Source: Neiella litorisoli (lineage in GTDB: Bacteria; Pseudomonadota; Gammaproteobacteria; Enterobacterales; Neiellaceae). From it: 64,000 nt of DNA. Shown one piece after another: positions 1 through 64,000 of this stretch. Numbering within the stretch: the first letter of the stretch is position 1; every line of letters begins with the position of its first letter. The translations under genes were made by a program, and so were the position numbers. A model generated the notes under the pieces. The model worked only from the letters and a program-made list of their open reading frames with translations, made no database searches and was not told the origin of the DNA. The stretch covers positions 1 through 64,000 of the forward strand of contig NZ_JACXAF010000008.1 of the NCBI RefSeq assembly GCF_014773395.1, in the 5' to 3' direction.

Positions 1-75
1 GTGCTGTGGCAAGGATGGCTCAAATTACAAGCCATCCTTGAAGGGTACGAATTAGCCAAGTCTCTTGAACTCTAA
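1..75 (+). CDS. possible C-terminal tail of a gene entering from the left
   Basis: Frame 1 is open from the window edge to a TAA at 73-75, giving 24 residues ending in ELAKSLEL. Nothing else supports it: no domain is recognisable and the other two frames close quickly. It would converge on the gcvR-like gene. It could equally be non-coding, because the same bases form two inverted repeats. Confidence 0.2.
   Translation: MLWQGWLKLQAILEGYELAKSLEL
10..40. repeat. inverted repeat, 11-bp perfect arms
   Basis: The arms caaggatggct (10-20) and agccatccttg (30-40) pair perfectly around a 9-nt loop. There is no T-run on either side, so it is not a standard intrinsic terminator. It may be a processing or protein-binding hairpin near the 3' ends of two convergent genes. 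Confidence 0.5.
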
Positions 76-91
76 GATGTGATCAAGAGAC
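60..91. repeat. inverted repeat, 9-bp perfect arms
   Basis: The arms gtctcttga (60-68) and tcaagagac (83-91) pair around a 14-nt loop, 20 nt after the previous hairpin. No T-run follows. Together the two could end convergent transcripts by a factor-dependent route; this is inference. Confidence 0.45.
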
Positions 92-129
92 AGCCGCAAA
101 GGTGGCCTCAACGCTTAAGCAGCGGGCAA

Positions 130-630
130 TTAGTCTTCTAAATCAACCACCACATGTTCATCCAAGGCTCGAAGTGCCGCGAGCAAGTCTTCTGCCGCCT
201 GACCTTGGGGGATGCTGACCGCCAACTTGGCGACAAAGACGTTAGTTCCCAGCGACTCCACCTGAACCCGAGCGCTGTCCATATGGGTCAATTCAGCGCC
301 CTGCTGGTCAATCACGCTGGTAATGTCGTGCACTAGGCCCGGTCGGTCATTACTATGAAAGCTCAATTTAGCGGCCTGTGCAGGGCTTGCTTTGGCCACC
401 ACATCGTCGATTTGAACCACCAATCCTTGTTGGCGGGTAAATTCTTGTTTAATGGCATCGAGCTGATCCTGCGGTGCGGTGACTTTAATATTGCCAGCGA
501 CATGACCATCGAGGTAATTCACCTTGCTGCTCAGCCATTTGCCGTCATGTTCATGGGTAAACTGCGCCAACTGCTTTAATAAATTAGCCCGATCTGGGCC
601 TGCAAACGAAACAATAAATGCGGCACTCAT
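130..630 (-). CDS. gcvR: GcvR-like ACT-domain regulator of glycine cleavage
   Basis: The predicted 166-residue protein has two tandem ACT-like domains. The first is at about residues 3-75 (AAFIVSFAGPDRANLLKQLA) and the second at about 85-160 (KLSFHSNDRPGLVHDI). Each carries the GPDR/NDRPG turn typical of amino-acid-sensing ACT folds. This is the architecture of GcvR, which in enterics counteracts GcvA to repress the glycine cleavage operon; that role here is inferred. The start at 630 was chosen because AAGGAAG lies about 8 nt upstream; a longer frame reaches 660 without a good ribosome site. The usual downstream partner bcp is not visible before the window edge. Family assignment is good, exact orthology less certain. 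Confidence 0.75.
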   Translation of the reverse strand: MSAAFIVSFAGPDRANLLKQLAQFTHEHDGKWLSSKVNYLDGHVAGNIKVTAPQDQLDAIKQEFTRQQGLVVQIDDVVAKASPAQAAKLSFHSNDRPGLVHDITSVIDQQGAELTHMDSARVQVESLGTNVFVAKLAVSIPQGQAAEDLLAALRALDEHVVVDLED

Positions 631-791
631 ACGCTTACTTCCTTTAGTTATAGTTACCACTGATGATTACAAGTTATAGTACGGGGCCAACCTTGCAGCC
701 AGCTGAACTAGGATCAATTTGCATTGAAATGTTGTTTTAAATCACAACATTGGTGTACCTGGTGATAAAAGCATCAACTTGATAAGTCATT

Positions 792-1067
792 ATGAGCAAT
801 CACAATTCTTGGTACCTGTATATCATTGAAACCGACAATGGCAATCTTTACACCGGCATTACCACCGATGTCGATCGGCGCTTTCAGCAGCATTGCGACA
901 GTTACTACGGCAAATCCGGCGCGCAAGGCGCTAAGTACTTCAGAACGCAAGCGCCAAAACGTGTTGTCCACACAGAAAGCTACCAAAACCGAGGACAAGC
1001 TTCGCAACGGGAATATCAAGTCAAAAAAATGACCAAAGCGCAAAAAATGACGCTTTTTAGCCATTAA
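792..1067 (+). CDS. GIY-YIG domain protein, YhbQ/UPF0213 family
   Basis: This 91-residue single-domain protein opens with WYLYIIETDNGNLYTGIT, the GIY-YIG core (here LYI...LYTG), followed by the DVDRRFQQH arginine helix. This matches the YhbQ-type stand-alone GIY-YIG family, thought to act as small DNA nucleases or DNA-end binding proteins. No extra DNA-binding domain is present. The length is normal for the family. The start ATG has only a weak GATAAG upstream. It stands alone between a minus-strand gene and an AT-rich gap. Confidence 0.85.
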   Translation: MSNHNSWYLYIIETDNGNLYTGITTDVDRRFQQHCDSYYGKSGAQGAKYFRTQAPKRVVHTESYQNRGQASQREYQVKKMTKAQKMTLFSH

Positions 1068-1408
1068 ATCATTAGCAATTTAAATTAATATTTCTAATGC
1101 AAAAACCATTCAATAATCGGTTTATAAAAACAATAGACCCATTGATAAGAAAAAATATTAAATCCATATAAAATAGCTAATTAACGAACAGATTGCGCAA
1201 AAAAACTTAGTCAAAGCATAAAAAAAAATAATGCAAACTAGGTGTCAATGTTGTTACAGATCAATGATTCAAACTAATCAAAATTGAGGTTACTAAAACT
1301 GTTACTGATCACTAAAAAAACTCTTGATTACTGTTGTTAAATAGCCCCATCGATTTACGGCAACAGACGCCTAAATCACTTTGTCCTACTAAACCGGAGG
1401 ATCGGGCA
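1068..1408. other. AT-rich intergenic region
   Basis: About 340 nt with long A and T runs and no convincing reading frame. It presumably carries the promoter of the DUF3718 gene. A ribosome site GGAGG at 1396-1400 belongs to that gene. I see no RNA gene or repeat here. Confidence 0.5.
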
Positions 1409-1747
1409 ATGAAAAAATTAGTTATCAGTGCAGTTTTGACTTTTGGTGTTTTAAATCTTGGAGTAAGCAACGCAGCGATGGATCCGGTGGTTGAAAAAGC
1501 GTTGCAAAACATCTGTCACAGCAGTGCGACTGATCGCTTAAACAACTTCAAAAGCGTTGTTAAAAGCTACAACTTGACCATGGATAAAGTAGCCAATCAG
1601 GTTGTTTGTAATGGTGAAGATATCGGTACCTTCGCTGCTGAAAATGGCGCAGCGAACACTGCTAACTTCTTACGTGATTTTCAGCAGGGCCACGTCGAAG
1701 TTCGTGACCTCGCCAAAGCTGAAACAACTCAAGCGCCTCAGGCGTAA
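1409..1747 (+). CDS. secreted DUF3718 family protein
   Basis: The product is 112 residues. An N-terminal signal peptide (MKKLVISAVLTFGVLNLGVSNAA, cut after NAA) is followed by a DUF3718-type core. That core has two cysteines (NICHSS and VVCNGED) that could form a disulfide in the periplasm. DUF3718 proteins are common in Shewanella and relatives and have no known function. The start at 1409 follows GGAGG by 8 nt; an upstream ATG at 1334 in the same frame lacks a ribosome site and would mask the signal peptide. A strong terminator follows, so it is a single-gene unit. Confidence 0.8.
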   Translation: MKKLVISAVLTFGVLNLGVSNAAMDPVVEKALQNICHSSATDRLNNFKSVVKSYNLTMDKVANQVVCNGEDIGTFAAENGAANTANFLRDFQQGHVEVRDLAKAETTQAPQA

Positions 1748-1781
1748 ACACTCACCAACATTTTCTCTCATTCTGTCATTT

Positions 1782-1806
1782 GCCGCGGCTAGTCCGCGGC
1801 TTTTTT
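1782..1806 (+). terminator. intrinsic terminator of the DUF3718 gene
   Basis: The stem gccgcgg/ccgcggc with a 5-nt loop is followed by six Ts. It lies 35 nt after the stop codon. Confidence 0.9.
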
Positions 1807-1885
1807 GTTGTGGCTTTAACAAACAAAAGCGACAAAAAAAGCAATGGACCAGCCATTGCTTTGTTCGGATAAGATGAGCTGAACG

Positions 1886-2707
1886 CTATTTTATTGCCAC
1901 TAAGTCCATATTGATATTGCCCAACGCGCCATATTTTACCGTTGATGTTGACCCAACTAGAGTCTCATGAACTCCTGTGGTGGCTCCCGTTAAAATCATG
2001 CTACCGGCCGGTACTTTGATACCGCGTTTGGCACAGCAGTCGATGAAGAATGCTAAGGCGCCAAGCTGACCATTGTGGATCCCATTAGCCGGCGCACTGT
2101 TGATCAGTTCGCCATTGATGATGGTTTCGACGGTGGTCTCAGCAAGAACCGTTTGCCAGTTTTCAATGGCAGGACCAATCACCATACCGTGTTGATTGCC
2201 TATATCTGAAATAATCGCCGCAGGCCCATAGCTATTGAGGTCGGGAACTGGGCTGCTGGCAATTTCAACACCGGCATACATGGCCTTGACCAAATGCTCT
2301 ACCCCCTGCGACGTATCAACACTACCTGGCTCAATGTCCTCGGCGATCTCGATAATTATTTCTGCTTCGACGGCAATGAATCCGCCCGCGAACACGGGTA
2401 GTACAATCTTTTCATCATCGCTGTGGGCATGACCGATAAAATGGCTTACATTCTTGAAGACTGGCCCGATAATACGCTCAGCACCGTACTGTTCACGAAG
2501 CTCAGGGGGTACCATACCAATCTTCCAACCAACAATGGATTCTGGCGCCGCGCCAATGACCAGATCTTGAATTTGATAAGCTTCATTTAACGTCGGCGGC
2601 ACTCGGCCAGGAAAAGCTTCTAGTAAACCACCAGAGAAGCGCGCTGCAGCAAGAGTTTCGGCCGTTTGGCTGATCTCATCCTGCGACAATGGGGTGGACG
2701 TTGTCAT
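1886..2707 (-). CDS. 2-keto-4-pentenoate hydratase-like protein (FAH superfamily)
   Basis: The product is 273 residues and aligns in outline with MhpD/TesE-type hydratases of the fumarylacetoacetase fold. Features include VGWKIGM near the N-terminus, the acidic metal-binding stretch AVEAEIIIEIAEDI in the middle, and a C-terminal MILTGATTGVHET loop. Such enzymes hydrate 2-hydroxypenta-2,4-dienoate in meta-cleavage pathways. No other aromatic-degradation genes are nearby, so the substrate here is unknown. The start at 2707 was taken because GGAGA lies 8 nt upstream; the frame remains open 25 codons further without support. It appears monocistronic. Confidence 0.8.
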   Translation of the reverse strand: MTTSTPLSQDEISQTAETLAAARFSGGLLEAFPGRVPPTLNEAYQIQDLVIGAAPESIVGWKIGMVPPELREQYGAERIIGPVFKNVSHFIGHAHSDDEKIVLPVFAGGFIAVEAEIIIEIAEDIEPGSVDTSQGVEHLVKAMYAGVEIASSPVPDLNSYGPAAIISDIGNQHGMVIGPAIENWQTVLAETTVETIINGELINSAPANGIHNGQLGALAFFIDCCAKRGIKVPAGSMILTGATTGVHETLVGSTSTVKYGALGNINMDLVAIK

Positions 2708-2939
2708 GATATTGTCTCCAAAATTGCAACTACAATAGTTCGTTGTGTCAGCAGTTATGGCGTTGACGTACTCGGTCATCAACTGGGTCGTAGCGATAGA
2801 CCTGCCGTCACATCCGATTAATTTAATGACAACTCTAGGTCAATTGGATTTACCATTCCAGATAAATATGTCTCACAAATTGGTAATAACAGAAATTCCA
2901 CAGGCAGTAAGCATCACCGCGAGGGTCTTTGAGCCTCAT

Positions 2940-2966
2940 AAAAAAGCCCCGCGATTAGCGGGGCTC
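2940..2966 (-). terminator. intrinsic terminator of purT
   Basis: On the minus strand the stem agccccgc/gcggggct with a 5-nt loop runs into a T-tract (the A-run at 2940-2946 on the plus strand). It lies about 30 nt past the purT stop. Confidence 0.85.
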
Positions 2967-2995
2967 ATCATGACTTAATTACAGCGGTTGAGCGG

Positions 2996-4174
2996 CTAAA
3001 ATGTCACTGAAACCTGCTTGGTAACAGCAACCGCTTTATCGATTGCTTGTTCGATAGTCGGTGCTTTCGCCAATGCCACCCCCATCCGCCGACTGCCTGC
3101 AATTTCTGGTTTACCAAACAATCGTAATTGAGTGCCGGCCACAGCAAGTGCAAGGTCCAGTTGACCAAACTGAGTCTGGCGAGAGTGGCCAGAAGGCAGT
3201 AATACCGCTGACGCACTCGGGCCATAGTGCTCAATCGCGCCAATTGGTAATCCTAAGATGGCTCGAACATGAAGTGCGAATTCTGACAGATCCTGAGAGA
3301 TCAGCGTCACCATACCCGTATCATGTGGTCGCGGCGACACTTCGCTAAAGTAAACCTCATCGCCTTTAACAAATAACTCAACGCCGTAAAGGCCATAGCC
3401 ACCTAATTCTTCAACAATGGCTTTGGCAATATGCTGGGAGTTGTTCAATGCCGCCTCGGACATGGCTTGAGGTTGCCAAGATTCTCGATAATCGCCATCT
3501 TCTTGGCGGTGACCAATCGGCGGACAAAAGTGAATGCCATCACTGGCAAGCACAGTAAGCAGGGTGATTTCGTAGTCAAAATCGACGAAGCCTTCGACAA
3601 TCACCCTACCTTCACCGCTACGGCCACCTTGCTGCGAATAGTGCCAAGCCTGATTTAAGTCATCACTGCTGCGGACCACACTCTGCCCCTTACCCGACGA
3701 ACTCATCACTGGCTTCACGACACAAGGCATACCAACGTTTTCTAGCGCTTGGCGAAATTCGGCTTCAGTGTCGGCAAATTGATAAGCAGAAGTCGACAAG
3801 CCAAGGCTTTCTGCGGCAAGGCGACGAATTCCTTCGCGATTCATGGTTAGTGCGGTGGTCCGAGCGTTGGGCACCACTTTGACCCCTTCTGCTTCGAGCT
3901 TTAACAACTCGTCAGTCGCAATGGCCTCAATCTCTGGGATGATAATGTCAGGCTGCTCTTTCTCGACCAGCGCGCGCAACGCCTGGCCATCAAGCATGTC
4001 CAACTCGTAGCTGCGATGCGCAATTTGCATTGCTGGTGCATTGAGATAACGATCGGCGGCAATCACTTCAACACCTAATCGCTGTAATTCAATCGCGACC
4101 TCTTTACCCAATTCACCCGAACCTAACAACAAGGCTTTGGTCGCTGTCGCAGACAGCGGGGTTCCCAACATCAT
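2996..4174 (-). CDS. purT: phosphoribosylglycinamide formyltransferase 2 (formate-dependent)
   Basis: PurT is an ATP-grasp enzyme that makes formyl-GAR from GAR, formate and ATP in purine synthesis. The 392-residue product, the same length as E. coli PurT, begins with the nucleotide-fold segment [20 protein letters not shown]. It contains the substrate loop [11 protein letters not shown], the ATP-grasp loop [11 protein letters not shown] and the metal-site region [15 protein letters not shown]. An ATG at 4174 with TGGAG about 8 nt upstream is the likely start; ATG 4171 is also possible. A longer frame from 4216 adds 14 residues not seen in the family. Its use of formate fits with pflB elsewhere in the window. 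It is followed by a strong terminator. Confidence 0.95.
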
Positions 4175-4290
4175 ACTCTGAACTCCAAAGAAAAATCCGG
4201 CCCAAGTATATGTCAAATTAAGATGCAGGTATTGATCTGTATCGGCGCTGTTTGGCGAATCATATCAGCTCGAACGAGCGTGCAAATGAA

Positions 4291-4314
4291 AGCGGCCCCG
4301 TCATCGGAGCCGCT
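4291..4314 (-). terminator. probable terminator of the 62-residue gene
   Basis: The imperfect stem agcggcccc/ggagccgct has one mismatch and a 6-nt loop. On the minus strand it is followed by TTCATTT, a weak T-tract, 27 nt past the stop. Confidence 0.5.
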
Positions 4315-4340
4315 GCAACTAAAAGGTAGCTTGTTTTGAG

Positions 4341-4529
4341 TTAACGAGCTGTGGCTTTGTGGTTTTGCATTAAGCGCTGTGCTGCTTGCTGCGGCGTAAG
4401 TTGCTCGTAGAAATATTGGTCTTGCAGCACTTTGTCGTTTGCCGCATCAACCATTTCGTTTTCTAAACCGGTCATGTGCTTCGCTTGTTCTGCTACCGCA
4501 CTACGCCAAGTAAAATAATTTTCGCTCAT
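4341..4529 (-). CDS. small hypothetical protein, 62 residues
   Basis: A soluble, helix-rich small protein (start MSENYFTWRSAVAEQ) with a second half rich in Gln and Ala (LTPQQAAQRLMQ). No known domain is recognised. It looks real: GAGGA lies 7 nt upstream of the ATG and a hairpin follows the stop. No signal peptide or membrane segment is seen. It sits alone between purT and a porin-like gene. Confidence 0.65.
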   Translation of the reverse strand: MSENYFTWRSAVAEQAKHMTGLENEMVDAANDKVLQDQYFYEQLTPQQAAQRLMQNHKATAR

Positions 4530-4936
4530 GATTCAGTCCTCATGTTTGAAACAACCTTCATTCGTTGCGAGCTAAAGCTATAACTATGATGTTCTGGTGG
4601 CTTTCGTTTGTAGCCTATCGTTTGCAACAGGTCGCTAAGTATAGACACGAAAAAAAGCCATTAGTTTAGTTTTTAATCAATAACCCTACTCTGATCACGG
4701 GTTTAAAAAATCAATATTGCGTTATTAATCTGCGGCATGTAGCCACTAAAAACGCATAAAACATGCATAAAAATACTGCACCAAAATATATCGATTTTAA
4801 TTTAACGCAGTTATTTCAAGTTATTAATTAAATTTTTCTCGAACAAAAACATCAAAATTATTACTAAGTATTCACATCTAAGTCAGTGGAATGAGAATAC
4901 TTATAGCTTACTTCAACGTCGATTGTCGCCACCGGA
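4530..4936. other. AT-rich intergenic region
   Basis: About 400 nt, very AT-rich between about 4660 and 4860, with no supported gene. It likely holds the promoter of the 62-residue gene and the 3' region of the outer-membrane barrel gene. No strong hairpin with a T-run was found. Confidence 0.45.
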
Positions 4937-5581
4937 TCAAAACCGAACGAACATTCCAGCAGTAAATTGATATTGCCACCAAACACCGCCATCGATTTTG
5001 GCAATGCAGCCGCCATTACAAAAAATAGTCGTATCACTACCGACTGTCGTACCGATGGCACGAGCATCAAAGCGAGCACCAACCCAGTCGCTTGCAAACC
5101 ACTTTAAGCCGCCATTAAAGCCAAACGAGAATTCATTTTCAGAATCGTAATCGTCCGGCTTAAAGCTTGTCATACCGATGGTTGCACCAACGTAGGGGAC
5201 AAAATTCGAGTCGCTGTACTCGATTTCGTTAACACCACCAATGTGGTAGTAACGAATATCCATATTCGAAGTGGTTTTGTCAGCAGATTCAGCATCTTTG
5301 ATCACGAGATCAGTCTCGGTCTGCGCTAAATACAATTCATACTGCAGCCGGCTGCCATGTTTGTATTTTTGCAGATAATTAATACTCACCGCGATGTTGG
5401 TGCCATTGTCGGTGTCGAGGGTATAAGAATCAGATTCCAGCGATTTAAAATCACTACTACCACTAGTACCTGCGAGCAAAGACACATCAAAACTAGGTTG
5501 GTAAGCGGTGCCCTCTTCTGCGGCAATGGCCATAGTCGAAGATAGCGCGAGTGCCGCAGCAGCAAGACTGAACAATTTCAT
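4937..5581 (-). CDS. outer-membrane beta-barrel protein
   Basis: The 214-residue precursor has a signal peptide (MKLFSLAAAALALSSTMAIA, cut before AEEG). The rest consists of alternating strands such as GTNIAVSINYLQKY, RLQYELYLAQTE, FVPYVGATIGMTSF and GLKWFASDWVGARFDARA. It ends in a terminal Phe (AGMFVRF), the usual BAM recognition signature of outer-membrane proteins. Two cysteines (FCNGGC) lie in a late loop. It resembles small OmpW/OmpX-type barrels in size but no specific family is assigned. AAGGA is 7 nt before the start. It is probably monocistronic. Confidence 0.8.
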   Translation of the reverse strand: MKLFSLAAAALALSSTMAIAAEEGTAYQPSFDVSLLAGTSGSSDFKSLESDSYTLDTDNGTNIAVSINYLQKYKHGSRLQYELYLAQTETDLVIKDAESADKTTSNMDIRYYHIGGVNEIEYSDSNFVPYVGATIGMTSFKPDDYDSENEFSFGFNGGLKWFASDWVGARFDARAIGTTVGSDTTIFCNGGCIAKIDGGVWWQYQFTAGMFVRF

Positions 5582-5692
5582 ACTTAGTCCTTGTAAGCAT
5601 ATGAATGACCATTAGCCACCATGCGGCCAACAGCAACAACTGAGATCGGCAAATTGTTTCAGATTGGCATAGAAATGTGAAGTTATTGAAAA

Positions 5693-5730
5693 GATAGGGC
5701 CAACAGCTTCGTCCTATCGCGAATGGCCCT
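5693..5730 (-). terminator. probable terminator with two alternative stems
   Basis: The arms agggcca (5696-5702) and tggccct (5724-5730) pair. A second, interlocking pair is gatagg (5693-5698) with cctatc (5713-5718). On the minus strand ATCTTTT follows. It lies just past the stop of the secreted protein gene at 5740. Confidence 0.5.
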
Positions 5731-5739
5731 TGAGTAAGG

Positions 5740-6546
5740 TTATTGACCGGAGCAGTTGCTGCGATAATTATTTGCAACGTAGCTGACTGCTGCAGTTTGT
5801 TCGCCGCCAGCGGCAGTCGCGGGCAGCTGTTCAAGCTCTGCAATCGCCAAATATCCAGCGACCTGCTGTAACTGAGCATACAGTTCAGGCTGCTGTTTGA
5901 GTACTAGCTCTTGCTTGGCTTGATTGTCAAAGGTGCAATGGGCCGAATTAAGCCCTGTGACCTCACAATAACGATGTTGGGCAAACTCAAAGTACTGACC
6001 ATTGTCGATAAACTCCGCGTTACGCCACTGTTTCATATAATGCGCTTTAACTTGCGCCATTGAGCTGGCTACCGGAGTCTGGCGGTAAACTGACAGCGAC
6101 ACGATCTGACCGCTATCTTTCAGATAAGCCAAGCCCACTTGTTTCATTGGTGTTTGCTTGTAATAGGCTGAAACCGCCTGCTGCAGCGGGTTGTTATATT
6201 GACCGCTCGGTTCAAATTCAAAGTGACAAACGACCAATTGCTCACTCTTGGCGAGTTGCGCCATCTGCTCATCATTGATAACTGCATCTTGATATTGCAC
6301 CAATGATGCACGCGATAAGGCGATAGTTTCACCGAGCTGTTCACCGACTTCAGCAGCAAGCCATTCGTCGAGAGCTACAGTTTGATAGACATTCTGTTCA
6401 TAACACCCATGCATATTCTCTGCGGGAATGTGGTGTTCAATAGCAAATGTTTGCTTGATGGTATTGCCAACTTCGATGCCACCAATGTCGCTGGCAACGG
6501 CGTTAAATGAAATTAGACAGATAGGAAGGATTCGGTTGATGCTCAT
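5740..6546 (-). CDS. secreted protein of unknown function
   Basis: The product is 268 residues with a short signal peptide (MSINRILPICLISFNAVAS). The mature part has paired cysteines (MHGCYEQN, VVCHFEFE, YCEVTG, HCTFDN and a C-terminal NCSGQ), suggesting a disulfide-stabilised periplasmic protein. I do not recognise a domain. The start is firm: AGGAGG lies 7 nt upstream. An FNR-type box lies about 140 nt upstream. It is a single gene between motY and the outer-membrane barrel gene, with no functional link apparent. Confidence 0.7.
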   Translation of the reverse strand: MSINRILPICLISFNAVASDIGGIEVGNTIKQTFAIEHHIPAENMHGCYEQNVYQTVALDEWLAAEVGEQLGETIALSRASLVQYQDAVINDEQMAQLAKSEQLVVCHFEFEPSGQYNNPLQQAVSAYYKQTPMKQVGLAYLKDSGQIVSLSVYRQTPVASSMAQVKAHYMKQWRNAEFIDNGQYFEFAQHRYCEVTGLNSAHCTFDNQAKQELVLKQQPELYAQLQQVAGYLAIAELEQLPATAAGGEQTAAVSYVANNYRSNCSGQ

Positions 6547-6687
6547 GGTGGGGCCTCCTGGTCCATTTGTTTGGTGTCAACACAAACAGCCACCGATTGG
6601 AAGGTGTCAGCAAGCGAAGTTGCCGCTCACTAAACTAAAAGCGACTATTGAAGCCGCTCAAAAATTATACAACAAACCCCTTCAAAT

Positions 6688-6701
6688 TTGACCTAGATCA
6701 A
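6688..6701. promoter_or_regulatory. FNR/CRP-type box, near-consensus
   Basis: The sequence ttgacctagatcaa matches TTGAT-N4-ATCAA with one mismatch. It sits about 140 nt upstream of the secreted-protein gene start at 6546, so that gene may respond to oxygen limitation. This is inference from the motif only. Confidence 0.45.
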
Positions 6702-6863
6702 GCATTTTATTTTTCTAACTAAGTTTAAAACGCAACCTTTTAGCAGTCACGAATGAGCCTTATAAAAGTTCTCAATAACTTTATTTTGTAAAATAAAAAC
6801 AAAGAATTAAAAAATCCGGAATTAAACCAAATCAACGCTAATGAGGGATTCATTGAAGGAATA

Positions 6864-6899
6864 ACGCTGTTTAACATCCGATTAAAGTGTAAACAGCGT
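6864..6899 (-). terminator. inverted repeat downstream of motY
   Basis: Perfect 10-bp arms acgctgttta (6864-6873) and taaacagcgt (6890-6899) enclose a 16-nt loop, 50 nt past the motY stop. The T-rich tail on the minus strand is weak. It is likely the motY transcript end. Confidence 0.45.
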
Positions 6900-6949
6900 C
6901 GAAGTTTTTGAAACGTCGCGCAAGGCGGTGAAGCGGAGCCTACAACAAG

Positions 6950-7948
6950 TTATTGTGGGGCAGCGTTTCCAGTAGATGCAGAAGCCGTTGAACTTGCTTG
7001 GCTTGCCATTGCCTTGGCAATTTTCGGCGTCAATGCTTTTTGCGCCATTGGCGATGGCTCCAAACTATTGTCACGAGTCAGGCGCACGACGACTCGGCGG
7101 TTCTTGTGCCGGCCAATCGGCGATTTGTTTGATGCCACATGGCGCCGCTCCCCGTAGCCCGCCGTCACCAAAAGCTCATCATTAACGCCTTGTGTCACCA
7201 TAAAGTCTTTGACTGCAGCAGCGCGCTTTTTCGACAACTCAAAGTTAAGCCAGCGACCACCATAGCTATCAGAGAAGGCGTCAATTTCAACGCGCACAAC
7301 GGCGTCGTCATGGCGCAGATAGTCAACGATTTTGCGGAGTCGTTTTAACGACTCTAACTCAAGCTCATCACTATTTAGCTTGTAATTTAATACGCTAATC
7401 GCAACATCATCATAGCCATACGGAAGTAGGCCACCGACACAGTCAACAAACTCATTGAGAGAACGGCGGAAATTAGCCGAGTTTAGAGCCACTTCAATAT
7501 CGCCAAGGCGACTGTAGCCATCTTTGTAAAATAGGGTCGGATTATTGCCCTGCTCTAATTCCGTTAGAATTTGCCAAGACAATTGCTCACCGAGCATGGT
7601 GTTAAAGCCGTCATAGACCTGAACATTGGCCATGAGGCTGGCTTCCATTCCTGGTTTGTAGCTCGGCGGTACTGACATCAGCCGAGCATGACCGCTGACT
7701 TGTGGCCGACGCAACATTTCTAGGGTCATATGCAGCGAGTTGCCACTACCGGCCTTGTCGGTGAACACAGCCGTGCCGTAACTCGGAATACCATGCTCAA
7801 GCTGACAGACCAGTGGCGAACTTTGGGTTAAAACCCAGTCCGAATGTCCTATAGGCGCAGCATACTGCCTGACAGTGGCCTCTCCGAATGGGCTCACGGC
7901 AGATAGCAACCCGAAGGTCATTGCAGTTGTCAGCACTGAATGTTTCAT
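6950..7948 (-). CDS. motY: flagellar protein MotY (T-ring of the sodium-driven motor)
   Basis: MotY, with MotX, forms the T-ring that anchors PomA/PomB stators in sodium-driven polar flagella. The 332-residue product has an N-terminal signal peptide (about residues 1-24). A MotY-specific N-domain follows, with features such as PLVCQLEHGIPSYG, MLRRPQ and SVPPSYKPG. The C-domain (about 190-295) is of the OmpA type and binds peptidoglycan, with DAFSDSYGGRWLNFELSKKR, GYGERRHVASN and GRHKNRRVVVRL. A low-complexity Ala/Ser tail follows, longer than in Vibrio. It is divergent from rnt; rnt and motY are also neighbours in Vibrio, which supports the call. Confidence 0.88.
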   Translation of the reverse strand: MKHSVLTTAMTFGLLSAVSPFGEATVRQYAAPIGHSDWVLTQSSPLVCQLEHGIPSYGTAVFTDKAGSGNSLHMTLEMLRRPQVSGHARLMSVPPSYKPGMEASLMANVQVYDGFNTMLGEQLSWQILTELEQGNNPTLFYKDGYSRLGDIEVALNSANFRRSLNEFVDCVGGLLPYGYDDVAISVLNYKLNSDELELESLKRLRKIVDYLRHDDAVVRVEIDAFSDSYGGRWLNFELSKKRAAAVKDFMVTQGVNDELLVTAGYGERRHVASNKSPIGRHKNRRVVVRLTRDNSLEPSPMAQKALTPKIAKAMASQASSTASASTGNAAPQ

Positions 7949-8090
7949 GATGGCTTAGTGTCTTCTCATGGTGGCCTGCATCTTTAATCGGCGTCTATCA
8001 AGATAACTTGAGTCATTTTTACGTTAGATACACCATTAAACAAGATTTTCTGGAATAATGGCGCTCGTTTTTCAAGTATTGAGTGCAAAA

Positions 8091-8732
8091 ATGACCGCCA
8101 CAGCCGATCCAAAACTAGCATTAGCAGCAAGATTCCGAGGTTATTATCCGGTGATCGTTGACATTGAGACCGCTGGTTTTAATCCGTTAACCGATGCCGT
8201 TTTGGAAATTGCAGCCACTGCGGTCACGATTGACGAAGACGGCCTGCTGTCGCCAATTGAAACCTTCGCCTATAACGTTAAGCCGTTTGAAGGCGCCAAC
8301 CTAGAGCCGTCGTCTTTAGCATTCACTGGAATCGATCCGCACTGCCCCGATCGAAACGCAATTGATGAAAAATCAATGCTCAATCAGCTATCAAAAGCGC
8401 TGCGACCATTACAGAAACAACACGGGTGCCAACGTTGTGTTCTGGTCGCACACAATGCCGCATTCGATAATAGCTTTCTCAATGCTGCTATTAATCGGAC
8501 GCGCTTTAAGCGAAGTCCATTTCACCCGTTTGTGACTTTTGATACGGCGACACTGGGGGCATTAGCATTGGGACAGTCGGTGCTCAAAGACTGTTGCGAA
8601 CGGCTAGATATTAGCTTCGATCAACAAGCTGCCCACAGTGCAGCCTATGATGCGGCCAAAACGGCTGAGTTGTTTTGCCAAATCGTCAATCGCTATCAAG
8701 CCCTTGGTGGCTGGCCCTTGGCGGCAGAATAA
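8091..8732 (+). CDS. rnt: ribonuclease T
   Basis: RNase T is a DEDD-family 3'-5' exonuclease that trims tRNA and other stable RNA ends. The 213-residue product shows the three exonuclease motifs: VDIETAGFN (Exo I), VAHNAAFDNSFL (Exo II) and HSAAYDAAKTAELF (Exo III). It also has the RNase T signatures FRGYYP, SPFHPFVTFDTA and GGWPLAAE. The start at 8091 was chosen because it aligns the MTATADPK...RFRGYYP N-terminus with E. coli Rnt; an upstream in-frame ATG at 8058 would add 11 residues. A bidirectional terminator follows. Confidence 0.95.
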   Translation: MTATADPKLALAARFRGYYPVIVDIETAGFNPLTDAVLEIAATAVTIDEDGLLSPIETFAYNVKPFEGANLEPSSLAFTGIDPHCPDRNAIDEKSMLNQLSKALRPLQKQHGCQRCVLVAHNAAFDNSFLNAAINRTRFKRSPFHPFVTFDTATLGALALGQSVLKDCCERLDISFDQQAAHSAAYDAAKTAELFCQIVNRYQALGGWPLAAE

Positions 8733-8761
8733 ACGGCTTCATTACGCCTACAAGAAAAAAC

Positions 8762-8786
8762 AAAAAGGCGAACAAGTCGCCTTTTT
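8762..8786. terminator. bidirectional terminator, rnt and the 23-residue ORF
   Basis: The stem aaaaaggcg/cgccttttt has a 7-nt loop. It has T-runs on both strands; the minus-strand tail continues in TTTTTGTTTTTTC. It serves rnt from the left and the small minus-strand ORF from the right, whose stop is only 8 nt away. Confidence 0.85.
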
Positions 8787-8793
8787 GCATTAA

Positions 8794-8865
8794 TTATTTT
8801 ACGCCGTGCGCTTGAAGCTCTCGCCCAACACGAAACAGGCAGCGGATAAATTTAGAACGATTCAT
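8794..8865 (-). CDS. small ORF of 23 residues with its own transcription unit
   Basis: The peptide MNRSKFIRCLFRVGRELQAHGVK is basic and could form an amphipathic helix. Evidence that it is translated is unusually good for its size. AAGGAGG lies about 9 nt upstream of the ATG. A promoter-like TTGCAC-16 nt-TATCAT lies about 45 nt before the start. A strong terminator begins 8 nt after the stop. No family is recognised. It could be a leader-type peptide or a small membrane- or RNA-associated protein. No cysteine pair or secretion signal is seen. Confidence 0.6.
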   Translation of the reverse strand: MNRSKFIRCLFRVGRELQAHGVK

Positions 8866-8910
8866 CGAGATTTACCTCCTTCATTTGTGATCAACATCTC
8901 AACGAGGCAA

Positions 8911-8938
8911 ATGATAGACAGCAAAATAAACAGTGCAA
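8911..8938 (-). promoter_or_regulatory. sigma70-type promoter of the 23-residue ORF
   Basis: On the minus strand the -35 TTGCAC (8933-8938) and the -10 TATCAT (8911-8916) are 16 nt apart. This places the start of transcription about 40 nt before the small ORF. Confidence 0.5.
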
Positions 8939-8986
8939 AATGAAATGTTTTGCGCCACTGGCATTAATTTAACTAATCAAATATTT

Positions 8987-9469
8987 TTAAGCGTTAGCGG
9001 CAATGGCCAATAGCGCTTGATCGGCTTGTTGCCAGTCTTGAGGGCAAGGCTCAGCGTCATTGCCAGCAATTTTATATTGCTGCCACGGAGAGAGAAGCGT
9101 TTGTAGCTGATTAACTGGGTTGCTAGGTTCACTGCCGGCAACCAATGGCTCGGGTCTTAAGGCGTGCAATAGTCGCACGTCGGTCAAGCCGCCAGAGTGA
9201 AACGCCTGTGTCAATGAAGATTGATAACTCGGGTGGTGTTGATCGTAGAACGGTTGTTCATCCGCCAATTGTAACGCTTGTCGAAGATCTTGCGATGGCT
9301 TGTCATCGGTTGGTAAGCGGCCAAATTGAGGCTGATCACAGACATCAGTAGACAGCATCGACAGCAGCAATCGAAAGGTGTCGCTGTTGCCAGACGCTGC
9401 AGCAACATTGATCGACTGACCCAAGTCATATTCATTCGAAACCGGAGGCTTGGCAACCTGGGACAACAC
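8987..9469 (-). CDS. hypothetical protein, possibly ankyrin-repeat-like
   Basis: The product is 160 residues from a GTG at 9469, with AAAGGCGG about 8 nt upstream. The segment INVAAASGNSDTFRLLLSML, and later LTQAFHSGGLTDVRLLHAL, look like ankyrin-type helix pairs, but this is weak. The remainder is polar and Gln-rich. The frame stays open a little upstream (ELKAVLL), so the start could be earlier or the gene could be a truncated remnant. No operon partner is present; it ends beside the 23-residue ORF unit. Confidence 0.5.
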   Translation of the reverse strand: MLSQVAKPPVSNEYDLGQSINVAAASGNSDTFRLLLSMLSTDVCDQPQFGRLPTDDKPSQDLRQALQLADEQPFYDQHHPSYQSSLTQAFHSGGLTDVRLLHALRPEPLVAGSEPSNPVNQLQTLLSPWQQYKIAGNDAEPCPQDWQQADQALLAIAANA

Positions 9470-9611
9470 TAATAAAACCGCCTTTAATTCACTGCACTAG
9501 TTTACTGCACGATCACTGTTCATAAAGGTTATCGGCCTTGTCTTTTGTTTCTTTAATAAAAAAGCACCTGAGTTAGTCGAAAAAAAACGCCATCTTTTAC
9601 TTCGTTGGGTA

Positions 9612-9639
9612 TTTACATCACCATAATTCTTCGTATAAT
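9612..9639 (+). promoter_or_regulatory. promoter of tRNA-Tyr
   Basis: TTTACA (9612-9617) and TATAAT (9634-9639) are 16 nt apart. This is a near-consensus sigma70 promoter placed about 57 nt upstream of the mature tRNA. Confidence 0.7.
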
Positions 9640-9696
9640 TCGCCGCCATACTGCTGACTACGCAAGGCAGTAACAATGCGCGCAATGTGCAGCTGT

Positions 9697-9781
<85 letters not shown>

Positions 9782-9863
9782 CTTTTCTTGCAGCTTCTCC
9801 AGACACTTCCTTTTCCTCGGCTTGTGATACACTCGAAACAAACCCATGTTTTAAAGTCGTTGG

Positions 9864-11513
9864 ATGAAGTCAAACATCGATTTCAAGCGCACCAAAGTTC
9901 TGATTGTTGATGACCAAAGAGCGTTTCAAGTGACCTTGAAAGGCATGCTCGTAAATTTGGGCATCAAAGACATCCACTTTGTCGAATCATCTGAAGCAGC
10001 AATCCGCGCTTGCCGTTCAACAAAATTTGATATTGTCTTGGCCGATTACAATCTTGGACCGGGGCGAAATGGCCAACAGCTACTTGAACTCCTGCGGGCC
10101 CAGAAATATTTATCGCCCGCCGCAGTATTTTTTATTATCTCAGGCGAAAGCACCCGCGGCATTGTCCTCGGTGCGCTCGAACGTGAGCCCGACGATTATC
10201 TGGTTAAGCCGTTTTCCCTCAAACAATTAGCCAATCGACTAGAGCGGGCATATTCCAAACACCTTGAACTCGGGCCGGTCTACAACGCTGTGTTTGCCGA
10301 TGATCTGCCACAAGCCATCACCGAATGCGAGAAACTGCTGGCAGACAATAGTCGCTACAGTGGCCTGTGTAATAAGATGCTCGCCGAGTTTCATCGCCGT
10401 ACCGGTAACCCTCAACATTCCGAGAAAATACTCCGAGAAACACTTGAGCAACGCGATTTAATTTGGGCAAGAGTCAGTCTTGGCCATACCCTCAACGACT
10501 GTAAACGGCATGAAGAAGCCATCACCACGGTCGCTCCAATTTTGAAAACCAGCCCGCTGACAGTCGAAGCACACGACTGCCTAGCTGAAGCTTATATTGG
10601 CCTAGGCGACCAGACGCGCGCTTTGGAAATGCTGAAAAAGGCAACCGATCTGTCGCCCTTCCGGCCCGAGCGGCAGGAACGATTGGCCCAGTTGGCACTG
10701 GATAACGAAGAGTACTTGTTGGCCAACGACGCGTTCAAGCAGGTCTACGACCAGAGCCGCCGCGCAGTGGAGCGAAACACCGAACACTTGTGCAATTACG
10801 TTCGGAGCACCGTCGAAGCTTCGCTTAATATCCCCGATGAACGCACCTCTGGGCGACTCGAGTCAGAGGCTTTTAGCACCCTCATGCGAGCGCGGCAGGA
10901 CGCACAATTTAACGGCTTCGATTTTCAAAACTATGAAGATTTGCTCAATGCTGCCAAATTCGCCCGTAAAGGCGATTTATTGAAAGCGAAAAAGCTCTAC
11001 TACAAAGCCACCGAGCGCTACGATGAAAGCTCCGAAGAGAGTCAGCTACCCAACGATTTCATTACCGAAAGTCTCGCAACGGTCAGCCTGATCGGCGAAT
11101 TGGAAGAAGCGCAACAAGTTCTAGCCAAAGCCAAACAGCTCGATTCCAGTAACCCTTTCTTGCAAGCCGCCATTGCCCACCAGCAACATGAAACAACGGG
11201 CCTGCAAAGCCGCCACGAGACCTTTCAACAGCATAGCAGAGCGGGTATGGAAGCCTATGATAAAGATGACTTTAAGACCGCAATTGAGGAGTTTGAGCAG
11301 GCATTACAAATCGCACCGACCAATACTGGCGCCGCACTTAACTTAATTCAAACCCTGCTCAAACGCTTATCTGAGTCGAAAAAAATGAGTCCGGGTCAAC
11401 TGCGACGATGTGAAGAATTGTTCAAATCTGTCGACGGCGTTCGCCTGCCTGCGCAACACCGAAGCCGTAAAAATGAGCTTTGGGGACAATTTCAACAATT
11501 AAAACGCCAATAA
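9864..11513 (+). CDS. response regulator: receiver domain plus TPR repeats
   Basis: The product is 549 residues. A CheY-like receiver occupies about residues 10-130, with acidic pocket VDD (16-17), phosphoacceptor Asp61 in LADYNLG, and the DYLVKPF lysine. From about 135 to the end there are helical TPR-type repeats (for example EAHDCLAEAYIGLGDQTRALEMLKKATDLSPF and a last one near AIEEFEQALQIAPTN). No DNA-binding or enzymatic output domain is seen, so it probably acts by protein contacts. A paralogue with the same architecture lies at 31183-32754. The cognate kinase is not adjacent here. A tRNA gene precedes it and a lipoprotein gene follows. Confidence 0.85.
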   Translation: MKSNIDFKRTKVLIVDDQRAFQVTLKGMLVNLGIKDIHFVESSEAAIRACRSTKFDIVLADYNLGPGRNGQQLLELLRAQKYLSPAAVFFIISGESTRGIVLGALEREPDDYLVKPFSLKQLANRLERAYSKHLELGPVYNAVFADDLPQAITECEKLLADNSRYSGLCNKMLAEFHRRTGNPQHSEKILRETLEQRDLIWARVSLGHTLNDCKRHEEAITTVAPILKTSPLTVEAHDCLAEAYIGLGDQTRALEMLKKATDLSPFRPERQERLAQLALDNEEYLLANDAFKQVYDQSRRAVERNTEHLCNYVRSTVEASLNIPDERTSGRLESEAFSTLMRARQDAQFNGFDFQNYEDLLNAAKFARKGDLLKAKKLYYKATERYDESSEESQLPNDFITESLATVSLIGELEEAQQVLAKAKQLDSSNPFLQAAIAHQQHETTGLQSRHETFQQHSRAGMEAYDKDDFKTAIEEFEQALQIAPTNTGAALNLIQTLLKRLSESKKMSPGQLRRCEELFKSVDGVRLPAQHRSRKNELWGQFQQLKRQ

Positions 11514-11616
11514 GGACAAAGTTGCGGGATCTTTGATTGAATGTGAATGGGCGACCCAGTTACACTAACCGTGGCTTCAAAAGATATTTAAAATAACGAC
11601 AAATTAAGGACACACA

Positions 11617-11892
11617 ATGCGCTGCTTGCTTCCGCTCTCAATGATGTGCGCTGCTTTACTTGCCGGCTGTTCCACTACTGACAGTTGCGAAAATATTGAA
11701 GACATTAATGCTCAACGTCGCGAATGTGACGAGCTATCCAAGCGTATTCGCCAGACCGAGTCAGTTGTTGTTCGCACCAACTTGCAAGAAATCTATGAAA
11801 AACAATGCGTCGACATCCGCTTCTACCGCGATGGTTTTGATGACAAACAAGTGTGCTCAGCGAATCGCGATAAAAATGCTGAGAAAAAATAA
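11617..11892 (+). CDS. small lipoprotein of unknown function
   Basis: The 91-residue precursor has a lipobox LLAGC (Cys at about residue 18) after a hydrophobic signal. The residue after Cys is Ser, which by the plus-two rule favours outer-membrane sorting. The mature part is charged, with several cysteines (SCENIE, ECDELS, QCVDIR, VCSANR). AAGGA precedes the ATG by about 8 nt. No family was recognised. A strong terminator follows, making it monocistronic. Confidence 0.75.
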   Translation: MRCLLPLSMMCAALLAGCSTTDSCENIEDINAQRRECDELSKRIRQTESVVVRTNLQEIYEKQCVDIRFYRDGFDDKQVCSANRDKNAEKK

Positions 11893-11915
11893 GTACCAAA
11901 TCGTCTAAAAGAAAA

Positions 11916-11943
11916 AGCCGTACTCTCGAGTACGGCTTTTTTT
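11916..11943 (+). terminator. intrinsic terminator of the lipoprotein gene
   Basis: The stem agccgtact/agtacggct with tetraloop ctcg is followed by seven Ts. The A-run on the left makes it usable from the other strand too, where it lies just past the 60-residue gene. Confidence 0.9.
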
Positions 11944-11958
11944 GTGGCTTGGTGATCA

Positions 11959-12141
11959 TTATCCGCCTTGATGGCGATCGACTATTTCTTTGACATAGTC
12001 ATCAACTGATAAATGCCGTTGAAAATAGGAAAACTCCATATCTTTCGCAATTGCCTGATCATCTGTGTCGACATCAATGTGATGCTCTTTTAATTGCAGT
12101 TTAACTTGGGTCTTCCAACTAAAGAAGTTTGTGCATAACAC
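11959..12141 (-). CDS. small hypothetical protein, 60 residues
   Basis: A GTG start at 12141 is preceded by GGGAGGAGG with 7-nt spacing, a near-ideal ribosome site. A longer in-frame ATG at 12237 has no such site. The product (LCTNFFSWKTQVKLQL... ending VDDYVKEIVDRHQGG) is acidic in the centre and soluble, with no recognised domain. Its stop lies near the terminator shared with the convergent lipoprotein gene. It is likely conserved in relatives given the strong translation signals. Confidence 0.65.
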   Translation of the reverse strand: MLCTNFFSWKTQVKLQLKEHHIDVDTDDQAIAKDMEFSYFQRHLSVDDYVKEIVDRHQGG

Positions 12142-12248
12142 GTTAAACCTCCTCCCTATTCCTAAAGCGAATGAAAATGTAGGTACTTGTTTGGTGGCAG
12201 GGCGTTTGCGACAATCAGCGCTCTTTACTCCCTGCAACCGAATACTTT

Positions 12249-13067
12249 ATGACCGACTTTAAAATCGTTTCTTTTAATATTAATGGCCTGCGCGCTCGCC
12301 TTCATCAGCTGCAAGCGCTCATCGACAAACACAGCCCAGATGTCATCGGACTGCAAGAGATCAAAGTCCATGACGATGCTTTTCCGCTCGAAGCAGTTGA
12401 AGCAATGGGCTATCACGTCGCATTTCATGGCCAGAAGGCTCACTACGGCGTTGCAATGCTAACCAAAGCAGAACCATTAAGCGTCGAGAAAGGTTTTCCT
12501 ACCGATCCCGAAGATGCTCAACGGCGAATGATTACGGTGACTGTGCCACTCCCTAATGGTGATACGGTAAAAGTCATGAATGGTTACTATCCACAAGGAG
12601 AAAACCGCGATCATCCTGTGAAATTTCCATACAAACGCCAATTTTACCAAGATCTGCAAAGCTACTTGGAGCAACACTGTACCCCAGAACAAGACTTGGT
12701 GCTCATCGGCGACATGAACATTTCTCCGACCGATGCAGACATTGGCATCGGCGAAAACAATGCCAAACGTTGGCTCAAAACGGGCAAGTGTAGTTTCTTG
12801 CCGGAAGAGCGCGAATGGCTTGCCACTTTACAAAGCTTCGGCCTAACCGATTCGTTCAGAGCATTACACCCTGAACAAAATGAACGGTTCAGCTGGTTTG
12901 ACTATCGCTCCCGCGGCTTCGATGACAACCGGGGACTGCGAATCGATTTACTACTGACCAGCGCCTCAATGCAAGCACGCTGCGTTGAAAGTGACGTTGA
13001 TTACGAACTCAGAGGGATTGAAAAACCATCTGATCATGCTCCTGTCTGGAGTACGTTTCGTTTTTAG
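12249..13067 (+). CDS. xthA: exodeoxyribonuclease III
   Basis: Exonuclease III is an AP endonuclease and 3'-5' exonuclease of base-excision repair. The 272-residue product (E. coli has 268) shows the family motifs [17 protein letters not shown] (catalytic Glu), [30 protein letters not shown] and the terminal SDHAPVW with the catalytic His. It is divergent from the 60-residue gene. A bidirectional terminator follows. Confident assignment. Confidence 0.95.
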
Positions 13068-13085
13068 TTGAGAGTCAAAATAACA

Positions 13086-13109
13086 AACAGGGCTCCGAAG
13101 AGCCCTGTT
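13086..13109. terminator. bidirectional terminator between xthA and the DUF3360 gene
   Basis: The stem aacagggct/agccctgtt has a 6-nt loop between two convergent genes. T-runs are short on both sides (TTCTG on plus, TGTTTGTT on minus). Confidence 0.6.
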
Positions 13110-13134
13110 CTGAATCATTGAAAAGTGATTTTTT

Positions 13135-14658
13135 TTATAGTAGCGCCGGAATCGCGTACTTCGGTTCCAACATACCCACCGCCAACATGGCAGCCAAACA
13201 AATCAATAGGACCGAACCTGGGATCACCAAGCGATCAAGCTTAGACAGCTTTTTCGGACGCTCTTTATCACCGATCCAACCATTGTTGTCCAACAGCATT
13301 GTCAATGCCCACGCCAGAACCGGGTTAGTTACTGCTGCTGCAAACACACAGATACCTGCCGCTTGTGCGTCTTTCTCATTGCGGATCATTTGCATGCCCG
13401 CTTCAAGCAGCGGCAGGAATACGCCAACTAAGAGTGCAACACGCATTACCGGAGGCCATACCGCAACATCCATTGGGAAGCCGAGCACAGCAACAATCAT
13501 GGTCAGCAAGCCAAGCAGGATGGCGCCGGCCGGAATTGGGCGCTTGGCAATAGCCGCTGGGATCATGTAGGTCCCCCAAGATGAGGTGATGTTACCACCA
13601 CCAACTGCGGTACCAACCATTTGGCGGAATGAACAAGCGGTCATGGTGTCATCAACATCCATCAACACGCGCTCGGAATTTTTCGGATAGTTCAGCTCTT
13701 GGAAAATACGGTGACCAAGGAAATCAGGCGACCACATGGCGACTGCCAGCAAAGCAAACGGCAACGACGCGATAAAGTGAGAAACCGTTGGCAAGCCAAG
13801 CATCCAACCTTGTTCAGTGCTGCCCCACCAATACATTGGATTCAAATTTGGCAGACCCATTTCGGTTTCAAAACGCAAGTCGAAACCGGCACCGAATGCC
13901 AACGCAATCAACAAGCCGGTAATAGCACAAGCTGGAATCGCCAACCAGCGTTTGCCTAGCCGCGCCAATACCGCATACAGAATGACAGTGACGCCGAGCA
14001 CAACCAAGCCGACATAACCCATTTCACCTGCGGCAACGCCCGCTTCTGCGTTTTCCAAGCCGACCGCCCAATCCTGAATATTGCCGATCATGCTCATGGC
14101 GCCAGTAAAGCCGAGGAATACCAGCAAGCCACCGGCGACCCCCTCACTGGTGAGGTTGACGAGTTTCGAGCCACCTTTAAAGTAACTCAGCAACAAACCA
14201 AAGATACCGAGCAAAATAGCCAGCGCTAACGGGTGAGCACCCGCTAATGCAATCGCGCCAATCAGCGGGATCATAGGGCCGTGGTTACCGGCAAGGTTGG
14301 CCCTCGGGTTAAAGACACCGGAGGCAAGCACACAGAACAGCAATGCTGGGATCAACATTTCTACCCGGGCAACTTCAATGGCGAAATCTTTGCCAAGTTG
14401 GATATGTTCCCACTTTGCCGACAGACCGTCAGCCCAAGCCATCATCACCGCGGAATACATCGCAATAATGCCAATGGTACCGGCGATCGCTGGAACTAAG
14501 TCTTCCCACTCAAAACGGAAATCGCGGAAAGGTAAGTTAATCCCCCAACGCTTTGGCTGCATGATCTGCAATTCATGATCTAAGTAGTCAGAGCGACTTT
14601 CAAATTCGCTAGCAGGTTTGTGTAGCTCCTGATAGCTTTTGTTTTCTTGCTGTTCCAT
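13135..14658 (-). CDS. DUF3360 family permease (NCS2/SulP-like)
   Basis: A 507-residue polytopic membrane protein. After an N-terminal cytoplasmic stretch of about 50 residues there are about 11-13 hydrophobic segments. They include LANLAGNHGPMIPLIG-like signature regions (FNPRANLAGNHGPMIP), GGSKLVNLTSEGVAGGLL and VGTAVGGGNITSSWGTYMIP. These recall the substrate-binding repeats of nucleobase and sulfate permeases. This matches the DUF3360 family of Vibrio and Shewanella, whose substrate is not established. The start has no good ribosome site. It is monocistronic and divergent from pflB across a long control region. Confidence 0.75.
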   Translation of the reverse strand: MEQQENKSYQELHKPASEFESRSDYLDHELQIMQPKRWGINLPFRDFRFEWEDLVPAIAGTIGIIAMYSAVMMAWADGLSAKWEHIQLGKDFAIEVARVEMLIPALLFCVLASGVFNPRANLAGNHGPMIPLIGAIALAGAHPLALAILLGIFGLLLSYFKGGSKLVNLTSEGVAGGLLVFLGFTGAMSMIGNIQDWAVGLENAEAGVAAGEMGYVGLVVLGVTVILYAVLARLGKRWLAIPACAITGLLIALAFGAGFDLRFETEMGLPNLNPMYWWGSTEQGWMLGLPTVSHFIASLPFALLAVAMWSPDFLGHRIFQELNYPKNSERVLMDVDDTMTACSFRQMVGTAVGGGNITSSWGTYMIPAAIAKRPIPAGAILLGLLTMIVAVLGFPMDVAVWPPVMRVALLVGVFLPLLEAGMQMIRNEKDAQAAGICVFAAAVTNPVLAWALTMLLDNNGWIGDKERPKKLSKLDRLVIPGSVLLICLAAMLAVGMLEPKYAIPALL

Positions 14659-14894
14659 AAGGTTTCGCTTGTTGTTGCTCGAATGAGTAGCAAAGTCAGC
14701 AGGATAGCTTCCAGCTGCTTCGGCGGCTAAATAATTCTTAAAAATGAATAACGTGTAATCAGTCTAACCAAGATCTGATTTTTTGCCCGCATCAGCGACA
14801 TACGCTCGACCCTTTTTTGATGGCCTGGCGAGCAATGTTGTTATGCTGTAAGCGTCAAACGCGCACACCATATGGACAATGGAAATTAATTTCA

Positions 14895-14908
14895 TTGATG
14901 AAAATCAA
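14895..14908. promoter_or_regulatory. FNR box, perfect consensus
   Basis: The sequence ttgatgaaaatcaa is an exact TTGAT-N4-ATCAA palindrome. It lies 237 nt upstream of the DUF3360 permease and about 650 nt upstream of pflB. It could serve either gene or an unannotated transcript between. Confidence 0.75.
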
Positions 14909-15141
14909 TTACAACCAACAACCAAATTCCGAACAACCACTATTCAGCGACAAATTATTACATAAAAACAATAGATTACTACAACACAAAAACAAGTGGC
15001 GAGGGACTAGCGTGGTCATCAATTGAAAATAATGAGCTGTAAATCCGGCGTAAATCAGTTGTTAATCAGGTGTTAACAATGAAAGGGCGACGAAATTAAA
15101 TTACATTCAACCAGTAATTTGCCGCTTAATTGCTTATATAG

Positions 15142-15162
15142 CCGCATTCTTTATGCGGTTTT
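15142..15162 (+). terminator. short hairpin with T-run in the pflB upstream region
   Basis: The stem ccgcat/atgcgg with a 5-nt loop is followed by TTTTA. No annotated gene ends before it on the plus strand, so it might end a short transcript starting near the perfect FNR box. Weak on its own. Confidence 0.35.
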
Positions 15163-15208
15163 AGGTTGACAGAAAATTATGTAATTTTTTTACAAGAAGT
15201 ATTGAAAT

Positions 15209-15222
15209 CTGATCCAGATCAA
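15209..15222. promoter_or_regulatory. FNR box upstream of pflB, one mismatch
   Basis: The sequence ctgatccagatcaa differs from consensus TTGAT-N4-ATCAA at the first base only. It lies about 340 nt before the pflB start, consistent with anaerobic induction of pflB by FNR as in enterics. Confidence 0.65.
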
Positions 15223-15561
15223 TCATTATTCAGGCACATTTCGATACCTTGATGCCACACAAAAGGCACCGTGCCACCAATATCAGTAAAGACCTGATAT
15301 TTAATATGTTTTTAACCAAATAGACCAATAATTATAGCTGGTTAAATTTGAAGTAAAACGAATATAGCTGGAAATCATAAAACCATCTGCCAGATGGGCT
15401 GCTAAAATTATCATCAATTTCAGCAGTAACAGTTCTGATTGAGGCTGAATAAGGTGGCGTGTCGAAAGGCGGTCGTGTAACCCGCCCGCTATCAAGTATT
15501 CGTGTCGTACGCTGCAATCGCACATGCGACTGACATATTTCAAATCACAAGGTAAAAAGTA

Positions 15562-17853
15562 ATGGCTGATCAAACCGAAACATTTGCCAGCGCCTGGGAA
15601 GGTTTCCAACCTGGCGACTGGAAAAATGAAGTAAATGTTCGCGATTTTATCCAAAAAAACTACAGCCCATATGAAGGCGATGAAAGCTTCCTAGCTGGCG
15701 CTACCGAAGCCACGACTCAGTTGTGGGACAAGGTAATGGAAGGCATCAAGCAAGAGAACTCGACTCACGCGCCTGTTGACTTCGACACCGATCTGCCTTC
15801 AACCATCACTTCTCACGGTGCTGGTTACATCAATAAAGATTTAGAAACCATCGTTGGTCTGCAGACTGATGCGCCATTGAAGCGCGGCATCATCTGTAAC
15901 GGTGGTATCCGTATGGTTGAGCAAAGCTGTGCCGTATACGGCAAAGAGCTTGACCCTATGGTCAACAAAGTATTCTCTGAGTACCGTAAAACACACAACC
16001 AAGGCGTATTTGACGTTTACACTGGCGACATTCGTAACTGTCGTAAATCAGGTGTGATTACTGGTCTGCCTGACGCCTATGGCCGTGGCCGTATCATTGG
16101 TGATTACCGCCGCGTTGCCCTGTACGGCATCGACTTCCTGATGAAAGACAAAGTACGTCAGCACAAGTCACTCGAAGATGCGATGTACAATGCGCCAGAT
16201 TCAGCCGCTCTTGAGCGTGCTATTCGTCTGCGTGAAGAAATTTCTGAGCAACACCGTGCGCTGGGCCAAATGAAGCAAATGGCAGCGAGCTACGGCTACG
16301 ATATCAGTGGTCCAGCTACTTCTGCCCAAGAAGCGATTCAGTGGACCTACTTCGGTTACTTGGCTGCGGTTAAGAGCCAGAACGGTGCTGCGATGTCACT
16401 GGGCCGTACATCTACCTTCCTCGATGTCTACATCGAGCGTGACATTGCTGCAGGTAAGATCACCGAAGAACAAGCTCAGGAAATGATTGACCACTTCGTT
16501 ATGAAGTTGCGTATGGTTCGCTTCCTGCGTACTCCAGAATACGATGAGTTGTTCTCTGGTGACCCAATCTGGGCAACCGAATCGTTGGCAGGTATGGGCT
16601 TAGACGGTCGTACTCTGGTTTCTAAAACCAGCTTCCGTTTCATGAACACCCTGTACACCATGGGCCCAAGCCCTGAGCCAAACATGACCATTTTGTGGTC
16701 TGAAAACTTGCCAGATAACTTCAAGCGTTTCTGTGCCAAAGTTTCTATCGATACTAGCTCTGTACAGTACGAGAACGATGACCTAATGCGTGATGACTTC
16801 GAGTCTGACGATTATGGTATCGCTTGCTGTGTGAGCCCAATGGTAATTGGTCAGCACATGCAGTTCTTTGGTGCTCGTGCCAACCTAGCCAAAACGCTGC
16901 TTTACGCAATCAACGGTGGTGTTGATGAGAAGCTGAAAACCCAAATTGGCCCAGTTTCTGACAAAATCACTGACGAGTATCTGAACTACGATGACGTCAT
17001 TGCTCGCCTCGATTCCTTCATGGATTGGTTGGCGAAGCAATACGTTGCTGCGCTGAACTGCATCCACTTCATGCACGACAAGTACTCGTACGAAGCTGCG
17101 TTGATGGCACTGCACGATCGTGACGTACGCCGCACCATGGCTTGTGGTATTGCTGGCCTGTCGATCACTGCCGACTCACTGTCTGCAATTAAGTACGCCA
17201 AAGTGAAGCCTGTTCGCGACGAAGACGGCATTGCTGTTGACTTCGAAATCGAAGGTGACTTCCCTAAATATGGTAACAACGACGATCGCGTTGACAGCAT
17301 TGCGTGTGAGCTGGTTGAAGGTTTCATGAAGAAGATTCAGAAACTATCTACCTATCGCGATGCGGTACCAACTCAGTCAGTTCTAACCATTACCTCTAAC
17401 GTGGTTTACGGTAAGAAAACCGGTACTACACCTGATGGCCGCGAAGCTGGCGCGCCATTCGCTCCAGGTGCAAACCCAATGCACGGCCGTGACGAAAAAG
17501 GTGCTGTAGCGTCGTTGACGTCAGTTGCGAAACTGCCATTTGCTTATGCTAAAGATGGTATTTCTTACACCTTCTCTATCGTGCCAAACGCACTGGGTAA
17601 AGAAGAAGAAATCCGTAAGAAGAACTTGGCCGGTTTGATGGATGGTTACTTCCACCACACACCAGCAGTTGAAGGCGGCCAGCACTTGAACGTGAACGTG
17701 ATGAACCGCGAAATGTTGTTGGATGCGATGGAAAACCCAGACAAGTATCCACAGTTGACCATTCGCGTATCTGGCTACGCGGTGCGTTTCAACTCGCTGA
17801 CTAAAGAGCAGCAGAACGACGTAATCTCTCGTACCTTTACGACATCGTTCTAA
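15562..17853 (+). CDS. pflB: formate C-acetyltransferase (pyruvate formate-lyase)
   Basis: PflB is a glycyl-radical enzyme that converts pyruvate and CoA to acetyl-CoA and formate during anaerobic growth. The 763-residue product has the adjacent active-site cysteines Cys422-Cys423 (GIACCVSPM) and the C-terminal radical loop VSGYAVRF with Gly738. Length and both motifs match the E. coli enzyme. Codon use is strongly biased, as expected for an abundant protein. AAGG lies upstream of the ATG. Near-consensus FNR boxes lie upstream. The activating enzyme pflA follows after a terminator-like hairpin, allowing unequal expression. No focA precedes it. Confidence 0.98.
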
Positions 17854-17895
17854 TGCATCTCAAGTAATGCATCTGAGCTAAAGCTCAGCTACACT

Positions 17896-17925
17896 AGGCC
17901 TTGCAATCTGCAAGGCCTTTTTTTT
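17896..17925 (+). terminator. terminator between pflB and pflA
   Basis: The 10-bp stem aggccttgca/tgcaaggcct with a 3-nt loop is followed by eight Ts, a strong intrinsic terminator. A second hairpin without Ts (ctgagct/agctcag, just upstream) may protect the pflB 3' end. Some readthrough could supply the low level of PflA needed. Confidence 0.85.
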
Positions 17926-17947
17926 CCCGACAAGAAATCAAAATTAT

Positions 17948-18688
17948 ATGAGCATTACCGGACGCGTTCATTCCGTCGAAACCTGTGGCACCGTTGATGG
18001 CCCAGGTATTCGCTACATCGTTTTTATGCAGGGCTGTTTAATGCGCTGCAAATATTGCCACAACCGCGACACTTGGGATGTCGATGGTGGCAATGAAAAA
18101 ACCGTCGAAGAGCTCATGAGTGACATGCTCAGCTATCGACACTTTATCGAAGCTTCAGGCGGCGGCATCACCGCTTCCGGCGGCGAAGCCACACTTCAGG
18201 CTGAATTTGTCACCGAGTTGTTCAAAGCTTGCCGCAACGAAGGCATTCACACCTGCCTCGATACCAATGGTTTTGTTCGTCATCACAATGAGAAGATTGA
18301 ACACCTACTTGATGTCAGTGATTTGGTCATGCTGGATATCAAACAAATGGATGATGCCAAGCACATTGACCTCACCAAAGTAAGCAACCGCCACGCCAAG
18401 GAATTCGCCCTGCGATTGGCGGAACGCAATCAACCAACATGGATCCGTTATGTGGTCGTTGGTGGTTACACCGATGATGAGGCGTCAGCCCATGAATTGG
18501 CGAAGTTTCTCCAGCCAATGAAAAACGTTGAGCGAGTGGAATTGCTGCCCTATCACGAATTAGGCAAGCACAAATGGGAAGCGATGGGCGAAACATATGA
18601 ACTGAATGATGTTCACCCGCCGAGCAAAGAAACCATGGAAACCATTCAGGCGATTTTCAAGTCATACGATCTGCCTGTGATCTACTAA
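17948..18688 (+). CDS. pflA: pyruvate formate-lyase activating enzyme
   Basis: PflA is a radical-SAM enzyme that installs the glycyl radical on PflB. The 246-residue product has the iron-sulfur motif [10 protein letters not shown] (CxxxCxxC) near residue 30. It also has the glycine-rich SAM-binding [13 protein letters not shown], and later conserved segments [10 protein letters not shown] and MLDIKQMDD. The length equals the E. coli protein. It lies 94 nt past pflB, beyond a terminator. Its stop codon overlaps the start of the next gene (TAATG), so the next gene is probably co-translated. Confidence 0.97.
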
Positions 18689-19326
18689 TGCATTGGGAGC
18701 TAGTTGGCGCGATCTGCTGGCTCTCCTTGCTGTTATGGCAACAGCCAGCCTCCTGTTGGCGGCGATTAACATCATCGCCGTTCACTTCAAAAGCCTTCGC
18801 CGCCAGTTTAGCTTTACTCGCAGTCTTGTGGCAGTTCGACATCGAACTGGTTGCAGGCTTATCGCTGCATTTTCTGCTGGTCACGTCAGCGGCTCTGATC
18901 TTAGGTTTTCGATTAGCTTGCTGGGCCACCAGCGGCGCGCTGTTGTTACTCGCTTTTGTCGGCCTGATGGATTGGCCCTCGTTAGCTCAAGAGTGGCTGT
19001 TCCAAGTTTTACCAGCCCTTGTCGTAAGCTACGGCCTGTTACTGGTAAGTCGAAAATACCTCCCCCGCCACTTATTCGTGTTTATTTTCGTCAACAGCTT
19101 CCTCGCCGCGGCATTGGCGATTGCGCTGAGCATTTATTTACAAGCGGGATGGTTTGGATGGACAGGCCAGTTCAGCGAACAACAAATCGATCATTACTTG
19201 CTTCGGATGCTGCCGCTCATGCTTTTTCCTGAAGCGCTATTAAATGGCATGCTGATGACCTTGCTAGTGGTGTACAAGCCTGACTATGTGTACACCTTTA
19301 GCGATTGGGATTATTTACGCAATTAG
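18688..19326 (+). CDS. energy-coupling-factor-type permease (COG3235, CbiM-like)
   Basis: A 212-residue membrane protein with about six hydrophobic segments, ending in a conserved LLNGMLMTLLVVYKPDYVYTF segment. The overall pattern (an LPxHLFVFIFVNSFLAAAL-type helix and a C-terminal NGM loop) fits the small COG3235 group annotated as ECF transporter permease components, related to CbiM/CbiN-type S-units for cobalt, nickel or vitamins. The substrate is unknown. The start ATG overlaps the pflA stop in TAATG, so it is coupled to pflA. The stop overlaps the convergent yfbV stop. Confidence 0.65.
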   Translation: MHWELVGAICWLSLLLWQQPASCWRRLTSSPFTSKAFAASLALLAVLWQFDIELVAGLSLHFLLVTSAALILGFRLACWATSGALLLLAFVGLMDWPSLAQEWLFQVLPALVVSYGLLLVSRKYLPRHLFVFIFVNSFLAAALAIALSIYLQAGWFGWTGQFSEQQIDHYLLRMLPLMLFPEALLNGMLMTLLVVYKPDYVYTFSDWDYLRN

Positions 19327-19763
19327 CGGTCGCTTTTGATGAACTGCTCCAGCTTTTCGAAAGCGTGCTTCAAGGTTACCGCCAAATCATAAAACTTCGG
19401 AGCACTGGCAACTTTCGGCACTTGTTGGCAACCCTGCTCGGCCATCGACTGATGCAAATCCCGATACCAGCTCCGCAAGCCTGGTGGCAATGGTGACTGT
19501 GAGCGCTTGCCGAGCCAGTACAAACCTTGCAATGGTAAGCTCAACATCAGTAGTGCCGAGGCGATTGCCGATGGCACCATGTCGGTCAGTCCCATCGCTA
19601 TCGGCATCGACACCGTTAACACCGCAAACAAAGGGATCCAAAGCTGCGCTTTACGTGTCAGGTCAATAATGCGGTTTTCCGGCATAAGGACAGCCAGCTC
19701 AGCACGCATTGGCCACGCCCGCATGTAGTCCTGACCATCAACAAAAACTTGAGTAATTTTCAT
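19323..19763 (-). CDS. yfbV: UPF0208 membrane protein YfbV
   Basis: The product is about 146 residues with two transmembrane segments (about 40-85). It carries the UPF0208 signatures GQDYMRAWPM, ENRIIDLTRKAQLW and LSLPLQGLYWLGKRSQSPLPPGL. YfbV lies next to ackA-pta in many gammaproteobacteria, as it does here, where it is divergent from ackA. In E. coli it has been linked to keeping MatP effects away from the replication origin half; whether that holds here is unknown. The start at 19763 (MKITQVF) matches the family N-terminus; a frame open to 19793 adds 10 residues. Its stop overlaps that of the convergent permease. Confidence 0.88.
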   Translation of the reverse strand: MKITQVFVDGQDYMRAWPMRAELAVLMPENRIIDLTRKAQLWIPLFAVLTVSMPIAMGLTDMVPSAIASALLMLSLPLQGLYWLGKRSQSPLPPGLRSWYRDLHQSMAEQGCQQVPKVASAPKFYDLAVTLKHAFEKLEQFIKSDR

Positions 19764-19891
19764 GCCACCACCATCGACCCGTCTACCCTTCATAAATAGC
19801 GTTCACTTTGAGCTATTTCAAGCTAACTTTACGAGTTTTCCATGAGTTGAGATCTTCGACACTCGAAGAAAATGAAAGTTTCCAACAAAAG

Positions 19892-19905
19892 TTGATATAG
19901 ATTAA
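19892..19905. promoter_or_regulatory. FNR-like box upstream of ackA
   Basis: The sequence ttgatatagattaa matches TTGAT-N4-ATCAA with one mismatch. It lies in the 303-nt region between divergent yfbV and ackA, 162 nt before ackA. It is consistent with anaerobic control of acetate production. Confidence 0.5.
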
Positions 19906-20066
19906 GTCTTAAACATGGAAAAATCGGTAAAAAAATTACAAAATTACAACCTGATCCTCTAAATGACTTCTTTCGGGTAAAAGAGGCCAGTTTTGGCTAC
20001 TCTTTACACAACTTTTAGCGGCATCTTCTATTACTTCCTACATCGTACAAAAGGATACGTTTCGCC

Positions 20067-21263
20067 ATGCAAAGTAAGCTCGTTCTGGTTCTTAACTGCG
20101 GCAGCTCTTCTCTTAAATTCGCCCTGATTGACTCACAAAATGGTGATGAGCACTTAAGCGGCTTAGCTGAATGTCTAAGTCTTCTTGAAGCCAGCATTAT
20201 TTGGAAACTGAATGGTGAAAAAATTCAGGAAGATTTAGGTGCAGGTGCCGCCCACCGCGAAGCGCTCGAGCGCTTGGTGAAACTGATTCAAGACGAAGGC
20301 TTCAATGATCAGATTGTTGCTGTCGGTCACCGTGTTGTTCATGGTGGTGAAAACTTCACCGCTTCTGCTTTGATTACTCCAGAAGTTGTTAAAGGCATTG
20401 AAGATTGTGCCACTCTGGCACCACTGCACAACCCAGCTCACTTGATTGGTATTCGTGCAGCTCAAGCGGCCTTCCCGTCATTACCACAAACTGCGGTGTT
20501 CGACACAGCATTCCACCAAACGATGCCAGAAAATGCCTACCTGTACGCTCTGCCATACAAGCTATACAAGCAGCACGGTGTTCGCCGCTACGGTATGCAT
20601 GGTACTAGCCACTTATACGTGAGCCGAAAAGCGGCTGAGATGTTGGGCCAAGACGTTGCCGAGACCAACGTTATTGTTGCTCACCTAGGTAACGGTTCTT
20701 CAATCTGCGCGGTTAAAGATGGTAAGTCAGTCGATACCTCAATGGGAATGACGCCACTTGAAGGTGTGGTGATGGGAACTCGTTCTGGCGATTTCGATCC
20801 AGCAATCATCTTCCACTTGGTCGACAAATTGGGTTACTCACTGGATGAAGTGAACACCATGGTTCATAAGCAAAGTGGCCTGTTGGGTTTGAGCGAACAA
20901 TCAAGTGACTGCCGCTTCATCGAAGAAGGTATGGAAGAAGGTAAACCTGAATCAATCCGTGCTCACAGCGTGATGTGTTACCGCTTGGCGAAGCAAATTG
21001 CCGCTTATGCTGCCGCACTGCCACGCATTGATGCGATCGTATTTACCGGCGGTATCGGCGAGAACTCGGCCAATACCCGTAAAGAAGTCATTGAGCGCTT
21101 AGGTGTATTCGGGCTGAAACTGGATGAGCAAAGTAACCTTGACGCTCGTTTCGGTAACGACGGCTGCATCACGACTGCCGATAGCAACTTTAAAGCGTTG
21201 GTGATCCCAACCAACGAAGAGTGGATTATCGCTCAGGATAGCGCTCGTCTAGCTGGCGTATAA
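20067..21263 (+). CDS. ackA: acetate kinase
   Basis: AckA converts acetyl phosphate and ADP to acetate and ATP, the energy-yielding last step of acetate fermentation. The 398-residue product shows [16 protein letters not shown] at the N-terminus, RVVHGGENF, the signature [31 protein letters not shown] and FTGGIGENS, all typical of the ASKHA fold. AAGGA precedes the start. It forms an operon with pta 30 nt downstream. Codon bias is high. An FNR-like box lies in the upstream region. Confidence 0.98.
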
Positions 21264-21293
21264 ACAAAAAGAACAATATAGAGGTATATAACC

Positions 21294-23453
21294 GTGCAAC
21301 GTACAATCATGCTGATCCCAATCGGCGAAGGCGTTGGTTTAACCACCATCAGCCTTGGTTTGCTTCATGCATTCCAGCGTTTGGGTTTATCCAGCACATT
21401 TTTCAAGCCTGTCGGCCAGCCTCGTCCTGGCTACGAAGGCCCAGAACTGTCGACGCGCATTGTTTCCAATGCCACTGGTATTCCAGTCATTGACTCAATC
21501 CCGTTGGAAATGGCCGAAGGTTTAGTCAGCGGCGACAAAAAAGACATCCTGCTCGAAGACATTGTCGAGCGCTATCAGCGCGATTGCTCTGAAGGTGAAG
21601 TGGTTATTGTTGAAGGCTTAGTACCGACTCGCCGTCACACATACGCCACTCGCCTGAACTTTGAAATTGCAACCGCATTAAATGCCGATATCGTTTTTGT
21701 CACCATCCCAGGTGGCGACAAAGCCAAAGATTTGAAAGAGCGCGTTGAGATCACCTATAACAACTTAGGTGGTAGTAAAAACAAACGTCTTCTCGGCGTT
21801 ATCGTCAACAAAGTTGGCGCGCCGGTCGACGAGATTGGCCGCAACCGCCCAGATCTGTCTGAAATGTTCGATGAACATGAAGCGACCTTGTCTGCCAACA
21901 TCGATAAGATTAAGTCTGCGTTTAGTCGCTCGAAAGTACCGCTGTTGGGTTGTATTCCGTGGAACTTCGATCTGATTGCTCCTCGAGTTTCGGATTTGGC
22001 GGAACACCTTGATGCCAAATACCTCAATAAAGGACAAGCCGATACTCGCCGTCTGCGCAGCGTGACGTTCTGTGCGCGCAGCATTCCAAACATGGTTGAA
22101 CACTTTAAGCCTGGCTCGCTACTGGTTAGCTCTGCGGACCGCTATGACGTTGTTGTCGCCGCTTGTTTGGCCGCCATGAATGGCGTTGAGATCGGTGCAT
22201 TGCTGCTGACCGGTGGTTACGAAACCAATCCTTATGTGATGGATCTGTGTAAGCAAGCGTTCGACAGCGGCTTACCGGTGATGATGATCAACACCAATAC
22301 ATGGCAAACGTCGCTAAGCCTGCAGAACTTCAATCTCGAACTGCCGATTGACGATGCTGAGCGTCTTCATTTAGTCCAAGAGCACGCGGCTCAGTACATC
22401 CACAACAAGTGGTTGATGGAGCTGATGGATGGCGTTGAAGGAACGCGCAAACTATCACCACCAGCCTTCCGTTATGAGCTGACTGAGCTTGCTCGTCGTG
22501 CCAACAAACGTATCGTTCTGCCAGAAGGTGACGAGCCACGCACCATTCGCGCTGCCGCCATCTGTGCTGAGCGCGGTATTGCCCGTCCAGTGCTGCTGGG
22601 TAGCCCTGCTGAAATCAATCGTGTTGCAGAGCAGCAAGGTGTGGTACTGCCACCAAGTGTCGAGATCCTCGATCCAATGGCGATTCTAGAAAGCTACGTG
22701 GCGCCAATGGTCGAGTTGCGTAAGCACAAAGGCCTAGAAGAAGTGGTTGCTCGCGAACACTTAGAAGACACCGTTGTTCTTGGCACCATGATGCTGCAAA
22801 TGGGAGACGTCGACGGGCTGGTTTCTGGCGCTGTGAACACCACCGCCAATACCATTCGTCCTGCGCTGCAGTTGATTAAAACGGCGCCTAGCTCATCGCT
22901 CGTTTCGTCAATCTTCTTCATGCTACTGCCGGACCAAGTATTGGTTTATGGTGACTGCGCCATTAACCCAGATCCAAATGCTGAGCAGCTCGCAGAGATT
23001 GCCATTCAATCGGCAGAATCCGCTCTGGCCTTTGGTATTGATCCGAAAGTGGCGATGATCAGCTACTCAACCGGTACCAGTGGCACCGGCTCTGATGTCG
23101 ATAAAGTGCGCGAAGCCACGCGCATTGCGCAAGAGCGTCGCCCTGATCTGATTATTGATGGCCCGCTGCAGTACGATGCTGCAGTGATGGAAAACGTGGC
23201 AGCCAGCAAAGCGCCAAATAGCCCTGTTGCAGGTAAAGCAACGGTGTTCATTTTCCCTGATTTGAATACCGGTAATACCACGTACAAAGCCGTTCAGCGT
23301 TCCGCTGACTTGATTAGTATTGGTCCAATGCTGCAGGGTCTCAACAAGCCAGTAAACGACCTATCGCGTGGCGCATTGGTTGAAGACATCGTCTACACCA
23401 TTGCGCTGACAGCGATTCAAGCAACGCAAATGGAAGCCAGTGCCAAGGCTTAA
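21294..23453 (+). CDS. pta: phosphate acetyltransferase (long form)
   Basis: Pta makes acetyl phosphate from acetyl-CoA. The 719-residue product is the long, multi-domain form. An N-terminal P-loop-like domain ([15 protein letters not shown]) comes first, then a central DRTGG-type domain. The C-terminal catalytic phosphotransacetylase domain (from about 390) has [34 protein letters not shown] and [16 protein letters not shown]. The start is GTG with GAGGT about 8 nt upstream. It follows ackA by 30 nt and overlaps the next gene by 14 nt. Confidence 0.98.
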
Positions 23454-23913
23454 TCTTGCTGCACTTGAACTGAAAGTGCCACCTGTGTTGCAGGTGGCCA
23501 TTACTGCTGGGCTGATCACCATAAGCCCAGCATCCAACCTCGCTTTTCCTCACCAACCTCTGTGGTCAACTTTGGCCATTGCCTGCGCCATTGTCGGCTT
23601 TGTTATTGCCATCAGTGGCGTCCGTCAATTCCGCCAGCACCAAACAACTGTTAATCCGCTAGCACCAGAGCAAGCCTCGTTACTGGTTACCTCGGCGATC
23701 TACCGCTATACGCGTAATCCCATGTATTTAGGTATGTTGATCGCTTTGCTTGGCTGGTCAGCTTGGTGGTTGCAGCCACTTGGCGTTATCATCAGCCTTC
23801 TGTTTATGCTGTACATGACACGCTTCCAAATCTTGCCGGAAGAACGCGCACTGGCCGCCCAATTTGGCCCGCAATTCAGCGCATACACTCAGCAAACCAG
23901 ACGCTGGTTCTGA
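23440..23913 (+). CDS. isoprenylcysteine/phospholipid methyltransferase-family membrane protein
   Basis: The 157-residue membrane protein has about four hydrophobic segments. It carries the ICMT/PEMT family signature [14 protein letters not shown] followed by [28 protein letters not shown], the SAM-binding half. Bacterial members are mostly uncharacterised methyltransferases. The start is uncertain: a GTG at 23440 lies inside the end of pta (14-nt overlap), which suggests translational coupling; family members usually begin close to the [10 protein letters not shown] segment. It is part of the ackA-pta transcription unit. Confidence 0.75.
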
Positions 23914-24014
23914 TTGATCAGCAGATCTTGCATTTAATGTTTGAATTTCTTGTATAATTGGCGGTCGGCCTTGGTTTGCCGATCTTCTGTTAGTTATTGA
24001 TTACCGAGTACATC

Positions 24015-24902
24015 ATGGAACGAGTACCTGTTAGCTTGCTGTTAGAGCAAGGGCCTATGCTGAAGTCTTTTGCTGGCGTTATCGGCAGAGAGTTAGTGCC
24101 CTTCACTATCGCCAATAAAAACCCTCAGGCATTTGCCGAATTAGAAGCCGAGCTGGCGATCCCCAGTGAACGCTTGGTTAACCACTACATGGAATGGGCT
24201 GGATGCGACAAAGGCCGCTACAGCGCCAGCATCCCAACCCACATTTTCTTCCAGTTAGCGATGCCGCTGTGTATTAAGCAGTTGGCTCAATCGCGCTATC
24301 GTTTGAGTAAAGTCATCAATCAAGGCTGCCGGATGACGGTGATCAAACCGATCCCATGGGAAACGCCAGTGACGGCCAAGGTCTCCGTCAGCTCGATCAG
24401 AGAAGTGCCGGGAAAAGCCCGAGTCACTCAGAACATCGGGATTTATTACGATGATGAATTAGCGGCAGAGCTGCAAGTGCACACGTTGTTCCCGCTGAGT
24501 ATCGCCAGCAAAAGACGCCATAAAGAGCCTGAAGTACAGCAGTCATTCAGTGTGATCGGTCATTGGAGCTCAAGCGATCATGATGGCCGCGACTTTGCCC
24601 TGTTAAGTGGCGACTTTAATCCGATTCATTGGAGCCGATGGATCGGTAAAATGTCGCCCTTCGGCACTCGGGTATTGCATGGCATGGGCACCTTTATTCG
24701 CAGCATTGAGGTGTTACAAAACAACCTGCAAGCCAATATCAGTGATATTGATGCTCGCTTTACCGCACCATTAAAACTGCCCGGCGGGGTTAATACCTTG
24801 CTCCATCAACTTGATTCCTCGGCAGCCCATCAGCAGCGGGTACCATTGCGCTTAGAAGACGAAAATGGCCGCCTGTTGATGCTCGGTAGTTATCGTCTTT
24901 AA
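24015..24902 (+). CDS. MaoC-like acyl dehydratase (hot-dog fold)
   Basis: The product is 295 residues. The C-terminal half carries the MaoC/hydratase-2 pattern: FALLSGDFNPIHWS, with the Asp and His of the usual D-x-N-P-x-H active site, then FGTRVLHGMGTF and ISDIDARFTAPLKLPGG. The N-terminal half (to about residue 150) looks like a degenerate second hot-dog domain, as in double-hot-dog dehydratases. Substrate is unknown; 3-hydroxyacyl-CoA or -ACP is likely. The ATG at 24015 was preferred over an upstream in-frame TTG. A -10-like TATAAT lies at about 23953-23958. It is convergent with fumarase. Confidence 0.75.
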   Translation: MERVPVSLLLEQGPMLKSFAGVIGRELVPFTIANKNPQAFAELEAELAIPSERLVNHYMEWAGCDKGRYSASIPTHIFFQLAMPLCIKQLAQSRYRLSKVINQGCRMTVIKPIPWETPVTAKVSVSSIREVPGKARVTQNIGIYYDDELAAELQVHTLFPLSIASKRRHKEPEVQQSFSVIGHWSSSDHDGRDFALLSGDFNPIHWSRWIGKMSPFGTRVLHGMGTFIRSIEVLQNNLQANISDIDARFTAPLKLPGGVNTLLHQLDSSAAHQQRVPLRLEDENGRLLMLGSYRL

Positions 24903-24919
24903 CCGCCCTTCACAATCAA

Positions 24920-24951
24920 CAAGGCCCCTGTATGTTCATACAAGGGCCTTG
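24920..24951. terminator. hairpin between convergent MaoC-like and fumarase genes
   Basis: The long arms caaggcccctgtatg and catacaagggccttg pair with one mismatch around a minimal loop. T-runs are poor on both sides, so termination efficiency is uncertain, but position and symmetry fit a shared transcript end. Confidence 0.55.
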
Positions 24952-24975
24952 TAGTTAACGCAGCTGCAACGCAGA

Positions 24976-26505
24976 TCAGGATTCGCTTAAAGCAGCATCT
25001 AAATCTTCAATTTTCGCTTTCCACAGCGCCGGACCACGTACGTGGGCGTTGTCACCCGTGCTATCGACCGCAACGGTGACCGGCATGTCTTCAACCTCAA
25101 ACTCATAGATTGCTTCCATACCCAAGTCTTCAAAGGCCACCACTTTGGCTTTCTTAATGGCCTTCGCCACCAAATACGCCGCTCCGCCAACCGCCATCAA
25201 GTAAACGGCTTGGTGGTTCTTAATGCTCTCGACTGCCGCCGGACCACGCTCGGCCTTGCCAATCATGCCGATTAAGCCAGTTTCAGCCAGCATCATGTCG
25301 GTGAATTTATCCATCCGAGTCGACGTTGTCGGGCCTGCCGGACCGACAGCCTCATTGCCCACTGCATCAACCGGACCGACGTAATAGATGAACTTATTGG
25401 TGAAATCGACGCCTTCAGGCAGCCCCTCGCCCTTGCTGAGCATCTCTTGGATGCGTTTATGAGCCGCATCTCGGCCAGTTAAAATAGTACCGCTGAGCAG
25501 CACTGTTTCACCGGTTTTCCATTCTTGAATATCCGCTTTGCTGATCTCATTCAGATTCACCCGACGCACGCTATCTCCAACTTCCCAAGTCACCTCAGGC
25601 CAATCGGAAACGTTGGGCGCTTTCAGTTCTGCTGGACCAGAGCCATCAAGGTGGAAGTGAACGTGACGGGTCGCGGCACAGTTTGGGATCAGACACACCG
25701 GCTTCGAGGCGGCGTGAGTTGGCGCTGTTTTAACTTTGACATCAACCACAGTCGTGAGGCCGCCAAGGCCCTGTGCGCCAATGCCTAACTTGTTTGCCTT
25801 GTCATACAAATCGAGGCGCAGTTGCTCATCAGCATTGTCAGCACCCTTGGCAATCAGTTCATGAATATCAACCGGATCCATCAGCGATTCTTTGGCTAGT
25901 ACGGCCGCCTTTTCTGCCGTACCGCCGATGCCAATACCGATCATGCCTGGTGGGCACCAGCCCGCGCCCATGGTTGGCAAGGTTTTCAACACCCACTCGA
26001 CAACGTCATCTGACGGATTCAGCATCACCATCTTGCTTTTGTTTTCCGAGCCGCCGCCTTTGGCAGCAATCATGACTTCCACTTGGTCGCCGGCGACCAA
26101 CTCGGTGTGAACCACCGCAGGGGTGTTGTCTTTGGTATTGATGCGCTTGCCATTGGGGTCGGCAACAATCGAGGCACGCAATGGGTTATCTGGGTTGTTG
26201 TAGGCTCGGCGGGTCCCTTCATCAATCATTTCTTGCAGTGTTAAGTCGCCATCCCACTGCACTTTCATCCCGACTTTGACAAAACAAGTGACGATACCAG
26301 TGTCCTGACAAATTGGCCGCCGACCTTCAGCTGACATCCGGCTATTAATGAGAATTTGTGCAATGGCGTCTTTGGCCGCCTGCGATTGTTCTTTTTCGTA
26401 GGCTTCAGCAAGGGCATTGACGAAATCAAGAGGATGGTAATAACTGATGTATTGCAACGCATCTGCGACGCTGTCAATCAGATCGTCTTGGCGAATGATG
26501 GTCAT
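24976..26505 (-). CDS. class I fumarate hydratase (iron-sulfur)
   Basis: Catalyses fumarate to malate interconversion with an oxygen-sensitive [4Fe-4S] cluster. The 509-residue product is the single-chain class I type. Its N-terminal (alpha) part has RRPICQDTG and GGGSENKSKM. IPNCAATRHVHF follows in the centre. The C-terminal (beta) part has GPTTSTRMDKF and FEDLGMEAIYEFEVEDMPVTVAVDS. Cysteines in these contexts are cluster ligands in the family. It is about 40 residues shorter than E. coli FumA, as is common in marine gammaproteobacteria. It is divergent from pabB. Confidence 0.95.
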   Translation of the reverse strand: MTIIRQDDLIDSVADALQYISYYHPLDFVNALAEAYEKEQSQAAKDAIAQILINSRMSAEGRRPICQDTGIVTCFVKVGMKVQWDGDLTLQEMIDEGTRRAYNNPDNPLRASIVADPNGKRINTKDNTPAVVHTELVAGDQVEVMIAAKGGGSENKSKMVMLNPSDDVVEWVLKTLPTMGAGWCPPGMIGIGIGGTAEKAAVLAKESLMDPVDIHELIAKGADNADEQLRLDLYDKANKLGIGAQGLGGLTTVVDVKVKTAPTHAASKPVCLIPNCAATRHVHFHLDGSGPAELKAPNVSDWPEVTWEVGDSVRRVNLNEISKADIQEWKTGETVLLSGTILTGRDAAHKRIQEMLSKGEGLPEGVDFTNKFIYYVGPVDAVGNEAVGPAGPTTSTRMDKFTDMMLAETGLIGMIGKAERGPAAVESIKNHQAVYLMAVGGAAYLVAKAIKKAKVVAFEDLGMEAIYEFEVEDMPVTVAVDSTGDNAHVRGPALWKAKIEDLDAALSES

Positions 26506-26624
26506 TGTTATCTCCGTGGACCAGTTGCTCTGGTCCCATTTTGTTTTTAGAGGGTATAGATGTTTTTCACGTTGGCGCTATGATAACCTCCGCCACCCGT
26601 TGCTACCAGCGGGTAAGTCAATAA

Positions 26625-28031
26625 TTGGAGAACAGATTTTTGCATCAGCGCCGTGGCTCAATTGAACGTTTGGACTGGCACCAATTTGGTGATCCAGAAG
26701 CAATCGCGCGACGCTTTTACCAGCAACCGGATTTCATCTGGCTTGATTCGGCCAGCAAGCATCACGTCAACAGCCGTCACCATATTCTGGCTTGGGCGCC
26801 GCGCTTAAAACTGCTCACCGAGCAGGGCCAAACCAAGCTCGTCGGCCAACCCCAAGAATCTGCCACTTTATCCGAATCTGACCTGCAATCACCGTTTGCC
26901 GCCATGCGGCAGCTGGCGCAACAACTTCATTGGCAACCAGCAACCGACAACCCAGCAGGCTTTGATGGCGGCTGGCTTGGCTTTTGGGGCTACGATTTAG
27001 GCCGATACCTCGAGCGATTACCCAATCAGGCACAAGCTGACATTGATTTCCCCGACATGGCCGTGGGGTGGTATGAAGCTGCGTTGATCATTGATCAAAC
27101 CAAGCAGCAGGCTTATCTGATCGGAGAGCGTCACGCCTGTCATCATTTCAAGCAGCAACTTGAGCAATCGATACCTGAGCCTGCGCCTACGCCATTTAAG
27201 TTGGTTGCGCCATGGTCATCCAATATGTCTCACGCCCAATACAGCGACAAATTTGATGCCGTTCAGAATTACCTGCTGGCTGGCGATTGCTACCAAGTGA
27301 ATTTGGCTCAGCGCCACCAAAGCCAGTTCCAAGGCGAACCATTCAGTGCCTATCTAGCGCTTCGGCAACATAACGCGGGGCCATTTTCAGCCTACATCAA
27401 TAACAGCAAGGGCCAAGTGCTGAGCTTGTCACCCGAGCGCTTCATCGAATGCCAGCAGCTGCGCATTGAGACCAAACCGATTAAAGGTACTCGACCGAGG
27501 GGCCATGACGCAATCAGCGACACCAAGCAAGCTCAGGCGCTGCAGTCCGCAGAGAAAGATCGCGCAGAAAATCTGATGATCGTTGACTTATTGCGCAATG
27601 ATGTCAGCAAAGTGGCCGCTCCGGGCAGTGTTGAAGTCCCGGTTCTATTTGGCATCGAGAGCTTTCCGTCAGTCCATCACATGGTGTCAACGGTCACCGC
27701 GCAATTGTCAGAGCACCACGATGTCTATGATTTACTTGAGGGCGCCTTTCCCGGCGGCTCGATTACCGGCGCACCGAAAATTCGGGCAATGGAAATTATT
27801 GACGAGTTAGAGCCACACCGGCGCAATATTTATTGCGGCTCAATCGGCTATATTTCAGTATCAGAGCAAATGGATACCAGTATTACCATTCGGACATTAC
27901 TGTGTGACAACAGTCAGCGCATTTTCTGCTGGGCCGGTGGCGGTTTGGTTGCCGACTCAGAATGTTCAGCGGAATATCAGGAAACCCATGATAAGGTGAG
28001 CCGGATTTTACCTTTGCTGAATGATTTATGA
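26625..28031 (+). CDS. pabB: aminodeoxychorismate synthase component I
   Basis: PabB aminates chorismate to 4-amino-4-deoxychorismate for folate synthesis. The protein is about 463-468 residues. The chorismate-binding C-terminal half has SPERFIECQQLRIETKPIKGTRPRG, EKDRAENLMIVDLLRNDVSKV, FPGGSITGAPKIRAMEIIDELE and YCGSIGYIS. It lacks a fused glutamine amidotransferase, and pabA is not in the window. The start is ambiguous: the frame opens with TTG at 26625, but a TTG at 26640 has GGAG 8-9 nt upstream. It overlaps nudL by 4 nt (ATGA), so both are translated from one mRNA. Confidence 0.93.
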   Translation: MENRFLHQRRGSIERLDWHQFGDPEAIARRFYQQPDFIWLDSASKHHVNSRHHILAWAPRLKLLTEQGQTKLVGQPQESATLSESDLQSPFAAMRQLAQQLHWQPATDNPAGFDGGWLGFWGYDLGRYLERLPNQAQADIDFPDMAVGWYEAALIIDQTKQQAYLIGERHACHHFKQQLEQSIPEPAPTPFKLVAPWSSNMSHAQYSDKFDAVQNYLLAGDCYQVNLAQRHQSQFQGEPFSAYLALRQHNAGPFSAYINNSKGQVLSLSPERFIECQQLRIETKPIKGTRPRGHDAISDTKQAQALQSAEKDRAENLMIVDLLRNDVSKVAAPGSVEVPVLFGIESFPSVHHMVSTVTAQLSEHHDVYDLLEGAFPGGSITGAPKIRAMEIIDELEPHRRNIYCGSIGYISVSEQMDTSITIRTLLCDNSQRIFCWAGGGLVADSECSAEYQETHDKVSRILPLLNDL

Positions 28032-28618
28032 TGACAGCGAATCGACAGCAGTTCCTAACTCGGTTTAGTTTGCAACCCTTGCAAATTGATGACCACAAAG
28101 CCAGCTATCAGCATGAAGCCGCTGTCGTGATCCCGCTATTCGAGCGTCAGCAACAATTGCACGTGTTGTTTACCCAGCGCGCCGAGCACCTGCGCCACCA
28201 CGGCGGCCAAGTGAGCTTTCCAGGCGGTCGGCATGACCTCGATGATCACGATCTGCAGGCTACCGCATGGCGCGAATGCAGTGAAGAAATTGGCGTGCAA
28301 CCGGATTCGGTTTGGGGCCAACTGCCGGTTTATGTATCGAACAGTGGCTTTTCCGTGACGCCATTTCTGGGCTGGTTCGAACAACCTCCCGAGCCCTCAC
28401 CTAACCCTGATGAAGTCGATTTTACATTTTCAGTGCCGCTGAATTATTTAATGGATCCGAGTAACCATTATCGCTACACGGTCAGACGTAATCAGCGCCA
28501 ACTGGACGTCTACTGGATCCCGTGGAATGGCAGTTTTATCTGGGGCGTTACCGCCGGCATCATCCACAACCTCTACAGTCACCTGTACCGTCTACCCGGC
28601 AACGCCGAGCGCGACTGA
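28028..28618 (+). CDS. nudL: CoA pyrophosphatase, Nudix family
   Basis: The 196-residue Nudix hydrolase has the variant Nudix box of the CoA-specific group, FPGGRHDLDDHDLQATAWRE followed by SEEIGV. It also has the UPF0035-type stretch VTPFLGWF and the C-terminal IWGVTAGIIHNL. These enzymes split CoA or acyl-CoA into 4'-phosphopantetheine and 3',5'-ADP. The start overlaps the pabB stop in ATGA, and pabB-nudL adjacency is common in gammaproteobacteria. It is followed by the sdaA promoter region. Confidence 0.9.
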   Translation: MMTANRQQFLTRFSLQPLQIDDHKASYQHEAAVVIPLFERQQQLHVLFTQRAEHLRHHGGQVSFPGGRHDLDDHDLQATAWRECSEEIGVQPDSVWGQLPVYVSNSGFSVTPFLGWFEQPPEPSPNPDEVDFTFSVPLNYLMDPSNHYRYTVRRNQRQLDVYWIPWNGSFIWGVTAGIIHNLYSHLYRLPGNAERD

Positions 28619-28738
28619 CAACATTTGTTGCCAATCGCCAGCAATAACCTTCTGCCATCACAACTCGCCTGATTCTGACTCAACAGGTTAGTATGCACGT
28701 ACGTAATTTAGCTTCACGACAACTGGATCAGAAACCCT

Positions 28739-30109
28739 ATGTTTAGTGTCCGCGACATGTTTACCGTTGGCATTGGCCCCAGTAGTTCACATACCGTTGG
28801 CCCAATGCGAGCCGCAGCCGATTTTGTCAACCAACTTGAGCAAAACCAGCAATTAATGGCCGTTACTCAGGTGAAATGTGAACTGTTCGGTTCCCTTGGG
28901 CAAACCGGCAAAGGCCACGGCTCAGGCAAAGCGGTGATTCTCGGGTTGCTCGGGCTAGAGCCTGAAACGGTCGATGTCGATCGGATCCCAGCATTGCTCG
29001 CCGACATCGAAAGCAGCCAACGCATCGCCTTGAAACAGCAGCATATTGTCCGCTTTCCAAGAAAAGGCGCAATTGTGTTTCACCACCGTCAAACCTTGCC
29101 TCAACATAGCAATGGCATGCGCTTGCAAGCCTTTGACGATCAGCAACTGCTGTTGAGTCAGGATTATTACTCCATTGGCGGTGGTTTTGTTGTCACCACC
29201 GAGCAATTCGGCCAACTTGAGCCTCAAAACAATGACGCGGCGTTACCTTTTCCATTCGAAACCAGCGCCGAACTCATGGCCCATTGCCGCGAACAAGGCA
29301 TGACCATCGCGGGGATCATGCAAGCAAATGAGCAAGCATGGTGTGATTATGAACAAATCATCAATCACATCCGCTCGATCGCTGAGGTCATGGAGCAATG
29401 CATTGTTCGCGGTTGTCGCACCCAAGGCGTCCTCCCGGGAGGGTTAAAATTACAACGCAGAGCGCCACTACTAGCACGACAACTCAAAGCAGAACAAAAA
29501 ACCAATCAAGATCCGCTTAATGCCATGGACTGGGTAAACCTCTATGCCCTCGCCGTTAACGAGGAAAACGCCGCCGGCGGCAGAGTGGTGACCGCGCCAA
29601 CGAATGGTGCAGCAGGCGTCATTCCTGCGGTGCTGGCGTACTATCAGCATTTTGTCGGCGAATTGGATGATGACACCCTAGAAACTTTCTTCCTAACGGC
29701 CACCGCAATCGGCTCGTTGTACAAGCACAATGCCTCTATTTCAGGCGCAGAAGTCGGTTGTCAGGGTGAAGTTGGAGTGGCTTGTTCAATGGCTGCAGCG
29801 GCCCTAACGGCGCTACTTGGCGGCAGCAACGGTCAAATCGAAAACGCTGCTGAGATTGGTATGGAGCACAACCTCGGGCTGACCTGTGACCCAATTGGCG
29901 GCTTAGTGCAAGTGCCATGTATTGAGCGCAATGCCATGGGTGCAATTAAAGCAATTAATGCAGCTCGGTTAGCGATGCGCGGCACCGGCGATCACAAGGT
30001 GCCATTAGATAAGGTGATCACAACCATGAGAGACACCGGCCGCGACATGAAAACCAAATACAAAGAAACCGCCAGAGGTGGTTTGGCGGTGAATGTCATT
30101 GAGTGTTAA
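28739..30109 (+). CDS. sdaA: L-serine ammonia-lyase (single chain)
   Basis: Deaminates L-serine to pyruvate using an oxygen-labile [4Fe-4S] cluster. The 456-residue product has the N-terminal beta domain [19 protein letters not shown] and the alpha domain with [37 protein letters not shown] and [20 protein letters not shown]. The cluster cysteines lie in the last two. The N-terminal half contains [15 protein letters not shown]. Length matches E. coli SdaA. Its stop is directly adjacent to the convergent cysB stop with no spacer. Confidence 0.96.
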
Positions 30110-31093
<984 letters not shown>

Positions 31094-31100
31094 TCAATTT

Positions 31101-31129
31101 GCTAACTGTGAGCAGATCATTAAACTTCA
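31101..31129. repeat. copy 1 of a 29-nt sequence shared with the island
   Basis: The stretch beginning gctaactgtgagcagatcat matches 55278-55306 at 25 of 29 positions. Here it sits between divergent cysB and the receiver-TPR gene, 17 nt before the cysB start. A common regulator site is possible. Confidence 0.4.
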
Positions 31130-31182
31130 GTGTAAGAAACCGTATCCTTTTCTCCTACTCAATGGAATAACAATTTAACTGC

Positions 31183-32754
31183 ATGTACGACTTGTTTAGT
31201 CAAAAAAAGGTACTGATTGTTGATGATTTCGCCGAATTTCGGCTGTCATTGCGTTCCATGGTCGATGGCTTTGGCTGTGCCACGGTTGATTTGGCCAAAA
31301 ACGGGGAAGAGGCAGTCGCCCTTTATCAACAAAATCGACACCATATCGTGTTGTGCGATTACAACTTGGGCAAGCAACAAAACGGCCAGCAAGTGCTTGA
31401 AGAAATTAGCCTGCGCGGCTGGTTAAGAGCCGATACCGTGTTTGTGTTGATCACTGCAGAGACATCTCTCAGCATGGTCATGGGAGCGCTGGAATTTCGT
31501 CCTGATGATTATCTGTCGAAGCCAATTAACAAGGCTAATCTGAGAACTCGGCTGACTCGCTTGCTGCAACAAAAATCAGAACTATCCGATATCTACCAAG
31601 CACTTGGTCAGCATGACTACGCCCTAGCCCGCAAACGTTGTGCCGGCCACATTAAAGCCAAAAGCCGCTATGCTGGTGCCTGCTATCGCCTCTTGGCTGA
31701 AATTTTACTGCGTCAGGAAAAGCCCGCCGAAGCCAAGGCCATTTACCAACAAATGGTCGACGTGCGGGCATCGCGCTGGGCGCTGCAGGGTTTGGCAGAA
31801 AGCCATTTTATGCTGGCCGAAATCGATGCCTGTATTGATGTTTCAAAGCAAGTACTAGCCGACAACAGCAGAGCGGTTGATGCCATGGAGCTGCTCGCCA
31901 AATGTTACATGGCGCAAGGGCAATACCCCGAAGCGTATGATTTTATTAAGCAAGCCATCGCCATCTCACCACGCTCGATTAAGCGCCAACGAATCGCCGC
32001 GCAAATCGCCAAGCTAAGCAGCGACCAGCAAGCCGAACTGCGAGCACTACGCCACATCCATGAGCTTGGCATTCACTCAGTGCAAGCCGAGCCAGATGAT
32101 AACGTGAAATACCTGAATATGTTGATTGGCCATGCGGAAGCAGAATCAGGCGTGAATCGACGTCGTTTAATTGCCGAGGCGCAAGACCAGCTGGCTCGGT
32201 TTAGCCGCCACAAAATCGATGAGCGGCACCACTGTCAGGGCTTAATTTTGCAAGCACAGATGGCCCGAGTTCAAGGCTCTCATAAGCAAGCAGAGGAGTT
32301 GTTGACGCAAGTATACGAGCAAGCTCCGGCACTAATGCAACAACAAGACGAGTTGACCTTAGCCATGCTTCAAGAGGGTTTGCAGCAGACGGGCATGGAT
32401 GAGCACAAAGAACATGTCGAGCAACAATTACGGCAATCCCGTGAGCAGCATCAGCAGCGTGAACAAATCGCCGCTAAAAGCACTGAGAACGTTCGTGGCA
32501 TTAAACAATATGAAGCGGGTGATTATGTTGCCGCAATTGCCAGCTTTCGAGATGCCATCGCCAGCAATCCGGCCAGCACGGCGATTACTCTTAATTTGGT
32601 GCAAGCACTGTTGAAACACTTGCCGCCGGGCACCGATCGGATGAAAGTTCGTGATGAATGCACCACATTATTGGATCAACAGCGATTTTTACAACCGAAT
32701 AATCCAAGATATAAGCGATATCAAATGCTGAAGAGTAAGATTCATCAGCTGTAG
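31183..32754 (+). CDS. response regulator: receiver domain plus TPR repeats (second copy)
   Basis: The product is 523 residues. The receiver domain (about 8-130) has VDD, phosphoacceptor Asp59 in LCDYNLGKQQNGQQVLE, and DYLSKPI. TPR-like helical repeats fill the remainder (for example ELLAKCYMAQGQYPEAYDFIKQAIAISP and a last DYVAAIASFRDAIASNPAS). Both the receiver and the NGQQ insert after the phosphosite are shared with the regulator at 9864, so the two are paralogues. This copy is followed 13 nt later by a stand-alone histidine kinase, its likely partner. No DNA-binding domain is seen. Confidence 0.85.
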   Translation: MYDLFSQKKVLIVDDFAEFRLSLRSMVDGFGCATVDLAKNGEEAVALYQQNRHHIVLCDYNLGKQQNGQQVLEEISLRGWLRADTVFVLITAETSLSMVMGALEFRPDDYLSKPINKANLRTRLTRLLQQKSELSDIYQALGQHDYALARKRCAGHIKAKSRYAGACYRLLAEILLRQEKPAEAKAIYQQMVDVRASRWALQGLAESHFMLAEIDACIDVSKQVLADNSRAVDAMELLAKCYMAQGQYPEAYDFIKQAIAISPRSIKRQRIAAQIAKLSSDQQAELRALRHIHELGIHSVQAEPDDNVKYLNMLIGHAEAESGVNRRRLIAEAQDQLARFSRHKIDERHHCQGLILQAQMARVQGSHKQAEELLTQVYEQAPALMQQQDELTLAMLQEGLQQTGMDEHKEHVEQQLRQSREQHQQREQIAAKSTENVRGIKQYEAGDYVAAIASFRDAIASNPASTAITLNLVQALLKHLPPGTDRMKVRDECTTLLDQQRFLQPNNPRYKRYQMLKSKIHQL

Positions 32755-32767
32755 CAGGAATCAATCC

Positions 32768-33457
32768 ATGTCCGAACATCAGTTAGATTTCTCAACCGTG
32801 CTCGCCGCTTGCGTGCATGACATGAAAAACAGCTTGTTTATGTTGCTGCAATCCATCGAGCAGCTCGCAGACAACAATGATCTTCCTGCAGAACAACAGC
32901 AAGAGTTAGCCAAGCTTCACTATGAGGCGTATCGGGTAAATACCAACCTGATGCAGTTGCTCAGTTTGTATCGGATGGAGCGTCAACGCCTCCCGCTCAC
33001 CATCGAAGAATATTTTGTTTCTGATCTATTCGACGAATTAATCGCCAAAAATGCTCTATACCTTGAAAGTAAGGAAATTGTCATCGACACCGATGTCGAT
33101 CCCGACTTGATATGGTATCTCGATGGCGATTTGATCAATAACTTGCTGACCGATGTGGTCAACAATGCGCTGAGATATTGCAATAACAAGTTGCTGCTGA
33201 GCGCCAGAGTCAATGATCAGCAGATGTTGGAAATCATGATTGAAGACGACGGCAGTGGCTATCCTGAACAAATGCTAGCATTTGATACAACCAGTGATTT
33301 GCAGTCGTTGGATATTAAAAATGGCCGCACCGGCTTGGGTTTATACTTTGCCGGATTGATCGCACGTTCACACAAAAATAAATCGGTTCAAGGTAATATT
33401 AAACTCTCTAACGGAGGTCACTTTGGCGGCAGCGTATTTACATTAACGCTACCCTAA
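32768..33457 (+). CDS. stand-alone sensor histidine kinase without sensor domain
   Basis: The 229-residue product consists only of the kinase core. The H-box is CVHDMKNSLFML, with His17 as likely phosphosite. The N-box is LLTDVVNNALRYC, G1 is DDGSGYP, and G2 is GRTGLGLYFA. There is no membrane segment, PAS or HAMP domain, so it is cytosolic and must get its signal from a partner. It follows the receiver-TPR gene by 13 nt in a probable operon, suggesting that the TPR regulator or an associated receptor controls it. Confidence 0.85.
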   Translation: MSEHQLDFSTVLAACVHDMKNSLFMLLQSIEQLADNNDLPAEQQQELAKLHYEAYRVNTNLMQLLSLYRMERQRLPLTIEEYFVSDLFDELIAKNALYLESKEIVIDTDVDPDLIWYLDGDLINNLLTDVVNNALRYCNNKLLLSARVNDQQMLEIMIEDDGSGYPEQMLAFDTTSDLQSLDIKNGRTGLGLYFAGLIARSHKNKSVQGNIKLSNGGHFGGSVFTLTLP

Positions 33458-33524
33458 CGGACCGCTTTTCGATAGAGTATAGAGCCTTGGAATACAAAAA
33501 CTTAATGTACAGGATAATGGTCTA

Positions 33525-34289
33525 ATGACTGGTACGGCAATCATAATTGTAGCGCTGATTGTGGCACTCATCTTTCTTGTCATCATCGTCAATGTGATGC
33601 AACAACAAAAAGAACGTCAAAACACTGAGCGCCGTACAGAAATAGCTCGTCAAAAAGCCATCATCGATGAAACCGAAGATGTCATGCTACTGAGTAGCAA
33701 AATGCCGATGAGTAAACAGCTGATGCGGGTACTGCTGACGCGCGTTGTTAACTCGCTGCAAGCCTGGCAGAAAGTACAAAGTACCGATGAAGTCAATCGT
33801 CGCTTAAAAGACATCAACGGCCAGCTAAAAGAACTCGATAGCAGCTACAGCGAGATCTCCGAGCGCGCCTTTCAGGTGCCGGACAATGAAAAGCAAGCCA
33901 TTGCTTTGTTGCAGGGGCTGAAAAAGCTGCGCTTGCTAATCCGTGCCGAGCACAACAAAGGGCAGGTTTCACCAGCCGTATTTGTCGATGAAGAGAAACG
34001 CATCGACCGCTTACTGATTCGGATTAACTTGGAAAACTTAATGTCGCGCGCAACCGCGTCTATGCTAACCAAGCAATACGGCTCTTGCCGCCAAATGCTT
34101 GATAAAGCAGAAACCGTCATCTCCGCCGTCACTGTTCCCGATGAATATATTGCGGCGAAAATCAGTGACATCGAAGCCTTGAGGGCTGAACTGGCCGCCG
34201 TTAACCGCAAGGTTGAAGAAGAGAATCAAGCCAAGCTGAAACGCAAATCAGACGAAGACGACCTGATTTTCAACAAGAAAAAATGGTAA
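33525..34289 (+). CDS. membrane-anchored coiled-coil protein of unknown function
   Basis: The product is 254 residues. One N-terminal transmembrane helix (about residues 4-25) is followed by a long, charged, mostly helical cytoplasmic region with coiled-coil character (RRLKDINGQLKELDSSYSEI; IEALRAELAAVNRKVEEENQ). The basic C-terminus ends KRKSDEDDLIFNKKKW. No domain is recognised. It lies 67 nt after the histidine kinase and may belong to the same operon. A strong terminator follows, closing the unit. Confidence 0.65.
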   Translation: MTGTAIIIVALIVALIFLVIIVNVMQQQKERQNTERRTEIARQKAIIDETEDVMLLSSKMPMSKQLMRVLLTRVVNSLQAWQKVQSTDEVNRRLKDINGQLKELDSSYSEISERAFQVPDNEKQAIALLQGLKKLRLLIRAEHNKGQVSPAVFVDEEKRIDRLLIRINLENLMSRATASMLTKQYGSCRQMLDKAETVISAVTVPDEYIAAKISDIEALRAELAAVNRKVEEENQAKLKRKSDEDDLIFNKKKW

Positions 34290-34307
34290 TTCAAATTATT
34301 CACTAAG

Positions 34308-34331
34308 CGGGCTGAAAAGCCCGTTTTTTTT
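34308..34331 (+). terminator. intrinsic terminator of the kinase operon
   Basis: The stem cgggct/agcccg with a GAAA loop is followed by eight Ts, 18 nt past the stop of the coiled-coil gene. Confidence 0.9.
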
Positions 34332-34344
34332 GCCTCGAACAAGG

Positions 34345-34377
34345 CATAAAAAAACCACCGCAACTTGCGGTGGTTTT
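34345..34377 (-). terminator. intrinsic terminator of topA
   Basis: The perfect arms aaaaccaccgcaa and ttgcggtggtttt run on the minus strand into the complement of the A-run at 34348-34354. It is also usable from the plus strand. It lies 17 nt past the topA stop. Confidence 0.88.
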
Positions 34378-34393
34378 TGTCATTTGATGACCG

Positions 34394-37048
34394 TTACTTT
34401 TTCTTGGCCTTAGTGGTTTTAGTCGCTTTCTTGGCTTTGGTCTGCTCTTGGTGCCACTGACCATCGCGATAATGCGCCACCCACCCTGTCGCCTTGCCAT
34501 CGACTTCTGACATCACATACTGCTCTTTGTTCTTACGGCTGAAACGAACCAGAGCAGGATTGCCATCAGGATCTTTCGCTGGCGCATCGGCTAAGTAATA
34601 GAACTTCGGCGAGATGCGATCCCTGAATCGAGCCAACTCCTCGACCAGCGGCGCACGCGTTTCCCGCGATTTCGGGAAAGTGCTGGCCGCTAAGAAAATC
34701 CCTGCAGCGCCATCACGCAGCACAAAGTGTGCATCGGACTTTTCACATGGCAATTCGGGCAACATCACTGGATCTTCTTTCGGTGGCGCTGGCTCACCAT
34801 TTTTCAGCAGCTTACGTGTGTTTTTGCAGGTTTCACTGGTGCAGGCAAAGTACTTACCGAAGCGACCATTGAGCAACTGCATATCAGAGCTACAGCGATC
34901 ACATTCAATAACTGGACCGTCGTAACCTTTAATCTTGAACTCACCTTTTTCGACAATGTAACCATCACAGCGAGGATTGTTACCACAGACGTGAAGCTTA
35001 CGTTCTGTGTCGATCAAGTAGCTGTCCATGGCGGTGCCACATTTAGGGCAACGGTCCTTCGCCATCAGCGACTCAGTTTCTGATTCAAGCGCTGACTCAG
35101 CCTCATCGCCAGACGTCAGGTTCATGGTGTTGTTGCAGCGCTCTTTTGGCGGCAAGGCATACCCCGAACAGCCCAAAAACACGCCGGTACGCGCAGTACG
35201 AATACCCATTGGGCGATTACATTTGCTGCATGGAATGTCGGTCATCACCATTTGGTTATCTGACATTCCGCCTTCCTCAGCAGGCAACTCGGCAGTTTCT
35301 AATTTGCCCGAGAAATCGGCATAGAACACATCCAGCACATCGAGCCAGTTTTGTTCACCAGAAGCGACCTGATCAAGCGTGCTCTCCATCTGCGCCGTAA
35401 AGTCATAACTCATCAAATCATCAAAGTTCTGCATGAGTCGATCAGTGACGATTTCGCCCATTTTCTCAGCGTAAAAGCGGCGCGCTTCGAGGCGCACATA
35501 TCCGCGATCCTGAATGGTTGAAATGATGCTGGCGTAGGTAGAGGGGCGGCCAATGCCGCGCTTTTCAAGCTCTTTTACCAATGACGCTTCGCTAAAACGC
35601 GCGGGCGGTTTAGTAAAGTGCTGTTTCTGCTCTAACTTTTCTTTGTTAATTGCCTGGCCTTTGGTGACCGCAGGTAAGATCACTTCATCTTCAGCCTTGC
35701 GAACCAGCGGCGCTAAAACACGCGTCCAACCATCAAATTTGAGGGTGCGGCCACTAGCGCGGAATTCATAATCGCCGGCTTGCACCGTTAGCTTGGTGGC
35801 GTCGTATTCAGCTGGGACCATCTGGCAGGCAACAAATTGCTTCCAAATCAGCTCATAGAGGCGTTCTGCGTCTCTTTCGACACCAGACAGTTGCGATGCC
35901 AGCAAATTAACATCAGAAGGCCGTATCGCTTCGTGAGCTTCTTGCGCATTGTCCTTGCTGCCATAGACATTGGCCGACTGTGGCAAATAGTTGCTACCAA
36001 AATTAGCACCAATGTAATCGCGACAGGCCGCTACCGCTTGCTGACTCAAATTAGTTGAGTCGGTACGCATATACGTAATGTGACCAGCCTCATAAAGACG
36101 CTGCGCCAGCATCATGGTTTTCTTGACGCCAAAACCAAGACGAGTGCTAGCCGCTTGCTGCAAAGTCGAGGTAATAAACGGTGCCGAAGGGCGGGAGCGG
36201 CTCGGTTTCGTTTCGCGATCAGCGACAACAAACGACGAGGCATTAATCGCTGCCACGGCAGCATTGGCCTGCTCTTCATTAACCGCTTTAAATGCTTTGC
36301 CCGCATAACGCTGTAACTCGGCGCGGAACTGTTCGCCAGAGACGCTCAAATCAGCATGAATACGCCAGAACTCTTCTGGGGTAAAAGCTTTGATTTCACG
36401 CTCTCGCTCAACCACTAGGCGCACCGCAACCGATTGCACTCGGCCGGCAGAAAGGCCACGAGCGACCTTTTTCCACAACAGTGGCGACACCATAAAACCG
36501 ACGACCCGATCAAGAAAGCGTCGCGCTTGCTGGGCATTCACCCGATCCGTGTTGAGGTGCGCCGGATTAGCAAATGCCGCTTTGATCGCCGTTTTAGTAA
36601 TTTCGTTAAATACCACCCGTTGATACCGCTCAGGATCGCCACCGATCACTTGTTGCAAGTGCCAGGCAATGGCCTCTCCCTCGCGGTCCAAATCCGTTGC
36701 CAGATAAATGTTGTCAGCTTTGGCGGCAAGTGTTTTTAGCTCGTTGACCACTTTCTCTTTGCCGGGCAGCACTTCGTAACTGGCTTGCCATCCTTTATTC
36801 GGATCGACGCCCATGCGCGTGACCAGAGCCGCCTGCTCTTTTTGCTTCTTGAGCTTAGCTTTTTGCTCGGGCGACATTCCCGCAGTAGAGGTCCGTTTGC
36901 GATTAGCAGTCGAAGAAGATGACCGCGCGCCTGTCGGCAAGTCACGGATATGGCCGACACTGGACTTCACGATGAAATCCTTGCCTAAGTATTTATTAAT
37001 AGTCTTCGCCTTGGCGGGCGACTCCACTATGACCAGCGATTTTCCCAT
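34394..37048 (-). CDS. topA: DNA topoisomerase I
   Basis: A type IA topoisomerase that relaxes negative supercoils. The 884-residue product begins with the Toprim domain ([19 protein letters not shown]; later [15 protein letters not shown]) and has the catalytic tyrosine in [12 protein letters not shown]. The C-terminal part has three four-cysteine zinc ribbons (starting at [18 protein letters not shown] and CDRCSSDMQ), a ribbon-like [15 protein letters not shown] domain and a Lys-rich tail. A low-complexity [15 protein letters not shown] insert in the Toprim region is notable. Length is close to E. coli (865). Monocistronic. Confidence 0.97.
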
Positions 37049-37333
37049 AAAGATTACTGCTGTCCTTCAAACGATAAGTGGCAAAAAAAGAAGCGTATAT
37101 ATAGAGGCATAACGCCCCAGATGCAAGGATGTCAACTTTTCATTGCAAATTTTTCTCCAACAAATGACATCTAAACTTGCATCTTTTAACCTGTTTGCCG
37201 AGTTGATTCGCCCCAGATAAACCTGTAAAACGAGCAATTACTCGAGCAAGGAAGACCTTGCCTTTTCTAACAAAAAATAGTTCCGCACCCGATTACGCGA
37301 ACAGCATCAGGTCAAAAGAGAGGCTCCTAGGTA

Positions 37334-38674
37334 ATGACCTATCAAGAATACAATTTTGATGGACTGGTTGGTCCAAATCACAATTACGCTGGTTTATCTT
37401 TCGGCAATGTCGCCTCAACGGGCAATGCGAATTCCGCTTCCAATCCACAACAAGCCGCGTTACAAGGATTGGCCAAGATGCGCAAACTGATGTCGTTGGG
37501 CATCCCACAGGGCGTTTTCGCGCCGCAGCAGCGCCCTCATGTGCAAGCATTGCGCGCCATCGGATTCAGCGGTACTGATGCGGATGTGATGAGCCAAGCG
37601 CTGCAACAAGCACCAGCCATTTTTAACGCCTGTGTTTCTGCTTCTTCGATGTGGACGGCCAATGCGGCAACCGTATCACCGAGCCCAGACACCGCTGATG
37701 GCAAGGTTCATTTCAGTGCCGCCAATCTAGTCAACAAATTTCACCGTTCGCTTGAGCATCCTTTCACGACGGCTTTACTTGAGCGTGTTTTTCCAAGCCA
37801 AGCGCACTTTGTTCATCACGGCGCACTGCCAATGAGCGATCATTTTGGCGATGAGGGCGCAGCCAATCACACCCGTTTTTGCAATGGCTACGCTAGCGAA
37901 GGCGTAGAGTTTTTTGTCTACGGTAAAGCGGCATTTGATAGCAGCAAACCCCAGCCCCAAAAATTTCCTGCTCGGCAGACTCTCGAGGCCAGTCAAGCTG
38001 TCGCCAGACGCCACGGTTTGGCGGCCAATCGCACCGTCTATTCACAGCAGAATCCAGCCGTGATCGATGCCGGCGTATTCCACAACGATGTGATTTCAGT
38101 TGGCAATGGTAACGCGTTGTTTTACCACGAATTAGCCTTTGCCGATGAAGCACAAACAAAAGCCGACTTAGTGCAAGCTTTTGACGGTTTGGGCGAGATG
38201 GAATTTATCAAAGTTCCGACCGCAGAAGTGCCGGTTGCTGATGCTGTTGCCAGCTACTTATTCAACACTCAATTAATTACCTTGAACGGTGAAATGGCGT
38301 TGATCGCGCCCACCGAATGTCAGCAAACAGAATCAGTCCATCGTTATCTGACTAACTTACTAAAACAAAACACCGCAATTCAGCATGTTGAATACATCGA
38401 CGTGAAACAGAGCATGCAAAACGGCGGTGGCCCAGCTTGCTTGCGCTTGCGTGTGGTACTGAGCGAACAAGAGCAGGCTGCTGTTAACCAAGCCTGTGTT
38501 ATGAATGAGACTAAAATCAGTGCCCTAGAAGCGTGGGTGAAGCAACATTACCGCGATCGCGTGGATGTTGCCGATCTCGCCGATCCGCAGTTCGTCCAGG
38601 AGTGTAACACCGCGCTTGATGAACTGACTCAACTGCTTCAACTAGGCTCGATTTACCCGTTTCAGCAGGCCTGA
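37334..38674 (+). CDS. astB: N-succinylarginine dihydrolase
   Basis: AstB is the second enzyme of the arginine succinyltransferase pathway, releasing CO2 and two ammonia from succinylarginine. The 446-residue product matches the family from its N-terminus ([18 protein letters not shown]), through [30 protein letters not shown] and [15 protein letters not shown], which carries the catalytic-region cysteine. The other ast genes are not nearby, so the pathway is split in this genome or is encoded elsewhere. GAGG lies upstream of the ATG. A repeat-like element and a terminator follow. Confidence 0.96.
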
Positions 38675-38721
38675 CAAACCACGCAGGTTTTCCAGCAAAA
38701 GCAAAGAGGCAAGAATCAACA

Positions 38722-38786
38722 CGACAAGACGCCGTGAAATCATCCCTGATGGCTCAACCGCCGCTCCCTGCGGCGGATGCTTGTCG
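38722..38786. repeat. cloverleaf-like intergenic repeat element
   Basis: The outer arms cgacaag (38722-38728) and cttgtcg (38780-38786) enclose two inner hairpins. One is atca-tccc-tgat, flanked by gcc/ggc (38731-38753). The other is a strong ccgccgc/gcggcgg with loop tccct (38758-38776). The whole folds as a three-way junction. Similar phrases of the type ACGCCGTGAAT..CATCCCTG..GGCTC are familiar as intergenic repeats in several gammaproteobacteria, from memory. Only one copy is in this window. Confidence 0.55.
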
Positions 38787-38868
38787 GATTGCCCCTTGCC
38801 CCTTTCCTAGCGAAGCCAATCGCCCTGTTCGTCTAGCCGAACTAACATCAACGCCAAACGGCGGCCAC

Positions 38869-38899
38869 AAAAAAACCGGAGCTAAGCTCCGGTTTTTTT
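38869..38899. terminator. bidirectional terminator between astB and the peroxiredoxin gene
   Basis: The stem accggagct/agctccggt is flanked by an A-run on the left and seven Ts on the right, so it works on both strands. On the minus strand it lies 28 nt past the peroxiredoxin stop. Confidence 0.85.
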
Positions 38900-38926
38900 A
38901 TTTAACGCTTAAAATGGGCTGCGAAA

Positions 38927-39532
38927 TTACAGGCCTTCAGCGTTTTCAGACAAGTACTTAGCAACACCTTCTGGTGACGCGTCCATACCTTCTTTACCTT
39001 CTTCCCACTGTGCAGGGCAAACTTCACCGTTTTTCTCGTGGAAGTTCAGGGCGTCAACCATACGCAGCATTTCGTCAACGTTACGGCCCAAAGGCAGATC
39101 GTTTACGACTTGGTGACGAACGTTACCTTCAGCATCGATCAGGAAAGAACCGCGGAATGCAACGCCAGCTTCTGGGTGCTCAACATCGTAGGCTTGGCAG
39201 ATTTCGTGTTTGATATCAGCAACCAGTGGGTATTTAACCGCACCGATACCACCATCTTCGATGGCAGTGTTACGCCAAGCGTTGTGAGAGAAGTGAGAAT
39301 CGATAGATACACCGATTACTTTCACGCCGCGTTTTTCGAACTCTTCGATACGGTGATCAAAAGCAATCAACTCAGAAGGACAAACGAAAGTGAAGTCCAG
39401 TGGGTAGAAGAAAACTACCGCTTTTGAACCAGCGATGTACTCTTTCAGGTTGAAGCTATCAACGATTTCACCGTTACCAAGTACCGCAGCAGCAGTAAAA
39501 TCCGGGGCGGGACGACCAACTAAAACAGCCAT
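38927..39532 (-). CDS. typical 2-Cys peroxiredoxin
   Basis: Reduces hydrogen peroxide and organic peroxides using two cysteines. The 201-residue product has the peroxidatic Cys51 in FTFVCPSE and the resolving Cys172 in GEVCPAQW, plus the GVSIDSHFSHNAW segment typical of the AhpC/Prx1 group. There is no adjacent ahpF. It lies 59 nt downstream of grxD on the same strand and may share its transcript. Codon use is strongly biased, indicating high expression. Other plausible names are prxA and ahpC-like; a single symbol is not assigned. Confidence 0.93.
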   Translation of the reverse strand: MAVLVGRPAPDFTAAAVLGNGEIVDSFNLKEYIAGSKAVVFFYPLDFTFVCPSELIAFDHRIEEFEKRGVKVIGVSIDSHFSHNAWRNTAIEDGGIGAVKYPLVADIKHEICQAYDVEHPEAGVAFRGSFLIDAEGNVRHQVVNDLPLGRNVDEMLRMVDALNFHEKNGEVCPAQWEEGKEGMDASPEGVAKYLSENAEGL

Positions 39533-39591
39533 TGTTTATCTCCATTTTATGAGGCTCTGGCCCCCTTTTGGGCCAGCTACCAGATGTTCAA

Positions 39592-39942
39592 TTATTCCGA
39601 CGCGGACTCGCTCGCATCATCAGCATATTTTGCCGCAGTTTCCTTGATCATTGGTTGCAACTCGCCCTGTTGGAACATCTCGATAATGATGTCACAACCA
39701 CCAATCAGCTCGCCGTCAATCCACAATTGTGGGAAGGTAGGCCAATTGGCATAGGCAGGGAGCTCTGCGCGAATGTCAGGGTTTTGCAAAATATCAACGT
39801 AAGCAAAGCGCTCTCCACATTGCATCAGCACTTGCGCTGCTTGAGAGGAGAACCCACAACTCGGCAATTTTGGCGAGCCCTTCATGTAAAGAAGGATTGG
39901 GTTTTCGGCGATTTGCTTTTTGATACGGTCCAGCGTTTCCAT
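39592..39942 (-). CDS. grxD: monothiol glutaredoxin Grx4
   Basis: The 116-residue glutaredoxin has the monothiol active site CGFS (Cys29), the WPTFPQLWIDGELIGGCDI segment that binds glutathione, and the MKGSPKLPSCGFS context of Grx4. These proteins coordinate a shared [2Fe-2S] cluster with glutathione and deliver or sense iron-sulfur. A Ser/Glu-rich tail (DDASESASE) follows. It lies upstream of the peroxiredoxin gene and is divergent from sodB, making a small redox cluster. Confidence 0.95.
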   Translation of the reverse strand: METLDRIKKQIAENPILLYMKGSPKLPSCGFSSQAAQVLMQCGERFAYVDILQNPDIRAELPAYANWPTFPQLWIDGELIGGCDIIIEMFQQGELQPMIKETAAKYADDASESASE

Positions 39943-40170
39943 AAATGTTCTCTTTTAGCCTTAGAATTTCTTTCAGAGGCAACATTGTACGCAGCTAGTG
40001 TAGCGAATCAAACCAACAGTTGGAGTGGTTTTTGCCTATTAGTTTGATAGGTAGAGACATTCAAAAAATACTAAATGTAGCTTTTCGTTTTTTAAATACC
40101 CGTTAGAATACGGTCAGTATAAGAAAATCATCAAAAAGGGCATCATACCCTGCCAATGGAGACGAGAGAT

Positions 40171-40752
40171 ATGGCATTCGAATTACCCCCCCTACCGTAC
40201 GAGAAAGACGCATTAGAGCCATTGATTTCTAAAGAAACTTTAGAGTATCACTATGGCAAGCACCACAACACTTATGTGGTCAAGCTGAACGGTTTGGTTG
40301 AAGGGACTGAGTACGAAGGCAAAAGCCTGGAAGACGTAGTTAAAACATCAAGCGGCGGCGTGTTCAACAACGCAGCTCAAATCTGGAACCACACGTTCTA
40401 CTGGCACTGCCTGAGCCCAAATGGTGGCGGTGAACCAACCGGTGCATTGGCAGAAGCTATCAATGCAGCATTCGGTTCATTTGAAGAATTCAAAGCTAAA
40501 TTCACCGACAGCGCCATCAACAACTTCGGTTCAAGCTGGACTTGGTTAGTGAAAAAAGCTGATGGCTCACTGGCTATCGTCAACACTTCAAACGCAGCGA
40601 CGCCGCTGACCGAAGAAGGTGTTACGCCACTGTTGACTGTCGACTTGTGGGAGCACGCTTACTACATCGATTATCGCAACCTGCGCCCAAGCTACATGGA
40701 AGCGTTCTGGAAGCTGGCTAACTGGGATTTTGCGGCAGAAAACTTCGCTTAA
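40171..40752 (+). CDS. sodB: iron superoxide dismutase
   Basis: Converts superoxide to oxygen and hydrogen peroxide in the cytoplasm. The 193-residue product is exactly the E. coli SodB length. Metal ligands lie in [28 protein letters not shown] and [15 protein letters not shown], and the LSPNGGGEP stretch is typical of the iron form. The start at 40171 ([12 protein letters not shown]) follows GAGACGAGAG closely; an in-frame ATG at 40156 would add 5 residues foreign to the family. A strong terminator follows, so it is a single-gene unit. Confidence 0.97.
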
Positions 40753-40773
40753 TTCGCAGTCAAGCAAACATAA

Positions 40774-40799
40774 AAAAGCCGCCTTAAAAGGCGGCTTTT
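40774..40799. terminator. bidirectional terminator between sodB and dnaJ
   Basis: The perfect arms aaaagccgcctt and aaggcggctttt with a 2-nt loop have T-rich ends on both strands. It serves sodB and, from the other side, dnaJ. Confidence 0.9.
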
Positions 40800-40824
40800 A
40801 TTTTATTATCAAACAGTTAAGCCA

Positions 40825-41946
40825 TTAACTACTTAAATCATCAAAGAACTTTTTCACGCCATCAAAAAAGCCTGTCGCTTTTGGTCGATGCGTTTTTCCG
40901 CCCATTGATTCTTCCAGCTCTTCCAACAATTCGCGTTGACGAGCATTCAGCTTAACTGGCGTTTCCACCACCACTTTGCACAGCAAGTCACCGACAGCGC
41001 CACCACGAACTGATTTCACGCCCTTGCCGCGCATACGGAACATGCGGCCGGTTTGTGTTTCTTCGGTGATCTTCAGTTTCACCCGACCATCTAAGGTAGG
41101 CACTTCGATCTCGCCACCCAATGCGGCCTGGGTAAAGCTGATCGGCACTTCACAATACAAGTTATTGCCATCGCGAACGAAAATTGGATGTTCAGCGACA
41201 TGAACCTGCACATACAGATCACCCGCTGGTGCGCCTGTTTCACCAACTTCACCTTCGCCAGCAAGACGAATGCGGTCACCGCTATCAACGCCTGCCGGAA
41301 TCGATACTGACAAGGTTTTGGTGGTTTGTTTACGGCCTTGACCATGACAGTCACCACACGGATCTTTGATCACCTTGCCGCTACCTTTACAGGTCGGACA
41401 GGTTTGCTGCACGGCAAAGAAGCCTTGGCGCATTTGCACCTGGCCTTGACCATGACAGGTGCCACAAGTCTCTGCTTTGGTGCCTTTCTTGGCGCCCGAG
41501 CCGTCACAGGTATTACAGCTTTCCCAACTTGGGATCTTAATTTCTTTCTTAACGCCTTTAACCGCTTCTTCGAGAGTCAGCTCCATGTTGTAGCGCAGAT
41601 CGGCGCCACGTTGAGGACCGCGACGGCGTCCACCGCCACCACCAAAGATATCGCCAAAAACGTCGCCGAAGATGTCGCCAAAGTCGGCGCCGCCAGCACC
41701 ACCAAAGCCGCCCTGACCTTGTTCAAAAGCGGCATGACCATATTGGTCATATGCGCCTTTCTTCTGCGGATCAGAGAGAACTTCGTACGCTTCTTTAAGC
41801 TCTTTAAACTTTTCTTCCGCAGCGGCATCACCGGCATTACGGTCCGGGTGGTACTTCATCGCCAGCCGCTTGTAGGCTTTTTTAATGTCACGGTCTGAGG
41901 CGTCCCGCCCCACACCCAGCACTTCGTAATAATCTCGTTTTGACAT
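40825..41946 (-). CDS. dnaJ: chaperone protein DnaJ
   Basis: DnaJ is the Hsp40 partner that delivers substrates and stimulates DnaK ATPase. The 373-residue product has a J domain (1-70) with HPD in KYHPDRNAG, and a Gly/Phe-rich linker ([20 protein letters not shown]). A zinc domain has four CxxCxGxG repeats ([32 protein letters not shown]), and the C-terminal substrate domains follow. It is 87 nt downstream of dnaK and co-transcribed from the heat-shock promoter upstream of dnaK. Confidence 0.98.
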
Positions 41947-42033
41947 GTTTCGCTACAGCCTTCTTTAAAACACCAACGCGGGCGATTGCTTCCACAAACG
42001 CCCGCGCGAATTACTTATCGAAAGAAAGGACGC

Positions 42034-43959
42034 TTATTTTTTGTCGTCTTTTACTTCTTCGAATTCAGCATCAACCACGTCATCTTGAGGTTGTGCTTGC
42101 TCTTGCTGAGGCTCGCCACCTGCGGCACCTTGTTGTGCTTGTGCTTTGGCCTGAGCAATTTCCATCAGTTTGGCAGAAGCTTCCATCAGCGCTTGAGTTT
42201 TAGCATCGATGTCATCTTTGGTACCAGACTTAGCAGCAGTTTCTAGCTCAGCAACAGCCGCTTCGATCTTCTCTTTGTCTTCTGCTGGCAAATCATCACC
42301 GGCTTCTTCCACTTGCTTACGGGTACCGTGAACCAATGCGTCTGCTTGGTTACGCGCTTGCGCTAGCTCTTCAAACTTCTTGTCTTCTTCCGCGTGCGCT
42401 TCGGCATCACGTACCATTTGGTCGATTTCATCATCGCTCAAACCAGAAGAGGACTTAATGGTAATTTTTTGCTCTTGGCCAGTGTTCTTGTCTTTTGCAG
42501 AGACATGAAGAATACCGTCGGCATCAAGGTCAAAAGTCACTTCAATCTGTGGCATACCGCGTGGCGCAGGCTGAATACCTTCAAGGTTGAACTGACCCAA
42601 CGACTTATTCAGGCTCGCTTGCTTACGCTCACCTTGCAGTACGTGAATCGTCACCGCTGCTTGGTTATCTTCTGCGGTAGAGAAGGTCTGGCTTTCTTTC
42701 GTTGGAATCGTGGTGTTCTTGGTAATAACCGAAGTCATTACGCCACCCATCGTTTCGATACCTAAGCTCAGCGGCGTGACATCTAACAACAACACATCTT
42801 TCACTTCACCGGCCAATACACCACCTTGCACCGATGCACCCAGCGCTACCGCTTCGTCTGGGTTGACGTCTTTACGTGGCTCTTTGCCAAAGAAGTCAGT
42901 GACCGCTTTCTGAACAGCTGGCATACGTGTTTGACCACCAACCAGAATCACATCATTTATCTCGCTGACAGACAGGTCGGCATCAGCCAAAGCAATCTTC
43001 AACGGCTCCAATGAGCGCTTCACCAAGTCTTCAACCAATGACTCCAGCTTGGCGCGAGTCAATTTGATCGCCATGTGTTTTGGACCAGACGCATCAGCAG
43101 TAATATAAGGTAAGTTCACCTCAGTATTTTGTGCTGAAGACAGTTCAATCTTGGCTTTCTCACCGGCTTCTTTCAGACGCTGCATCGCCAGAGGATCGTT
43201 GCGCAAGTCAACGCCCTGCTCTTTCTTAAACTCATCAACCAAGTAGTTAATGACGCGGTTATCAAAGTCTTCACCACCAAGGTGAGTATCACCATTGGTT
43301 GCCAGTACTTCGAACGTGTGCTCGCCATCAACTTCATCGATTTCGATGATTGAAATATCGAAGGTACCACCACCCAAATCGTAAACAGCGATGATGTTGT
43401 CGCCTTGCTTCTTGTCCATGCCATAAGCCAAGGCAGCAGCAGTTGGTTCGTTGATGATACGCTTCACTTCCAAGCCCGCGATGCGGCCAGCATCTTTGGT
43501 TGCCTGACGTTGTGAGTCGTTAAAGTAAGCAGGAACAGTGATCACCGCACCAGTCACTTTTTCACCAAGGAAGTCTTCTGCAGTTTTCTTCATTTTCTTC
43601 AAAACTTCTGCAGAAACCTGAGGTGCCGCCATTTTCTCATCGCGGACTTGAACCCAAGCATCACCGTTGTCCGCTTTGACAATTTTGTACGGCATGATGT
43701 CAATATCACGCTGCACTTCTTTGTCTTCATAACGGCGGCCAATCAAACGCTTGATGGCAAACAGAGTATTAGTAGGGTTAGTGACGGCTTGACGTTTAGC
43801 AGCCTGACCAACCAATACTTCACCGTCTTCGGTGTAGCCGATAATCGATGGGGTTGTGCGATCGCCTTCCGCGTTCTCAATGACGCGTGGCTTGTCGCCG
43901 TCTAATACAGCGACACAAGAGTTAGTTGTACCGAGGTCGATACCGATGATCTTGCCCAT
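42034..43959 (-). CDS. dnaK: chaperone protein DnaK (Hsp70)
   Basis: The 641-residue Hsp70 begins with the ATPase domain ([46 protein letters not shown]). The substrate-binding domain includes [17 protein letters not shown], followed by a helical lid and a Gln/Ala-rich tail ending in the EEVK-like [13 protein letters not shown]. The start is ATG 43959, with GGAG about 10 nt upstream; a TTG 9 nt earlier is unlikely. A sigma32-type promoter is readable at 44010-44037. dnaJ follows. Confidence 0.98.
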
Positions 43960-44009
43960 AGTGGTCAATCTCCAAAAAATGGTTTACTTCATTTTGTCTG
44001 TTGACTGAT

Positions 44010-44037
44010 AGATAGGGGCAAGCAATTCCTTTTCAAG
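44010..44037 (-). promoter_or_regulatory. sigma32 heat-shock promoter of dnaK-dnaJ
   Basis: On the minus strand the -35 CTTGAAA (44031-44037) and the -10 CCCCTATCT (44010-44018) are 12 nt apart, matching the CTTGAAA/CCCCATNT consensus. It lies about 50 nt upstream of the dnaK start. Confidence 0.8.
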
Positions 44038-44163
44038 CGGCGTGATAAAAAAAAGTGACATTTTTTTGATGGGTTTGTCTGAAAAGCTCGCATCGGCTGA
44101 CGCTCAACGAACATTTTTACAGCGCCATGTCGGCGATTTAGCCAACATACAGCGCGACTCAAG

Positions 44164-44391
44164 CTAATCCAACGGCCCTAAATAACGGAATCGCTCAATC
44201 ACTTCACCATCAATTTCGATGGTCTCAAAAAACATATCATAGGGCCGGACCCACAATTGCTTGTCGCCATACAATGGCCGATAGAGCACCATCTTCTCTT
44301 CGGTTTCACTGTGCGTTACTAAATCCAAAACGTGGTACTCGCCCCCTTTATAGTGTTGGTATTTGCCACGCTTGACGTGTAAATCGGTCAT
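44164..44391 (-). CDS. DUF1653 family protein
   Basis: This 75-residue protein shows the DUF1653 core: KRGKYQHYKGGEYHVLDLVTHSETEEKMVLYRPLY, then LWVRPYDMFFETI and a C-terminal RFRYLG. The fold is a small beta-rich domain of unknown function, often found as a stand-alone gene. GGGGATCCTC precedes the start, with GAGGAT as the likely ribosome site. It lies between the dnaK promoter and a divergent DUF4250 gene, and transcription would run toward dnaK. Confidence 0.88.
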   Translation of the reverse strand: MTDLHVKRGKYQHYKGGEYHVLDLVTHSETEEKMVLYRPLYGDKQLWVRPYDMFFETIEIDGEVIERFRYLGPLD

Positions 44392-44565
44392 TTGGGGATC
44401 CTCTTATTTTTTGGAGTGTTCAGAATAGGTGCCATTCTGTCGTTGCAATCGCGTTTTAGCCAACTAATTATCGCCCGATTCGAAAAGATTTCGAATAAAA
44501 CAGGCAGTTACTAGGAGCAATAAAAAACAGCTGCTATTCTTTATTGCCAAGACCAAGGAGGGACT

Positions 44566-44760
44566 ATGCAGCTGTCAAATAAAATGCTCGACACCATGGA
44601 TGCCTTCATGCTGTTGAGTGTGGTCAACATGAAGCTCAGAAACGAATACAGCGATTTAAATAACCTCTGTAACGCCTGCGATATTGACTGCCAAGCGTTA
44701 CAACAAAAACTCCATTCAATTGATATGGAATACTACCCCGACAGCAATCAATTCCGCTAA
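44566..44760 (+). CDS. DUF4250 family protein
   Basis: This 64-residue protein has the DUF4250 pattern: MDAFMLLSVVNMKLRNEYSD, NLCNACDID, then LQQKLHSIDMEYYPDSNQFR. It looks like a small helix-turn-helix-like fold (a short YlxM-type arrangement), with function unknown. AAGGAGG lies immediately upstream with good spacing. It is flanked by minus-strand genes on both sides and forms its own unit. Confidence 0.85.
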   Translation: MQLSNKMLDTMDAFMLLSVVNMKLRNEYSDLNNLCNACDIDCQALQQKLHSIDMEYYPDSNQFR

Positions 44761-44786
44761 GCCGCCGACTGCGAGCGTGGCCACAC

Positions 44787-44809
44787 AAAAAAACCACCCG
44801 AAGGTGGCT
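44787..44809 (-). terminator. terminator of grpE
   Basis: On the minus strand the stem gccacc/ggtggt with a TTCG loop is followed by seven Ts (the A-run at 44787-44793). It lies 26 nt past the grpE stop and between convergent genes. Confidence 0.8.
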
Positions 44810-44834
44810 TAGTCAGAATATTGCTGAGGGTGGC

Positions 44835-45443
44835 TTACGCGCCTTTACTCACCATCACCATAGCAGCGCGGATCAAACGACCGTTGAGGCTGTAGCCTTT
44901 TTGCATCACCGCCATCACTGTATTTGGCTCAAGTTCGGCATTTTCTTGCATCGACATCGCTTGATGTAATTCTGGGTTGAACGGTTCACCCTGTGGATCA
45001 ATCACTTCAACGCCAAACTTAGACACTGCATCAACAAAGCTCTTTAGGGTCATTTCAACCCCTTCGATCATCGGCGCCAGCGCTTCTTGTGAGCGATCGG
45101 CAACCAAAAGTGCACGCTCCATATTGTCCATCACGGGCAGTAATTCGTTGACGAATTTTTCTAGGGCGAATTTGTGGGCTTTATCGACATCCATCGCGGC
45201 ACGGCGACGAATGTTATCTACTTCAGCGGCAGCGCGGACTACCGAGTCTTGCTGCTGAGCAATCGTTGCTTTGGCGGCTGCTAACTCTTTCTCAAGGGCT
45301 AGTAGACGATCTTCGGCAGTCTCGACTTCGACTTGTTCCGCTTCTTGTTCTGCGGCTTGAGGTTCAACAGTTTCAGCTTCGGTCGCTTGTTCCAGCTCAA
45401 CTTGCTCTTGTTCAGGCTTGTTGGTTTGCTCTTGATCAGCCAT
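44835..45443 (-). CDS. grpE: nucleotide exchange factor GrpE
   Basis: GrpE releases ADP from DnaK. The 202-residue product has an acidic, low-complexity N-terminal region of about 45 residues (Glu/Gln/Ala repeats), a long coiled coil ([20 protein letters not shown]), and the family core [52 protein letters not shown] and the C-terminal [20 protein letters not shown] near-perfect sigma32 promoter lies 46 nt before the start. It is downstream of hrcA. Confidence 0.97.
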
Positions 45444-45488
45444 TACAACTCCAGACGATAAATCAGGTTAAATCTTCAGTTGGGCTAA

Positions 45489-45516
45489 TTATGGGGATTG
45501 CTTTTCTGGTTTCAAG
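45489..45516 (-). promoter_or_regulatory. sigma32 heat-shock promoter of grpE
   Basis: On the minus strand the -35 CTTGAAA (45510-45516) and the -10 CCCCATAA (45489-45496) are 13 nt apart. This is close to the textbook sigma32 promoter. It lies in the hrcA-grpE gap. Confidence 0.88.
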
Positions 45517-45547
45517 CATTGGATTCAAATCGATCACAACTCAGGTG

Positions 45548-46567
45548 CTAACCATGGCTTTTATTCAGCGCCATAGATAACATCTTTGCGGTCACATCAA
45601 CCATCGGAATGACTTTGCTGTAGTCCATCCGCATTGGCCCAATCACAGCCAGCGCGCCGACCACTTCACCATCGACCTGATACGGAGAGCTCACCACAGA
45701 GCAAGACGACAAAAAGTCGATACCGCTCTCTTTGCCGATAAACAGCTGAACACCGTCGCTATCTAGGCAAGAATCAATCAAATTCAGTAAGTCTCCGGCT
45801 TGCAAAACACCATCGAAAACACTGCGAATTTGCGTAATATCGTCGGCAATCGCCGGATCTAACAAATGCTCTTCTCCAGCAACATGCCAGCGTTTAGTGC
45901 TTTGTTGTTGGTCAGCCAATGCCAACGCCTGCTGGCCGACCGCAATGGCCGCCTCTTCAACGTCTAGCCATTGATTCAGATGCGATTGAATATCGCTCAA
46001 TGAATGATTGGGCAGCAATTGGTTCAGCTGTTGCGTCATTCGGCGCAAACAATCAGCCGTTAGCTCTTGGCTTAGTTGCAAAATACGGTTGTGAACGGAG
46101 CCGTCTTCTGACACCAGCACCGCCAATACCCGCCCTGCGCCAAGCGCCACCAATTCAATTTGCATCAGCCGCGCAGCGCCCGCTTTTGGCAGCACCACAA
46201 AACCAGTCAGTTGGGTCAGCTCGGCGAGCATGTCACTGGCGCTGCGACACAGCTGTTGGGTCGGCATTGATAAGTCGAGTTGCTTTTGCAATGGCACTTG
46301 CCATTGCTCTGTTTTGCGTACCGATAACATGGTGTCGACAAAAAGACGCAAGCCATCTTCTGTTGGTACTCTACCGGCCGAGGTGTGGGGCGACATCAAG
46401 TAGCCCATGTGCTCTAGTTTTGACATCACGTTGCGAACCGTTGCCGCGCTCGCTTTAATCGCGCCACACGATGTCAACGCCTTCGAGCCCACAGGTGAAC
46501 CACAACGAATAAACTCTTCAATTAATCGCTGAAGAACTTCCTGCGCTCGATGATTGAGTTGAGTCAT
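45548..46567 (-). CDS. hrcA: heat-inducible transcription repressor HrcA
   Basis: HrcA represses chaperone operons by binding CIRCE elements. The 339-residue product has the N-terminal winged helix (RAQEVLQRLIEEFIRCGSPVGSKAL; SAATVRNVMSKLEHMGYL) and the hallmark SPHTSAGRVPTEDGLRLFVD. The C-terminal domain includes IGKESGIDFLSSCSVVSSPY and GALAVIGPMRMDYSKVIPMV. The start at 46567 (MTQLNHRAQ) matches the family; the frame is open to 46627. No CIRCE element is visible near hrcA, grpE or dnaK, and a sigma32-like promoter precedes hrcA. grpE follows after 104 nt. Confidence 0.93.
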   Translation of the reverse strand: MTQLNHRAQEVLQRLIEEFIRCGSPVGSKALTSCGAIKASAATVRNVMSKLEHMGYLMSPHTSAGRVPTEDGLRLFVDTMLSVRKTEQWQVPLQKQLDLSMPTQQLCRSASDMLAELTQLTGFVVLPKAGAARLMQIELVALGAGRVLAVLVSEDGSVHNRILQLSQELTADCLRRMTQQLNQLLPNHSLSDIQSHLNQWLDVEEAAIAVGQQALALADQQQSTKRWHVAGEEHLLDPAIADDITQIRSVFDGVLQAGDLLNLIDSCLDSDGVQLFIGKESGIDFLSSCSVVSSPYQVDGEVVGALAVIGPMRMDYSKVIPMVDVTAKMLSMALNKSHG

Positions 46568-46599
46568 AACGCCAATACCATCAAAAACATCTCTGTTTG

Positions 46600-46628
46600 A
46601 TATGCGAATAACATGACATAATTTCAAG
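46600..46628 (-). promoter_or_regulatory. sigma32-like promoter of hrcA
   Basis: On the minus strand the -35 CTTGAAA (46622-46628) and a -10 TCGCATAT (46600-46607; 6 of 8 against CCCCATNT) are 14 nt apart. It is about 33 nt before the hrcA start. Weaker than the grpE and dnaK promoters. Confidence 0.5.
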
Positions 46629-46711
46629 CCTGTCCGGAACTTGTTCGATCACTACGGGCATTTTATTGTGATCAACGACAGCAATACCAACTCCTAAATA
46701 GCGGATCTGTC

Positions 46712-47593
46712 ATGACAACCTCGGTATTCAACAAAGTTGCGATTATTGGTAAACCCGACCATCAAGGCGCCAACGAAACGGTGCTGGCTCTGCTTGACTT
46801 GATGGCTCGCATCAAGCAAGCCGTTGTTATTGAAGAAAGACTCGCCAAGTCCATTGGTTGTGATTACCCAACCGCTCCTTTGAATGAATTGGGTGAACAG
46901 GCCGATTTGGCGATTGTGGTGGGTGGCGATGGCAACATGCTCGGCGCCGCGCGGGTGTTGTCCCGATACAAAGTGGCAGTGATTGGGGTGAATCGCGGCA
47001 ACTTAGGATTCCTCACCGATTTAAGCCCAGATAACTTTGAACAACCTCTACTCGACGTGTTGCAGGGCCGGTACAAAACTGAATATCGCTTCTTGCTCAA
47101 TACCGAAGTCTATCGTCATGGCCAACTAAAAAGCGCCAACACCGCCGTCAATGAAGCAGTGCTTCACCCTGGTAAAATCGCCCACATGATCGCCTTTGAA
47201 GTGGCCGTTGATGATGATTTTGTGTTTCAGCAGCGAGCTGACGGCTTGATTGTGTCAACACCAACCGGCTCCACTGCATATTCGCTCTCTGGCGGCGGCC
47301 CGATCCTCACTCAGGATTTAGATGCGATGTGCTTACTGCCCATGTTCCCGCACACTTTGAGTGCCCGTCCGATCGTGATTAAAGCGGACAGCGAAGTGAA
47401 ACTCAGAGTACTGGATGAGAACGACGACGATCTGATGATCAGCTGCGATGGCCACGTCACCTTAGCGGTTATGCCTGGTGATGAGATCATTATTCGTAAA
47501 GCGAAGCACCGACTGCGCTTGGTTCACCCGCCCTGCTACAACTACTACGAAGTATTGCGCTCAAAACTCGGCTGGGCCAGCAAACTTTTCTAG
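46712..47593 (+). CDS. nadK: NAD kinase
   Basis: Phosphorylates NAD to NADP using ATP. The 293-residue product has the catalytic GGDGN motif in [15 protein letters not shown], the substrate-binding [24 protein letters not shown] (NE motif) and [22 protein letters not shown]. The length is the same as E. coli. It is divergent from hrcA, as in many gammaproteobacteria, and followed by recN, also a conserved neighbour. Confidence 0.97.
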
Positions 47594-47633
47594 CGCAAAT
47601 TTCGATCAAAAAACTTGCACCAACAGCAAAACA

Positions 47634-47670
47634 CTGTATAAATAAACATACTTATACAGTAATTATACAG
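47634..47670 (+). promoter_or_regulatory. cluster of LexA-like sites upstream of recN
   Basis: ctgtataaataaacat (47634-47649) matches CTGT-N8-ACAG with one mismatch. Two further half-sites ttatacag end at 47659 and 47670. E. coli recN also carries several LexA boxes. The cluster ends 7 nt before the recN ATG, so repressor would cover the start region. Confidence 0.65.
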
Positions 47671-47677
47671 TGTTATT

Positions 47678-49342
47678 ATGTTGCAGCAATTAACCATTCA
47701 AAACTTTGCCGTCGTATCAAAGCTGACACTTGATTGGAGAGCCGGCATGACGACCATTACCGGCGAAACTGGAGCCGGTAAGTCAATTGCACTGGATGCA
47801 TTGAGTTTGTGCATGGGTTGCCGAGCAGAAGCAGGCATGGTTCGCTCTGGCGCCGCAAAAACCGATATTTCAGCAAGCTTTGATTTGCGCCAAATGCCTG
47901 AAGCCAGCTTATGGCTGCAACAACAAGATTTAGCTGGCGAAGAGGCCGACGAGTGCATTATTCGTCGGACCATCACCAAAGATGGCCGTTCGCGCGGCTA
48001 TATCAACGGTTATCCCGTTCCTGCCCATCAATTAAAAAGCTTGGGGTCGATGCTGATTAATATACACGGTCAGCACGCCCACCTTGATTTACTAAAAAAC
48101 GAACGACAACAAGATTTACTCGACCGTTTTGCTGGCAATGATTCGCTACTTGCGCAAGTGGCTAGCGCTTATCGTCACTGGCAACAAAGCCAGAAAGCTT
48201 TTGAGCAAGCAACAGCGCAGCAACAAGCCACTCATGATCGCTTGCAGTTGCTTCGCTACCAAGTGTCTGAACTCGACGAATTCAATCCGAATGATGGTGA
48301 GTTTGAACAACTAGAGTTGGAATTTAAGCTCTTAGCAAATGCTGTCGAGCTCATGGCCAGCTGCCACACTAGCCAGCAAATCCTATCCGAGTCAGAGCAG
48401 GATAATGTGTTATCGATGTTGCATCAGGTACAGCAGCAATTAATCCGAGCAAGCGAAGCCGATGCCAACCTGCAACCGACACTGGCACTATTAGCTGAAG
48501 CACGGATCCAACTCGAAGAAGCGGCCAGTGAGCTTGAGCATTACGCTGCCACCTTAGAAAGTGATCCGCAGCGCACTCAAGAGGTCGAACAGCGCCTAGA
48601 ACAATGGCTGAGCCTCAGCCGCAAACACCAGATTCAACCCGAACAACTGGCTAGCTGCCACCAACAGCTGACTACGGAATTGGCCCAGCTAGATAATCCA
48701 GAACAGCAGCTCGAGCAATTGCAGCAAACCATGCAACAAGCAGAGCAAGAATACCTCGCCGTTGCTCACCAACTATCAGCGGCACGTATCGAAGCTGGCC
48801 AGCAACTCAGCAAGGCGATTGTTGCCGAAGTGCAGCAGATGAATATGCCCCACACTTTGATTGAATTTGCGATATCGCCAGCAAAGCCTTCCGCTCAAGG
48901 CGCCGATACCATTCAACTACTGGTTAGTACCAACCCAGGTCAAGCGCCCGGCGAACTAGCTAAAGTAGCTTCGGGCGGCGAATTATCACGGATTGGCTTG
49001 GCCATTCAGGTGGTAACTCACACCACGCAATCCACCCCAACGCTGGTGTTTGATGAAGTCGATGTCGGCATCAGTGGCCCAACAGCATCTGTTGTGGGCC
49101 GTATGTTGCGTAGCCTAGGTAGCAAAAGCCAAGTCATTTGTGTCACGCATTTACCACAAGTCGCAGCCAATGGTCATCAGCAGCTGTTCGTCGATAAGCT
49201 GATTGAGCAAAGCTCTACCGAAACGCGAGTCACGCTATTGGACAAGAAGTCTCGGATCAGAGAGCTAGCGCGGCTGCTTGGTGGTGAACAAATCACCGAA
49301 CGAACATTGGCCAATGCGCAGGAGTTATTGCTCGAAGCTTAG
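47678..49342 (+). CDS. recN: DNA repair protein RecN
   Basis: RecN is an SMC-like ATPase that acts in double-strand break repair. The 554-residue product has the Walker A region MTTITGETGAGKSIALDAL. A long coiled-coil centre is rich in Gln and Glu (about 150-370). The C-terminal half carries the ABC signature KVASGGELSRIGLAI and Walker B TLVFDEVDVGISGPTA, plus ICVTHLPQVAANGHQ. The N-terminal MLQQLTIQNFAVV aligns with E. coli, so the start is right although no ribosome site precedes it. LexA-like sites lie directly upstream. Confidence 0.97.
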   Translation: MLQQLTIQNFAVVSKLTLDWRAGMTTITGETGAGKSIALDALSLCMGCRAEAGMVRSGAAKTDISASFDLRQMPEASLWLQQQDLAGEEADECIIRRTITKDGRSRGYINGYPVPAHQLKSLGSMLINIHGQHAHLDLLKNERQQDLLDRFAGNDSLLAQVASAYRHWQQSQKAFEQATAQQQATHDRLQLLRYQVSELDEFNPNDGEFEQLELEFKLLANAVELMASCHTSQQILSESEQDNVLSMLHQVQQQLIRASEADANLQPTLALLAEARIQLEEAASELEHYAATLESDPQRTQEVEQRLEQWLSLSRKHQIQPEQLASCHQQLTTELAQLDNPEQQLEQLQQTMQQAEQEYLAVAHQLSAARIEAGQQLSKAIVAEVQQMNMPHTLIEFAISPAKPSAQGADTIQLLVSTNPGQAPGELAKVASGGELSRIGLAIQVVTHTTQSTPTLVFDEVDVGISGPTASVVGRMLRSLGSKSQVICVTHLPQVAANGHQQLFVDKLIEQSSTETRVTLLDKKSRIRELARLLGGEQITERTLANAQELLLEA

Positions 49343-49445
49343 CCAATCACTTTGCCAATGTTGGCAATGTGATAAGAATGCTAAAGCGACGGTGTACTAG
49401 GCGTCATCAACTCGGTATGATGCTCGCCATCTTTGTGTTAACTAA

Positions 49446-50144
49446 ATGTCGTTACTTCGAATGTTAAAAGCCGCCTTTATTGCTCTTAGTTTGCTAACGC
49501 TGTCGGGCTGTTCTTATTTCAGCAATCTTGTCTACAAAATCGATATTCCCCAAGGGAACTACATTGACGAACGACAAGTAGAAAAATTGCGCGTTGGTAT
49601 GAATAAGGATCAAGTGCTGTTCGTATTGGGCACACCAATGGCTAATAACGCCTTCGATCCCAACACGTGGAGTTACGTTTACCGCTTTAAAAGTGGTCGT
49701 GATGGTTCGGTTATCGCCAAGCACCTCGTTGCTAAATTCGATGAAACCGAGCATTTAATCGAAGTAACTGGCGATTACCAGCTACACGAGAACTTCCATA
49801 TTCCAGTAGAAGAAGATATTCCTGATTTCCAACAGGATGCTGAAGTTGCAGCGGCTGCGGTAACTCCCGAAGTGAGCGAACAGCCTGTGAAACACAATGG
49901 CCCAGAGGTTTGGGCAATTAAAGTTGGCGAGTTTGGTAACCCACAAAACGTTAAGCGTTTGCAGTTCCAGCTAGAACAAGCAGGTTATGAAGTGAACTTA
50001 CGTCCGTTGGAAGCTGAGCCGGGTGAAGTTGTCTCTGTGTTTGCCGAAGTCGCACACAGCAAAGAGGCGTTAGAAGAAAAACTCGAACTAATTGCCGAGC
50101 TCACTAAAACCAAACCCATTATTACCAAGCTGCCGCCGGCTTAA
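49446..50144 (+). CDS. bamE: BamE lipoprotein with C-terminal SPOR-like domain
   Basis: The first half is BamE, a lipoprotein of the outer-membrane BAM complex. It has a signal peptide with lipobox (LLTLSGCSYF, Cys at about 23), then VYKIDIPQGNYIDERQVEKL, RVGMNKDQVLFVLGTP, and DPNTWSYVYRFKSG. E. coli BamE ends at about 113 residues; this protein has 232. After a linker rich in Ala, Val and Glu, the extra part (about 155-225: EVWAIKVGEFGNPQNVKRLQ, then QLEQAGYEVNLRPL) has the beta-alpha-beta pattern of SPOR peptidoglycan-binding domains. The fusion is unusual. It follows recN (a common neighbour). The last bases overlap the convergent rnfH stop. Confidence 0.9.
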   Translation: MSLLRMLKAAFIALSLLTLSGCSYFSNLVYKIDIPQGNYIDERQVEKLRVGMNKDQVLFVLGTPMANNAFDPNTWSYVYRFKSGRDGSVIAKHLVAKFDETEHLIEVTGDYQLHENFHIPVEEDIPDFQQDAEVAAAAVTPEVSEQPVKHNGPEVWAIKVGEFGNPQNVKRLQFQLEQAGYEVNLRPLEAEPGEVVSVFAEVAHSKEALEEKLELIAELTKTKPIITKLPPA

Positions 50145-50506
50145 GTGTCTGCAGCAGTTTCACTGGCGCGACGGGCATTGACTCGTCCGCCGGTGACCTT
50201 ATCAGCCCGTCCTTCTTCTTTTGCTTTCGCCGCCCGACGTTTTCGAACTTCCTTTGGATCGGCAATCAACGCTCGATAAATTTCAATTCGATCGCCCTCT
50301 TTTAATGGCGATGACAGCTTACAAGCACGACTCCAAATACCAACCTTATTGACTTTGTCAAAATCAATTTCCGGATGCATGTCGAGCACGCCTGATTGCC
50401 GTATAGCTTCTTCAACCGTGGTTTCTACGGCAACGGCGAGACTCAGCAAGGTCTGTTTTTGCGGCAAGGCATATGCGATTTCAATATTGATTTCAGCACT
50501 CACCAT
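50141..50506 (-). CDS. rnfH: RnfH/RatB family ubiquitin-like protein
   Basis: A 121-residue protein of the UPF0125 (RnfH, YfjF) family with a beta-grasp fold. It shows INIEIAYALPQKQTLLSLAV, TVEEAIRQSGVLDMHPEIDF, KVGIWSRACKLSSPLKEGDRIEIYRAL and the conserved ADPKEVRKRRAAKAKEEGR tail. The role is not firmly known; it is paired with ratA in the family. The start at 50506 (MVSAEIN) has GGAGG upstream; the longer frame to 50554 overlaps ratA further. It overlaps the ratA 3' end by 14 nt, so the two are translationally coupled. Confidence 0.92.
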   Translation of the reverse strand: MVSAEINIEIAYALPQKQTLLSLAVAVETTVEEAIRQSGVLDMHPEIDFDKVNKVGIWSRACKLSSPLKEGDRIEIYRALIADPKEVRKRRAAKAKEEGRADKVTGGRVNARRASETAADT

Positions 50507-50930
50507 AAACCTCCTGAGCGCGAGTAACAAAGGCTTGTACCATATTGCTAGCAAGCTGATGGAAGATCTTATTAAATGCCGCTCCCAACAGACCGCTGGA
50601 AAACTCGAAATCGAGCTTCAGACTCACCCGACACGCATCTTCGGCTAATTCCGTAAACTCCCACAAGCCTTGCAGCTTTTTAAACGGACCTTCAACAAGC
50701 TCCATATGAATGGCTTGTGGCGCAACCAAAGCGTTATGGGTGGTGAACCATTTACTGATGCCACCTTTGGCAACTTTGAGCGATGCTTTCATGTGCTCGG
50801 ACGAACTATCAAGCAGCTTACTCTCGGCACAGCCTGGCAAAAATTCTGGGTACGAAGCAACGTCATTTACTAAGTCAAACATCTGTTGCGCACTAAAACC
50901 AACCAGTGCAAATCGATCAACCTTTGCCAC
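50493..50930 (-). CDS. ratA: RatA/Coq10-type START-domain protein
   Basis: The 145-residue protein of the polyketide-cyclase/START fold has the family signatures [46 protein letters not shown] and [22 protein letters not shown]. Homologues include yeast Coq10 (ubiquinone binding) and E. coli RatA (reported to interfere with ribosome subunit joining). Which role applies is unknown. A GTG start at 50930 ([10 protein letters not shown]) aligns with the family and has GAGAG 7 nt upstream. It is divergent from smpB, the classic smpB-ratA-rnfH arrangement. Confidence 0.93.
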
Positions 50931-51037
50931 AAATATTCTCTCAGATAAAAATTTTTCAGAGTGTACCACAGCCCGATCAACAGAATGAACGTCGCGACGA
51001 TAGCTTTCGCTTTGGGCGTGAGTATAATGAGCCGCCT

Positions 51038-51517
51038 ATGGCTAAGAAAAAATCAAAAGACAAAAGCGGCTCTAATACCATCGCACTGAACAAACGTGCT
51101 CGCCACGATTACTTTATCGAAAAGGAATTCGAGGCCGGATTAGAGCTTCAAGGCTGGGAAGTGAAATCGCTACGCCAAGGCAAAGCGAACATTGCCGAGT
51201 CATACATCACTGTGAAAAATGGCGAATGCTTTATGTTTGGCTCGTCCATTCTTCCATTAACAGCGGCCTCAACACACGTCATCAGCGAGCCAACTCGAAC
51301 TCGCCGGTTACTGTTGAATCGACGCGAAATCGACCATTTAGTTGGCGCAATTGAGCGCGAGGGCAAAACCATTGTTCCGCTGTCGCTCTATTGGAAAGGC
51401 CCCTGGGTCAAAATAAAAATTGGTACCGCTAAAGGTAAAAAATTGCATGACAAGCGAGACGATGCCAAAGACAAAGATTGGCAGCGCCAAAAAGCGCGCG
51501 TCATGAAGAAAGGTTAA
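51038..51517 (+). CDS. smpB: tmRNA-binding protein SmpB
   Basis: SmpB binds tmRNA and carries it into stalled ribosomes for trans-translation. The 159-residue product shows [53 protein letters not shown], and the C-terminal basic tail [22 protein letters not shown], typical of the family. The ATG at 51038 is the family start, following TATAAT at about 51023 and GCCGCC; a longer frame is not plausible. ssrA lies 86 nt downstream, the usual partnership. Confidence 0.97.
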
Positions 51518-51603
51518 TTCCTGTGCAAACAAACACTCGGCGCTATTCATTGCCTCATAAGCTCTGATACAATGCGCCGATACCAAGGATTAACACCACT
51601 TTC

Positions 51604-51968
51604 GGGGCCGATTTTGGATTCGACGGGGATGATAAAGTCTTAGGTGCATGTCGTGGGGCGGTTGGCCACGTAAAAAGCCGCAAACTAATAGTCGCAAACG
51701 ACGAAAACTACGCTCTAGCAGCTTAATAACCTGCTAGCGCCTATCTGCCCTAGCTTCCGCTTGTAAGACGGGGAGTTCAGATAGTCAAACCCAAACAAGA
51801 TCGTGTGGACGCCGTGCCTGTCGGCTGAAGCATTAAAACTAATACAGGATAGTCTGTCCGTGGCGTGTCCGTCCGCAGCGTACCGGCGAATGTAATGACA
51901 GGACTAAACATGTAGGACCGAGGATGGCGCATTCACGGACGGGGGTTCAACTCCCCCCGGCTCCACCA
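51604..51968 (+). ncRNA. ssrA: transfer-messenger RNA
   Basis: The 365-nt RNA begins ggggccgattttggattcg and ends ggttcaactccccccggctc plus CACCA, with the tRNA-like acceptor and T-arm at its ends. The tag reading frame starts at GCA 51694 and encodes ANDENYALAA followed by two TAA stops, identical to the E. coli tag. A -10-like TACAAT lies about 30 nt upstream. The 3' end is the likely integration site of the adjacent island. Confidence 0.98.
51942..51968 (+). other. likely attachment site (attL) at the ssrA 3' end
   Basis: A P4-type integrase starts 179 nt past the ssrA 3' end and reads away from it, the usual layout of ssrA islands. The T-arm and acceptor bases of ssrA would be the att core. 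The matching direct repeat (attR) was not found within the window, so the island extends past the right edge. Confidence 0.55.
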
Positions 51969-51981
51969 CACAACAGAATCA

Positions 51982-52004
51982 AGACGTCTCAGGACGTCTT
52001 TTTT
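51982..52004 (+). terminator. intrinsic terminator of ssrA
   Basis: The stem agacgtc/gacgtct with loop tcag is followed by six Ts, 14 nt after the CCA end of tmRNA. Confidence 0.88.
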
Positions 52005-52037
52005 CTTGCCTAAATAAAATAAATATCAACAACTTAA

Positions 52038-52129
52038 GTATCTTTAGGTATCTTTTAGTCTCATAACTTCTCCGCCTTCTGGAATACCTTTCAGTATTCC
52101 AAATCTATGCTAATCTCGACTTGGAATAC
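52038..52129. repeat. short repeats upstream of the integrase gene
   Basis: gtatcttt occurs at 52038 and 52048, exactly one helical turn apart. ggaatac occurs at 52081 and 52123 with its complement gtattcc at 52094-52100, so two copies face each other. These are candidate integrase or excisionase arm sites, or an operator for the integrase gene. Confidence 0.55.
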
Positions 52130-52146
52130 CAAGATCCGGTGTCGTG

Positions 52147-53367
52147 ATGGCCAAATATAAACTCACAGATAAAGCGCTAAAATCTGCCAAACCTAACGAT
52201 AAAGATTATGTTCTGACAGACGGCGAAGGGCTGCAATTCCGAGTACGAACAAATGGTAGCCTACAGTGGAATTTTAACTACCGTCACCCATTCACTAAAA
52301 AACGCATTAACATGGGGTTAGGTACCTATCCAACCATATCGCTGAAAGCCGCTCGGGAAATGGCTGATGAAGCACGAACATTGGTAGCCAAAAGAATTGA
52401 TCCCAAGGAACACCGGGAAGAGCATCGACGCATGGTGCTCGAACAAACAGAACACACACTAGAGAAAGTTACCGATAATTGGCTTGCCACTCAGCAATCA
52501 ACAATAACAGCAGATCACATCAAGGATATTCGCCGCTCACTTGAGCTCCACATATTTGACGACTTGGGCGATGTACCTGTTACAAAACTTAAAGCCCCAA
52601 CAGTCATAACCACCCTAAAACGAGTTGAGCAACAGGGCAAATTAGAAACCGTTAAGCGACTGTGTCAACGCATCAACAAGGTAATGACATATGCAGTTAA
52701 TTGTGGACTCGTTGAAACCAATAATCTTGCCGGCATAAACGCCGCATTTATCAGTCCTACAAAAGAAAACCTCCCTGCTCTAGCACCGACAGAGCTACCT
52801 GAATTACTCAAAACAGCGTCCAACGCCAACATGCATAAAGTCACACGAGCTCTATTTGAGTGGCAACTTCACACCATGACAAGACCCGCAGAGGCGGCTG
52901 AGGCATCCTGGGCTGAGATCGACTTTGAAAAGCAACTATGGATTATTCCCAAAGAACGAATGAAAAACGGTAAAGAGCACATCATCCCGCTCACCGAGCA
53001 CGCTTTGGCCATACTCGAGGCAATCAAGCCAATTAGCGGGCACCGCCCATTTATATTTCCTTCAGATAGAGATCCTAAAAAACCCCGCAACTCTCAAACA
53101 ATCAACGCAGCCTTAAAGCGAATGGGCTTCAAAGGAAGAACCGTTGGTCACGGGCTCAGATCACTTGCTTCAACCACCCTCAACGAAGAAGAATTCGACT
53201 CCGATATCATTGAGGCCGCCCTATCACACACTGGCAAAGACGAAGTTCGCAATGCCTATAACCGGGCCAAGTATCTAAAGCGGCGTCGCAAGATGATGAA
53301 CTGGTGGAGTAAGCATATTGAGAAGGCTGCTAGTGGGTATATGCTTATAAGCAAAATATCCAATTGA
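52147..53367 (+). CDS. P4-family tyrosine integrase
   Basis: The 406-residue site-specific recombinase has the N-terminal P4-integrase arm-binding domain (KYKLTDKALKSAKPNDKDYVL, then TDGEGLQFRV). A core-binding domain follows, then the catalytic domain with TRPAEAAEASW (first Arg), HGLRSLASTTLNE (His-x-x-Arg), LSHTGKDEVRNAYNRAKYLKRR (His and nucleophile Tyr). It is full length. ATG 52147 is preceded by GTG 52144; ribosome sites are weak. It lies just beyond ssrA and reads into the island, so it most likely integrated the element at ssrA. Confidence 0.93.
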   Translation: MAKYKLTDKALKSAKPNDKDYVLTDGEGLQFRVRTNGSLQWNFNYRHPFTKKRINMGLGTYPTISLKAAREMADEARTLVAKRIDPKEHREEHRRMVLEQTEHTLEKVTDNWLATQQSTITADHIKDIRRSLELHIFDDLGDVPVTKLKAPTVITTLKRVEQQGKLETVKRLCQRINKVMTYAVNCGLVETNNLAGINAAFISPTKENLPALAPTELPELLKTASNANMHKVTRALFEWQLHTMTRPAEAAEASWAEIDFEKQLWIIPKERMKNGKEHIIPLTEHALAILEAIKPISGHRPFIFPSDRDPKKPRNSQTINAALKRMGFKGRTVGHGLRSLASTTLNEEEFDSDIIEAALSHTGKDEVRNAYNRAKYLKRRRKMMNWWSKHIEKAASGYMLISKISN

Positions 53368-53417
53368 AGTTCACTTTTCGAGCCCAAGCAAACAACTAAG
53401 GACGCTTTTTGAGGCTG

Positions 53418-54989
53418 TTACTTTAGACGCATTTCCAATTCAGAAGCAATCTGATCTATATCATCGTCAAATACCTTGAAGAGTTTATCTGCCAAAAGAG
53501 GTAATTCTTCGATAAGAGCGTTTTGATCGCCTACTATCAATGGAAGTAGTTTGGTCTGTTTTGAGTCTATTTCTGATGACAGTACTGCGTTCAACTCTTT
53601 CATAGGCCAAGCCTTATTGACTGAATGCTGTGAAATAATAGCTACAACATATTTTGATTTCTGAAGCGCAGTATTTATTTTCGCTACTAGCGAGTCCCCC
53701 CATTTTATCTCAAAACAATCAATAAAAGCTTTTATTCCTTTATCCTCTAAAGCTCGATGTAGAGGAATTGCGACATCATCTTTATCTTCACTCGCATGGC
53801 ACACAAATACATCATACATTTCAAAGCGTTCCTTAAGTTTTGCTATGGATTTTGGCGGGCTCGGTTCAAGCTCCAGTATTTTTTTACATAATGTTAAGTA
53901 AGAAGAGTTATCCTCTCCTCTTATCATTTTTATAAAGCTCAGGCGGCCGTAGATAGCATTTTTAAAATATCTACCGTCGAGTTTTTTGCTATCAATTTCT
54001 GATTCGCTCATATGGTAGCGAGTCATTAGGAACCTTCTCTCGGCTTCTACCAAATCTTTGCTCCAGCTATTGAGCATTGCTCTAGTATTTCTGATGAACT
54101 TTCGGCTTACATTTACCCCATCATTAACAACCAACCCTGTAACCTCTTGCCTTTGGGAACGATGCTGAACTCTCGTTTTCGAATCGTTTACAGTAAAGCC
54201 ACTTTCCTCAATTGATTGACGAAGAAGGCTGCCAACACGCCATTCAACTTTTCCTAGGTCAGTTTCAAAACGATCAACAATTGCCAACGGGAACTTTCTA
54301 TTGCTGGAGAAGGTAATATCATCGGCATACCGAGTGTAGGTAAGATGATACCTCTTTGCTATCTTAGTTAATGCCGTATCAAGGGAGCTAGCGGCAAGAT
54401 TTGAAAGAACGGGAGAAGTAGGAGCCCCCTGAGGTAATCTGCTATGGTTTGTGCATAACTGAGCAAGTACTGATGCTGCACTGTTGCCCATATTAAAAGG
54501 AACATTCATAAATATTCCTCTAACTCGACCAAAATGGACCGAGTGAAAAAAATCCTTTAAATCAATATTGAGTACATATTGTTTTTTCTTGTGTTTCTCT
54601 GCGTTACTAACAATCCCCTTTCCATTGCCAACAAATCCATGACATGATTTTTTTACTCTGTAATGATATTCGATCAGCGGCTTTACTTTGTGCTGCAGAA
54701 TTTTTAACGATTTATTGGGAGACTCAATTACTCTAAGCTGCCCTGATTTTTTTTTAATGTAAAACTCGTGATAGCGCTTCTTTTCTTCATAAAGAATATG
54801 AAGTAACTGACCAACAGGAATTTCCAGCAGATTTGCAAGCTCGTTGTCAGTTTGTATACCAATCAATCTTTGAGCTACAGCATCCCTTTCTCTTTTTAGG
54901 GTGGGGGATAGCCGAGGATTCGACCAACTGGCTTCAATCCGTTTCGGCTCAAACTCACTTATATCGAGGAACTCTAAGGTTAACTGCAT
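53418..54989 (-). CDS. retron reverse transcriptase fused to a TIR domain
   Basis: The product is 523 residues. The N-terminal part (to about 90) is a short helical domain. The reverse transcriptase (about 90-300) has the retron hallmarks: NAEKH (129-133, the NAxxH motif), NIDLKDFFHS with catalytic Asp143, LPQGAPTSPVLSNL (185-198), YADD (221-224) and VTG (283-285). After a linker, residues 391-523 form a TIR domain: YDVFVCHASEDKDDVAIPLH, KAFIDCFEIKWGDSL, YVVAIISQHSV and KAWPMKEL with likely catalytic Glu465. Known retron-TIR systems protect against phage, the TIR probably depleting NAD. The candidate msr-msd RNA lies 38 nt upstream. Base composition is AT-rich relative to neighbours. Confidence 0.93.
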   Translation of the reverse strand: MQLTLEFLDISEFEPKRIEASWSNPRLSPTLKRERDAVAQRLIGIQTDNELANLLEIPVGQLLHILYEEKKRYHEFYIKKKSGQLRVIESPNKSLKILQHKVKPLIEYHYRVKKSCHGFVGNGKGIVSNAEKHKKKQYVLNIDLKDFFHSVHFGRVRGIFMNVPFNMGNSAASVLAQLCTNHSRLPQGAPTSPVLSNLAASSLDTALTKIAKRYHLTYTRYADDITFSSNRKFPLAIVDRFETDLGKVEWRVGSLLRQSIEESGFTVNDSKTRVQHRSQRQEVTGLVVNDGVNVSRKFIRNTRAMLNSWSKDLVEAERRFLMTRYHMSESEIDSKKLDGRYFKNAIYGRLSFIKMIRGEDNSSYLTLCKKILELEPSPPKSIAKLKERFEMYDVFVCHASEDKDDVAIPLHRALEDKGIKAFIDCFEIKWGDSLVAKINTALQKSKYVVAIISQHSVNKAWPMKELNAVLSSEIDSKQTKLLPLIVGDQNALIEELPLLADKLFKVFDDDIDQIASELEMRLK

Positions 54990-55026
54990 TTAAAACAACA
55001 AGGCCTTCCATGGTCTAAGTAGGCGA

Positions 55027-55173
55027 GTTTCAACCCAATCACCCTGCGCACCTTGCGGCAAGCAACCCATCAATCACGACAGCCCCCTTGGGCTTATGCA
55101 GATTTAATGAGCATAATGTTCTCGGAATTCCTAGTCCAAAGCAGTAACAACTTCAGACATTTTGGGTTGAAAC
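55027..55173 (-). ncRNA. candidate retron msr-msd RNA
   Basis: On the minus strand, 38 nt upstream of the reverse transcriptase start, a 147-nt stretch is bounded by a perfect 12-bp inverted repeat. a1 is gtttcaacccaa read from 55173, and a2 is ttgggttgaaac ending at 55027. Inside are candidate stems: a palindromic ggaattcc in the 5' (msr) part, tatgc/gcata, gccc/gggc and cttg/caag in the 3' (msd) part. Size, position and the terminal a1/a2 pairing are as in known retrons. The priming G and msd ends cannot be fixed by eye. Confidence 0.78.
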
Positions 55174-55181
55174 CCATTGTG

Positions 55182-55209
55182 ACAATACACTAAAAACCTT
55201 CTATCACAA
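55182..55209 (-). promoter_or_regulatory. promoter of the retron
   Basis: On the minus strand the -35 TTGTGA (55204-55209) and the -10 TATTGT (55182-55187) are 16 nt apart. Transcription would start about at the first bases of a1. A perfect palindrome attgt-g-acaat (55176-55186) overlaps the -10 and could be an operator. Confidence 0.5.
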
Positions 55210-55277
55210 AGGGTTACAAACAAAAAATCAGGAAAAAACTCAACTCACATCCTCTGTAACTGTCGTGATAGCCAAGT

Positions 55278-55306
55278 GCTAACTGTGAGCGGATCATGAA
55301 GTTTCA
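55278..55306. repeat. copy 2 of a 29-nt sequence also found at cysB
   Basis: The stretch beginning gctaactgtgagcggatcat matches 31101-31129 at 25 of 29 positions. It also resembles the left half of the lac operator (gtgagcggat). It lies about 70 nt upstream of the retron -35 element. Confidence 0.4.
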
Positions 55307-55481
55307 TTAGCTTCTAAAGATATTTTATCTTGATACAAAGCTCTTCAAGCTTTTTATCGAATTGTAAAGTTCATTTACAAGTTGAGAGTATTTAATAAAT
55401 GTTCGTTGGAGCTTAGGGGCGACTCTATCGTCATCTACATCCGCCTAAACACACCTTGGATATAAGGTATCAAAAGTACAA

Positions 55482-55528
55482 TTTAAGGGTACCATTTACC
55501 CCCTAGAAAATGGACCCTTAAATGGTAC
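55482..55528. repeat. two mutually exclusive hairpins
   Basis: tttaagggtaccattt (55482-55497) pairs with aaatggacccttaaa (55508-55522) with one bulge. The overlapping arms gtaccattta (55489-55498) and taaatggtac (55519-55528) form an alternative perfect 10-bp stem. No T-run follows. It lies in the 500-nt gap between the retron promoter and the peptidase gene; the rest of that gap shows no supported gene. Confidence 0.55.
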
Positions 55529-55682
55529 TTCAGCCCACGCCAGACAAGGATTTCTTTGCGTTTATTATCAGCAGTACGTACCTACCGTTTTTTGAGGCAT
55601 TTTTCACGCTATTTTGACACTCAAAATTAAACAGTTTAGTCTTAATTTTACTGGTACACATCAAGTTGTTTGGGTTTTACCT

Positions 55683-56489
55683 TTACTCACTCAAATACAA
55701 CTCAGCCATGCCATCGAGGCGGCTTTTGACTTCTTTCCAGTTCGGCATGACACTGCTTAGCAAGCGCCAGAAGCGCTCGCTGTGGTTGTATTCAGCGATA
55801 TGGCAAAGCTCATGCAGGATCACGTAGTCAATGCATTCCTTGGGCGCTTTAACTAGGTGGGGATTGAGCATCAGGTTGCCTTTGGCTGAGCAACTGCCCC
55901 ATTGTTTGGTCATGGGCAGCACACGAAAGCTCGGCAAGCCTGTTACCCACTCAGCTTGGGGCAACATTACGGCTAAACGCTCGTGGAAGATGCGTTTGGC
56001 ACGACTTAAGTACCATTGTTGAACCAGCGCTTTGACTTGCTTTGTTTTGTTCTCATTCTTTGTTTTGTCACCTAAGCGCCGCAGTGTCACCAGCAATTTG
56101 CCTCGCTGCATTTTGACCGAAGCGATTGCGTCGCTATCTTCAACCACCTTCAACATATAGCGCCGACCCAAATAAAACTGCATTTCGCCGCTGACATATC
56201 GCTTGGCCTGCACGTACTCCAAGTGGCCACGAAACTCTTTGAGGCCATCGTAAATCCACTTGGCTCGCTTCATCACTGCATCATGAATATCGGAGCGCTC
56301 TGCATCATCAGGAGCAGAGACAATCACTTCGCAATTGGGGTGTACCTTGATGGTCACTTTTCGTTTGGCGCTTTGCTGAGACGAGCCTTGTGAATAGGGC
56401 TTACGAACGACCTCGTAGCAGACAGCTTCATCCCCGTAGACAAAGCTGTATTCCTCTTTGGTGCGCTCTGGTGATTCAACCGATGTCAT
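55683..56489 (-). CDS. YgjP-like M48-type metallopeptidase
   Basis: The 268-residue protein of the YgjP (DUF45, COG1451) family has a zinc site VILHELCHIAEYNHSERFW (HExxH plus a downstream His). It also has the conserved WGSCSAKGNLMLNPHLVKAP strand and an N-terminal beta-rich domain (RKVTIKVHPNCEVIVSAP). These genes are very often the last gene of type I restriction operons, as here: its ATG is 2 nt after the hsdR stop. Function in the system is unknown; a role in protein turnover of HsdR is possible by inference only. Confidence 0.9.
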   Translation of the reverse strand: MTSVESPERTKEEYSFVYGDEAVCYEVVRKPYSQGSSQQSAKRKVTIKVHPNCEVIVSAPDDAERSDIHDAVMKRAKWIYDGLKEFRGHLEYVQAKRYVSGEMQFYLGRRYMLKVVEDSDAIASVKMQRGKLLVTLRRLGDKTKNENKTKQVKALVQQWYLSRAKRIFHERLAVMLPQAEWVTGLPSFRVLPMTKQWGSCSAKGNLMLNPHLVKAPKECIDYVILHELCHIAEYNHSERFWRLLSSVMPNWKEVKSRLDGMAELYLSE

Positions 56490-56491
56490 CG

Positions 56492-59400
56492 TTAAACAGC
56501 ACCAACACCCAAACGAGTGATTTGAATCGTGTCGCCAATGATTTCTTTCGCCTTGTCCATACCTACCGCCTTAAACAACACAGGCAACAATTGGCGTCGG
56601 ATGTGGTTTTCAATTTCCTGCGGATTAATCGAAAACTCAGCAACAGCAGCCGTCACAATGGTTTCGATTTGCTGGGCGTAAGCGAACATCTCATCTTCGG
56701 TTAGCGTATTGCCTTCACCTAATCTGTGCGGGAACAAGCCATAGTAGGCTTGTACATGACGCCTGATTTTCGGATCGAGTTCAGCAAAGCGATCGTTTGG
56801 CATGCCATCGACTTTGCGCTCTTTAACCTGCTCTTCAAAGTCGGCAAACAGCAAGTATTGCTTCACTGGCGCTTCGAACATTTCTTTGGCTTGCTCAATC
56901 GCCTGTTTCAGCAACTTGGAGAAGTATTCCTGGGCATAAGGGTCGTCCGCCAAGTCTTGGTCAATCATCTTGGTAATGCGGCCAGTAATCGCATCTTTTT
57001 TGTTGCGGGCTTCATCGTCAGACATTTCGCTGGGTGACGCGCTTTTGCCCATGTTACCAACGAGGTATGCACCGTCAGGCTCTTGGATGTTCACGCCACC
57101 AATGTGCTTATCGAGCATGGTTCGAATGCTCTCAGCATACTCATCGTAACTGACCGTCTCCTCGGCATCTTCACGTACTTGCTTGCGCAGCTCAGACATC
57201 GATTTGAGCGTCTTTTTGTAAAGGTCTCGCTTACCCAAGCCCGTTTTCGGATCGATGGCATCAAAGCTTTTATCTTCAAAGTATGTCGCCGATTGAAGCG
57301 CCACTTTGAGGCAGTTGGCAAATGCAGTGAGCGCCTCGTAAAAGTCTTCACGCTTTTTCAGGTTGGTATCGGTGAGTTGGCCATCAATAGTGTCAATCTT
57401 CGGAGCCAACACCTGCCGCAGCGCTTGACCGTCTTGTTTGTTCTGAACGCCGTCAAAAATTGCCCACAAGTCATCGTACAACCCCGGCAGTTTCTTGTAC
57501 TCGGTGTCCATGCGGTTGTACAAGCCTTTGAGATCGTCAATGTCAAGGCCTCCCTGCGTCCGCTCTGCCAGGTCTTGGTAATCTGCAATGGTGGCGTCCA
57601 GTTCTTTAAGGATACCGCGGTAGTCAATCAAGTAACCAAACTGTTTGGCTTCATGCAGACGGTTAACCCGCGCAATGGCCTGAATCAGGTTGTGTTGCTT
57701 TAGCGGCTTATCGATGTAAAGCACCGTATTCTTGGGCTCATCAAAACCGGTTAAGAGCTTGTCGACCACAATCATGATGTCTGGCCCATCAGGCTTTCCG
57801 AACTCAGCAATAATGTGCTGGGTATAGGCTTTTTCATCCTGACCAAAGTCCGAGTTAATGACGTTGGCTTTCCACCAGTTCTGAACAATGTCCTTGCTTT
57901 CGCCATCCACGGTATCGTGGCCTTCACGGGTATCCGGTGGCGACATCGCCACAACTGAGGTGACTTTGCCAATCTGATCGAGCAGCTTTTTATATTGAAT
58001 GGCCGACGCTTTGGAATCACAAGCCAGCTGGCCTTTAAGCCCTTGCCGTTTGAAGTTCTGGAAGTGGTCAGAAATATCGTGAGCGATGAGCTCTAGTCGG
58101 CCTTCGGTTTGGTAAATCTGGCCTTTTTGTCCGAATTTTTTCTTAAGGTCGGTGCGTTGCTTTTCTGAGAGCTTGTCGGTAATTCGGTCGAACCACGCAT
58201 CAATGGCTTTGTCATTGGTACTTAAATCGGGAATACGCTCTTCATACAACAAAGGCGTCACGGTCTTATCTTCCACCGCCTGTTGCATGGTGTAAGAGTG
58301 GATAATTTTGCCGAACTTGTTTTCGGTCTTGTCATCTTTGAGTAGCGGCGTACCGGTAAAGCCAATGTAGGCGGCACGTGGCAACGCCTGTTGCATGCGA
58401 ATGTTGTTCTCACCGTTTTGGCTACGGTGCCCTTCATCCACCAATACAATGATATCTGGGCTTTCGTTATAGCACTCAGGCAGCTCAATCGCGGTGCCAA
58501 ACTTATTGATGATCGAGAAGATGATGCGCTCATTGCCCTTGCCAATTTGCTCGGCCAAGCGGCGGCCTGTTGTGGCCATGGCGGACTTCTTATCTTTATC
58601 CGACAGTGCGCCACCAGAGGCAAAGGTACGAGCCAGCTGATCTTCTAAATCAACTCGGTCGGTTACCACCACCACGCGGCATTTCGCTAGCTCTTTGAGC
58701 CAAATAAGCGCCTTGGATAAGAACACCATGGTGAAAGATTTACCCGAGCCTGTGGTGTGCCAAATCACGCCGCCATTGCGTGCGCCTTTACGAGCGCCAC
58801 TCAAGCTATCGTCAAAAGTCGTGACGCGCTCAATCAGCGCCTTAATACCAAATACTTGCTGATAGCGGGCGACAATCTTGCCTGCTTTTTTATCGAACAA
58901 AGTGAATAATCGCGTCATTTCAAGCAAGCGATCGTGGCGAAGCAACGACACCAATAAGCGGTCTTGGTCGGTCACCACTAATTCGCCACCGCTTATTAGC
59001 GACAGATACTCATCACGAATCTTGGCGGGGCGATGATTGAAGATGGCATCCAGCTTATCTTGCGCCAATGGCGTGTTCTTAAGGCGGCTAAAGGTGGCAT
59101 CGGTAATTTGCTCTTCTTTCCACTTGGCCCAGAACTTACTTGGGGTACCACAGGTGCCGTATAAGCCGTCATGGCCATTGACCGACAGCAATAACTGGCT
59201 GTAGGCAAATAAGTGCGGGATTTCATCGGCTTTTTGATTGCGAATGTTTTGCGATATGCCTTCGCTGACCGTTGGTTTACCTTCGTGCGATGAATCAGGG
59301 CGCTTGGCCTCAATCACCACCCAAGGTAAGCCATTTACAAAACACACCACATCGGGAATGCGATGGCCGGTGCCGCGACTGTTTTCCACTTCCATCTCTT

Positions 59401-59809
59401 CGGTAAAGTGGAATTGGTTATTGCTTGCATTTTCCCAGTCGATGAGATGAATGGTGGGCGATGCCTTTTTGCCATCCACAAATTCAGTGACGCCAATACC
59501 GTAGGTCAGCGCGTTGTAGAGCTTTTCGTTGGCGGCTTTGAGGCCTTCGTTCATGGCTGGGTTCGCCAGCTCTTGCACAATTTTGTCAATGGCCGCTTCT
59601 GATAAGTGCTGCGCTTTTCCCATAAAGGAATAGGTTTTGGTGGCTAGCACCTTGCGCAAAATGTTAGGCAAAATCACCGAAGACTTATTGCCGCGCCAAG
59701 CTAAGCATTGCTCAGGCGGCACACAGGTGTAGCCAAGGTTGGTGAGCAACGTTAGCGCTGGGATTTTGGCCGCTTGCTCTTCATTGAAACAGGGGAGAGG
59801 TGAATCCAT
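56492..59809 (-). CDS. hsdR: type I restriction enzyme subunit R
   Basis: HsdR is the translocase and nuclease of type I restriction systems. The 1105-residue product has an N-terminal PD-(D/E)xK nuclease (HRIPDVVCFVNGLPWVVIEAKRP). Superfamily 2 helicase motifs follow: Walker A GVIWHTTGSGKSFTM, DEGH box LVDEGHRSQ, FTGTPLLKDD, VVDKLLTGFDEP and QAIARVNRLH. A long helical C-domain for HsdM contact completes it. ATG 59809 was chosen: it is 2 nt after the nucleotidyltransferase stop; a GTG at 59824 is an alternative with overlap. It is separated from hsdM/hsdS by three unrelated genes. Confidence 0.96.
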   Translation of the reverse strand: MDSPLPCFNEEQAAKIPALTLLTNLGYTCVPPEQCLAWRGNKSSVILPNILRKVLATKTYSFMGKAQHLSEAAIDKIVQELANPAMNEGLKAANEKLYNALTYGIGVTEFVDGKKASPTIHLIDWENASNNQFHFTEEMEVENSRGTGHRIPDVVCFVNGLPWVVIEAKRPDSSHEGKPTVSEGISQNIRNQKADEIPHLFAYSQLLLSVNGHDGLYGTCGTPSKFWAKWKEEQITDATFSRLKNTPLAQDKLDAIFNHRPAKIRDEYLSLISGGELVVTDQDRLLVSLLRHDRLLEMTRLFTLFDKKAGKIVARYQQVFGIKALIERVTTFDDSLSGARKGARNGGVIWHTTGSGKSFTMVFLSKALIWLKELAKCRVVVVTDRVDLEDQLARTFASGGALSDKDKKSAMATTGRRLAEQIGKGNERIIFSIINKFGTAIELPECYNESPDIIVLVDEGHRSQNGENNIRMQQALPRAAYIGFTGTPLLKDDKTENKFGKIIHSYTMQQAVEDKTVTPLLYEERIPDLSTNDKAIDAWFDRITDKLSEKQRTDLKKKFGQKGQIYQTEGRLELIAHDISDHFQNFKRQGLKGQLACDSKASAIQYKKLLDQIGKVTSVVAMSPPDTREGHDTVDGESKDIVQNWWKANVINSDFGQDEKAYTQHIIAEFGKPDGPDIMIVVDKLLTGFDEPKNTVLYIDKPLKQHNLIQAIARVNRLHEAKQFGYLIDYRGILKELDATIADYQDLAERTQGGLDIDDLKGLYNRMDTEYKKLPGLYDDLWAIFDGVQNKQDGQALRQVLAPKIDTIDGQLTDTNLKKREDFYEALTAFANCLKVALQSATYFEDKSFDAIDPKTGLGKRDLYKKTLKSMSELRKQVREDAEETVSYDEYAESIRTMLDKHIGGVNIQEPDGAYLVGNMGKSASPSEMSDDEARNKKDAITGRITKMIDQDLADDPYAQEYFSKLLKQAIEQAKEMFEAPVKQYLLFADFEEQVKERKVDGMPNDRFAELDPKIRRHVQAYYGLFPHRLGEGNTLTEDEMFAYAQQIETIVTAAVAEFSINPQEIENHIRRQLLPVLFKAVGMDKAKEIIGDTIQITRLGVGAV

Positions 59810-59811
59810 AC

Positions 59812-60642
59812 TTAAAGTCCCCACAATGCACCTTTGGCCGTAGTGACCTCTGGTAGCAGCTCTTTAATTTGTGACAGGGCCAAAGCTTCATAGCCATCTT
59901 GTGAATTTGATTTGGCTTGACGAACAATAGTTTTAGCCCGATCTAGAGCTGTTTTCTTGTATTGGGCAGCCCCCCACCCTAGGCTAAGTGACTCCACAGC
60001 ATCAAAGAAATAATCTTTGAGCTGAGCAGACGTTAAAAGGGAGACCCAAATGTATGAACGCTCTGCCAGTTCCTTCTCAAGCTCAAAAGAGTTGAACGGA
60101 TAGTTATTTATTGCATTCCAGTATTTTACAAGCCTAATCATGGGCTTTATTAGGCTGTTGTTTGATTGATTTGCGTTTGAAAGATCACGATTAATATCAT
60201 TGGGATCAGTATCAATCCAATCGTTTAAGTCAGCCCGCTTAGCTGGAATTTGCAGGCCATGAAACCAATCAGTAATCGCCGGCACTAACTCAAACTTTAT
60301 ATGATTCAATGTAAGAACGATTGTAGGGTTCGATTGAGTGATCTCGGAGCTAGAGTAGTAATACTCAACAAACCGACGGAGTTTATCGAGATAGGTTTGA
60401 GGTTTATAATTCGACCCCTCAAAGACGACCATGTAATCAATATCGGAGTTACCGTCCATTGCTCTAGGTAAGATTGTACCTCGAGTGTACGACCCAAAAA
60501 TAAAGTGCTTACTCAGCTCATTACCAAAGTAATACTCAAGCCTTTGTTGCAGTGTATGAATAGAGCGAGAGATGCTTTGTTTTTCCGCATTTCTTATTAC
60601 CGCCGCGTCAGCAAGCTCTCTCAGGTGGCTGTTTACAGTCAT
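59812..60642 (-). CDS. SMODS-type nucleotidyltransferase (CBASS-like)
   Basis: The 276-residue protein of the polymerase-beta nucleotidyltransferase fold has a helical N-terminus, then FIFGSYTRGT with Gly50-Ser51, and the catalytic pair Asp67/Asp69 in NSDIDYMVVF. The third acidic position is Glu118 in IKFELVPA, where most relatives have Asp. A C-terminal helical OAS1-like part (IRLVKYWNAINNYPFNSFELEKE) follows. This fits the SMODS group, which makes oligonucleotide signals in CBASS; the product here is unknown. It overlaps the SLATT gene by 4 nt (ATGA). Being AT-rich, it stands out from hsdR. Confidence 0.83.
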   Translation of the reverse strand: MTVNSHLRELADAAVIRNAEKQSISRSIHTLQQRLEYYFGNELSKHFIFGSYTRGTILPRAMDGNSDIDYMVVFEGSNYKPQTYLDKLRRFVEYYYSSSEITQSNPTIVLTLNHIKFELVPAITDWFHGLQIPAKRADLNDWIDTDPNDINRDLSNANQSNNSLIKPMIRLVKYWNAINNYPFNSFELEKELAERSYIWVSLLTSAQLKDYFFDAVESLSLGWGAAQYKKTALDRAKTIVRQAKSNSQDGYEALALSQIKELLPEVTTAKGALWGL

Positions 60643-61148
60643 TTAGATTTCCTATCCACTTGATACTTTGAACGGCCGGAGTCAATATCTTTCTTGGCTT
60701 TTTCATAGGCTTTACGAGGAATTGCAGGCATGGTTGTATTTAGTTCATCGCGTCGGCTAGCCAGCTTATGAAGGGCTTGCTTTCCCTCTTCAGCGCTCAA
60801 TGACTCTCCAAGCTCTACTCCTCTAAATACACGGGTCTCGTTTCTCAATGATTGATACAAATTTCCTGCATTTTTGTGCGAGTCGGCTTTTTCGCTAGGT
60901 TTCAAAAAAGTCATACAGGTGACCAAAGCAGTTGAAAAGAAAGCTGTTCCAGTGATCATCGCTTGCGCTCCGTCTGCGGCCGACGAACCTCCTGCAACAG
61001 CACCTAACAATGCCGCTGGTAGACCAAGCCACAAGTTAATGCCAGACCAAAATTCAGCTGCATTGTAATGCGATTTGAAAGAGTGCTCAGAGTCTTCCTC
61101 TATACGAACGCATTCCTTGGCTATCTTTTCTTTTAAGTCGCTATCCAT
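60639..61148 (-). CDS. SLATT-domain two-TM membrane effector
   Basis: The 169-residue protein has two hydrophobic helices, about 36-53 (GINLWLGLPAALLGAVAG) and 62-82 (QAMITGTAFFSTALVTCMTF). An N-terminal helix (SFKSHYNAAEFW) precedes them. A C-terminal charged helical part (HKNAGNLYQSLRNETRVF; LHKLASRRDELN) matches the SLATT pattern (SMODS- and SLOG-associating two-TM effector). Such proteins are predicted to open pores or disrupt the membrane on a nucleotide signal. The ATG at 61148 follows AGGAC; a frame open to 61223 overlaps the DUF2188 gene. It overlaps the nucleotidyltransferase by 4 nt. Confidence 0.83.
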   Translation of the reverse strand: MDSDLKEKIAKECVRIEEDSEHSFKSHYNAAEFWSGINLWLGLPAALLGAVAGGSSAADGAQAMITGTAFFSTALVTCMTFLKPSEKADSHKNAGNLYQSLRNETRVFRGVELGESLSAEEGKQALHKLASRRDELNTTMPAIPRKAYEKAKKDIDSGRSKYQVDRKSK

Positions 61149-61158
61149 TGAACTTGTC

Positions 61159-61392
61159 CTACTTTTTGTCTTTTGGAGGATAAGGGTCATTGCCGTAACT
61201 GTTGCCAGCTCTGATCTTTCCATCTACTCCGTGTACTTTTGTATCTGTTTGCTGGTTTCTAGCAATTTGCTCTGCAACTTCAATTGCTTCTTTTTGAGTG
61301 CGAGTTACCTTGGTTGCTTTGCTGTTTCCTGCCCCTTTTACTGCCCAACCTTCGGGGTGTTTTACAACGTGCTGATTTTTTCCTTTTGTCAT
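61159..61392 (-). CDS. DUF2188 family protein
   Basis: The 77-residue protein of the DUF2188 family has HVVKHPEGWAVKGAGNSKATKV, TQKEAIEVAEQIARNQ, and the C-terminal HGVDGKIRAGNSYGNDPYPP. It is a small alpha-beta domain of unknown function, frequent near defence and mobile genes. Its ATG overlaps the hsdS stop (ATGA), and the SLATT gene begins 10 nt after its stop. It may be an accessory to the SLATT/nucleotidyltransferase pair or a cargo gene. Confidence 0.85.
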   Translation of the reverse strand: MTKGKNQHVVKHPEGWAVKGAGNSKATKVTRTQKEAIEVAEQIARNQQTDTKVHGVDGKIRAGNSYGNDPYPPKDKK

Positions 61393-62618
61393 GACGAGAT
61401 CTCCATTTCATCAATTGTAACCCTGCGCTTGCCCGTGAGTAGTTGCTGCATTAGGGCTTTTTTCTCTTGTTTGAGGTGGGCGAGTTTGGCTTGCTGCACT
61501 TCGATTTCTTTATCAGCGGCGGTTAGGACGGCGGCGATTTTTTGTTGTTCGTCTAACCTAGGAAGCTTGATTTTTATTCCTTTTATGATGGCCGCATTTA
61601 AATTCGGTTGACCACCTTGAACTAAAGTCAGCGCTTTCTCCATTTCCTTCTCTAGCAAATAAAAAAGGAATAGATTTGAATGCGCTTCTTTTACTTCAAG
61701 TGCTAGCACGGCCTGATTAATCGTCGCAGATTGCATTCTATTGATAGCGACTTTTCCCGCAGTAGCGCCATACATTGCGATTAATAAAGCACCTTGCGCA
61801 ACATATTTAGCAGATGAGTTGGATACACCACTTTCAGTAATGTATTCATTAACTGACTCCACAAAACGATCATTTAGTTTGCCTGATGTAATCCATGGGA
61901 TAGTTCCACCATAGTATTCATCATTTGTTCTAGACGGTGTGCCACCAGAGAAGCACTTAGCCGTAGTTGAAACCAATGTATTCTCCCACTCCCCCTCAAA
62001 CGGTTGGCCGGTTTCGGGGCTGGTGAGGCGTTTTTTGCCGGAGAGGAGTTGCTGCATCAGGGCTTTTTTCTGCTGCTGGCTGGCGGCAATGAGCTTTTCG
62101 GTGGTGGCGATGGCCTTATCCCAAGTGGCAAGGATTTTGGCGATCTTGCGTTGTTCAGGGAGGGGGGGGAGTGGCAACTTTACTTTTCGAAGCTCCTCTA
62201 AAGAAATCTCCTTGAACGTTGAGCCTTTACTCAGAGCATTAATGCGGTTCAAAATTGGTGAGCTGGCCAGTTTGTAGTATACGAACTTCGTATCATTGAG
62301 TGCGTTTACGGAAATTCTAGCTGTTCCCTGAGTCAAATTAGCTTCGGCTAGCTCAGCCGGAACGATACTAGTTCTCGCGATATTACCCCGCAACGAAAAC
62401 ACAATATCATCTGGGTGGACTGCCGAACGCCTGTATTTTTGATGGATCTCTACAGCTGTCTTTTGAAGACGATTTACATCTATATCACCTCCAACATCAG
62501 AGCTTTTGATATAAGGCACCCCATCATCTACATGAGGTCCAGCTTGTACGATCCCGTAAGAAATTTTTTCTTTGGTGATCTCTTGCAATGTTTCTTCTTT
62601 CCATCCTTCAGGCACCAT
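61389..62618 (-). CDS. hsdS: type I restriction enzyme specificity subunit
   Basis: HsdS sets the DNA sequence recognised by methylation and restriction. The 409-residue product has two target-recognition domains (about 1-150 and 200-345), each followed by a conserved helical region. The first is PLPPLPEQRKIAKILATWDK, then KKALMQQLLSGKKRL. The second is LPRLDEQQKIAAVLTAADKE, then KKALMQQLLTGKRRV. The two spacer regions are near-repeats, as in bipartite HsdS. It overlaps hsdM by 11 nt and DUF2188 by 4 nt. The second recognition domain is more AT-rich, a sign of domain exchange. Confidence 0.95.
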   Translation of the reverse strand: MVPEGWKEETLQEITKEKISYGIVQAGPHVDDGVPYIKSSDVGGDIDVNRLQKTAVEIHQKYRRSAVHPDDIVFSLRGNIARTSIVPAELAEANLTQGTARISVNALNDTKFVYYKLASSPILNRINALSKGSTFKEISLEELRKVKLPLPPLPEQRKIAKILATWDKAIATTEKLIAASQQQKKALMQQLLSGKKRLTSPETGQPFEGEWENTLVSTTAKCFSGGTPSRTNDEYYGGTIPWITSGKLNDRFVESVNEYITESGVSNSSAKYVAQGALLIAMYGATAGKVAINRMQSATINQAVLALEVKEAHSNLFLFYLLEKEMEKALTLVQGGQPNLNAAIIKGIKIKLPRLDEQQKIAAVLTAADKEIEVQQAKLAHLKQEKKALMQQLLTGKRRVTIDEMEISS

Positions 62619-64000
62619 AACCCAACTCCTTCAGATAACCCGCCATTTCGGTTTCCAGCTCAGCCAGTTCAGTTTGCAGCGCTAGGCGTTCGGCGCGCAC
62701 GGCAACCAAGTCGATTTCTTCCTCTTCTTCAAAGGTATCGACGTAGCGTGGGATGTTCAGGTTGTAGTCGTTTTCTTGAATCTCTTTGAGTGAGGCAAGG
62801 TATGCGTATTTATCAACGCTTTGCCCATTGCGGTAGGTTTCAACAATCTTGTTGATGTTGTCGGTGGTCAGCAAGTTTTGGTTCTTGCCGGACTTAAACT
62901 CGCGACTGGCATCGATGAACAAGACGTCGCTGTCGTCTTTGTGCTTTTTGAAAATCAAAATCGCCGCGGGGATGCCGGTGCCAAAGAATAGCTTTTCTGG
63001 CAAGCCGATCACTGCATCGAGCAGGTTTTCATCAATCAGTTGTTTGCGGATTTTGCCTTCGCTGGATGCGCGGAATAGCACGCCGTGGGGCACTACCACG
63101 CCCATTCTCCCTGATTGAGGTTTTAAGGTTTCAATCATGTGGGAGATAAACGCATAGTCGCCTTTGGTCTTAGGTGGAATGCCTCGGCGGAAACGACCAA
63201 AGTGATCGTTGCTGGCATCTTCATGGCCCCACTTATCGAGAGAGAATGGCGGGTTGGCGGTGACCACATCAAAGTGCAGTAGGCCGCCGTCTTGATCCTG
63301 AAGTTTGGGATTACGAATGGTGTCGCCCCACTCAATGCGGTGGTTGTCTTCGCCGTGCAGGAACATGTTCATTTTGGCCAATGACCAAGTGGAGCCAATG
63401 GCTTCTTGGCCATACAGCGCATACTTCTTAGAGCCGCCAAAGTTCTTTTGAATTTGCTGGCCACACTTCATCAACAATGAGCCCGAGCCACAGGCCGGAT
63501 CGCAGATGCTGTCGCCTTCTTGTGGTGCCAACAGAATGGAGAGCAAGTCGGACACTTCGGGCGGGGTATAGAACTCACCGGCCGATTTGCCGCTGCCAGC
63601 GGCAAAGTGCTTGATGAGGTATTCGTAGGCGTTACCAATTACGTCGAGCGAGCCAACGCGGCTTGGGCGCAGATTCAGGGTGTCTTTACCAAAGTCTTCT
63701 AGCAGGTGACGCAGAATGTCGTTCTTTTGCTTTTCATCACCGAGCTTGTCGGTGTTAAAGCTGATGTCTTGGAACACGTTTTTCAGCTTGGTGCCGTTGG
63801 CTTCTTCAATGGCATGCAAGGCTTGGTCAATGCGTGAGCCATTACCCGCCTCATGGCGCGCTTCATACAAATCCCAAAAGGTGTTGCCGGCTGGGATTTT
63901 AAATGACTGGCTTTCCATCATTTCATTGATTAGCTCTGGCACATCACCGTATTCGGCTTTGAGTTCATCGTATTTGTCTTGGTGCACATCGGAGATGTAC
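62608..64000 (-). CDS. hsdM: type I restriction enzyme methylase subunit (5' end outside window)
   Basis: HsdM is the N6-adenine methyltransferase of the complex. At least 464 residues are visible and the frame runs through the right edge without a start, so the N-terminus is missing. The SAM motif is SICDPACGSGSLLMK, the catalytic motif is VTANPPFSL (N-P-P-F), and FYTPPEVSDLLS is also present. The C-terminus has a coiled coil (EEEEEIDLVAVRAERLALQTELAELE) that contacts HsdS. It is the first visible gene of the operon on the minus strand. Confidence 0.95.
   Translation of the reverse strand, partial: YISDVHQDKYDELKAEYGDVPELINEMMESQSFKIPAGNTFWDLYEARHEAGNGSRIDQALHAIEEANGTKLKNVFQDISFNTDKLGDEKQKNDILRHLLEDFGKDTLNLRPSRVGSLDVIGNAYEYLIKHFAAGSGKSAGEFYTPPEVSDLLSILLAPQEGDSICDPACGSGSLLMKCGQQIQKNFGGSKKYALYGQEAIGSTWSLAKMNMFLHGEDNHRIEWGDTIRNPKLQDQDGGLLHFDVVTANPPFSLDKWGHEDASNDHFGRFRRGIPPKTKGDYAFISHMIETLKPQSGRMGVVVPHGVLFRASSEGKIRKQLIDENLLDAVIGLPEKLFFGTGIPAAILIFKKHKDDSDVLFIDASREFKSGKNQNLLTTDNINKIVETYRNGQSVDKYAYLASLKEIQENDYNLNIPRYVDTFEEEEEIDLVAVRAERLALQTELAELETEMAGYLKELGYGA

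What the first reader, a model, noticed from the sequence alone, without database searches (positions are those of the whole stretch)
53418..55209. Complete retron-TIR unit with readable msr-msd boundaries and promoter
The reverse transcriptase has NAxxH, YADD and VTG retron motifs and a fused C-terminal TIR domain. Upstream there is a 147-nt stretch bounded by a perfect 12-bp a1/a2 repeat, 38 nt from the gene, with a TTGTGA-16-TATTGT promoter ending at a1. RT-TIR retrons have been shown to defend against phage, but few have defined RNA. This gives a specific ncRNA proposal.
Basis: partly seen in the sequence, partly recalled or inferred. Interest (0 to 1): 0.78.

Follow-up and report, generated by a model that had tools for sequence, protein, structure and literature searches.

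The report
Retron-TIR with a real template RNA
This is an intact bacterial anti-phage retron (a reverse transcriptase fused to a TIR domain) whose predicted template RNA is supported by comparison with relatives, and in which the usual starting base G for DNA synthesis appears to be replaced by A.

Summary
Window 53418-54989 (-) is an intact 523-aa RT-TIR that passes the curated cut-off of NCBIfam NF042941 (640.6 against 600 bits) and is best in PADLOC as RT-TIR_XII. Upstream, an exact 12-bp a1/a2 pair bounds 147 nt; 0 of 100 dinucleotide shuffles gave as long a repeat. A covariance model built from four close relatives found the same RNA upstream of 8 of 8 further E. coli/viral RT-TIR loci whose upstream DNA was held (E <= 1.5e-6), but of 0 of 9 more distant RT-TIR loci. 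In 295 genomes of the order it matched three, each an RT-TIR carrier. In 11 aligned RNAs, 17 of 23 pairs change on both sides (0 of 500 shuffles). Rfam 15 has no match.

Two claims weaken. The promoter is only partly supported. The msr-msd boundaries are not fully readable: the msd hairpin is mostly not significant, and where 16 of 16 other retron RNAs carry the priming G, 10 of 10 RT-TIR RNAs carry A. The system is a member of a known kind; the priming site is the open oddity. Mestre 2020 and Khan 2024 are not held, so prior publication of this RNA is unchecked.

The parts
53418..54989 (-). RT-TIR gene, 523 aa
54132..54758 (-). Reverse transcriptase domain (Pfam RVT_1, aa 78-286)
   Evidence: best solved match is Retron Ec67, 9i2f, E 2.5e-53
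54318..54329 (-). YADD active-site motif (aa 221-224)
   Evidence: Y221, A222, D223, D224 invariant in the 16 aligned proteins
53520..53810 (-). TIR domain (Pfam TIR_2, aa 394-490)
53595..53597 (-). E465, the glutamate of the WxxxEL motif; that it is the NADase catalytic Glu is recalled
   Evidence: aligned with 4lqc and 7uwg
55025..55175 (-). Retron ncRNA (msr-msd) as matched by models R1 and R2
   Evidence: The window RNA is one of the four used to build R1
55162..55173 (-). a1 arm, 12 bp exact
55027..55038 (-). a2 arm, 12 bp exact
55160..55162 (-). AAA at the place where Toprim-type retron RNAs carry the priming G (model columns 14-16); candidate priming nucleotides
   Evidence: function inferred
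55134..55158 (-). msr stem-loop (9 pairs)
   Evidence: 7 of 9 pairs with double changes
55039..55124 (-). Approximate msd template; both ends are estimates by analogy with Eco2
   Evidence: Inference; hairpin not significant
55182..55187 (-). -10-like box TATTGT
   Evidence: box shared by window, L037, L043; not listed by the scan
55204..55209 (-). -35-like TTGTGA, weak
   Evidence: not shared by relatives, not listed

Best explanation
A type XII (RT-TIR) retron. One transcript starting near 55175 carries a roughly 150-nt RNA (a1, one msr stem-loop, msd template, a2) followed by the RT-TIR gene. The RT binds the a1/a2 helix and the stem-loop, copies the msd part into single-stranded DNA held with the RNA, and this complex keeps the fused TIR domain in check. 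When a phage disturbs the complex the TIR becomes active and, most likely, breaks down NAD+, stopping the infected cell. Shown here by comparison: the gene, its family, and an RNA with a conserved helix and stem-loop tied to the gene. Taken from the family: phage defence. Inferred: the msDNA product, NADase activity, the resting state and the trigger.
For: NF042941 640.6 bits over cut-off 600; RT-TIR_XII 1.6e-191. R1, built from 4 RNAs, finds the RNA upstream of 8 of 8 further E. coli/viral RT-TIR loci with held upstream DNA and in 3 of 295 genomes of the order, each a carrier of RT-TIR at 64% identity or more, the window's own included. 17 of 23 pairs with changes on both sides, 0 of 500 shuffles on all five measures; slid structures pair only 32-52% of cells. 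RNA-only BLAST: 96 of 5,426 E. coli genomes, no annotated feature under the 30 records listed of 97. TIR aligned to bacterial TIR chains, E465 kept.
Against: R1 finds none of nine more distant RT-TIR loci; with filters off only L048, at E 0.3, of the seven of them retried. The pair-count alignment was fitted to the structure. The msd hairpin is mostly not significant. No canonical priming G. No expression, msDNA or defence data.
Confidence: 0.9

Rival explanations
1. The RNA is used by the RT-TIR, but DNA synthesis does not start from a branch nucleotide at the a1 end: it self-primes from a 3'-OH, as reported for Retron-Sen1 (Se72), or starts elsewhere, so no 2'-5' branched msDNA is made.
For: No G at the priming column in 10 of 10 aligned RT-TIR RNAs. 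Se72 lacks an apparent priming guanosine and a 2'-5' linkage was not seen there (PMC6868368, passages).
Against: The a1/a2 helix, which sets up 2'-5' priming in ordinary retrons, is strongly kept, and AAAU next to it is invariant in the 10 RNAs.
Confidence: 0.2
2. The upstream RNA is not a reverse-transcription template but a structured leader or regulator of the RT-TIR mRNA.
For: It lies 37 nt before the ATG; msd part without significant folding.
Against: Same order of parts as the solved Eco2 RNA (PMC12405507, passages); an RT with intact YADD; RNAs found by model R2 lie just upstream of other retron RTs.
Confidence: 0.05
3. The copy is decayed and does nothing now.
For: Relatives are often broken: L036 by an insertion with a transposase-like ORF, L037 by a frame change, some E. 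coli copies by IS elements.
Against: Intact 523-aa frame and motifs; paired a1/a2 helix and stem-loop.
Confidence: 0.06

Closest known systems
Retron-TIR / retron type XII (NCBIfam NF042941; PADLOC RT-TIR_XII)
   Same: RT and TIR in one protein, over the curated NCBIfam cut-off; an E. coli relative is annotated 'TIR domain-containing anti-phage reverse transcriptase'
   Different: Nothing in the protein; the window copy sits in an ssrA island, the E. coli copies in prophage- or satellite-like surroundings
Retron-Eco2 (Ec67), RT-Toprim
   Same: Order of RNA parts a1, one msr stem-loop, msd, a2 (PMC12405507, passages); closest solved RT (9i2f)
   Different: TIR instead of Toprim; A where Eco2-type RNAs have the priming G. 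R1 finds none of 16 Ec67-type sources, so common descent of the two RNAs rests on L080 and the shared plan
Retron-Sen1 (Se72)
   Same: Said to lack an apparent priming guanosine (PMC6868368, passage)
   Different: On a plasmid, with a cold-shock-protein-like ORF and a double-stranded DNA product by the same review; not compared by sequence here

Membership tests
Retron type XII (RT-TIR) | Retron RT fused to a C-terminal TIR domain, over the curated family cut-off | tested here: met
Retron | RT with YADD, NAxxH and VTG motifs | tested here: met
Retron | msr-msd RNA upstream of the RT, bounded by complementary a1/a2 | tested here: met
Retron | Priming guanosine at the internal end of a1 (in TAGC, CAGA, CAGC, GAGC or ACGC; PMC6868368) | tested here: not met
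   AAA at 55162-55160; 10 of 10 RT-TIR RNAs have A at the column where 16 of 16 others have G. The review names Se72 as a retron that also lacks it
Retron | Branched msDNA (2'-5' linked RNA-DNA) is made | not testable with these tools
   Needs an experiment
Eco2-like msr-msd RNA | Homology of the RNA to Ec67-type RNAs | tested here: inconclusive
   L080 found by R1 at 4.4e-4; 0 of 16 other sources at E <= 5; R2, which includes L080, finds others but not L215/L216
TIR NAD+ hydrolase | TIR fold family with the WxxxEL glutamate | tested here: met
   W461 and E465 aligned with 4lqc and 7uwg; catalytic role recalled, activity not tested

The most novel reading that the evidence does not exclude
In the gammaproteobacterial RT-TIR clade the retron RT starts DNA synthesis from the 2'-OH of an adenosine (one of A55160-A55162 here), or by another route, because the priming guanosine has been replaced by A in every RNA of the clade that I aligned (10 of 10). 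That would be a retron clade with a non-G branch nucleotide.
Probability: 0.4. Interest if true: 0.62.

Novelty: new member of a known kind. Interest (0 to 1): 0.45.

Why it matters
NCBIfam and PADLOC name retron-TIR from the protein, and I found no Rfam 15 match to its RNA. A covarying RNA of about 150 nt gives an exact template for isolating the msDNA and for finding intact copies. The G-to-A change at the priming site makes a specific question (is a guanosine needed for 2'-5' priming?) testable in a natural system that also occurs in E. coli (96 of 5,426 genomes).

Tried and rejected
A protein scan of genome contigs with the window protein alone found nothing; the scan with alignment A1 worked, keeping the best 80 of 575, so the relatives are a capped sample. 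My first list of 'TIR members' by query coverage wrongly held L051 (best PADLOC match RT-Toprim_I-C) and L075 (RT-Protease_XI); searches corrected this. The tree still labels both as TIR, so it does not show that TIR fusions form one clade; from it I use only the clade of window, L043, L128, L040, L129, L039, L126, L127 (98/94). MAFFT misplaced the stem-loop between the two RNA groups (A2) and RNAalifold on it gave an inner helix I do not trust; I used R1's alignment instead, which is fitted to the structure. The exact-repeat test was beaten by no shuffle in 10 of 20 loci (one of them L075) and not significant in the other 10, among them L043, L040 and seven of the nine distant RT-TIR loci; G-U pairs are not counted there, and for L047 and L065 the start codon I assumed cut off a2. 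The msd hairpin test was mostly negative. The window RNA has no match in plasmids and the marine-type stem-loop pattern none in viral contigs. No structure was predicted: sequence matches to solved RT and TIR chains were clear.

Full report
OBSERVATION. The reverse strand of 53418-54989 encodes an intact 523-aa protein. It matches Pfam RVT_1 (aa 78-286) and TIR_2 (aa 394-490), PADLOC RT-TIR_XII at 1.6e-191, and the NCBIfam equivalog NF042941 'TIR domain-containing anti-phage reverse transcriptase' at 640.6 bits, cut-off 600. The 12-bp repeat is exact: a1 55173-55162, a2 55038-55027, span 147 nt. In 100 dinucleotide shuffles of the 260 nt upstream, the best repeat of that kind had mean 6.41 and maximum 10 bp. 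Folding is moderately better than shuffles (z -2.53, 0 of 200 as low; z -2.60, 5 of 200 as low).

RELATIVES. A search of 394 genomes of the order gave, besides the window's own, two with RT-TIR at 64-65% identity: G399, whose gene is split by about 1.2 kb with a transposase-like ORF (my reading; family not tested), and G611, with a frame change. The named collections added Pseudoalteromonas sp. FUC4 (L043, 65%, intact), E. coli loci L039, L040 and L041 and viral contigs L123-L129. More distant RT-TIR loci are L044-L048, L050, L065, L098 and L130 (for L044, L046 and L050 the filing is by the alignment or by likeness to the tested L045 and L048).

THE RNA. R1 was built from four RNAs only (window, L036, L037, L043). 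Over 63 sources (668 kb) it returned 15 matches at E <= 1: the four training RNAs; eight upstream of RT-TIR genes (L127, L126, L128, L039, L129, L040, L041, L123; E 3.9e-11 to 1.5e-6; the last three read the same); L080 (4.4e-4); the reverse strand of L036 (0.029); and L051 (0.10). Not matched: L124, L125 and L169, whose contigs end inside or before the place; L042, whose gene start is lost beside an IS5; and nine distant RT-TIR loci (L044-L048, L050, L065, L098, L130). With filters off on seven of these nine plus L051 and L075, only L048 (E 0.3) and L051 (E 0.018) are matched at the right place. In 295 genomes drawn from the order, R1 matched three, the window's own, G399 and G611, the same three in which one search found RT-TIR at 64% identity or more (stricter filters that can lose weak matches). 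A BLAST of the E. coli RNA with short flanks found it in 96 of 5,426 E. coli genomes; the 30 records listed of 97 have no annotated feature there.

COVARIATION. On the 11-row alignment A6 (10 RT-TIR RNAs and L080): 95.1% of cells paired, 17 of 23 pairs with a change on both sides, 54 double-change cells against a shuffled mean of 17.3, 0 of 500 shuffles as high on any of the five measures; structures slid by 1-3 columns pair 32-52% of cells. The a1/a2 helix (10 of 14 pairs) and the msr stem-loop (7 of 9) both carry the signal. The alignment was fitted to the structure and the sequences are related, which both help. In the nine distant RT-TIR loci I could also point to complementary arms with different letters close to the gene (L098 by reading), but some were picked by eye, and in the exact-repeat test only L048 and L050 of these nine were beaten by no shuffle.

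ARCHITECTURE AND PRIMING SITE. PMC12405507 (passages) describes Eco2 as IRa1, branched rG15, rA16-rU19, one stem-loop, a single-stranded stretch, the msd and IRa2. The RT-TIR RNAs show the same order of a1, stem-loop and a2. R2 (built from A6, so with L080) gave 31 matches at E <= 1 in 183 sources, training RNAs included. For the 16 matched loci that are not RT-TIR and not near-copies I looked at the gene: the first long frame starts -14 to +25 nt from the RNA end, and 15 of 16 have a tail with an EGxTD motif that I recall as Toprim (not run against a library); the frame of L117 is short. At model column 14 these 16 RNAs have G and the 10 RT-TIR RNAs have A; columns 14-17 read AAAT in 10 of 10. 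L209 and the partial L212 also read AAAT, though the contig of L209 holds only the RT part and I saw no gene on that of L212. The review PMC6868368 (passages) places the priming G in TAGC, CAGA (Eco2), CAGC, GAGC or ACGC, and says Se72 lacks an apparent one. A G does occur further on (AAAUG in the window, AAAUUUG in L039), but at varying distance, and L129 has none before its stem-loop. Elsewhere the site varies: L048, L050 and L130 (RT-TIR) read UAG after a1; L047 (RT-TIR) and L051 (RT-Toprim) have no G there. So the clean contrast belongs to one clade, not to all TIR retrons, and a missing G is not limited to it.

CAUTION ON THE ECO2 LINK. R1 finds none of 16 Toprim- or Ec67-type sources at E <= 5, and R2 does not find L215 or L216, E. 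coli Ec67-type loci, at E <= 1. Common descent of the two RNA groups rests on L080 and on the shared plan. By eye L215 reads GGTAGATTTGTTGGTTGT where L039 reads CCTTAAATTTGTGAGGTTGT.

WHAT IT DOES. The TIR domain matches bacterial TIR chains, among them one named NAD(+) hydrolase (8g83), with W461 and E465 on the WxxxEL motif in the alignments shown. That Retron-TIR is an antiviral system comes from a commentary on Gao et al. (PMC7699616, passage). NAD+ breakdown as the way of stopping the cell, and activation when a phage disturbs the complex, are inferred from other retrons (PMC12948488, passages) and from TIR enzymes in general.

PROMOTER AND MSD. A GTGTATTRT box lies 5-6 nt before the RNA in window, L037 and L043, not in L036; the -35 is not shared, and the scan did not list the pair. 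The stretch between stem-loop and a2 folds better than shuffles at the 5% level in 1 of 10 RNAs (L040; z from -1.93 to +0.89). The msd ends given here are estimates.

LITERATURE. Ten library searches: no paper held retron, TIR and 'type XII' together, and no title or abstract start in the listings describes an RT-TIR RNA. I saw passages only of PMC7699616, PMC12405507, PMC6868368, PMC13405049, PMC12956279, PMC12548924, PMC8867640 and PMC12948488. Mestre 2020 and Khan 2024 are not held; Gao 2020 and Millman 2020 were not looked up. Absence from print is therefore not claimed.

VERDICT. A well-supported member of a known kind, with its RNA defined and tested here for one clade, and one open oddity at the priming site.

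Noticed in passing
window 51954-52020 and contig C45 96143-96209: A 40-bp exact repeat of the ssrA (tmRNA) 3' end and what follows, then one mismatch and 26 more identical bases, 44.2 kb apart, with an integrase gene just inside at 52144-53367: a likely ssrA-integrated island, with the retron as first cargo next to the integrase.
   Followed up: partly
window 56492-64000 (the last gene runs to 64125 of the contig): HsdR, then an SMODS cyclase (59812-60642) and a 2TM/SLATT effector (60639-61223), then HsdS and an HsdM-like gene (by eye): a small CBASS-like pair lies inside a type I restriction operon.
   Followed up: no
contig C45 74268-94278 (L217, L218), outside the window, same putative island: An RT-Cas1 fusion (88414-90504) with Cas10-Cmr2 palm, RAMP and Cas_NE0113 proteins and a Card1-like nuclease: a type III CRISPR locus with its own reverse transcriptase beside the retron.
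   Followed up: partly
L036 5096-6226; L037 near 5875; E. coli hits H92, H93, H119: RT-TIR copies are often broken: by an insertion, by a frame change, or by ISSen4 or IS1A.
   Followed up: no
L051 4802-4942: The RNA upstream of a Herpetosiphon RT-Toprim also shows no G between a1 and the stem-loop, so a missing priming G may not be limited to RT-TIR.
   Followed up: no
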